Origin: Candidatus Pacearchaeota archaeon
GTDB taxonomy: Archaea; Nanobdellota; Nanobdellia; Pacearchaeales; GW2011-AR1
Direction: 5' to 3'
Length of the DNA stretch: 35,095 bases
Assembly (NCBI GenBank): GCA_018303945.1
Contig: JAGVXD010000008.1
Span: 1-35,095 of the forward strand
Shown: positions 1-35,095 of the stretch, piece after piece
Position numbering within the stretch: the stretch's first letter is position 1
Layout of the letters: every line of letters begins with the position of its first letter
Position numbers and translations under genes: made by a program
Notes under the pieces: model-generated
Told to the model about the DNA's origin: nothing
The model's database searches: none
What the model saw: the letters and a program-made list of their open reading frames with translations, nothing else

Positions 1-396
1 CCAGGCGCTCTTAATACAACATCAAGCAATGATCCCCTTTTGATGAACAATACTGGAAATAAAGCAATTGCCGCGGGAAGCATAGACCTTAATGCAACTC
101 ATCTAGTTGGAGAAACAGACAATACTAAAGCGCTCTATGCAGGCAATTTTACCATCTCTCTTGCAGCCAATGGAGGAATTGAATGCGGAGGCACAACAAC
201 TAACGTAACAACCCTTGCCCGCGCAGTCTATACTGCAATTACTAATTCAACTCTCTCCAGAGGAAATCATTCAGTAAATGACGGCATAACAGGGCAAGAA
301 CAGCTTTATTCATGCCTGACTCTAGCAGGCAGCGAACTATCGTCGCAGTCATATTCAACGTCGGCTCAGGGAGCATGGACTTTGAGGACAAATTAA
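1..396 (+). CDS. Partial exported surface protein, C-terminal end
   Basis: The reading frame is open from the first base, so the 5' end lies outside the window; only the last 131 residues are seen. The sequence is rich in Asn, Thr and Ser with many N-x-S/T sequons, has two cysteines far apart, and ends without a membrane anchor (final residues AWTLRTN). This composition is typical of secreted or S-layer-like proteins of DPANN archaea, but I recognise no named domain. The stop codon is one base before the ATG of the next gene, and the two following genes also encode anchored exported proteins, so this is probably the first visible member of an envelope operon. The exported location is inferred from composition and context, because the signal peptide is not in view. 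Confidence 0.7.
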   Translation, partial: PGALNTTSSNDPLLMNNTGNKAIAAGSIDLNATHLVGETDNTKALYAGNFTISLAANGGIECGGTTTNVTTLARAVYTAITNSTLSRGNHSVNDGITGQEQLYSCLTLAGSELSSQSYSTSAQGAWTLRTN

Positions 397-397
397 A

Positions 398-1030
398 ATG
401 AAAATAAATAAAAATCCCAATCACAGCAAGCTATGTGGTATTGCACCCAGTTTGAGCAATAAAAACCTCTCAATAATTAGCTCTTTTCTTTTAATCTTAT
501 TGTTTAGTTCTTTTGTTTCAAGTGCAGGCGTTTCATCTCCGTACTGGGATAAAGATGGAGAAGGAAACGAGAATCCTCTTATTCTCTCTCCGGGAGAAAC
601 TAAAGAATTTCAATTTATCCTCCAAAATGCCGGTTCAGACCAAGATTTAACATTTACTGCATCAGTGACTTTGGGAGGGGAAATTGCAAAAATTGTTGAT
701 CCTGAAGACAGATATCTTGTGTCATCAGGTAAAACCGATGTCTCTGTCAAAATGAGGGTGCATGTGCCAAAAGACGCTCTTCCAGGCAGAGAATATAAAG
801 TAAGAGTTGATTTCTTAAGCACACCCGTAGCAGAACCCGGACAATTCCAATTCGCTAGCGGATATGGAACTTCATTTACTGTAAAGGTAACTGAGAGTTT
901 GCCAAAATCAGAGAAAAAATCAACTTCAAGATTATCCACACCAACTATCTTGCTTTTAATTGCATTGATAATTATATTAATAATCATAATAATCTTAATT
1001 AAAAAGAGAAAAGGCGCTAAAGCTAAATAG
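398..1030 (+). CDS. Membrane-anchored exported protein with one Ig-like domain
   Basis: A 210-residue protein. Residues about 24-42 form a hydrophobic signal segment (IISSFLLILLFSSF followed by VSSAG), then comes a beta-rich domain of about 120 residues. Its phrasing (LSPGETKEFQFILQNAG, VHVPKDALPG) is typical of archaeal alternative Ig/NEW3-like domains. A transmembrane helix near residues 182-200 and a Lys/Arg-rich tail (KKRKGAKAK) give a topology of outside domain and inside tail. The ATG at 398 is one base after the previous stop. The codons for about residues 5-23 are a copy of a dispersed repeat also found near 10.6 kb, so the N-terminal extension before the signal peptide may be repeat-derived. 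A TTG at 452 is a possible alternative start. Probably co-transcribed with its neighbours; function unknown. Confidence 0.75.
   Translation: MKINKNPNHSKLCGIAPSLSNKNLSIISSFLLILLFSSFVSSAGVSSPYWDKDGEGNENPLILSPGETKEFQFILQNAGSDQDLTFTASVTLGGEIAKIVDPEDRYLVSSGKTDVSVKMRVHVPKDALPGREYKVRVDFLSTPVAEPGQFQFASGYGTSFTVKVTESLPKSEKKSTSRLSTPTILLLIALIIILIIIIILIKKRKGAKAK
410..467 (+). repeat. Dispersed small repeat, copy A (inside a coding region)
   Basis: This copy starts with AAAAATCCCAATCA and contains the 21-base core 440-460 (ATTGCACCCAGTTTGAGCAAT), which matches the cores at 10581-10601 and 10677-10697 with one mismatch. The core has 5-base inverted ends (ATTGC/GCAAT) and can form a small hairpin. A second mini-hairpin (CACA..TGTG) lies just before it. 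The copy is in frame within the gene at 398. Confidence 0.75.
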
Positions 1031-1041
1031 CGTATATATTA

Positions 1042-2679
1042 ATGATAAAAGAAAATCTGGCAGTTCTGATATTATGCTTCTTAGTTGTTTTACTTTCACC
1101 AGTATTCGTAAATGCGCTTAATAATATTTCTATAACTGGAAAAGCTACATCACAGCAGACTAACGTCTCAATTACAATAATTGGTGCACCTGCATCACTG
1201 ACCCTGATTACACCAAGAAATGTGACTTATCCTATGAACTCAACCATAATCCTAAATTTTACCACTAGCGGACATCAATCAATATGGTATGCGTTAAATG
1301 GGACTTCTAATATCTCAATCTCATCTTATGTCCAGCTCAATTTATCAGAAGGGCAGTATAGACTTATACTCTATGTAAACAATACAGACAATACTATTAC
1401 TTCAAGAAATGTCACGTTTGCTGTAAACTCCACAATATTGAATATTTCTTTTGAAGAATACCGAAACAAGGGAGCTACAATAAACTTTATGACTTTTGGT
1501 CTTGAAGAAATAAGAAGTATGAATATAATTCTGGAAAATACACCCTTTGGAAAGATAGTATTTTCCTCACCTATAGATTTGCTGGCAGATTACAATCAGA
1601 GTGATTCAACTGTAGATATTGACAACGCAGTAAACATTTCATATAATGAAATAACTTTAAACTCATCTCTTCTCCCTAATTTCAACATCTCTGCAGTTCT
1701 CACACTCTCAAACCTCACGTTTACAAATCCACGCATATTGCGCGATGGCTCTCCCTGCCCTGAATCTATATGTACGAAAAATAGTTATGAAGACGGAGTT
1801 CTTGAGTTTATAGTACAGGGGTTTAGCACTTACAGCGCAGACGAAACTCCTTCTGGAGGCGGCACTGCTTCAACTGCGGTAGATTCCTCTACAGGAGGCG
1901 GAGGAATAGCAAGCATTTTTAGCAAGCCAAACATTACCCAGAAGATAGAATTATCTCCAAATAAATTGTCTCTTTCTATTCGTCAGGGAGAGACAAAAAG
2001 AAGAGAAATAACTCTTACGAACAAGGGAAGCAAGCCGGACACATTGACATTTGACATATCAAACTTAAAACAATTCATGAAAATTCAGGAAGACATAGTA
2101 CATCTTGCATCGGGAGAATCTAGGAATATCACTCTTGACTTCATAGCTCCTGAAAACACCATTCCTGATACTTATCTGGGTTCATTGATTGTAATCTCTG
2201 ATTTTGAAGAAAATGAATTGCTTATTGCCCTTAGCGTTCAGGAAAAAAATCCATTATTTGATGTGACGATAGAAATACCTGAAGAATTCCAGACAATTGC
2301 TCCTGGAAAGACATTATTATCAGAAGTTAAACTATACAATTTAGGAGCCTTAGGCAGAGTTGATGCAGTACTGACTTATGAAATAATTGACCGCGATGGC
2401 CATATTCTTTTCGCAAGTGAAGAAACTTTAGCCATAGAAACTCAAGCAAGTTTTACCAAAAGAACATTAATTCCTGAAAATACTCCTGAAGGCAGCTATA
2501 TTCTCAAAGTAAAAGTTAGCTATGCAGAAAGCGCCGCAACCTCAAGCGCATGGTTTGCTGTGAAGATTCCATCCAATGAGCAAAAATACGCAAAATATCT
2601 GTTATTCCTTGTAATAATTGGGATAATAATTGCCTTTTTCTTTATCCCAATTATAAGGCGCTCTGCAGATAAATTATAA
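1042..2679 (+). CDS. Large membrane-anchored exported beta-sandwich protein
   Basis: A 545-residue protein. It has an N-terminal signal peptide (about residues 6-26), an Ig-like segment (about 40-130), and a module at about 152-266 that ends in GFSTYSADE. After a Gly/Ser/Thr-rich linker come two NEW3/CARDB-like beta domains (about 300-400 and 405-510), then a transmembrane helix near 518-538 with a short basic tail. The module at 152-266 contains a PCPESIC cysteine pair and closely resembles residues 1500-1612 of the subtilase at 20317-25632, which points to a shared extracellular building block. Many N-x-S/T sequons suggest glycosylation. The ATG is 11 bases after the preceding stop, in the same orientation. 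Likely cell-surface role; partner unknown. Confidence 0.75.
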   Translation: MIKENLAVLILCFLVVLLSPVFVNALNNISITGKATSQQTNVSITIIGAPASLTLITPRNVTYPMNSTIILNFTTSGHQSIWYALNGTSNISISSYVQLNLSEGQYRLILYVNNTDNTITSRNVTFAVNSTILNISFEEYRNKGATINFMTFGLEEIRSMNIILENTPFGKIVFSSPIDLLADYNQSDSTVDIDNAVNISYNEITLNSSLLPNFNISAVLTLSNLTFTNPRILRDGSPCPESICTKNSYEDGVLEFIVQGFSTYSADETPSGGGTASTAVDSSTGGGGIASIFSKPNITQKIELSPNKLSLSIRQGETKRREITLTNKGSKPDTLTFDISNLKQFMKIQEDIVHLASGESRNITLDFIAPENTIPDTYLGSLIVISDFEENELLIALSVQEKNPLFDVTIEIPEEFQTIAPGKTLLSEVKLYNLGALGRVDAVLTYEIIDRDGHILFASEETLAIETQASFTKRTLIPENTPEGSYILKVKVSYAESAATSSAWFAVKIPSNEQKYAKYLLFLVIIGIIIAFFFIPIIRRSADKL

Positions 2680-2701
2680 TAAATACGGAGAATTTAATTT
2701 A

Positions 2702-3349
2702 TCACTTTTTACCAGTTCTCAACACCCCGAAAGCCCTGAAGCCGGCGTACAAGCCCCTGCCCCTGCAAACGAGCCGAGATCCGCACAGAGGAACGTCGAA
2801 CCACAGATAGTTAACAGTAGCGAGATTCTTCGACTCTCCAGTAATACCCGAAAAAGGTATTTCTCCTAGAGTGAACTTCTTAAAGTAAAGCTTGTTTTGC
2901 TTTCTTAGAATGAATTGAGTTTCAGGCATTTCTATAGTCAAAGAAATGTTTCCTGTTTGTGAAAGAATGAGGGTATCTCTGTCTTCTGGTACTATTGAAT
3001 CCTGACTTTGTGCTAAAGCTTCCATCGCCTCATAATATTCCTTGCTTGTTTCAAAGTACTTTCCGTTTGCATGAGCTTTTACAGCGGCTGAAGCCATGCC
3101 GATATTCATCAAAGGAGAATTTCTAACTAGGATGGTTTTTCCGCCTTTTATTGCTACAGGGGCTATACTTGTTCTTGAATAATCTTTAGAAAGACCTTCC
3201 AGTCTTATTTGAGCCACTTCATCGGGAGCAGCTAAAGAATGAATCCCTACTGCTGCGAAAGCTTCTAGTTGCTTGTCTAAAGGCGCAGCTACATGGTAAA
3301 TATCACCAAGGCCTTTTACATTATCTATTTTTTGTGCTGTGTATGTCAT
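2702..3349 (-). CDS. Putative DGR target protein with GC-rich C-terminus
   Basis: The ATG at 3349 is preferred (protein begins MTYTAQKIDNV) because the longer frame runs into AT-rich promoter-like DNA and overlaps the divergent gene at 3449. This gives 215 residues without signal peptide or membrane segment. The N-terminal two thirds are not recognised. The end of the protein, with GSRLVCRGRG and AGFRAFGVL, resembles the C-type-lectin-fold ends of DGR target proteins. The DNA for this end (2711-2806) is 59 of 96 G/C by hand count, far richer than the rest of the gene. A reverse transcriptase relic lies 0.6 kb away. DGR assignment is inference; no template repeat is present in the window. The gene converges on the exported protein gene ending at 2679. 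Confidence 0.55.
   Translation of the reverse strand: MTYTAQKIDNVKGLGDIYHVAAPLDKQLEAFAAVGIHSLAAPDEVAQIRLEGLSKDYSRTSIAPVAIKGGKTILVRNSPLMNIGMASAAVKAHANGKYFETSKEYYEAMEALAQSQDSIVPEDRDTLILSQTGNISLTIEMPETQFILRKQNKLYFKKFTLGEIPFSGITGESKNLATVNYLWFDVPLCGSRLVCRGRGLYAGFRAFGVLRTGKK
2711..2806 (-). other. Candidate DGR variable region
   Basis: The last coding part of the preceding gene is about 61% G+C in an AT-rich window and encodes a run of Arg, Gly, Cys, Tyr and Phe positions ending in a GFRAFGVL-like motif. This is the place and character expected of a variable repeat that receives cDNA from a template repeat. I found no second copy in this window. Confidence 0.35.
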
Positions 3350-3448
3350 ATATTTTCTATAAATATCCACTATTTTAATCTTATCATTTAGTAATTTAAA
3401 AGTAGTAATAAGAGAAAGTATTAAAAAGTAAAGAAAACGCACTAACAG

Positions 3449-3868
3449 ATGAGTAAGGCAGATTATCTTAATCAATTGATGCAGAATAGAAGTTATTGCT
3501 CCTGTAATTCTCTTAGCGAGTTAATTGAAAAGAAAGACTCGGCGGTAAAATTGGAATTTATATGTGCCCAATTTAAGAGAAATGCGGACTTGAAAAATCC
3601 AGAATCACAAGATAGAAATTTTCTTGTTGACTATCAAGAAGAAATTAAAAGGTTAAAAGAAGCAGTTAAAGAGTACTACTTATCACTTTATCTGCATGCT
3701 GCTCAAGATAAAGTATATTTTGCTTTGCATGACTTAAATGAAGAAAGAATAACTCAAATTTTAACTTTGGATGAAGTGAAGAATATTCTTAAGAAAAACA
3801 AGCCAATTATTAGCATACATTGCAATACCTGCAGGCAGCAGATTGACATCGTTTCTTCAATTATTTAA
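3449..3868 (+). CDS. Unknown small protein with cysteine pairs
   Basis: A 139-residue protein starting at an ATG and transcribed away from the DGR-like gene. It is mostly helical and charged, with a CSC motif near residues 18-20 and a CNTC pair near the C-terminus (residues 126-129); together these could bind one zinc ion, though the spacing is unusual. There is no signal peptide or transmembrane helix. I do not recognise a family. Its location between a putative DGR target and a reverse transcriptase relic raises the thought of an accessory factor, but nothing in the sequence supports that directly. Confidence 0.5.
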   Translation: MSKADYLNQLMQNRSYCSCNSLSELIEKKDSAVKLEFICAQFKRNADLKNPESQDRNFLVDYQEEIKRLKEAVKEYYLSLYLHAAQDKVYFALHDLNEERITQILTLDEVKNILKKNKPIISIHCNTCRQQIDIVSSII

Positions 3869-3966
3869 TGAGAATAGCGGATTCTCCAGATTGGAAGAAG
3901 GCAAGGTTGACTCTTTCTCTCCAAGTTATTAATTTTACTATTTCTTTTATGTGAATAATGGGCATA

Positions 3967-4152
3967 TTATAATTTTTCCCACAAGATATCAATAATCTCT
4001 ATTTTTATCTTTTCCCTTAGCCTATGCATGTTTCCCCATCTAGCATAAGCCTGCCAGCCCTGAAAACTATTCTTTATTGTAGAAAAATCAATAATGCCTT
4101 TTCTATATAGTTCAACTCTCTTTTTCATACTCTGGATATTTCTTTTTCTTAA
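3967..4152 (-). pseudogene. Reverse transcriptase remnant (C-terminal end)
   Basis: On the minus strand an open frame from 4152 to the stop at 3967 encodes about 61 residues. Its middle (NSFQGWQAYARWGNMHRLRE) and the preceding RVELYRKGIIDFSTIK match the C-terminal thumb-end pattern of retron/DGR/group II-type reverse transcriptases, which reads roughly R-x-x-G-x-I-x-F-x-x-I-x-x-S-x-x-W-x-x-H/Y-A-x-x-x-N-x-x-x-L-R. The catalytic palm with its xxDD motif is absent and an in-frame stop lies just upstream, so this is a relic, not a working gene. It sits directly after the stop of the gene at 4187. The rest of the 3869-4186 gap shows nothing else I can name. The identification is from pattern memory. 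Confidence 0.55.
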
Positions 4153-4186
4153 TTAATCTGAAACTCGCAAAAATCCTTGCTTTTCT

Positions 4187-4783
4187 TTAATCGCCTTTCC
4201 AATATTTGTGATCTGGAAGATAATCTGTAAGTTTTACTTCTTTGCCTTCTACCTCGTACAAAATTCTACCTCTACGAGAGACGCGAATTGAAAGTCCAGG
4301 CAGATGTTTCAGTCTTTCTTGCTTTCCCAAACCTTTGCTGATTTTATTAATTGCACGTTCAATTTCAGAGTGATTATGTCCTTGTATTGCTCTTTCAAAA
4401 TTCTCTGTTCTGATAATATGTAATTCTTCTTTCTCTTTCCGAGCAAGTTCTCTTTGTCTGTTGTACTCTCTTCGCTCTTCGGCTTTAATATGCCTGCGAT
4501 GTGATCTGTTTACCACATATTTATCTCTTTCAGGAAGCTCTTCATATTTTTCTTCCCCAATCATTTTGCGCAGCACAGATTCGCGTTGATGATAAGCTTC
4601 TGACTCAGAATATGAAATAAGCACAATTCCCAGAGCAATAAACGCCATTCCCAGAATGGAAACGGCTCCCTCTATATTATCTGCGATAACGAAGCCGGTA
4701 ATAGAAGTAAAAACATTCAAAAGAAATAATGTCCCTGCAATAAGAGATAAAATTCCAAGTGTTTTAGGAGTTCTCAAATACAT
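4187..4783 (-). CDS. Unknown two-helix membrane protein with charged cytoplasmic domain
   Basis: A 198-residue protein starting at an ATG. Two hydrophobic helices (about residues 8-32 and 38-58) are followed by a long, highly charged helical region (about 65-130, Glu/Arg/Lys rich, likely coiled coil) and a compact C-terminal segment of about 60 residues with short basic beta-like motifs (SIRVSRRGRILYEV) ending in DYLPDHKYWKGD. No family recognised. The topology suggests a hairpin anchor with a cytoplasmic domain. Confidence 0.6.
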   Translation of the reverse strand: MYLRTPKTLGILSLIAGTLFLLNVFTSITGFVIADNIEGAVSILGMAFIALGIVLISYSESEAYHQRESVLRKMIGEEKYEELPERDKYVVNRSHRRHIKAEERREYNRQRELARKEKEELHIIRTENFERAIQGHNHSEIERAINKISKGLGKQERLKHLPGLSIRVSRRGRILYEVEGKEVKLTDYLPDHKYWKGD

Positions 4784-4869
4784 ATTACTTTTTAGTATTA
4801 TCCATATTAATAAATCTATTTGTTCTCTTGAATCCAGTATAAATTAACCAACCTTTGCGATGCTTATGG

Positions 4870-5376
4870 TCAGGATCTTCTTCCTTGTAATTCCAAAAAT
4901 GCTTTCAATGCTTCTTTAAAGTCCTTTACATCACTCGTCACTATATCCTCAACTCCGTCAATTCTCCCAGGTATTACATATTTGTCATATATTTCTCTTA
5001 GAAACTTATACAATGGAGGACTCTCCCAATTGCTATTAGGGTCTTTGGTTATCATTCCTTTTATCTCCATGCGAAGATTTCCTTTGTTTGTCTTTTTCTT
5101 TTTCCCATCAATTTCCGCTTCTACATCCTGCAGTCCAAATACCTCTATCTTTATTGATATCTCTATTTTGAAATAATCAGACAATTTCTTTCCTAATTTC
5201 CACTCAACAAGTATTTCACGCCCGGCAGGAGTTACCTTTTCCTGATACTTTTCTTCTACCAAACCACCATATTGCTCATCTTTGAACCACTGATAGGAAT
5301 ATTTGTAGAAGTCTTTGAAATTAAATATTCCTTCATGTTCTATCTTCTCTTTTATTAAAACTTCTTTTTCAGCCAT
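4870..5376 (-). CDS. Unknown conserved-looking cytoplasmic protein
   Basis: A 168-residue acidic protein that starts MAEKEVLIKEKIEHEG, without signal peptide or transmembrane segment. Alternating strands in the middle (ILVEWKLGKKLSDYFKIEIS, then KIEVFGLQDVEAEI) followed by two amphipathic helices suggest an alpha/beta fold. Similar short proteins with a YKYSYQWFKDEQY-like start occur in DPANN archaea as far as I recall, but I know no assigned function. It is transcribed divergently from the membrane protein at 5476 and in the same direction as the 4187 gene downstream. Confidence 0.6.
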   Translation of the reverse strand: MAEKEVLIKEKIEHEGIFNFKDFYKYSYQWFKDEQYGGLVEEKYQEKVTPAGREILVEWKLGKKLSDYFKIEISIKIEVFGLQDVEAEIDGKKKKTNKGNLRMEIKGMITKDPNSNWESPPLYKFLREIYDKYVIPGRIDGVEDIVTSDVKDFKEALKAFLELQGRRS

Positions 5377-5475
5377 CTTTTTACAAACTCGGATAGTACA
5401 TGTTCTATTTAAAGATTACCTTAAGGTTTTTTCTCTGGACGATAGTATTTTAAATTTGATTAACTCAAGTTATTC

Positions 5476-6090
5476 ATGGCTGTGAAGAAAGAAGCGGCGC
5501 ATTATCATGTAAAGCGCATTGTAGCAATGGCGGTATCACTCTTTATTTTAGTGGTTCTTTACACTTTCAAGAACATATCTACGTGGACAAGAGCCGGCTC
5601 TACAATATGGCTCGTACTAGTTTTCTATATAATTGACCATTATTTAAACCTAAAGTTTCGCTGGAGGCACTATATATTCATATTATTTATTGCAACGGCA
5701 AGTTTCTTTCTTAGCCAACTCTACTTTCTAGTACCATCATATGATAAGTTTCTTCACTTTATTCAGCCTGTAATGCTTTCTTCAATAGTGTTTCATCTCG
5801 TCACAAAATTGAAAATAAAAACGCATTGGAAACTTATATTTACTTTCTTTATAGTTCTTGGAAGCGTCGGACTATTTGAGTTGGGTGAGTACGGCCTGGA
5901 TTATATTTTTGACTCAAAGCTTCAAGGTGTATTTATAAGAGATTTGCAATCTTTCGAGAAATTAAATATACTGATGGATAGACTTGATGATACTATGATA
6001 GACATGGCTCTTGGCTTTCTTGGCGCAGCGGGATATCTTCTTGCAGGAGCATTTCTCTTTGATAGGATTAAGAATATACATTATCTTTGA
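5476..6090 (+). CDS. YjdF/DUF2238-like integral membrane protein
   Basis: A 204-residue protein with about six transmembrane helices. Two signatures resemble the YjdF/DUF2238 family: YDKFLHF in the loop before helix 4, and the acidic pair region LFELGEYGLDYIF followed later by DDTMIDMALGFLGA, which parallels the family's D-T-x-x-D-M pattern. The family's function is not firmly known. It starts at an ATG after an AT-rich divergent intergenic region shared with the gene at 4870-5376. The motifs can be seen directly; the family call is moderate. Confidence 0.55.
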   Translation: MAVKKEAAHYHVKRIVAMAVSLFILVVLYTFKNISTWTRAGSTIWLVLVFYIIDHYLNLKFRWRHYIFILFIATASFFLSQLYFLVPSYDKFLHFIQPVMLSSIVFHLVTKLKIKTHWKLIFTFFIVLGSVGLFELGEYGLDYIFDSKLQGVFIRDLQSFEKLNILMDRLDDTMIDMALGFLGAAGYLLAGAFLFDRIKNIHYL

Positions 6091-6435
6091 AATAATCATA
6101 TAGCCGTTACAGATAGAAATGTTTTCTATGTTTTATATAAGAAGAGGAGTGCGAGAAGCACTTAAATGCCAGGCCGTCTTCATGCCACATTTCAAGGAGT
6201 GGAAAAAATTTAATCCTACTAGATTAGATTACGATCTAGTAATTAATTTCTGCTGATGTCATACAACAAACAGAATTTCCATATGAGGTTATATATTATT
6301 TTTCTGAAGAAATTGAAAGAGAAATTAGAAGATAATATATAGAGAACTGCCTCTCGTTGTCATCTAAGCAAGACAGTTATCCATTAGAGAGGAAGATTTT
6401 CTTCATTAAAGGTATTTTCTTAATCCGAAATAAAA
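6091..6435 (+). other. Gene-free stretch with a degraded-looking short ORF
   Basis: This 345-base gap has no convincing gene. On the plus strand a 45-codon frame at 6119-6256 (MFSMFYIRRGVREALKCQAV as its start) ends at a TGA, and a different frame just after it reads IIQQTEFPYEVIYYFSEEIE before stopping. Protein-like composition on both sides of a stop and frame change hints at a decayed gene. I recognise no family and cannot exclude chance. Confidence 0.25.
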
Positions 6436-9399
6436 TCATAATCCATAAACATATTCATTGCAGAAATCACAGTTTTTGTCAACCGGACAAGGCTTAAATC
6501 CTTTTTCATATGCTCTCATAACAGAGCCGGCAGTTTCAATAAGCTCTTTTTCTACTTCAGGTATTGAGAATGAAAAATAAGAATACTTGGCTTTGGCAAT
6601 TCCATTGGCAAAAACCTCAAACTCAAGAGGTTTTTCATGTTTAAGCATATCTAATGTAAGGAATTTTACATTGCCTAATCTGCGGGCAGCAAGAGCGTAA
6701 TATCCCAGCTGCCAATTTCTGTTTTTAGGGCTTACAAACTGTTTCCCTGTTTTGTAATCTACAATTTCCAGTCCGTCATATCTGACATCAATGCGGTCTG
6801 CAAATCCAATGAATCTAAACCCTCCCAATTCAGTATTAAGGTTCTGTTCGGTCAAAGACTTTGAAGAATATTTCTTTTTGTTTCGTGCAAAGAAGATATT
6901 TATGAGCTGTTCAATCTCACGCATATCAAGTGAAGTCCATTCTTCAAGAAGATGCATTTCTCTTGCATAATCAAGAAATTGCTCAGCAGAAATAAAACCA
7001 TTTTTTACTCCATGCTCCAGAACTAGATGGATAAAAGACCCACTCTTAAGAGCTTCCCAGGATATGGTTTTTTCTTCAGGCATTTGATAGACGTATTTAT
7101 ATTCATAGCGCTTTTGACATTCTGAAAATATCAAGAGAGAAGAAGGAGAAAATACAATTTCTTGTTTTTTCTTGCCAGATGCAATTATAGGGAGCAAATC
7201 TTCAAATCCGGGCGCATTTAAAACTCTGGTAAATGGAATTGCAGGTTTTAATTCTGGAAGCGTGTCTTTGTATAATATAGAATTATCTATCTTAAATAAA
7301 CAGTCCGCGTTATCTCTATAATTTATTTCATTCATAAAAAATGATGGGCCAGTTTTCTTGCTTCCATATTCTTTTGCATATGTAATATACAGTCTTTTCT
7401 TAGTTCTTGTAAAAGCCACATAACACAATCTTCTCTCTTCAAGAAGCTGGCTTCTTTTTTCATATTCATGTACGTAAATTTCTCTCTCTTCTTCATCTAA
7501 TCTGGAAAGTTCTCTGAATTCAGGCAGAAGTTCTAAAGGCACAAGAGAATTTAATTTTACTTCTTCCAGAGGGAATCTTTTTTCCGCAAAGTTGGTTATA
7601 ATAACAATAGGATATTCTAATCCTTTAGTTGCATGAAGTGTCATAAGCCTGACTCCCGGTTTTGCAAGTGCCGGAGCCTCAAGTTCAATGCCAAGCTGGC
7701 GTAAAGTTTCCAGATAATGCATGAATATGCTTAATTCTGAACCATACAAGGCACTATGTTGTCTGACAACTTCTATGAATCTTCTTATAATAGCAATAGT
7801 TTCAGGATTTTGCATGTTTTCATTTTCATTTACAATTCCAGCCATAATAAAAATCTTTTCAAAAAGTTCTGCAAGGGGCAGTTCAACTTGAAACGCAAGT
7901 TCTTTTATGCGCATGGAAAGCGAAGTAGCCATTTTCTTTCCATTTTCGCTCAAGCTTAGATTTTGCAATTCTTTAATTAGTTCTTGGCTAAGACATTCTT
8001 TATTTCTTCTTTCTTTCATTGCTTTACCAATCACTATGAGATCTTTTTCAGAGAAATGCAGACGATAAACAAGGTCCCACCAAGCCTGTTCACCGCCTTT
8101 TTTATTTCTTGATAAGCAATCAAGAATAGTTGCATAATCAATAACTACTTTTATTGCAGGTATCTGAAGAAGAGACTTTTCAGATACAGACGTAAATGGA
8201 ATTTTTGCGTTATCAAGAGTCTTTCTAAGAATTCTCCCTTGCTGGTGCGTTCTGAACATTATACAGATATCTTCTAGTGGATGACCCAAGGCATTCTCCT
8301 CTTGAATTATTTCTATTGTTTTTCTTGCCTCTTCATGTGCATTTTCAAGCTCAAATATCTTTATTTTATCCCCTTCCAAACCATGTGCATTTTCAACGCT
8401 AAAGCATTCTGACGGATTTTCATAGTTTTTGCTTATTAGTTGATGAGCAACTCTTCCTATAACATTAGGGCATCTGTATGATTTGTTTAGATTAAATATA
8501 TCTTCTTCATCAACCAGAAAGTGCTGTTTAAATATCTTAAAATTTTCTCTATACGCTCCGCGAAATCTGTATATGCTTTGGTTCATGTCTCCAACAATCA
8601 TAATATTCTTATGCGGTGCAAGAACAAATAAAAAATCGAGCTGAAGCTTGTTTGTGTCCTGGAATTCATCTACAATTACATAAGAATATAATTTTGCAAG
8701 TTCCGGCTTGCAGGCAAATAAATCAAGAATATGAAGTGCAAGGTCCGCATAGTCATAAGAATTTTGTTTTTTCTTTATCTTTTCATATGCAGTCCATGCT
8801 TTGATAAATTTCTGAAGCTCTGCAAAATGGCTTAATTTTGCAATGCGTCCCTCCAGAGACGATTTGCCAGCTTTATCTCTTGATAGGTATAAAGTCTGAA
8901 GTTCAAATTGAAGAGTCTCTAGCTCCTTAATCAGGCTATCATATTTCAATGATAACGGATTTTTTGAGACATATTCCTGCACGTCTTCAAGACGTATTCC
9001 CATGTCTTTTGCCATTCCAATAGCTGCCGTATACTTATGACAATAATATGGAGTCACCCTCAATGTAGTGTGGAATAAAACTTTAGCATCGTCCGGCGTA
9101 AGAATGGAAAATGAGTCCTTTATTCCAATGCTCTCCCCGTATTTTCTAAGCAAATCTGTGGCAAAAGCGTGAAATGTTGCTATGGAAGGCAGACTATTGA
9201 TATTTAATTCCTTCTGAATCCTTGACTTTAGAGAATTTGCCGCCTCATTTGAGAAAGTTATACACACTATTTCTTCAGGTTTGCAGAATCCTTCAGCTAT
9301 CAACTTTTTCACCTTCTCAACAATTGTGTAAGTCTTACCAGTTCCGGCCCCGGCAAGTATTACACATGGTCCATCATTTTTTTCAAGAGCTTTTTGCAT
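6436..9399 (-). CDS. UvrD/Rep-family helicase with C-terminal Fe-S PD-(D/E)XK nuclease
   Basis: A protein of about 987 residues related to UvrD, PcrA and AddA. Seen motifs: Walker A AGAGTGKT close to the N-terminus, Walker B VIVDEFQDTN, GDMNQSIYRFRGA, an MTLHATKGLE motif V/VI region and YVAFTRTKKRLYI. The last quarter is a RecB-type nuclease domain with GFADRIDV and EIVDYKTGK as the D...DxK centre. A cysteine in FSECQKRYEYKY plus C-x5-C-x2-C at the very C-terminus match the iron-sulfur staple of AddB/Cas4-like nucleases. The first ATG is at 9399; a TTG at 9405 is a possible start that adds Leu-Lys and keeps a little more of the Q-motif lead-in. Likely role: processing of DNA ends in repair. 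It is transcribed divergently from the dihydroorotase. Confidence 0.9.
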   Translation of the reverse strand: MQKALEKNDGPCVILAGAGTGKTYTIVEKVKKLIAEGFCKPEEIVCITFSNEAANSLKSRIQKELNINSLPSIATFHAFATDLLRKYGESIGIKDSFSILTPDDAKVLFHTTLRVTPYYCHKYTAAIGMAKDMGIRLEDVQEYVSKNPLSLKYDSLIKELETLQFELQTLYLSRDKAGKSSLEGRIAKLSHFAELQKFIKAWTAYEKIKKKQNSYDYADLALHILDLFACKPELAKLYSYVIVDEFQDTNKLQLDFLFVLAPHKNIMIVGDMNQSIYRFRGAYRENFKIFKQHFLVDEEDIFNLNKSYRCPNVIGRVAHQLISKNYENPSECFSVENAHGLEGDKIKIFELENAHEEARKTIEIIQEENALGHPLEDICIMFRTHQQGRILRKTLDNAKIPFTSVSEKSLLQIPAIKVVIDYATILDCLSRNKKGGEQAWWDLVYRLHFSEKDLIVIGKAMKERRNKECLSQELIKELQNLSLSENGKKMATSLSMRIKELAFQVELPLAELFEKIFIMAGIVNENENMQNPETIAIIRRFIEVVRQHSALYGSELSIFMHYLETLRQLGIELEAPALAKPGVRLMTLHATKGLEYPIVIITNFAEKRFPLEEVKLNSLVPLELLPEFRELSRLDEEEREIYVHEYEKRSQLLEERRLCYVAFTRTKKRLYITYAKEYGSKKTGPSFFMNEINYRDNADCLFKIDNSILYKDTLPELKPAIPFTRVLNAPGFEDLLPIIASGKKKQEIVFSPSSLLIFSECQKRYEYKYVYQMPEEKTISWEALKSGSFIHLVLEHGVKNGFISAEQFLDYAREMHLLEEWTSLDMREIEQLINIFFARNKKKYSSKSLTEQNLNTELGGFRFIGFADRIDVRYDGLEIVDYKTGKQFVSPKNRNWQLGYYALAARRLGNVKFLTLDMLKHEKPLEFEVFANGIAKAKYSYFSFSIPEVEKELIETAGSVMRAYEKGFKPCPVDKNCDFCNEYVYGL

Positions 9400-9483
9400 C
9401 TTCAATGAAAGATTTATAGGTTAAAAAAGATTTAGATATAAGTAATTGCATGCATTTTTAAATCAGAAAACATATTATAGCTT

Positions 9484-10563
9484 ATGGCATCTATAAGTTA
9501 TACAAGACCGATAGACCCACATGTTCACTTAAGGGGCAATGAATATCTAGAATATCAATTTTTAAAGATAGGATTTAGAGATGCCCTTGCTACAGGAATA
9601 ATATCGGTAGGGGAACAGCCAAATACAACTCCACCGCTTACAAATGTCCAGGCTATTGAATCTAGATTGAATCAATCCAGTCTTTACAGAGAAGGTATAT
9701 TTCATTTTATACATATAGGCATGACTAACGACATTAGTCAAAATGAATCTTCTTTGAGGGCAGTTATGTCTGGAATAAACGGACTTAGATCAGATAAAAC
9801 TTTCAATACTCACTCTACAGGCAACATGGGAATAACAGATTCAAAAATGAGACGGGATATTATGTTTCTTAAAAGCCGTATGCAATACACAGGGGTTTCT
9901 ATTTTTCATGCGGAAGACGAGACTCTATTCACTGGAGAATATAATTCTCTCTATCCTAAAACTCATTCATTAAGGCAAAATGAAGAATCAGAAACCGCTT
10001 CCATAGAAGAAACTGTTAAAAATGCAGTAGATGCCAGATTCGGAGGAATACTTTATTTTGCGCATGTTTCAAGCCCAAACAGCATTGATTATATAAATAA
10101 TATGAAAAGCAAAGTTTCATTTGAGATAGTAATAGAAGAGACATGGCATCATTGTTTTCTCAATGCTAATGAAGATTATGCAATTCATGGGAACATAGTC
10201 AAGATTAACCCTCCTTTGAGACATAAATCGTCCCAAGAAAAAGTTTTAGAAAGAGTATTAAGAGGAGATGTTGATGTTATCGGAAGTGACCATGCGCCGC
10301 ATCCATTTTATCTCAAAAACTTAAGAGAGCGGGGAAAAATACCTCCTTCAGGAATACCTGCCCTGCTATTCTGGCCCAAAGGCATTGAATTGTTAAGAAA
10401 GAACGGCATAAAAGAAAATGTTCTGGACAATATAATTTTCAACAATGCCAACCGCATATTTCGTCTCGGTCTTGCTCCAGTTAAAGTACAAGCAGAATAC
10501 AATCCATATCTATGGGGAGCTTACGGCTTTAATCCATTTTCAAGAATTGATGGAGAGAAATAA
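9484..10563 (+). CDS. pyrC: Dihydroorotase (amidohydrolase)
   Basis: A 359-residue amidohydrolase. The metal-binding signature DPHVHLRG near the N-terminus, the FHAEDE and FAHVSSP histidines in the middle, and GSDHAPHPF near residue 263 are the standard order of dihydroorotase-type amidohydrolases. The product would close the dihydroorotate ring from N-carbamoyl-aspartate in pyrimidine synthesis. No other pyrimidine gene is near, so allantoinase or another cyclic amidase remains possible, but the DHAPH motif and length fit PyrC. The ATG at 9484 is in a divergent promoter region shared with the helicase. The gene ends where a cluster of dispersed repeats begins. Confidence 0.8.
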   Translation: MASISYTRPIDPHVHLRGNEYLEYQFLKIGFRDALATGIISVGEQPNTTPPLTNVQAIESRLNQSSLYREGIFHFIHIGMTNDISQNESSLRAVMSGINGLRSDKTFNTHSTGNMGITDSKMRRDIMFLKSRMQYTGVSIFHAEDETLFTGEYNSLYPKTHSLRQNEESETASIEETVKNAVDARFGGILYFAHVSSPNSIDYINNMKSKVSFEIVIEETWHHCFLNANEDYAIHGNIVKINPPLRHKSSQEKVLERVLRGDVDVIGSDHAPHPFYLKNLRERGKIPPSGIPALLFWPKGIELLRKNGIKENVLDNIIFNNANRIFRLGLAPVKVQAEYNPYLWGAYGFNPFSRIDGEK

Positions 10564-10702
10564 AAATCCCAATCTATAGTATTGCACACAGTTTGAGCAA
10601 TAAAAATCCCCATCAGAGCAAACAGCGAGGTATTTTTAAGCCTCAAACTGTAAACTATAGTAGCGAGCTAGAGGGTATTGCACACAGTTTGAGCAATAAA
10701 AC
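10562..10702. repeat. Cluster of dispersed small repeats, copies B and C
   Basis: This intergenic stretch between two convergent genes holds two identical 21-base cores, ATTGCACACAGTTTGAGCAAT, at 10581-10601 and 10677-10697. Each is followed by AAAA and preceded by GT or GGT. Copies of AAAAATCCC lie at 10562-10570 and 10602-10610. An inverted copy of part of the core (CTCAAACTGT, 10642-10651) can pair with ACAGTTTGAG (10684-10693). A third copy is at 410-467. The arrangement resembles a REP-like or miniature element with terminal AAAAATCCC repeats. It may also act as a transcription end between the convergent genes. Confidence 0.7.
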
Positions 10703-10704
10703 TT

Positions 10705-11886
10705 CTAAAAAATCTCCCCGTAACCAATAAGTCTCCAGTGATTGTTTATATTTCTTGCAATACCAAGATTTTCTCCCGATAAGGATATTACCGGCACTTT
10801 AAGGGAAAGTTCCAGCTCATTCGGAGAAAGCTTTTTGACAATTCCGACAGTCATAGAAGTGTTAATGCTCAAAAGAAGCATTTCAGACATTTTAACAGAT
10901 TCTATCTTTGAGCTTCCTTGCGAATTGAATAATTCAGGAAACAATTTATATTTTACCCTAACATTTGAAGCAAGCTCCGGCAATACGCCTAGGTGTGAAA
11001 CGACACATCCTGCAAATGCATCTGACTTTCCAAGAGACATATCAAGTTCTGTCTCAATTGACATGCTGCCTCCAGGAGTTAAAATATCAACTGACTGTGA
11101 GCCATTGAAAAGCTTTCTTATCTTCGTTTTAACAGTCCGATAGTGATATTGGTTTGCCTCTTTTATGACTATTCCAGGTTTAATCTCTATGCTATCTCCG
11201 ACTTTTAGTATCCCTCTAAGCAATGTCCCTCCTAAAACAGTTCCTTGTAATTTTTCAGGATTTGTTCCAGGACGATTAACATCAAAACTTCTTGCAACAA
11301 CAAACCATGGTGCCCCAGTTATATCTCTTTTAGGAGATTCTATCTCCATAATTGCCTGATAAATCTTGTCAAGATTAACTTCTTGCTGTGCAGAAACAGG
11401 GATTACTGGTGCGTTATCGTACCTTCCTTTAAGCAGAGATTTTATCTCTTGATAATTCTTAATTGCTTGATCTTTTTCTACAAGGTCAATTTTATTTTGT
11501 ACCACAATAATATTTTTTATTTTCTTTGCTTGCAATGCCAGCAGATGCTCGCGCGTCTGCGGCTTTACTCCTTCGTTAGCTGCAACTACAAGGATGGCAG
11601 CATCAATAATTGCTGCTCCTGAGAGCATTGTAGCCATAAGCATCTCATGTCCAGGCGCATCAACAAATGAGACATGCCTTACAGGATTTCCACTTTTAGT
11701 ATTATAATTATCATTTTCTTTATAGATTATTATATCTGCATAACCAAGTTTAATGGTTATTCCTCTCTTTAATTCTTCAGAATGCGTGTCTGTCCATCTT
11801 CCGCTTAGCTTGTACAGGAAAGTTGTCTTTCCGTGGTCAATATGCCCTACAATCCCAACATTTATTGTTTCTAATTCATTATTCAT
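10705..11886 (-). CDS. eif2g: Translation initiation factor aIF2, gamma subunit
   Basis: A 393-residue GTPase that, with alpha and beta subunits, delivers initiator Met-tRNA to the archaeal ribosome. Motifs: P-loop GHIDHGKTT, switch I region RGITIKLGYAD, DAPGHE (with the following MLMATMLSGAA), NKID and SAQQEVN, then the domain 2 signature RSFDVNRPGT and a domain 3 ending in WRLIGYGEIF. The start at 11886 (MNNELETINVGIVGHIDHG) matches the family; the frame extends further upstream, into the preceding gene. A TTTTTAAAACC sequence about 25 bases before the ATG suggests its own leaderless promoter in the gap after the 11930 gene. The usual zinc knuckle between switch I and DAPGHE is shortened and has no cysteines. 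Confidence 0.95.
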   Translation of the reverse strand: MNNELETINVGIVGHIDHGKTTFLYKLSGRWTDTHSEELKRGITIKLGYADIIIYKENDNYNTKSGNPVRHVSFVDAPGHEMLMATMLSGAAIIDAAILVVAANEGVKPQTREHLLALQAKKIKNIIVVQNKIDLVEKDQAIKNYQEIKSLLKGRYDNAPVIPVSAQQEVNLDKIYQAIMEIESPKRDITGAPWFVVARSFDVNRPGTNPEKLQGTVLGGTLLRGILKVGDSIEIKPGIVIKEANQYHYRTVKTKIRKLFNGSQSVDILTPGGSMSIETELDMSLGKSDAFAGCVVSHLGVLPELASNVRVKYKLFPELFNSQGSSKIESVKMSEMLLLSINTSMTVGIVKKLSPNELELSLKVPVISLSGENLGIARNINNHWRLIGYGEIF

Positions 11887-11929
11887 ATATTTTGAAGCAG
11901 AGGAGGTTTTAAAAACGCTGTGGTCAGCT

Positions 11930-12649
11930 CTATTTATACAAAAGCAGTCTATCTCCCAGACGCAGCTCAAGACTTTCTGCAAGAGCCGCAGAACATCCTA
12001 TAACCGGACCAAAATTATCAATCCCCACATCGTGGCTTTCAAGCAAGGGTGAAGCGGGCACATTATCAATAAATTTAATGGATATATGCTCAAACCATCT
12101 AGCGTATTTATTTGCCTTGTATATTATCTTAAATGCGCACATGGGCGAAGTTGAGAGATAATGTATTGCTGGAGGATTAGCATTTAAATTATAGAGCTGT
12201 TTTTCAGTGCAGAATATAGAAAACATATCATTGCTTTCTTCTCTGGTATATATCCATCCGACATAAGCATTAGCAGGATAATCTATTTTATTTTCTTTCC
12301 TTCCAAATCCATTGTTTATCTCATGAAATTTTAAATAATTCATCAAACTCTGAACATAGGGCTGACTGCTTATCCATTCTCTGGCTGTCGTTCTGTTTAA
12401 CTCTGATTCATCTCTCTCTGCCGCATAATCAAGGGCTTCAAATTTTTCTCTTCTTGTTCCTAAAAGGTTAATAGCAAGCCGCCGCAAACGTGTATGCCTG
12501 TTTTCAGGCATTTCTGTTATGATACTTTCAGCAAGCTCAAATTCTTTCTCATGCGGTCTAGCAGAGAGCATAAGTTCAGGCAGGATGCGATTGTAAGAAT
12601 ATGAATGATTCACAAGAAATTGAGGCGCAAAATCTTCTGTTTTGTTCAT
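11930..12649 (-). CDS. Unknown protein between eS6 and aIF2-gamma
   Basis: A 239-residue cytoplasmic protein starting at an ATG; no signal peptide or membrane helix. The N-terminal half is helical and charged. The C-terminal half is more beta-like, with YVGWIYTREES, AFKIIYKANKYARWFEHISI and GDRLLLYK. I recognise no domain. It lies 44 bases upstream of the aIF2-gamma start and 65 bases downstream of eS6, in the same direction, so it is probably co-transcribed with translation genes. In many archaea the eS6-aIF2-gamma pair is adjacent, so this gene is an insertion into a common pair. Confidence 0.6.
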   Translation of the reverse strand: MNKTEDFAPQFLVNHSYSYNRILPELMLSARPHEKEFELAESIITEMPENRHTRLRRLAINLLGTRREKFEALDYAAERDESELNRTTAREWISSQPYVQSLMNYLKFHEINNGFGRKENKIDYPANAYVGWIYTREESNDMFSIFCTEKQLYNLNANPPAIHYLSTSPMCAFKIIYKANKYARWFEHISIKFIDNVPASPLLESHDVGIDNFGPVIGCSAALAESLELRLGDRLLLYK

Positions 12650-12714
12650 TACATATCACCCAAGACTTCATATAAAATATCCTATTAAACATTGCTGTAA
12701 TGAAATATACACTA

Positions 12715-13140
12715 TTAAGCGGTTTGTGAAACTTCAGGTGCTTTTTCTGCCTTTTCTTCAGCAGGCTTGTTCTGGTCAGAAAAAATTTCAGCAAGAGGCT
12801 TGCTTCCGGCTTTAACAACTTTAATATTAATCTGTGAGGTATTTGATGCTATATTCTTTCCTCTTACCGTCTTGCGCATTCTAACTCCAGGGCGGGTGTT
12901 TCGCATTCCCCATCCTTTAGTCAAGAGAACTTTACTAAGTCCTATTCCCTCTACATCTTTAGACAATGGAAATCCCGCAATATCGCTTCCCCCGGTTATT
13001 TGCATCTGGTATCCAGCAAGCTCGGGCTTAATTTCCTTTCCGTCAAATGTGTCTCCTACAGATTTGCCTACAAGCGACTCATCCTGCACTTCAAGCTTCC
13101 ATGACTTCTCTTTCTCCGATATGTTAATTTTGAAAGGCAT
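12715..13140 (-). CDS. rps6e: Ribosomal protein eS6
   Basis: A 141-residue small-subunit ribosomal protein. The core MPFKINISEKEKSWKLEV, SVGDTFDGKEI, QITGGSDIAGFPL and TRPGVRMRKTVRG is the classical eS6 sequence, including the GGSD-x-GFP motif and the basic RMRK segment. The ATG at 13140 is chosen over an upstream in-frame GTG at 13152 because it matches the family start. The last 30 residues form an Ala/Glu/Pro-rich acidic tail (PAEEKAEKAPE) beyond the core. It is the first gene of the minus-strand group that leads to aIF2-gamma. Confidence 0.95.
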   Translation of the reverse strand: MPFKINISEKEKSWKLEVQDESLVGKSVGDTFDGKEIKPELAGYQMQITGGSDIAGFPLSKDVEGIGLSKVLLTKGWGMRNTRPGVRMRKTVRGKNIASNTSQINIKVVKAGSKPLAEIFSDQNKPAEEKAEKAPEVSQTA

Positions 13141-13309
13141 CTTATTATTCACAGAAATTAGGGGTTTTTAAAGATATGGGGTAATTTCATCTTGTCCTAG
13201 CTCATGACATATTTCACTATCTCATAATTAATAATTCTTAATTTGTACTAGGGTATGCAGTCCATATTTTATTGATTGCTCCGATGGAATTCTTTATTTC
13301 TTAGACATC

Positions 13310-13825
13310 TCATAACTTGGAAAGTTTCAATTCCTTTAGCTTATTTGCTAGCTCACTTATTTTATCAAAGTCTGCTTTTGGGCCATCGTGAGATGATAAA
13401 AATCCCTTATATTCTTCATAGTAATCATCTTTATTGCTTGAATATTGCTTCCATACATTTCTCTTCATGTGTTCTGTTCCATGCATAGGAATAAGTTTTA
13501 TGTGTGCATGGTCAATGCCCGTACCTTCCATGATTAAACCTATTCTCCCCACATTTGGAAAATATTCCAGAAGTAATTTAGATATATTTTTTACCTCAAT
13601 TATAAAATCTGACAATTCATTATCAGGCATCTTTAAGACATCGCTCGTATAATGTTTCTTTGGAATTACTACTGTAAAACCTTCTGTATTTGGAAAAGGA
13701 GAAAGCCATGCAATATACTTCTCGCTTTCCCAATATTTCCCATTGCCTTGAGGGGTTTTATTTCCTAAAGCTATCTCGCAAAAAACACATTTTCCAGTTT
13801 CTGTTTTTGAACTATACTTAGACAT
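13310..13825 (-). CDS. HIT-family nucleotide hydrolase/transferase
   Basis: A 171-residue protein of the histidine triad family. It starts MSKYSSKTETGK, has a CVFC cysteine pair near residues 13-16, the strand GFTVVIPKKHYTSDV, and the catalytic stretch GIDHAHIKLIPMHG. The triad reads H-A-H-I-K: the first His and the middle nucleophilic His are present, while the third is Lys. That pattern occurs in a known HIT subgroup as far as I remember, so it need not mean inactivity. Likely substrate: a dinucleoside polyphosphate or nucleotide conjugate. The start at 13825 follows the Nudix stop by 22 bases, so the two nucleotide-cleaning enzymes probably form an operon. Confidence 0.85.
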   Translation of the reverse strand: MSKYSSKTETGKCVFCEIALGNKTPQGNGKYWESEKYIAWLSPFPNTEGFTVVIPKKHYTSDVLKMPDNELSDFIIEVKNISKLLLEYFPNVGRIGLIMEGTGIDHAHIKLIPMHGTEHMKRNVWKQYSSNKDDYYEEYKGFLSSHDGPKADFDKISELANKLKELKLSKL

Positions 13826-13847
13826 AATACTAAGATATATAATGAGT

Positions 13848-14321
13848 TTAAATCTCTTTCTTAGACAAAATATTCTCCAATCTCTCAACAAAAGCCCATT
13901 GCGCCGCATTCATCTTTTTCCTTGCCTCTTCAACAGTGAAAAAGCCCGCTCTGTTCACTTCTGCAAATTTAACAAAATTGCCTGAACGGGCAGGATTCTC
14001 TAAAGTAACCCAGCTTTTGCATATAAGCAATCCTGACCAATCTCCTTCACACGCCCATGCATGGACAATCTTCCCATTTTTCTGCTTTACCGTTCCAAGC
14101 GAAATAAATTCTTTTCCAGAGACTTCTATGCCAGTTTCTTCCTTCATCTCTCTTATTCCTGCAGCTAAAAAATTCTCTCCTAAATTAATCTGCCCCTTTG
14201 GAATACCCCAGAACCCCTCATCCTTATTCTTAAAAAATGGTCCTCCTGGATGTATAAGAAATACTTTGAGCAAATTGTCTCTTTTGTAAAGTAAAATGCC
14301 CGCACTTTTAATTACTGCCAT
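13848..14321 (-). CDS. Nudix hydrolase
   Basis: A 157-residue Nudix protein. The Nudix box is complete: GQINLGENFLAAGIREMKEE followed by TGI, matching G-x5-E-x7-R-E-U-x-E-E-x-G-U. The fold elements GILLYKRDN and GFWGIPKG before the box and GTVKQKNGKIVHAWACEGDW after it are typical of small diphosphohydrolases of the MutT/Ap4A type. Probable role: hydrolysis of a nucleoside diphosphate derivative. It begins with an ATG at 14321, in a divergent promoter region shared with the GlnD-like gene, and is followed by the HIT gene in the same direction. Confidence 0.9.
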   Translation of the reverse strand: MAVIKSAGILLYKRDNLLKVFLIHPGGPFFKNKDEGFWGIPKGQINLGENFLAAGIREMKEETGIEVSGKEFISLGTVKQKNGKIVHAWACEGDWSGLLICKSWVTLENPARSGNFVKFAEVNRAGFFTVEEARKKMNAAQWAFVERLENILSKKEI

Positions 14322-14400
14322 AAAATCCTAATAAGCTGATATATTAAAATATGTCGTAATATAATATCACTTAAAATAGGTAGTTAATTTTCATCACCAA

Positions 14401-14409
14401 TTATAAAAG
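14401..14409 (+). promoter_or_regulatory. TATA-like box for the GlnD-like gene
   Basis: TTATAAAAG sits 22-30 bases before the GTG start at 14431, the normal distance for an archaeal leaderless transcript. It supports the GTG as the true start. Confidence 0.55.
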
Positions 14410-14430
14410 TACACACATACTCTAAAAAAT

Positions 14431-16941
14431 GTGGTTTTGTTTACAGAAGAAGTGCAAAAAGCAATAAGAGACGGAGAATATGATTTGGCCATGCAAATAT
14501 CTAAAGATAATTACGTTTCCTCTGCGCTCTCCCCTAATTTTTCAAATGGACTAGAATTATGTCATCAATATACAGAGATTTTAGATCATATTTTAAACAA
14601 AATATTTCTGGAACAAAAAACAAAGACACATATAAGGGGAGATTTTCTCTTCGGAGTAGGCGGGGCTAATGGAAGAAAAGAGACAACTCTAAATTCTGAT
14701 TTGGATATCTTTCTCTTTATGAAAGATATAGAAACAAACAGGAATTTTCTTCAAGAATACACTGCAGATTTTAGAAACACTCTGGAAAATACTTTAGGAT
14801 ATAAAAAAGAGATGATAATCAACTCTCCTCAAGATATAGTAGACCCCTCACTTTTCGGGCAGGAAAAGCTGACTGCTCTCCTGGACTTTAGAAGACTTGC
14901 CGGCTCCCGCAATTTAGAGCATTCTCTGAGGGCACATTTAAGAAAGGCAAGCAAAAAGCAAGAGCTTGAATTTGTTCTTACAAAAATACCTGATATGCAG
15001 AGACGCCATGATAAATATCCTCAAGAGTATGATGAATTGGATTCATTTAATATAAAAGAAGGCAAGGGAGGCCTGCGCGACTTTCAAACAGGTGTCTGGA
15101 TTAAAGCATGGGAAAATTATGACTCGTCAAATTCAATTTATCCGACTTTGGATACAAGACTGATAGATAGCCTTGGAATTCTCTTGAGAACTCGCGCTTG
15201 GATTGCGGCAATGCATTCAAAATCCGGTAAAGATATTTCTGATATTAAAAAAGACGTCTTAAAATATGAGGATTTAACAGATTTAATTAAACATTTTGGG
15301 GAAGAGGAACTAAACTCTCTGATAATGGCAAGAAAAAGAATACATAAATACTCTGCACAAGCCATTCATGAGAGACTATCCAGAGGAATTAATCTGCCAA
15401 GAGGCATAATATACACTCTTGGAGGTTTGTCTTTTGACCAGAGTGTAATTCTTGCGGATAACCAAGAAAGATTCTACAGGCTATTATATGAATCTCAAGT
15501 AAGAAATATCGCTTTAGATCCGGTTATATATCATTCGCTTATTGCAGAAGCAAGCACTACATTAAAAAATAGTTCTGCTTTTCTTGACTTGCTTGCAGCG
15601 CCAGGTTCATTTGCAAAGACAATGGAACATTTATGTGAAATGGATATATTCGAGAGAATTGTTCCCGGATTTGATAAGCTTGAAACGGGGCGCTTTGAAA
15701 TAGGGCATAGACATGAGTACATAACGCGTGGAAGAAGGACTAAAGAAAGACTCAAAAATTTTGAAAATCTGGAAAAAATTATAGATAACGAAGAGATTGA
15801 TAAGCAAACTGAATTCTTCAGGAGAGAATACGGTTATTTGGACAGCACGCAGAAGCAAGTTCTTAGACTCGCACTTCTATGCAAGGACATTCCAACTATT
15901 CTTGATATAAGTCCTGAAAGATATTTTCAGATGTTTTCTTCCTCCTATCCGCATCTGCCAAGGAGTTCGCTTGAAAATATTGCATACATAATCAATAATA
16001 AAAGAATTATATTGGATATTTCTCAAGAAAATATAAGCGAGGATAAAGGAGGAATAGAAAAACTTGCTAGGAGTTCAAACGACTCTTCTTTACTGCGTAG
16101 CCTAATGCTTTTTACATATGCGGACCTAGGGCATATGGAAAAAAACCATATAGGCCGGGATGTTTGGGCTGAAATGATTAATCTCTATAGACATACTCAA
16201 CAATTCTTAGATAATGGCAAATTAGAAGTCTTACGTGATGTATGTGAAGATGAAGAAGGAAATGCCATTCTTAAAGCGATACCAGATGGTTTCTTTGGAA
16301 GCAAGTATGCTAAAGAGAAACAGTCCATAGTATCTATCTTAAAAAAAGTCTCCAAATATCAGAAACCTATTGTGCATTATAAGCCTTACGATGAAGAATT
16401 GGCTTTGATTCAAGTCGTTGCTCCTGACCGTCCGGGAATGCTCTGGAAAATTGCAGGTTCCTTTTACAAACAGCAAATTCCACTGAAACATGCAAAAATA
16501 TATTCTCTTGCAGAGCCAAATAATCTTGCTCTTGACTTATTCGATGTAGAGAGAATAAGCGAAGAAAAAATGCAGGAATGCAGGTCAGAAATAGAACAAT
16601 TGCTGTCTAATGCTGAATCTGACATTTCCATAAACCCTTCCGAGCTCCTATATGAATTAGTAAATGAAACAATATATACAGCTAATCTTTCATCTGTGCA
16701 AGAATCAGATTTATTGCTATTTACTCTGCGTATGCCGAGAAAAAAAGGAATCTTCTACACAACTACCCGTATTCTCGGAGAAGAAACTCATGCAGATATA
16801 AGAAATATGAGGCGTTACTTACATAGTAATGGCGACCTAACATACCGATTTTTCTTTAAAACTCCGCTATCTATTAGGGAAGTTAATAATGTGCTAAAAA
16901 AATATCTTAAATATATTAAGACGAACGAGATAGGGAATTAA
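14431..16941 (+). CDS. GlnD-like PII uridylyltransferase with two ACT domains
   Basis: An 836-residue protein with the full layout of bacterial GlnD. Nucleotidyltransferase domain: GVGGANGRKE (75-84) and NSDLDIF with D90 and D92 as metal ligands. The GlnD linker signature follows (QRRHDKY near 191 and EGKGGLRDFQT near 210-220), then an HD-like region (about 400-500), and two ACT domains (about 656-705 starting LIQVVAPDRPGML, and about 759-812). The HD centre appears damaged: H428 remains, but the HD doublet is K485-D486 and a further conserved His position reads Arg. A nucleotidyl-adding activity is plausible; the removing activity is doubtful. No PII, glutamine synthetase or ammonium transporter gene is near. 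The start is a GTG; an ATG two bases earlier is in another frame that soon stops. Confidence 0.85.
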   Translation: MVLFTEEVQKAIRDGEYDLAMQISKDNYVSSALSPNFSNGLELCHQYTEILDHILNKIFLEQKTKTHIRGDFLFGVGGANGRKETTLNSDLDIFLFMKDIETNRNFLQEYTADFRNTLENTLGYKKEMIINSPQDIVDPSLFGQEKLTALLDFRRLAGSRNLEHSLRAHLRKASKKQELEFVLTKIPDMQRRHDKYPQEYDELDSFNIKEGKGGLRDFQTGVWIKAWENYDSSNSIYPTLDTRLIDSLGILLRTRAWIAAMHSKSGKDISDIKKDVLKYEDLTDLIKHFGEEELNSLIMARKRIHKYSAQAIHERLSRGINLPRGIIYTLGGLSFDQSVILADNQERFYRLLYESQVRNIALDPVIYHSLIAEASTTLKNSSAFLDLLAAPGSFAKTMEHLCEMDIFERIVPGFDKLETGRFEIGHRHEYITRGRRTKERLKNFENLEKIIDNEEIDKQTEFFRREYGYLDSTQKQVLRLALLCKDIPTILDISPERYFQMFSSSYPHLPRSSLENIAYIINNKRIILDISQENISEDKGGIEKLARSSNDSSLLRSLMLFTYADLGHMEKNHIGRDVWAEMINLYRHTQQFLDNGKLEVLRDVCEDEEGNAILKAIPDGFFGSKYAKEKQSIVSILKKVSKYQKPIVHYKPYDEELALIQVVAPDRPGMLWKIAGSFYKQQIPLKHAKIYSLAEPNNLALDLFDVERISEEKMQECRSEIEQLLSNAESDISINPSELLYELVNETIYTANLSSVQESDLLLFTLRMPRKKGIFYTTTRILGEETHADIRNMRRYLHSNGDLTYRFFFKTPLSIREVNNVLKKYLKYIKTNEIGN

Positions 16942-16980
16942 TAATCAATATATTAAAATACTCTTCATACTTTAAAAATT

Positions 16981-17469
16981 ATGTCGAAACTGATAAAAAA
17001 AATAAAATCATTTATAGGCATAAATCCCTGCCAGTTATATAATGAGCGCCTTGAGGGATTACCCAATGAATATCGATTAACCATTGACTCTCCGGTAAAT
17101 GTGCAAGACCTCTGCAAAAGATGCATAAAAGCAGCAAGGGATATTAACTATCATCCAAGATACACTACACAGAAAGGAATTCCGTTAGATGAAAAAACCT
17201 GTGAAAATGAGCATCAAATTGAAGAGATGGGAATTTGCTGGCATGAAAAAGACAGATATTGTGCCGCAACTTTCTCAAATGCAAGCCCTCACAGCCCAAT
17301 ATTAGTAGTAAAGATACCTCTTGGCGTTTGGGCTTCAGAAATATATCTCAACACCTGCCACACAAATACTTCAGAAGCCCAAAAAGTTAAGGAAAAATAT
17401 GCCTATGCTCTCTTTGATGCTCTAGCAAACAGAAATATAGTGAGAGACATAAAAAATTTAACAAAATAG
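16981..17469 (+). CDS. Unknown small cysteine-containing protein
   Basis: A 162-residue protein starting at an ATG 39 bases after the GlnD-like gene, same strand. It begins MSKLIKKIKSFIGINPCQL and has seven cysteines scattered in the middle (DLCKRCIKAA, KTCENE, GICWHEKDRYCAAT, NTCHTN). The CKRC pair and later cysteines could bind a metal. Middle strands (SPILVVKIPLGVW) suggest an alpha/beta fold. No family recognised. The position suggests co-transcription with the nucleotidyltransferase; a role as its target or partner would be pure guesswork. A long imperfect hairpin begins at the base after its stop. Confidence 0.6.
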   Translation: MSKLIKKIKSFIGINPCQLYNERLEGLPNEYRLTIDSPVNVQDLCKRCIKAARDINYHPRYTTQKGIPLDEKTCENEHQIEEMGICWHEKDRYCAATFSNASPHSPILVVKIPLGVWASEIYLNTCHTNTSEAQKVKEKYAYALFDALANRNIVRDIKNLTK

Positions 17470-17548
17470 TATGCCTTTCACTTGACTTCAAGAATTTCCA
17501 ATTATTGACGGCTGTCAGAAACATGATTTCTGAAGTAGTCAAGGCATA
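17470..17548 (+). other. Imperfect 79-base inverted repeat, possible RNA hairpin
   Basis: TATGCC (17470-17475) pairs with GGCATA (17543-17548). Inside, TTGAC, TTCA and GAA on the left pair with TTC, TGAA and GTCAA on the right, with small bulges, and a central TGAC-GGCT-GTCA hairpin caps it. It starts directly after the upstream stop codon, so it may be a 3' end structure or terminator, a small RNA, or a miniature inverted-repeat element. The remaining bases to 17805 show no gene; they are AT-rich with promoter-like sequence before SRP54. Confidence 0.45.
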
Positions 17549-17805
17549 AATGTTCAATTTGTTAGGTTCTCGACTATAGTTTAAAAAAATAATATTGAAA
17601 CTAACATAATTATATTCTCCAAAAAAACTTTTTGCTATACTTATTAATTTTCTTACGAGAAGAGTCATTTCTGGTTTTTTCTGCCAGCATACAATTACGC
17701 TATGAACTGCTCTTTCCTTGCATAATAATCTTATTAATGGAGATTATTTATCAGATACGCTCATATACCCATAATCTTTAATACCCTCTGCATACTCTTT
17801 ATTTT

Positions 17806-19161
17806 ATGCTGGATAAGCTCTCTTCGGTGCTGAAAAAAACAACAGACAAGATAGCTAATGCTATTTTTCTTGACAAAAACCTTGTTGATCAGATTATAAG
17901 AGACTTGCAAAGAGCCTTGATTGAAGCAGACGTGAATGTTTCTCTAGTGCTTGAAATTACAAAGAAAATAAAGCGGGCAGCGCTGGATGAGAGAATCAAA
18001 GGTGTAGAAAAGAAAGAGCATGTAGTCAAACTTCTTCATGATGAGCTTGTCGGTCTCCTTGGAGAAAAAAGAGAAATAAAATTGGAGAAAAACAACGTCT
18101 GGATGATGCTTGGTCTGTATGGCCAAGGCAAAACGACCACTATTTCAAAATTGGCATCATATTATTCAAAGCGAGGAAGCAAGGTCTGTGCAATTGGCTT
18201 AGATGTTCACCGCCCTGCGGCTTCAGAACAGTTAAAGCAATTATGCGACAAGCTTAATATTCCTGCATTTATCTCCCCGGAGGAAAAAGACGCTAAAAAA
18301 ATATGGAGAAAATTCGAGCCCGAGCTTAAAAAATATTCATTGGTATTAATTGACACGGCCGGACGCGATGCCCTTTCATCTGATTTGATAAAGGAAATAA
18401 AAGAAATTGGAAAACTTTCAAAGCCAACTGAAACAATTCTTGTAATGTCTGCAGATGTAGGGCAGACCGCAAAGAAACAGGCACATACTTTCAAGGAAGC
18501 AGTCAACATCACAGGAGTAATAATCACAAAAATGGACTCGACTGCCAGGGCGGGAGGAGCTTTGACGGCTTGTGCAGAAGTAAAAGCTCCTGTTGTTTTC
18601 ATTGGCACTGGAGAAAAGCCTGCAGACCTTGAGACATTTGACCCAGAATCATTTCTCTCCCGTCTATTAGGCATGGGCGACCTTAAGTCCCTCATGGAAA
18701 AAGTTCAAAACGTCATTGACAAAGACAAAATAGAAGAAACTCAAAAGCGCCTTCAGGAAGGGAAATTTACCCTCAAAGATTTACAGCAACAATTAGAATC
18801 AATGGAATCTCTAGGTAGCATGGATAAAATAATTGGAATGATTCCCGGCTTAGGCAAAGCAAAAATACCTGATGAAGCCATGGCTATGCAGCAGAAAAAA
18901 GCAAAGAATTGGAAGCACGCCATAAGCTCCATGACTAAAGAAGAAATTGAAAACCCTGAAGTCATTGAAAAACAGACTTCCCGATTGCAAAGAATTGCAA
19001 AAGGCTCTGGAACAACAACTTCAGATATACGCGCCCTCATAAAGCAGTACAAAATGCTTAAGGAGATGATTAAATCGCAAGCTTCTCTTTCAGGAGAAAC
19101 ACTTAATCAAAAAACAATGATGAAATTCGCCAAGAAATTCGCCAAGAAAGTGAGGTTTTAG
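17806..19161 (+). CDS. srp54: Signal recognition particle protein SRP54
   Basis: A 451-residue GTPase that binds signal peptides emerging from ribosomes and delivers them to the SRP receptor. Order: N-terminal helical bundle (MLDKLSSVLKKTTDKIANA), G domain with P-loop GLYGQGKTTT, DVHRPAA, DTAGRD and TKMDSTARAGGA, then the methionine-rich M domain (IIGMIPGLGKAKIP to KQYKMLKEMIKS), which binds SRP RNA and the signal peptide. Length and motifs are normal for archaeal SRP54. It is the system that would target the large exported proteins of this window. The stop codon is immediately followed by the ATG of the next gene. Confidence 0.95.
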   Translation: MLDKLSSVLKKTTDKIANAIFLDKNLVDQIIRDLQRALIEADVNVSLVLEITKKIKRAALDERIKGVEKKEHVVKLLHDELVGLLGEKREIKLEKNNVWMMLGLYGQGKTTTISKLASYYSKRGSKVCAIGLDVHRPAASEQLKQLCDKLNIPAFISPEEKDAKKIWRKFEPELKKYSLVLIDTAGRDALSSDLIKEIKEIGKLSKPTETILVMSADVGQTAKKQAHTFKEAVNITGVIITKMDSTARAGGALTACAEVKAPVVFIGTGEKPADLETFDPESFLSRLLGMGDLKSLMEKVQNVIDKDKIEETQKRLQEGKFTLKDLQQQLESMESLGSMDKIIGMIPGLGKAKIPDEAMAMQQKKAKNWKHAISSMTKEEIENPEVIEKQTSRLQRIAKGSGTTTSDIRALIKQYKMLKEMIKSQASLSGETLNQKTMMKFAKKFAKKVRF

Positions 19162-19638
19162 ATGAATACTTTTTTCATAAGGCCAAATGGCTATTTTTCA
19201 TATAAATCATCTCACCCAGAAACTGAATATGAGTATCCGAGAAATATTTCTCTGCACTTAAACAGTGAAAAACTTTCAAAAAACTCTAGCGTCTCTAAAT
19301 TAGTATATATAATCCTTCAACGGGATAAAAATATTTTCTGCCATTCTCAAACTGTTTCTTCATCTCATTTTTATCTTCCATATGAAGACCTAAGCCTTGA
19401 TTATAAAAGCAAAGCCCAGGTACTTGAAGTCTCTCCGTCCCAGCTTCCGCCTAATGTCTTGGGAATGTATGACGGAACTACACACACTATTTACATCAAT
19501 AACTCTCTTTCAGAACTTGACAAGCAGGATGTGCGGGCGCATGAATCCGGACACGGTTTGGGCATTCATAACGAAAGAGCCACAGATATTCATGCCGCTT
19601 CCCGCACCGGCAGGCATATGATTCCATTTAGAGCATAA
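19162..19638 (+). CDS. Putative cytoplasmic zincin-like metalloprotease
   Basis: A 158-residue protein starting in the base after the SRP54 stop, so surely co-transcribed and perhaps translationally coupled. The C-terminal part has AHESGHGLGIHNERATDIHA, which reads H-E-x-x-H-x-x-G-x-H with a later Asp: a zinc-protease-like site, one residue shorter than the metzincin consensus. Before it lies a strand with GMYDGTTHTIYINNSL, as in zincins where an edge strand precedes the active helix. No signal peptide is present, so it should act in the cytoplasm. Protease activity is inferred from the motif; no specific family is recognised. Confidence 0.5.
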   Translation: MNTFFIRPNGYFSYKSSHPETEYEYPRNISLHLNSEKLSKNSSVSKLVYIILQRDKNIFCHSQTVSSSHFYLPYEDLSLDYKSKAQVLEVSPSQLPPNVLGMYDGTTHTIYINNSLSELDKQDVRAHESGHGLGIHNERATDIHAASRTGRHMIPFRA

Positions 19639-19683
19639 TACTAAAAACAAAAAGCTTATTTATCATATCTTCTCTTCTCATAT

Positions 19684-20280
19684 ATGAAACTGCTTGCACA
19701 GGGCGCAGAAGCGCACATAATTCGCAATAAGAATATAATCATTAAAAAAAGAATTGCGAAAGGTTATCGCTTTCCTCAATTGGACAAGAAAATAAGAAGA
19801 CAACGTACGCGCAAAGAAGCGAAAATACTTGATAAAGCCTTAAAGATTATACCTGTTCCCAAACTGCTTTCTCAAAGAGAGAATGAAATAGAAATTGAAT
19901 ACCTTTCAGGAAAAAAACTCTCTGATTTTCTAAACTCACTTAAAAACCGAAATAAAATATGTAGGCAAATAGGGGGAAATATATCCAAGCTTCATGACGC
20001 AAATATTATTCATGGAGACCTGACAACAAGCAACATGATACTTAAAGATAATTTGGTTTACTTTATTGACTTTGGGCTGAGCTTTGAGTCTCAAAAAACA
20101 GAGGATAAAGCAGTTGATATGCATTTGATTAAGGAAGCTCTTGAAGCAAAACATTTCTCTAATTCAAGAGAGCTTTTCTCTTATATTCTCAAAGGATACA
20201 AAAAATCTCCCAACGCATCATCCGTATTAAAGCGTCTTGAAATCGTGGAAAAACGGGGAAGATACAAGCAGGCTTATTAA
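19684..20280 (+). CDS. bud32: KEOPS complex kinase/ATPase Bud32
   Basis: A 198-residue small atypical kinase. Visible motifs: the glycine-loop substitute LAQGAEAHI at the N-terminus, an invariant Lys in IIIKKRI, the catalytic loop IIHGDLTTSNMIL, metal-binding FIDFGLSF, the EDKAVDMHLIKEAL helix, and the basic C-terminus KRGRYKQAY. This is the complete short Bud32 set. With Kae1, Pcc1 and Cgi121 it makes the t6A modification at position 37 of ANN-decoding tRNAs. In many archaea it is fused or adjacent to Kae1; here it is a separate gene and Kae1 is not in the window. It lies 45 bases after the zincin-like gene. Confidence 0.93.
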   Translation: MKLLAQGAEAHIIRNKNIIIKKRIAKGYRFPQLDKKIRRQRTRKEAKILDKALKIIPVPKLLSQRENEIEIEYLSGKKLSDFLNSLKNRNKICRQIGGNISKLHDANIIHGDLTTSNMILKDNLVYFIDFGLSFESQKTEDKAVDMHLIKEALEAKHFSNSRELFSYILKGYKKSPNASSVLKRLEIVEKRGRYKQAY

Positions 20281-20316
20281 TCACATATTTTTCCGCATTT
20301 TCAAATATATATTATC

Positions 20317-23300
20317 TTATATCTCTATTTTTTTGTGTTTAGTCCACCAGTTGTAAATAAGCATGACTAGTATTGCTAAACCTGCTAATATGAAAGAAAA
20401 TATAGTAAACAGGCGCGTCTTTTTAGACCATTTCAATCCAGATTTTTTTAATTCAGTGCTGATTTCTTCAGAATTGTTTACGCCTGATTCTCCCAGTTGA
20501 GATATTGAAACATTGCTGCATGTAAGATTTTCAAATGTCGCGCTCTTGCATGAATTTAAGTCCTTGCAGTATTTTACTTGTACTCCGCTCTTGCATGCAT
20601 CTAGTGTGCATTCCCATTTAGGTGTGCATAAAGCAGTTCCTCCGCCTCCACCACCCCCACCGCCTCCTGATGAACCTCCTGTTTGCTGTGGAGCAGGTGG
20701 CTGTTCAACATTGCAAATTCCGCAATCTTGAGAACATATTGAACAATTTTCTCCCAGATTTACCTCACAAATTGCGTTGCTACACACTGAACTTTCAACA
20801 ACTTCAAATGTGGAAAAATGCGCAACGTTTAATCTAAGAGTTTTAGCAGTTGCATTATAAGTGATGTTGCTGCATATTTCCGGAGGACAAGGTACTCCAT
20901 TGTATAAGACTATTGGACTTATAAAAGAGACACTAGAAAAGGTAAGAAAAGCAGAGTTGTTTAATGCTCCAAGACTTTCATTCAAAGATATTTTATTATG
21001 AGTTATACGCAGGTTTCTGTGAATGTTATTCTTGCTTATGTTTGAAATTGTCAAAATTTCAATTCTTCCGTATGATTTTCTCTCGGCGACAAACCTCATA
21101 TTAGTGATATTATAATTTGAAATAGTTATATTTAGCGCATTATCCCCAAGGGAACATTCAAAACATCCTGACTGCGCGCTGTCTTTTCTATATTGCAGCC
21201 ATTCTTGTTTAGGTGAAAGCGCATCAGCATTTAAGTCCCATACATATATTGTTCCTTCTCTTCTCTGCCTGAATATTCCCATTTCATCCCGCAACATTAC
21301 AGAATCATATGTAGACGAAGCAATAAGCTCAAGATTTCCATCACCATCTAAATCTTTTATTGCAGCCGAAGAATATGGATGAACTTGTGTTCCTTTAGGG
21401 AATCCGGATACAACACTTCCGTTTGAGTGCCAAGCCCAGACACCACCATAATCAGTTGTTCTAGTATATCCAAATCCAGTTTCATACTCAAGAGGAAATG
21501 CGCTTCCCCCAGTAACAAGTATTTCCAGTTTATCATCATTGTCTAAGTCTGCAAGCACCGGTCCATATGATATTGCAGACCTGACTTTTAATATGTCTTT
21601 TGGCCAACTATTCATTAATGAGCCATTGTGGTGTATAACGTATGTATTGTATCCAGTTGCATATATTCCTGCAGAAGTTACAACTATGTCTCTGAATCCA
21701 TCATTGTCAACGTCTCCCAAAGCAAATGATCCATCTGCAATTATATTAACGGCACGACCGTTAGACGAAGTTATATTTTGAAGATAAACCGGAAATCCCG
21801 ATACCAAACTCCCATTTCCCTGATATGCAAAAATAACCAGCTGTTTTGAGTGATCTAATATTCCAAATATAATTTCTGACTTGCTATCGTTTGTAATATC
21901 CCCTACAGATACATGAGTATTTATTGCTGTGCCGTTCATGTATATTGGCCAACCTACAACTTTACTTCCATCACTATTATATGCCATAAGCGAAGTTCCG
22001 GGCGGCACACCTGGGACATTAGGATTGTTCACAAACGATAGCACTATTTCCAGTTCAGGGTCATTATCTAAATTGCCAACTGCGGGATTTTTAAAGTCTC
22101 CATATATGTACAATGGTTGCGGTAATTTCCATTCATGCTCTATTTTGCCATTTTTCAATACAACCACTTTTTCATATTCATCTTCTATAACAATGCTTAA
22201 GAACAAGATTACTTCATCAACACCATCTCTGTCAAGGTCAGAAATAAGTGAGTATGGGATAAAAGCATTGGGAACTGAAACTGGCCAACCATCCTTAACC
22301 GCCCCTTTATGGCTTATTGCATATATAGAGGCATTATATCCTCCTGAATAATTAGTCCTATATAATAGGATTTCATTATACCCGTCTCCATCAATATCTC
22401 CAATTGACGGCTGGGAAAGTATGGACTCTCCTTCAACATTCAATGATTCATTAAATCCTACATTGCTCTCCCACATTATTGAGCCATTTGCATGAAATGC
22501 AAAGAGAGTTGAGTAATAAGAACTGCCAAATCTTCCGCGATTGATTATAATCTCATATGTTCCATCTTTGTCTAAATCTGCAATATTTGGCACAATATCT
22601 CCAGCATATAAATTTCCAAGCCCATATGGAATATGGACTGGCCATCCTTCTCTAAGTGTCTTGTCTATTACCACGTAAGGCAATATATCTTCAACTATTT
22701 TGTCAGTATAATTAACTTGGACTCTGAAATTATATCTTCCCATCGTTTCCAGCACGCTAGTGTTGATAAAAAATACTGCATCCGCACTTTTATTTTTGCA
22801 TAATCCTCTTTCACTAATTTCATTGTATGCAATAAGTGTAGAATTGGAGTTGCAAACCACTAAAGCGTCATGTTTCCATTCACTGCTCGAATCATTAAGT
22901 TTGTATTCAAAAATATATCCTTTAAATATCTCTGAATATATTCTCAATGGACTAATATTTAGATATACTGGAATAAATCCATCTCCTCTGTAAATCTGGC
23001 TTTCCTTTAAGCCTGCAAATTTTATATTGTCAATTTCTATCAAAGACTCATCGTGTAATTTTGTTCCTTCTCCGTTTTTCTCTTCAGCTTTTATAGCATA
23101 TCTTCCTTCTCTTAAAATGAGAGTATCCAATGAGGCATTTACTCTATTCCCGGATACTGATGTTTTTATATCTGTCCAATTTTCCGGAAAAAAGCCTTCC
23201 CCATACGAGATAATTATGCTCTCCGAAACTCCTCCAGATTGTTCTGCTTCAATAGATAATATTCCCTCTACTTTTCCATTAGTTATTAAACGTAATGAGC

Positions 23301-25632
23301 GCTCTTGTTCACGAGTCGCAGCAAGAACATTAATAAAACCGTAACCTTGCTCATTTATTTTTGCAGGAATTGTCAGTTGACTTGCACTGCTTTTCAACGA
23401 TTGTGCAATCTCTTGAGAACTCCATGTTGGATGCTGTTGCTTAAGTAATGCCAAGGCTCCAGTAACATGAGGGGCAGCCATAGAAGTTCCTGAAAGATAC
23501 TCATAAGTTGAAGAGAGCATTGTGGAGTAAATTGCCAAGCCGGGAGCAGTAATGTCTGGCTTGAAAATGCTTCCATTATCCCATATTATTGGTCCTTTAG
23601 AGCTGAAATATGCAAGTTCATTTCCGTTTGAGTCTGCCGCCCCAACAGTTAGGGCTTTGCGAGCAGTTGCCGGAGAACCTATACTTTCCAGAGCTGGTCC
23701 GCTATTGCCTGCTGCAACCACAACGTTCACACCAACATCAACTAAATTGTCAATTGATGTGCTCATTATGTCGTCAGGACCGCATTCAATAGTGTATCCA
23801 CCATAAATTTGAGAACAGCTTACTCCAAGACTTAAACTTGCAATATCAAATCGGTCATCAAAATTGCCGTCCTGATTTGGGTCTGCGACACGTTCTAATG
23901 CTGCAAGAACATTTGCGATACTTCCACCAGAGGGTCCAAGTACTTTATATGAATATAAAGTAGCATCCGGAGCAACTCCATTTAATCCTGTCTGGAAAGA
24001 AGAAGGAGTATGCAATCCAACAAGATTACTTGCCTGTTTAGTGTATAAGGTGCGAGCTTCATCGGCAGAAAATAGTTTGTTATAAACAATTACTTCATCA
24101 ATGCTTCCGTTAAAGAACTGTGTGTTCTGCGTTCCTGCGCCAATAACCACCCAAGTTTGAGGAATAGTAAATTCAACAGGGCTGTTTGCAATAAGAGGCT
24201 GTACCACACCATTAATATATATTTTTTGATGCTGCAAATTTGTGCCATTTCTAGTATAAATTATATGATACCAAGAATTTTCTTTCAAGACATCATTTCC
24301 AGTTTCTGCATTCCAAGAATTAGGCGTGCTTACTGAAATGCGTCCCCGTCCATTACTTCCCGGTCCGACTTCTATTTGGAAAGAGCCCGGAAGATTGGCA
24401 AGTCTTGTTGAATAAATGCCTTGTCGTGAACTTATATTTTTGACATATATCCATGCTGAAAATGTAAATTCTTTGTTTAGATTTAGAGAAATAGATGCAG
24501 GTATTCGGATTTGGGTTCCATTTCCATAAAACTGGAATGATTTTCCATTTATTCCTTCATTTTTCGCTCTTACTCCGTTAAAGCTTTGCCCATTGTTTAT
24601 TCCCATGCCGTCTTTTATCTCTCCTACGTTTCCCCTCAATATGCTCTCATTGAATTCCCAGTAGCTTATAGGAGACGCTAGGAATACGAGCGCATTTGAT
24701 TCTTTCTTAGCCGCTATAATTCCAGCAACATGAGTGCCATGCCCATCATCATCCATGGGATCAGAATCATTATTTACAAAGTCCCAGCCGCCTGCAATCT
24801 TGCATCCTGCACCAAAACATCCTCCTAAATCAGGATGTGTATAATCTATTCCTGTATCTATAACTGCTACTTCTACTCCCTTTCCAGTTAAGCATGATTT
24901 CCCGCTTGTTGCACAGGGATTTCCCTCGCTATCGCGATTCCATACTTCTGAAGCGTGAATGCCTGGAACAGATGAAGTAAGCAACGCATTGACATGCAAA
25001 TTGGGATAAACTCTTTTTACATAAGGAGAAGACTTAATTTTCTCGGCTTCTTCCTCGCTTATGTTAAGCAATATGGCATTTGATACAGCATAATATTCCT
25101 GTAATGGCTCTAAGAATGCATTTTCTTCTATAATTGCTCCAGTTATTGATGAAGAGAAGAAACTTATCCATGGCAAAGTAAAAGCAACTATGTTTTGAAT
25201 CTCCCTTTCTTCAGAGACATGTCTTTCTGTCTCTATCCTTCCGCTGATATCCATCAATGCTTTTTTGTGTTCTTTAGATATCTTCTCTCTTCTTCCTTCA
25301 ATGTAATTAGGCATGCTCTCTTCCACATCTCTTGCCAGTCTATCAATCTTTTTTGCCTGACTTATCTTATTGCTCTTCTCAAAAGCCCTCTTTCTTTTTT
25401 CGAGACTATCCAAATATCTCTCTGAAAAAGCGATATCGGATAATAATGGCAGCTCTTTAAACTCAACTATATATCCGTAAGATATTTTAGAAGTGCTATT
25501 TTTAAAGTCTTCTCTTGAACTTATGTTCAAATTATACTCTGGAAGAGAAGATGAAGAAGTTATGTCTAATATTATAAACAAAGCTAAGAAAAAGATAAAT
25601 ACTGCAAAAATCACCCTGAACTTCATCTTCAT
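20317..25632 (-). CDS. Giant cell-surface subtilase with LamG insert and FG-GAP repeats
   Basis: A 1771-residue S8 protease. Order: signal/anchor helix (5-24), prodomain (about 50-225), catalytic domain with D259 (VIDTGIDYTHPDLGG), H298 (GHGTHVAG), N643 (AAGNSGP) and S717 (GTSMAAPHV). A LamG/concanavalin-like domain (about 318-531) is inserted between the His and Asn blocks. Next come beta domains, then eight FG-GAP/VCBS-type calcium repeats (about 1015-1440; DLDKDGTYEI, DIDGDGYNEI, DLDGDGNLEL and others). A module at 1500-1612 is shared with the protein at 1042. A cysteine-rich segment, a run of ten glycines (about 1656-1665), a CTPKWECTLDAC module and a final transmembrane helix (about 1743-1760) with a basic tail complete it. 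It should be anchored and face outward. It follows the HAD gene by 12 bases. Confidence 0.9.
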   Translation of the reverse strand: MKMKFRVIFAVFIFFLALFIILDITSSSSLPEYNLNISSREDFKNSTSKISYGYIVEFKELPLLSDIAFSERYLDSLEKRKRAFEKSNKISQAKKIDRLARDVEESMPNYIEGRREKISKEHKKALMDISGRIETERHVSEEREIQNIVAFTLPWISFFSSSITGAIIEENAFLEPLQEYYAVSNAILLNISEEEAEKIKSSPYVKRVYPNLHVNALLTSSVPGIHASEVWNRDSEGNPCATSGKSCLTGKGVEVAVIDTGIDYTHPDLGGCFGAGCKIAGGWDFVNNDSDPMDDDGHGTHVAGIIAAKKESNALVFLASPISYWEFNESILRGNVGEIKDGMGINNGQSFNGVRAKNEGINGKSFQFYGNGTQIRIPASISLNLNKEFTFSAWIYVKNISSRQGIYSTRLANLPGSFQIEVGPGSNGRGRISVSTPNSWNAETGNDVLKENSWYHIIYTRNGTNLQHQKIYINGVVQPLIANSPVEFTIPQTWVVIGAGTQNTQFFNGSIDEVIVYNKLFSADEARTLYTKQASNLVGLHTPSSFQTGLNGVAPDATLYSYKVLGPSGGSIANVLAALERVADPNQDGNFDDRFDIASLSLGVSCSQIYGGYTIECGPDDIMSTSIDNLVDVGVNVVVAAGNSGPALESIGSPATARKALTVGAADSNGNELAYFSSKGPIIWDNGSIFKPDITAPGLAIYSTMLSSTYEYLSGTSMAAPHVTGALALLKQQHPTWSSQEIAQSLKSSASQLTIPAKINEQGYGFINVLAATREQERSLRLITNGKVEGILSIEAEQSGGVSESIIISYGEGFFPENWTDIKTSVSGNRVNASLDTLILREGRYAIKAEEKNGEGTKLHDESLIEIDNIKFAGLKESQIYRGDGFIPVYLNISPLRIYSEIFKGYIFEYKLNDSSSEWKHDALVVCNSNSTLIAYNEISERGLCKNKSADAVFFINTSVLETMGRYNFRVQVNYTDKIVEDILPYVVIDKTLREGWPVHIPYGLGNLYAGDIVPNIADLDKDGTYEIIINRGRFGSSYYSTLFAFHANGSIMWESNVGFNESLNVEGESILSQPSIGDIDGDGYNEILLYRTNYSGGYNASIYAISHKGAVKDGWPVSVPNAFIPYSLISDLDRDGVDEVILFLSIVIEDEYEKVVVLKNGKIEHEWKLPQPLYIYGDFKNPAVGNLDNDPELEIVLSFVNNPNVPGVPPGTSLMAYNSDGSKVVGWPIYMNGTAINTHVSVGDITNDSKSEIIFGILDHSKQLVIFAYQGNGSLVSGFPVYLQNITSSNGRAVNIIADGSFALGDVDNDGFRDIVVTSAGIYATGYNTYVIHHNGSLMNSWPKDILKVRSAISYGPVLADLDNDDKLEILVTGGSAFPLEYETGFGYTRTTDYGGVWAWHSNGSVVSGFPKGTQVHPYSSAAIKDLDGDGNLELIASSTYDSVMLRDEMGIFRQRREGTIYVWDLNADALSPKQEWLQYRKDSAQSGCFECSLGDNALNITISNYNITNMRFVAERKSYGRIEILTISNISKNNIHRNLRITHNKISLNESLGALNNSAFLTFSSVSFISPIVLYNGVPCPPEICSNITYNATAKTLRLNVAHFSTFEVVESSVCSNAICEVNLGENCSICSQDCGICNVEQPPAPQQTGGSSGGGGGGGGGGTALCTPKWECTLDACKSGVQVKYCKDLNSCKSATFENLTCSNVSISQLGESGVNNSEEISTELKKSGLKWSKKTRLFTIFSFILAGLAILVMLIYNWWTKHKKIEI

Positions 25633-25644
25633 GATAAGCAGATG

Positions 25645-26277
25645 TTATTTATAAATAATGTCCCTTGCTAAAACTTCAATCTGGCTTGGTTTGCTAAAAA
25701 TATAATCTGGTTTGACTGATAAAAGCTGTTTTCTTGTATGATATCCCCAAGTAACCGCCGCAGTTTTGACTTTCGCTTCTTTACCTTCTTTTATGTCCCC
25801 CATTGTATCACCAATATAAAATATCTCTGCACCCTTATGCTTCTTTTTTATACTCAAGATTTTATCAACTTTGCTTGTTCCTTGTTCTGCTCCAATTACC
25901 TTGCTTATCCATGATAATTTATTATGCCTAATTGATTTCATTACTATTGAAGATGTATTTGAAGTGATAATTATTATTAAATTTTCGGAATGTACTCTTT
26001 TTAGAACTGAATTTATGCCCGGGAATGGTTTTTGCTTTGCATATTCTTCTGCCATGCTTCCCCTCATATCTTTTATAAGTGAATGTATTTTTCTTTCTGA
26101 AAGTCCTTTTTGTCTCAAAGATTTATAGAAATTATTTTCATATAATAAAGTAAATTCTCCTATTGATTTGGGCAGGGCAAGACCGTATTTCTCAGTTATA
26201 GAAGTATATGATTTATATACTATAAAAAGAGAATTCACTAATGTTCCATCATAATCAAAAATTAGCACCCTCTTCAT
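25645..26277 (-). CDS. HAD-family phosphatase (phosphoglycolate phosphatase-like)
   Basis: A 210-residue haloacid dehalogenase-type phosphatase. Motif I is FDYDGTLVNS (D8 nucleophile, D10 acid), motif II IIITSNTSS, motif III the Lys in TSKVDKIL, and motif IV FYIGDTMGDIKEGKEA. A helical cap lies between motif I and II, as in the Gph/PGP subclass. It hydrolyses a small phosphorylated metabolite; the substrate cannot be told from sequence. It starts at an ATG at 26277, close upstream of tRNA-Gln on the other strand, and is followed after 12 bases by the subtilase, so the two are probably co-transcribed without an obvious functional link. Confidence 0.88.
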   Translation of the reverse strand: MKRVLIFDYDGTLVNSLFIVYKSYTSITEKYGLALPKSIGEFTLLYENNFYKSLRQKGLSERKIHSLIKDMRGSMAEEYAKQKPFPGINSVLKRVHSENLIIIITSNTSSIVMKSIRHNKLSWISKVIGAEQGTSKVDKILSIKKKHKGAEIFYIGDTMGDIKEGKEAKVKTAAVTWGYHTRKQLLSVKPDYIFSKPSQIEVLARDIIYK

Positions 26278-26329
26278 ATTTCATCAAGAAGCACAACCCT
26301 TAAAAACATTCTTATATCTCGTAAAGTAA

Positions 26330-26402
26330 AGCCCCGTAGTCTAGTGGTCAAGGATACAGGCCTTTGGCGCCTGTGACCCCGGTTCGAATCCGGGCGGGGC
26401 TA
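26330..26402 (+). tRNA. trnQ: tRNA-Gln (anticodon UUG)
   Basis: A 73-base cloverleaf. The acceptor AGCCCCG pairs with CGGGGCT, the discriminator is A, positions 8 and 9 are T and A, the anticodon stem is CAGGC/GCCTG with loop CTTTGGC (anticodon TTG), and the T arm is CCCGG-TTCGAAT-CCGGG. No intron; CCA is not encoded. A CTTAAAAA sequence about 30 bases upstream is a likely TATA box. Its last bases are repeated at 30644-30654, as expected of an attachment site. Confidence 0.95.
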
Positions 26403-26403
26403 T
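26393..26403 (+). repeat. Left direct repeat of a putative island (tRNA-Gln 3' end)
   Basis: GGCGGGGCTAT covers the last bases of tRNA-Gln and one base beyond. An identical 11-mer lies at 30644-30654 in intergenic DNA; counting two more upstream bases, 12 of 13 agree. GC-rich words are rare in this AT-rich sequence. Confidence 0.6.
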
Positions 26404-26478
26404 CCAACTAAAGGTTTGATAGCCACCCAAATAGTTTAAACCATTATTTTGAATAAACTAAGAGTTATTTGGCAATCG

Positions 26479-26490
26479 ACTCGGTGTAAA
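26479..26490 (-). repeat. 12-base copy of tRNA-Val anticodon segment
   Basis: ACTCGGTGTAAA on the plus strand equals, on the minus strand, the anticodon loop and 3' stem of the tRNA-Val half at 29751-29791. The two copies flank the regulator and synthetase genes in direct orientation. A short AACTC match at the same offset further on suggests a degraded longer copy. Confidence 0.5.
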
Positions 26491-26525
26491 CAAACAGGAG
26501 GTTTTTCTACCAAAGAACAATAATC

Positions 26526-27257
26526 TTACTTTTTAGCACTTTTCCATAAAAGCTCAAAATGCTTTCTATAACCTTCAGCAGCATCTTTGTCATGTATAAG
26601 TATTCCGTAAGGGTCTTTAGTAAATATTGCTATAGCAACGTAATCTCCAATGATGACTGTTTCTGAGAGTTGTTCAAATTCTTGTGGTAAAAACCGAATC
26701 TCAGTATATGGGAGTTTATTAAGAGATTCTCCATATGCTTCTATTGTTATATCGAAAACTTGTCTTGATTTTATTTTCTTACCAATTCTTTTAATATGAA
26801 GATTTCTCCACCAGGTTTCACCCATTATATCGAAAGTGACTCTTTTACCTCCTCCAAATGTATTGTATTCTTTTCCATTTGAATTTAAAAGTTCCATATA
26901 CATCTGTGTAATTCCTTTTTTGCCTTTGAATGTAATAGCTTCTTTAATCTCTTTAGCAGCTTTCTTTCTTTTCTCAAGCTCTGGGATTATTTCTTCGAAT
27001 TTTCGTTTCTTGTCTTCAAGATAACCTATAAAATTTCTTGGGTCGGATATCTGATAAGTTCTACCTCTCCCCTCAATGCTATATGTAATAAGGCCTTTCG
27101 CTATGAGTGAATGTAATGCTCTATGTACAACTGAATTCTGGAGATTTGTTTTTTCAATTATAAGTCCTGCTAGACTTGAACCCAATTCAGAAAGAGCAAG
27201 GTATACTTTTATTTCTCCATTTGTAAGACCTAAGTCTTCAAGTATAGACATATCCAT
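26526..27257 (-). CDS. TrmB-family transcriptional regulator
   Basis: A 243-residue regulator. The N-terminal winged helix-turn-helix (about residues 4-70; LEDLGLTNGEIKVYLALSEL, then NSVVHRALHSLIAKGLI and the wing YSIEGRGRTYQI) is followed by a coiled coil rich in Glu and Lys (about 80-105) and a C-terminal effector-like domain (about 110-240). This is the TrmB/Sugar-specific regulator layout of archaea. The ligand is unknown. It is divergent from the asparagine synthetase gene with 95 bases between starts, so it likely controls that gene and itself. It lies within the tRNA-bounded island. The ATG at 27257 is used; an in-frame ATG two codons later is equally possible. Confidence 0.88.
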   Translation of the reverse strand: MDMSILEDLGLTNGEIKVYLALSELGSSLAGLIIEKTNLQNSVVHRALHSLIAKGLITYSIEGRGRTYQISDPRNFIGYLEDKKRKFEEIIPELEKRKKAAKEIKEAITFKGKKGITQMYMELLNSNGKEYNTFGGGKRVTFDIMGETWWRNLHIKRIGKKIKSRQVFDITIEAYGESLNKLPYTEIRFLPQEFEQLSETVIIGDYVAIAIFTKDPYGILIHDKDAAEGYRKHFELLWKSAKK

Positions 27258-27352
27258 ATACTATCTACATAACTTTCCTTATTTAAATCTTACTATAATA
27301 GTCTCAATTGGGAGCGTATATACTTAAAATGCTATCTTAATCTCTTTTTTCT

Positions 27353-29593
27353 ATGTGCGGAATAATAGCGATATTTGGGGAAAGTGAAAACCTTCGAAGA
27401 GATATAAGAATCTCTCTTAGAAAGATAAAGCATAGAGGTAGCGATAGATATGAGTCAATAACCTTTGACTCTTGTGCTTTAGGAGTAAATAGATTAGCAA
27501 TTATAGATAGAGACAAAGGAAAACAGCCATTTGCCAATGAAGATAGTACTGTTTTCGCCATACAAAACGGAGAAATATTCAACTATAAGGAATTAAAAGA
27601 ATCTCTTATAAGAAAAGGACATCATTTCAAAACAGATTGCGATACGGAAGTTCTGGTTCATCTTTGGGAAGAATACGGAACTGAAATGATTAGTAGGATT
27701 GACTCTGAAATGTATGCCTTCGTTATATATGATAAAAGAGACGGTAATATTTTTATTGCGAGAGATCCACTAGGAGTAAAACCTCTTTGTTATGCTTATG
27801 ATAAAAAAGGAAGACTATTTGTTGCTTCTGAAATAAAACAACTCTCTCAATTTAAAGAAATAGATGAAATAAGAGAATTTCCTTCAGGACATTTCTATCA
27901 CAAAGGAAAGTTCACAAAATATTATTCATATTCTAAAGAATTTAATAGTAATTCTGAGGAGAAAATAAAGAAAGATTTAAAAAAACTCATTGAAGAGGCT
28001 GTTCAAAAAAGAGTGCAAACTGATTTACCTATTGGTGTATTTCTGAGCGGTGGAGTTGACAGCAGTTTAATTATGGAATTAGCAACAAAGTACCACAAAG
28101 ATGTTACTGCGATTATACTTGGGACTAAAAGTTCTTCTGATTATATCAATGCAGTTAAACTATGCAAAGAAAGAAAATGGAAATATAATGTAATAGAACC
28201 AAATATAGATTATGAAAAAGAGTCTAAAGAGATAGTATATTATACAGAATCGTTCGAACCAAATATTATAAGACATTCTTTTGCTAATAATCTTGTATCT
28301 AAAGCTGCTTTAGAGCTTGAATTAAGAATAGTTCTTGTTGGAGAAGGTTCTGATGAATTATTTGGTGGATACAATGAATTTTTAGAATTGCCAAATAATA
28401 AGATTAACTTTGGTTGTATTAAACTACTTGAATCTATGTCAAAAGGTCATATGATGAGAGTAGATAAGATGGCTATGCGACGCACCATAGAAGTACGTAG
28501 TCCTTTCTTTGATACATCTTTGGTAAATTATGCTTTATCTATTCCTGGAGAGTTAAAGGTTAAGGAATCAATTACAAAATATATCTTGCGTGAAGTTGCA
28601 AAAGATTATCTCCCCGAATATATCGCTTATAGGCATAAAGCTCCTTTTGCAAATGGGGCTGGAATGAATGTGGGAACTAATTTTAATAAGGGAGATGGAA
28701 TAGTGGGTGAAATTGCTAATAAAAAAATCTCCGACAAAGTATTCGCTAAAATAAAGAGTCAATTTAAACAATACAATTTTAAAACTAAAGAAGAAATTTA
28801 CTATTTTTTATTTTATCTTAAATTTAATTATAATAAGTTTAAAGATGGAGAGCAAAGATTAATTATGAAAGATAACCTTTCATCTATAATTAAAGATAAT
28901 GGGCAAATAGTAAATAATATCCTCTCTTTCTTATTAAACCATAAAAGAACAGATAGAGCAGAAACATTCAAATTTAATCATTTTTCTCTTTTAAAAGAAT
29001 CAATAAGTGATGTTCTTGAAAAGAAAGAAGAATTGAAAATTGTTGGTTATTGGGGAGTTGAAAAAGAAGAAGTGACGGATATAGACAAAGACGCTCTCAA
29101 TCAATTAAGTAAAATACAAGAAGGAATTAGAGAATATTATGAAAATACCAAATTAATTTTAATTTTAACAGACATACACGGAGAATTAAATAAAATTTCT
29201 TCTAAAACTATTAGTTCATATTATAAAATTATTCAGACTACATGTTATAAACTTGGAATAAAGACCATCTCCCTATCTCAACTATGGGTTAAGTATGGCT
29301 ATAAACTAGAAGATTTAAATAAGAATTCTATGGCACAAGACAAAATAAAGTCATTTATGGTTCTTGCAGCTCAAAGACATCATCATGGAAACGATGCAAA
29401 AAAAGGCCTTTTATCTTACATGAAATGTTCTGAATATGATAAATTAATTATTTATAATGAATTTTCAAAGTCTTTATTTTTTACGTATAATGGCTATAAA
29501 TGGAAATCTTTACTTCCACCTTTACCAACTTTATCCTTATGGGTTAGCAAAAAAGGAAATCATATAAAGCCATGGCACAATTATGAATCGTGA
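27353..29593 (+). CDS. asnB: Asparagine synthetase (glutamine-hydrolysing) fused to an unknown C-terminal domain
   Basis: A 746-residue protein. Residues 1-190 are a class II glutamine amidotransferase (MCGIIAIFG with Cys2 nucleophile, QNGEIFNY, and DPLGVKPL). Residues about 200-490 are the ATP-dependent synthetase (FLSGGVDSS at 230-238, GEGSDELFGGYNEF, VDKMAMRRTIEVRSPFFD). Ordinary AsnB ends near residue 500; here about 240 further residues follow, with a motif LILILTDIHGELN (601-613), LSQLW (641-645) and a basic QRHHHGNDAKKG stretch. I do not recognise this domain. A CTTAAAAT box (27323-27330) lies about 26 bases before the ATG, so the mRNA is probably leaderless. The gene sits in the tRNA-flanked island next to a TrmB regulator and its AT-richness is marked. 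A special amide-forming role is possible. Confidence 0.88.
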   Translation: MCGIIAIFGESENLRRDIRISLRKIKHRGSDRYESITFDSCALGVNRLAIIDRDKGKQPFANEDSTVFAIQNGEIFNYKELKESLIRKGHHFKTDCDTEVLVHLWEEYGTEMISRIDSEMYAFVIYDKRDGNIFIARDPLGVKPLCYAYDKKGRLFVASEIKQLSQFKEIDEIREFPSGHFYHKGKFTKYYSYSKEFNSNSEEKIKKDLKKLIEEAVQKRVQTDLPIGVFLSGGVDSSLIMELATKYHKDVTAIILGTKSSSDYINAVKLCKERKWKYNVIEPNIDYEKESKEIVYYTESFEPNIIRHSFANNLVSKAALELELRIVLVGEGSDELFGGYNEFLELPNNKINFGCIKLLESMSKGHMMRVDKMAMRRTIEVRSPFFDTSLVNYALSIPGELKVKESITKYILREVAKDYLPEYIAYRHKAPFANGAGMNVGTNFNKGDGIVGEIANKKISDKVFAKIKSQFKQYNFKTKEEIYYFLFYLKFNYNKFKDGEQRLIMKDNLSSIIKDNGQIVNNILSFLLNHKRTDRAETFKFNHFSLLKESISDVLEKKEELKIVGYWGVEKEEVTDIDKDALNQLSKIQEGIREYYENTKLILILTDIHGELNKISSKTISSYYKIIQTTCYKLGIKTISLSQLWVKYGYKLEDLNKNSMAQDKIKSFMVLAAQRHHHGNDAKKGLLSYMKCSEYDKLIIYNEFSKSLFFTYNGYKWKSLLPPLPTLSLWVSKKGNHIKPWHNYES

Positions 29594-29750
29594 CGTGAAG
29601 CGTTTCCTTCATCCGTAATGTAAAAAGCAAACAAAAAGATTATTGTTTTAGGGTAGTAAAAGCACCATATTGGTGTAAATAATAACATATATTTCCTAGA
29701 CTTTTACTAATAATAAAAGTTATATTAATTTAACTATTATTGTTTATAAA

Positions 29751-29791
29751 TGGTCCCACGAGGAGTTGAACCTCGGAATACTCGGTGTAAA
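29751..29791 (-). pseudogene. Orphan 3' half of tRNA-Val (UAC)
   Basis: Read on the minus strand: loop TTTACAC (anticodon TAC, A37), 3' anticodon stem CGAGT, variable ATTC, T arm CGAGG-TTCAACT-CCTCG with perfect 5-base stem, acceptor 3' strand TGGGACC and discriminator A. The 5' half (expected to begin GGTCCCA and end ACTCG) is absent on both sides. This is what a displaced tRNA 3' end at an integration site looks like. A split tRNA half gene is an alternative, but no extra pairing stem is evident. Confidence 0.7.
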
Positions 29792-29843
29792 AGAATATAC
29801 TTTTTTCCATAATCTTTAAAAAGACCTTAAAATCTATTTCATA

Positions 29844-30605
29844 ATGAAAACATTTAACCTAAAGGAGTATATCCCAATTGATTATCCAGGTTGGGTTTTA
29901 GGAAATGAAGCGAGAAGTGGTGTTAATATAAATGGGCTTGGAGTTTTAACACAAAAAGAATTAGAACTTTGGAATTATTCTGCTCATTACCAAGATCAAA
30001 GAAAAGATCCCGGGCATGGAGAAATATCAACTCTTCTTGGAATAAGACTTCTTGATTATTTGCCAGGAATAAGAGAAATTGTTGTTCCAAGTATAATCTT
30101 TCATGATACTGGATGGTACGGGAATGATCCTGAAGAATGGAAAAAATTAGTAGAGTTAAATAAAGGTAATCTAAAAGTCTTAGATTCTGAAGAATTGAGA
30201 AGACCGCATCAAAATAGAGGGATTATGGTCGCTGGAAGAGGTTTTAAACAAATAGGTTATCCCTCTGAAGAATATCATTTTGAAATTGCAGATATAATTG
30301 GAGACCACGATACAAGAAAACTTCCAACAACCGATAGTGGAATAATTATGAGAATTGCAGATTTATTATGGAGAGTTACATATCCTCATGCTCAAATATA
30401 CATGGCAGATTGGAGTCCAGAAAATATATTTAAAAGAGTGAAAGAAACTTGCATAGAAGGAGAAAAAACTCATTTAGGAGAAGTTGGATTAAGAATCGGA
30501 AGACTAGAATTTGCAAATACAATGTTTTTTAAATTTGGAAAAGAAACAGAAAGGGTTCTCTTACCAGAATACAAAGAGGAATTAGAAAGAATTGTTCAGT
30601 TTTAA
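29844..30605 (+). CDS. HD-domain phosphohydrolase
   Basis: A 253-residue protein with the metal-binding HD pattern: H58 in DPGHGEIS, H87-D88 in IIFHDTGWYG, H122 in RPHQNRG, H155-D156 in GDHDTRK and D173 in RIADLLWR. The order fits an HD phosphohydrolase with one or two metals, acting on nucleotides or phosphate esters. No signal peptide. It starts at an ATG, 250 bases after the synthetase gene and beyond the tRNA-Val half, and is the last gene before the right tRNA-Gln repeat. Substrate unknown; association with the synthetase is positional only. Confidence 0.8.
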   Translation: MKTFNLKEYIPIDYPGWVLGNEARSGVNINGLGVLTQKELELWNYSAHYQDQRKDPGHGEISTLLGIRLLDYLPGIREIVVPSIIFHDTGWYGNDPEEWKKLVELNKGNLKVLDSEELRRPHQNRGIMVAGRGFKQIGYPSEEYHFEIADIIGDHDTRKLPTTDSGIIMRIADLLWRVTYPHAQIYMADWSPENIFKRVKETCIEGEKTHLGEVGLRIGRLEFANTMFFKFGKETERVLLPEYKEELERIVQF

Positions 30606-30643
30606 GCAAAAAAGCCACTTAAATAACTTTTAGTTATAAAGCT

Positions 30644-30654
30644 GGCGGGGCTAT
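30644..30654 (+). repeat. Right direct repeat of a putative island
   Basis: GGCGGGGCTAT, identical to the tRNA-Gln 3' end at 26393-26403 and in the same orientation, 4.25 kb away. It has no role in any gene here and is a candidate attachment-site copy. Confidence 0.55.
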
Positions 30655-30720
30655 ATATTAATTGGGTATATTATATCTCTTGAGAAAGGAAACGCTAAGA
30701 ACGTACTCTTTTAATATGAT

Positions 30721-31461
30721 TTAACTACTTTGAGATGGAGAAGCTTCAGATGTAGTTTCATTCGGAGCTATATCTACGAAATGACCATAGTCATGATCAA
30801 GGTTGAGCCAGCCATAAGCAAGAGACCCTAATACGAGCCTACCGATACACCACGTCCGCATTTTTGCGTGCTTTTTAGAAGCATCAGGGTAAAAGCCCAT
30901 TCCTTCTCTGTAGCCATCACGCCCGCTGTTCATTTCAGCAAATGTTTTACCAACAACTTCTTGCATTAAGCCTTTATCATACGCAAATTCAGTTGGAACT
31001 GCATCAGGATGTCTTAACAAAACTCTCCATCCAGGGTGATTAAGAACTTGAGGTCCAGTTAATCTTTTGTTCACACCATATTTCTTCAAATTTTTTCTTG
31101 AAAGCTTAATCACATTTGCTCCATTAAATCCGTCATACAATTCGTCGCTTAAAACAATCGCACCAGAATTTCTTTCTTGTTTAGGATTAATCAATTCTAA
31201 TGTTTTTCTTCCACTTTCAGTGATTCTCCCTTGATTATCCATAGTTAGAATCATCTTAATTTCGTCAGAAGCTCCTTTTCCACCGTAGGCTACCAAGTCA
31301 CTTACGTTCGCATAAACATCTCTAAGTTGAGTAAATATTGCATCCCGATTACGCATAAACTCAACTGCTGACAAAGGATTTACTCCTAGCGATAACATTA
31401 ATGGCATCTGGTCTATATTTCTACCCTTATATGCCCTATACTGTGTTGCTGTATTTGTCAT
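30721..31461 (-). CDS. Second putative DGR target protein
   Basis: A 246-residue cytoplasmic protein (ATG at 31461). The first 170 residues are not recognised. The end (MGFYPDASKKHAKMRTWCIG, then RLVLGSLAYGW, then LDHDYGHFVDIAP) resembles the C-terminal lectin-like end of proteins that DGRs diversify in candidate phyla bacteria and DPANN archaea: Met-Gly strand, M-R-x-W, RLVLGS, a D-Y-G-x-F-V turn and APxE. It then has a short Ser/Thr tail. It is unlike the 2702 protein in its N-terminal part. No template repeat is in the window. It lies just outside the right tRNA-Gln repeat. Assignment by pattern memory. Confidence 0.5.
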   Translation of the reverse strand: MTNTATQYRAYKGRNIDQMPLMLSLGVNPLSAVEFMRNRDAIFTQLRDVYANVSDLVAYGGKGASDEIKMILTMDNQGRITESGRKTLELINPKQERNSGAIVLSDELYDGFNGANVIKLSRKNLKKYGVNKRLTGPQVLNHPGWRVLLRHPDAVPTEFAYDKGLMQEVVGKTFAEMNSGRDGYREGMGFYPDASKKHAKMRTWCIGRLVLGSLAYGWLNLDHDYGHFVDIAPNETTSEASPSQSS

Positions 31462-31611
31462 ATTAAAACCTAAAAACCGGTAGTTTTTAAACTTTTTGGC
31501 TAGTTACCACTTTGTAATTATAATGCTCTAATTTTATATATTAGTTATGTAGTGTTGAATTAATCATACAACAAAGTTCTTTTTCAGCAGATTTAATATA
31601 CATCAATATAT

Positions 31612-32166
31612 TCACTTTTTTTGTTCTATTAAACTGAATATTCTTATCTCGCACAAAGCCAGAGGGTATATCTTCTTGAGCTTTAAAGACAATTCTTTCT
31701 GTATCTTGTTGGAGATTATCTCCGAGAACAATTCTTTAGCTGTGCGAGTTGTAAAATGTCCGGATAAATATTCCTTTGCGGTTACTCTAAGTTGATTTCT
31801 GACTGATCTTGAAACCTTGTTTCTTGTAATTAAGAAAGGTTTGGCGACTACTTGGCCGTCCTTGCATGAAGTTACAAATGAGTCTTCAACGTAATCACTT
31901 CCCTTTCTCATCATGCGTCTTATGTAAGAGCCCATGATTTCTATTGAGATTGGCTCTGCATTCAACTTATCTCCTTCCGCCTGAATACGCAGTTTCATTT
32001 CCAGATTCTTTCCTCTCAAGTTTCTTGTCATATCAAGAGTTACAATTCTCCCATTTAATTCAGAAGGACTTAAAGCATAAAGTGAAATCTTAGAGGAAGT
32101 GATTGGTGCATTTACATCAAAGAAACTTTTCTTTTTCTCTCTTGATGAAGTCGTTTTTTCTGCCAT
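31612..32166 (-). CDS. rps3ae: Ribosomal protein eS1 (S3Ae)
   Basis: A 184-residue small-subunit protein. FFDVNAPITSSKISLYALSP, GRIVTLDMTRNLRGKN, MGSYIRRMMRKGSDYVEDSF and the basic RNKVSRSVRNQLR are the recognisable eS1/S3Ae segments. It binds near the mRNA exit and 16S rRNA 3' end in archaea. The start lies one base after the eL42 stop, so the two are one operon and translation is likely coupled. The N-terminal extension (MAEKTTSSREKKKS) is short and basic. No length anomaly. Confidence 0.95.
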   Translation of the reverse strand: MAEKTTSSREKKKSFFDVNAPITSSKISLYALSPSELNGRIVTLDMTRNLRGKNLEMKLRIQAEGDKLNAEPISIEIMGSYIRRMMRKGSDYVEDSFVTSCKDGQVVAKPFLITRNKVSRSVRNQLRVTAKEYLSGHFTTRTAKELFSEIISNKIQKELSLKLKKIYPLALCEIRIFSLIEQKK

Positions 32167-32167
32167 T

Positions 32168-32497
32168 TTACTTAGATATTTTCTCTCCTATTTCAATTCT
32201 TGATGCTCTGATTGCTTTTTTAATCCCTTTCATCTTGCCGCACTCAACGCATTTATATAATACGCTTATTCTCTTTGTTATTTTTGTCTTTCTCTTTCTG
32301 TCTTTGACTGCCGGCTTGCTGAATCTGCCAAGATTTCCATATCCAGAACGATAGCTTCTTTTTTTAGCACGCGAGGTTGACCATCTTGAAAGGGGATGCG
32401 TGGCTGAACGGGATTTTTGTTTTGCAGTTGTGACTGTCTGCTTAGTATGTTTCTTGCAATAAGGACAATATCTTCTTGTATCTTTAGGTAATTTCAT
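32168..32497 (-). CDS. rpl44e: Ribosomal protein eL42 (L44e)
   Basis: A 109-residue zinc-binding large-subunit protein near the E site. The start MKLPKDTRRYCPYCKKHT gives the first CxxC (11 and 14), the middle is very basic (SWSTSRAKKRSY type, RSGYGNLGRF), and YKCVECG gives the second CxxC (83 and 86). In many archaea eS27 follows; here eS1 follows directly. The 5' leader is about 55 bases, longer than the leaderless norm, and can form a pseudoknot. Confidence 0.95.
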   Translation of the reverse strand: MKLPKDTRRYCPYCKKHTKQTVTTAKQKSRSATHPLSRWSTSRAKKRSYRSGYGNLGRFSKPAVKDRKRKTKITKRISVLYKCVECGKMKGIKKAIRASRIEIGEKISK

Positions 32498-32503
32498 AAT
32501 GTG

Positions 32504-32546
32504 CTGGTCACAAAGCTAGCCGTACTCCGACCAGTGTTTTGTACGG
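32504..32546 (-). promoter_or_regulatory. Possible pseudoknot in the eL42-eS1 leader
   Basis: Read on the minus strand, CCGTAC (32546-32541) pairs with GTACGG (32525-32520), and CTGGTC inside that loop (32534-32529) pairs with GACCAG (32509-32504). The order S1a-S2a-S1b-S2b is a classical H-type pseudoknot with loops of 6, 3 and 10 bases, ending 6 bases before the eL42 ATG. A GCTTTTTAAAGC box at 32575-32586 predicts transcription starting near 32556, just before the structure. It could be an autoregulatory site for a ribosomal protein. Structure inferred by eye. Confidence 0.45.
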
Positions 32547-32616
32547 GTTGATGCTGAATACAACGGGAAGAAGTGCTTTTTAAAGCTTGCGTTCTTGGAA
32601 CTTTATTTTTAAGAAA

Positions 32617-32883
32617 TTAAAATGTTTGAGTTCGGTATGCTGGAGCATCTCTCCTTCTTCCAAACTTATCTCTTTCTATATAGTGCCCAATACAAATTTG
32701 AACTTTACCAGCACCAACAGGAATCTCTCTTCTTCCTTCAATTGCATCATGAACTATGTAAAATAAATCTTTCATAGAAGGTAAGAATATAGGAGGATTA
32801 TCTACATGAGTCACATTTATCTGTTTCTTAGTATCAGACAGTACTATTGGCTTTTTTATATCAAATTTATCTTTTGTTCTCAT
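32617..32883 (-). CDS. Unknown small protein
   Basis: An 88-residue protein starting at an ATG, 20 bases after the stop of the 32904 gene and in the same direction, so probably its operon partner. Hydrophilic, with a strand-like N-terminus (KKPIVLSDTKKQINVTHVDN), a central helix (MKDLFYIVHDAIEG) and a C-terminus ending RRDAPAYRTQTF. No cysteines besides one, no membrane segment. No family recognised. Confidence 0.45.
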   Translation of the reverse strand: MRTKDKFDIKKPIVLSDTKKQINVTHVDNPPIFLPSMKDLFYIVHDAIEGRREIPVGAGKVQICIGHYIERDKFGRRRDAPAYRTQTF

Positions 32884-32903
32884 AATATATTGATAGAAAA
32901 ATA

Positions 32904-33203
32904 CTATTTCTCTTTTCTCCCTAAATATGCTTTGCCTTGGTCAGTTATTCTATAAATATCTATAGGATTTTGAAAAGAAGGTCTAAAAATAGGATGATAA
33001 TTATGCTTAGTTTCTTCTGGCTTCATATCTATATATCCTCTATCCCTTAATTTGAGGAAAGTTGATATATCTACACCTTCTGATTTCTGTTCTGATACAC
33101 TTAATATCATTATCACTCCGCCTCGTACTGGTTGATAATCACATGTAGCTCCTTTTGCTAAATTTTCAAGCACATGTTTCATTTTTGTTTCTTCAGTTTC
33201 CAT
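32904..33203 (-). CDS. Small winged-helix-like protein
   Basis: A 99-residue protein starting at an ATG. The order helix (MKHVLENLAKGA), helix (ISTFLKLRDRGYIDM), then a beta hairpin that ends in IYRITDQGKAYLG is the pattern of a winged-helix domain: the phrase Y-R-I-T-D-x-G-x-x-Y-L is common at the wing and final helix of MarR/PadR-like folds. A regulator is therefore possible. An 18-base palindrome covers its TATA position. It shares a divergent promoter region with the gene at 33303. Moderate to low confidence in function. Confidence 0.5.
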   Translation of the reverse strand: METEETKMKHVLENLAKGATCDYQPVRGGVIMILSVSEQKSEGVDISTFLKLRDRGYIDMKPEETKHNYHPIFRPSFQNPIDIYRITDQGKAYLGRKEK

Positions 33204-33219
33204 AATAATTCCTTATTTT

Positions 33220-33237
33220 AAAGATTTATAAATCTTT
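33220..33237. promoter_or_regulatory. 18-base perfect palindrome over a TATA box
   Basis: AAAGATTTATAAATCTTT is identical to its reverse complement. The central TTTATAAA is 25 bases before the ATG of the minus-strand gene at 33203, the normal TATA distance, and 70 bases before the divergent gene at 33303. Perfect symmetry beyond the TATA core suggests an operator for a dimeric repressor, possibly the downstream winged-helix protein itself. Separately, CTTTATAAAC at 33273-33282 serves the plus-strand gene. Confidence 0.45.
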
Positions 33238-33302
33238 TTATTGTTATTACTACTAAATTACTAAATAAAAAGCTTTATAAACAGAGATTTTATGAATCCT
33301 TT

Positions 33303-34253
33303 ATGGACTATGAAAGAATCACTAATCAAGTAAAGAATGAACATAACACATCAATTGAAAAAGCAGTATCTGAAATTGATACAGACATAAAGGGATTGGA
33401 TTCTCTCCAGGATAGACTGAAATATGAAAGAAGCAGGTTGGGAAATCCTCATCCATCTAAAGTAGATTATAGAATCTGGGGTGAACTCACAGGTATATTT
33501 AATTATAATTATTTCGGTGGTGACGATATAAACTGTTCTGATTGTAAGGGAGCTTTTAGAGTAGTCAGTGATCAAATGAGTATAAGACCACAAGCTGGAG
33601 CAGGTATCTTGGGAATTAGCAAAAAACAAGCACCATTTCAGGTTTATGGAGAAAACGGTCCCGTGAATATCTTCTTAGAAGGAAGATCAAATGATGAATA
33701 TGCACACCTATACCAAAAAGGCATATACATCGGAACTTTAGGAATTGGAGAATTTGGTCCAAACTCAGAAAAAAGAGGGTTATTGGATTCTCAGATTATA
33801 AGTTCGGAAGAATTAAATGCAATATCAGAGAGATACGAATCTGAAGAAACAAAAAAGTTAGATGAATTATTAAAGAGAAAAGTTAAAAAACAAGTTAATG
33901 GTTTGGCAAAGCATTTAGAAGATGTATTTGCTCAACCTTCTGAAACTTCAAGAATCTTTAATCCCTATGTATTCGGAGGATTTTATAGTACTGGCTTCAC
34001 AGGTAAGTTTTTCGCATTATCTTCTGGTGTAGAATTAATTTACCCCTTTACTAATAATCAGACTGTATCTTATGTAAATAGAATAAACGAACTAGAAAGA
34101 ATTTATCATGGAGAAGGATTTTCTTCTGGGAAACAATCACTTGATAAATTCGGAAAATGTCTGGATTTAATTTCTGAACATGCATCATTAAAGAAAAATC
34201 TTCTTAATGACGTGTCTCAAATCTTACAAAAAAATAAATTAGCTTTTAAGTAA
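33303..34253 (+). CDS. Unknown soluble protein with coiled-coil ends
   Basis: A 316-residue protein. The ATG at 33303 is 25 bases after a TTTATAAA box, supporting a leaderless start. Residues 1-50 and about 160-215 are helical and charged, probably coiled coils. The middle has a CSDC pair (about residues 78-81) and beta-like stretches (PVNIFLEGRSNDEY, GIYIGTLGIGEFGP); the C-terminal part has NPYVFGGFYSTGFTGKFFAL. No signal peptide or obvious membrane helix. No family recognised. The next gene starts 9 bases after the stop, so they form a pair. Confidence 0.55.
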   Translation: MDYERITNQVKNEHNTSIEKAVSEIDTDIKGLDSLQDRLKYERSRLGNPHPSKVDYRIWGELTGIFNYNYFGGDDINCSDCKGAFRVVSDQMSIRPQAGAGILGISKKQAPFQVYGENGPVNIFLEGRSNDEYAHLYQKGIYIGTLGIGEFGPNSEKRGLLDSQIISSEELNAISERYESEETKKLDELLKRKVKKQVNGLAKHLEDVFAQPSETSRIFNPYVFGGFYSTGFTGKFFALSSGVELIYPFTNNQTVSYVNRINELERIYHGEGFSSGKQSLDKFGKCLDLISEHASLKKNLLNDVSQILQKNKLAFK

Positions 34254-34262
34254 ACATAAAAA

Positions 34263-34682
34263 ATGAATAACCTATTCGTATTAACAGATAAAACAAGATT
34301 ATTTGAAAGAGAAGATGGATTTGTAATAGTAAGAAGAGACTTTGAGATAGAAGATCAGATGTTTGACTTAGGATTTACGCATGACTCTAAACCAACAAAC
34401 GATAGATTATATTATGCTGTTCCAATAATCGCTTATCCAACTCCTAAAGAAGATGCAATTATCTATAAAGATATTAGAGAAATCTCCGCTTTAACTAATA
34501 GAAGCAGGTTTTTGGTCAAAACCCCAGAATATAGAAAACAAGTTTTGATAGAAGTTGAAAGTAATATCGTCAGAATTCAAGAATATTTGCATGGAGAATT
34601 TAACCAGATTTCAAAAAGACTTCCAGATTTGATAAGGAGATTAGAGGATGTTGAATCTGATTTTAATTTAATTTCCTCTTAA
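34263..34682 (+). CDS. Unknown small protein, partner of the preceding gene
   Basis: A 139-residue protein starting at an ATG, 9 bases after the 33303 gene. The first 90 residues look alpha/beta (NLFVLTDKTRLFEREDGFVI) and the last 50 form a long helix (QVLIEVESNIVRIQEYLHGE), likely a coiled coil. No family recognised. Its last 15 bases overlap the end of the convergent PIN-like gene. The pair may encode two interacting proteins, since both carry coiled-coil segments. Confidence 0.5.
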   Translation: MNNLFVLTDKTRLFEREDGFVIVRRDFEIEDQMFDLGFTHDSKPTNDRLYYAVPIIAYPTPKEDAIIYKDIREISALTNRSRFLVKTPEYRKQVLIEVESNIVRIQEYLHGEFNQISKRLPDLIRRLEDVESDFNLISS

Positions 34683-34988
34683 TGCATGAGTATAATCAAT
34701 TAAACCATAAACTCTTATGTTTGTTCCTTCTTTTTTATTAATGTAGGGAATGATATTTTTGATATGCGTATCTTCAGTCAGTATCAATGTTGGTTTATTA
34801 CCTCTGGACATTGCATAGGATAATATTTTTGAGTCTGCTTCTCTTAATATTTCTGCAACTTCTCCTCTTCTTGATTCTTTGTGATGTTGAGTGCAATACT
34901 CATCCCAAGCATCACGAATTACACCAGCATATCTTGTTGGCAAACTGCTGTCTACCAATTTAGCATTTCCAAATTTTTGGCTTGTCAA
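34668..34988 (-). CDS. PIN-domain-like protein, possibly truncated
   Basis: A 106-residue protein starting at a TTG. The segment AEILREADSKILSYAMSRGN followed by TLILTEDTHIKNIIPYI resembles the second half of PIN ribonuclease domains: an acidic residue pair (E-A-D), a helix, then a strand ending in T-E-D. The usual N-terminal strand with the first catalytic Asp is not clear, although KLVDSS could be a displaced form. An in-frame stop lies seven codons upstream, so no ATG start is available. It may be a toxin-like nuclease or a truncated relic. Confidence 0.4.
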   Translation of the reverse strand: MTSQKFGNAKLVDSSLPTRYAGVIRDAWDEYCTQHHKESRRGEVAEILREADSKILSYAMSRGNKPTLILTEDTHIKNIIPYINKKEGTNIRVYGLIDYTHALRGN

Positions 34989-35008
34989 ATAATTTATTAA
35001 TCGTTATA

Positions 35009-35029
35009 CCCTAAGGTCTTGCCTTAGGG
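35009..35029. other. Perfect 8-base stem hairpin
   Basis: CCCTAAGG and CCTTAGGG flank a 5-base loop TCTTG. It lies 20 bases before the TTG start of the PIN-like gene and could be an operator, a leader hairpin or the end of a transcript from the right. There is no T-run next to it. Confidence 0.4.
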
Positions 35030-35095
35030 TGAAAGCTCCAGCAGAATATTAAAGTCAAACCAGTTAGTTCCTCAATGGATGAACTGGAAAAATCG

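Follow-up and report, generated by a model that had tools for sequence, protein, structure and literature searches.

Isocyanide synthases of the PvcA/IsnA and Dit1 type (Pfam DIT1_PvcA, PF05141) are known mainly from Proteobacteria, Cyanobacteria, Actinobacteria and fungi, where they occur as single domains or as fusions with a dioxygenase or NRPS (PMC5974471). Isonitrile formation need not be the task of every superfamily member, as Dit1 suggests (PMC7345447). A relation between cyclodipeptide synthases (CDPS) and tyrosyl-tRNA synthetases (TyrRS) has also been described (PMC7566563). The papers searched contained no description of an AsnB fusion of the kind reported here.

We show the fold, the homology, the recurring AsnB pairing and the regulator linkage of a domain encoded in the window, by which we mean the whole 35,095-nucleotide stretch analyzed (contig JAGVXD010000008.1, Candidatus Pacearchaeota archaeon), from a MAG that encodes the archaeal ribosomal proteins S3Ae and L44e. 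The domain very probably belongs to the isocyanide-synthase (DIT1_PvcA) structural superfamily, as a divergent and compact (~215 aa) member from archaea.

An AsnB protein with an additional C-terminal domain

A single uninterrupted frame of 746 aa (27353-29593, + strand) encodes a canonical glutamine-dependent AsnB (residues 1 to ~500) followed by a C-terminal domain (~530-746). The AsnB part (27353..28852, +) consists of an N-terminal Cys glutaminase and an asparagine synthetase domain, which are matched by Pfam GATase_7 and Asn_synthase within the N-terminal ~500 residues and by NCBIfam AsnB (PRK09431) over residues 1-491. All main AsnB motifs are kept within residues 1-500, as MCGI, SGGVDSS (the SGGxDS PP-loop) and GEGSDELFGGY (GEGxDE) are intact, and the protein differs from AsnB by its extra domain. 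No other Asn_synthase was found in the 87%-complete MAG.

Past the AsnB part, no Pfam or NCBIfam model matches above its curated threshold. The first-pass annotation had proposed an extra domain at residues 505-746; the domain is real, as it lies in the same frame and recurs in relatives, and residue 505 does correspond to position 28865, but the conserved part begins nearer residue 530. Alignment with the protein of genome G072 shows residues ~500-530 (28853..28948, +) to be a variable linker, and the isocyanide-synthase-superfamily-like domain, supported by profiles and an AF2 model, spans residues 533-746 (28949..29590, +).

Searching related archaea iteratively (1,651 genome searches, repeats counted) identified the domain in 11 genomes, all archaeal, and, in addition, one very diverged relative. 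Most pairs share only 21-40% identity. The G072 protein has the same two-domain layout as that of the window, with 42% identity across 751 positions covering the whole length, and in G222 a single 1026-aa frame encodes AsnB and the tail domain with an NMT1/THI5-like segment of substrate-binding-protein fold between them (L020:5348-6220; 24.1 bits, cut-off 20.5). Recurrence in G072 and, with the extra domain inserted, in G222 shows that the fusion did not arise through faulty assembly. The two genes are separate, adjacent and overlapping in G433 (locus L022; AsnB at 4350-5864, domain gene from 5864), so that AsnB accompanies the domain in 4 of the 11 members, three times fused and once adjacent; occurrence in both fused and split form is a classical sign of a functional pair.

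Stand-alone copies, which had been suggested as something to look for, make up 7 of the 11 members (G433, G323, G289, G287, G351, G583 and G582, the last apparently split by a frameshift), and in G498 the domain is fused behind a winged-helix-like N-terminal region. Two scans of genome contigs recovered only the G072 relative, and neither one scan of viral contigs nor a plasmid tblastn with the domain as query found any. Weak matches in G051, G056, G211 and G574 were rejected as TyrRS, and others, such as those in G057 and G321, as unrelated proteins. The very diverged relative (G664, L078:316-1236) contains SPWG...K, ADTYGIEING and a terminal PW, and adjoins a gene for a 302-aa protein that by eye resembles an amidohydrolase.

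Kinship and fold of the domain

Scanned alone, the tail scores 16.8 bits against DIT1_PvcA (E 0.0049), below the gathering score of 26.4 bits that strict PF05141 membership implies. Six of the first eight members individually match this model weakly (best 3.8e-5). A single-sequence PDB search with the domain gave nothing useful; a profile of the 11 members searched against all PDB chains had 9dhm (E 2e-4) and 9dh4 (E 4e-4), both isonitrile synthases, at the top, followed by TyrRS (E 0.04 and weaker). Profile-profile comparison (hhalign) related the domain both to six isocyanide synthases from plasmids (E 5.6e-6, score 49) and to archaeal TyrRS (E 2.6e-7, score 57), the highest score among the nulls (60 column shuffles and the reversed profile) being 20. 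The alignment with the isocyanide synthases can be carried over the full length of the domain, from the N-terminal helices to the terminal PW, which is collinear with their TPWH. Isocyanide synthases and TyrRS did not match each other directly in this comparison, so a common origin of the two, both of which are matched by the domain profile, becomes testable.

A first structure model, led by the window sequence (pLDDT 79), had TyrRS as its best PDB match (TMq about 0.5), isonitrile synthases being absent among the 50 PDB matches listed, and a cyclodipeptide synthase as its best viral (BFVD) match. A second model, made with AF2 from 11 sequences and led by the stand-alone G323 copy, reached pLDDT 94.7 and pTM 0.90, and isonitrile synthases take all eight top places among its PDB matches (PIsnA, PvcA; E 1e-8 to 5e-6; TMq 0.61-0.67), the PIsnA entries holding L-Tyr or the isonitrile product, with TyrRS as the second group from E 1.5e-4. 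Together with the null-controlled profiles, the G323-led model places the domain in the PvcA/IsnA fold, and a resemblance to PvcA/Dit1 that had been only weakly held thus proved right at the level of fold. Its Rossmann core is similar, too, to the part of TyrRS that binds the amino acid.

Conservation was used to judge which residues may form the active site. W-G after strand 1, H609, N613, Y623, L641 and Y689 are invariant in all 11 members, K571 does not vary in the alignments of 8 and 9 members, and F709, P725, G735 and the final PW are nearly invariant across the 11. The W567-G568-x-x-K571 segment (29051..29065, +) stands where isocyanide synthases have F-P-x-K-S, and the near-invariant P740-W741 (29570..29575, +) closes the domain. 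TDIHGELN (606-613), LSQLW (641-645) and QRHHHGND, singled out in the first-pass annotation, are all present; the alignment is poor around QRHHHGND, which is not a conserved motif. D607-x-H609-x-x-x-N613 (29171..29191, +) stands in place of SDGxxFxD of the isocyanide synthases and resembles the ADLHAxLN segment of archaeal TyrRS; nothing favours the metal binding once proposed for it, and D607 is replaced by T in 2 of 11 homologues. SDGxxFxD, RS and RLSIHPQ are invariant in the six isocyanide synthases and absent from 11/11 members of the domain family. The domain is therefore treated as a new branch of the superfamily and not as an isocyanide synthase, and its chemistry may differ.

The similarity to TyrRS raises an alternative, which we regard as unlikely, in which the domain is an activated-amino-acid enzyme whose TyrRS-like core, devoid of HIGH and KMSKS, would use an aminoacyl-tRNA or aminoacyl-carrier to form an amide or peptide bond, as cyclodipeptide synthases do, with AsnB supplying or amidating the amino acid. 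The TyrRS profile score, the rank of TyrRS in both models and the viral CDPS match speak for it. So does a 317-aa SerRS-like ligase gene (L063:1924-2874, - strand) that overlaps the start of the domain gene in G582; its product lacks the N-terminal tRNA-binding part, has methanogen-type SerRS as its best NCBIfam match (178 bits, C-terminal half only) and might charge a molecule other than tRNA with an amino acid. Against it, isonitrile synthases outrank TyrRS in the PDB for both the sequence profile and the better model. Membership in the cyclodipeptide synthases themselves was rejected: the domain has no profile similarity to them, and the position of their catalytic Ser (GxS, after strand 1) is occupied by W in alignments read by eye. 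Its match in the PDB confirmed that the CDPS query was AlbC. A PF16715 search of this genome gave no match, and hhalign of the domain against the CDPS profile scored at the level of the shuffles, which is weak evidence against a relation because the same test misses the known one between CDPS and TyrRS.

A different archaeal protein of 333 aa (G265, L067:6262-7260) passes the DIT1_PvcA gathering score (27.0 bits, residues 112-215); its gene adjoins one that by eye resembles that of a radical SAM protein.

A linked TrmB-type regulator and other neighbours

A TrmB-type regulator (26526..27257, - strand; Pfam TrmB, 36.7 bits) is transcribed divergently from the fusion gene. Its co-occurrence with the domain, which had been put forward as a check, was borne out, as such a gene is divergent to the domain gene in six genomes. 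These regulators form two clades, one in the window, G072 and G433 (60-69% identity) and one in G287, G351 and G583 (64-69%), with about 33% identity between them. A promoter box AATAGTCTCAATTGGGAG (27297..27314, +), a candidate TrmB site or promoter element, is common to the window, G072 and G433, and G351 and G583 carry the inverted repeat TGTTGTGTA-N4-TATACAACA, with a similar element seen by eye in G287. An exact copy of the window box occurs nowhere else in the genome, and the regulator therefore looks local.

The linkage to TrmB bears on a further alternative, in which the domain is a non-catalytic amino-acid sensor that tunes AsnB and, via TrmB or a fused DNA-binding region, transcription. 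The winged-helix-like part fused to the domain in G498, the TrmB gene as the only obvious partner in G351 and G583, and an AsnB half that is complete without the domain are consistent with such a role. It is nevertheless improbable given the homology of the domain to enzymes and the invariant polar residues (K, H, N and two Y) in pocket-type positions, since sensor domains do not usually keep such residues across 20-40% identity.

The HD gene of the window (29844-30605, +), which encodes an HD-like 253-aa protein with no Pfam or NCBIfam match, had likewise been named for a check of co-occurrence; no copy is present in the other domain loci, and it was rejected as a partner of the fusion. A defence role was also rejected, as PADLOC gave no match. 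The domain gene of G287 adjoins one for a tryptophanase-like lyase; like the SerRS-like ligase of G582, this neighbour acts on amino acids, in keeping with an amino-acid-modifying role of the domain. Elsewhere in the window lie a gene for a 1771-aa protein with subtilase, Laminin_G_3 and FG-GAP repeats (20317-25632, -), which is large for such a small genome, and one for an 836-aa protein (14431-16941, +) whose only matches are to DUF294/GlnD-type nucleotidyltransferases, near the N-terminus.

Proposed function and comparison with known systems

AsnB and the domain most likely form a bifunctional, TrmB-controlled enzyme. To the full reading, that of a superfamily member fused to AsnB in a bifunctional, TrmB-controlled, amino-acid-modifying enzyme, we assign a probability of about one half. 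Counting against it are the lack of the classical isocyanide-synthase residues, the TyrRS matches of the window-led model and the presence of AsnB beside only 4 of the 11 members. The domain is inferred from its invariant residues and homology to be catalytic, probably with an amino acid as substrate and with both halves acting in one pathway; the earlier suggestion that the fusion is a new two-step enzyme is plausible. Pairing with AsnB beside a dedicated regulator suggests an unrecognized amino-acid pathway.

A tentative mechanism can be outlined. The AsnB half would hydrolyse glutamine and, by way of an acyl-adenylate, form asparagine or a different amide. An amino acid or derivative would be bound by the C-terminal half, in the pocket corresponding to the Tyr site of PIsnA and TyrRS, and modified there, probably at the amine, with W-G-x-x-K, D-x-H-x-x-x-N and two tyrosines putatively replacing the classical isocyanide-synthase residues. 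It is a more doubtful idea that this DPANN branch preserves the evolutionary connection that joins isocyanide synthases to class Ic aminoacyl-tRNA synthetases and that the AsnB fusion represents new chemistry with a new product.

With this domain, the isocyanide-synthase superfamily gains a compact archaeal branch with new partners, namely AsnB, an NMT1-like domain and a regulator. In archaea whose genomes measure ~0.8 Mb, one would not expect a regulated enzyme dedicated to modifying amino acids. That the domain is an ordinary isocyanide synthase, converting an amino acid and ribulose-5-phosphate to an isonitrile, is very unlikely despite the fold match to ligand-bound PIsnA and the shared residue positions, given the missing signatures, the shorter domain and the absence of a PvcB/IsnB-type dioxygenase from the domain neighbourhoods read.

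Among known systems, cyclodipeptide synthases (PF16715) are like the domain in size and in their TyrRS-like Rossmann fold, and AlbC and Rv2275 have D-x-H after strand 2 as the domain does. Class Ic TyrRS share with it the Rossmann core, the Y/F-W-G strand end and the D-x-H-A-x-L-N-like segment, whereas HIGH, KMSKS and the anticodon-binding part are absent from the domain. PvcA/IsnA/PIsnA and Dit1 (PF05141) are closest, as they share its fold, a collinear profile and the positions of K, an acidic residue, Y, L and PW. They are longer (~310 aa compared with ~215-250 aa, a difference of about 90 residues), and while they are fused or adjacent to a dioxygenase or NRPS, the domain described here is paired with AsnB, in DPANN-type archaea.
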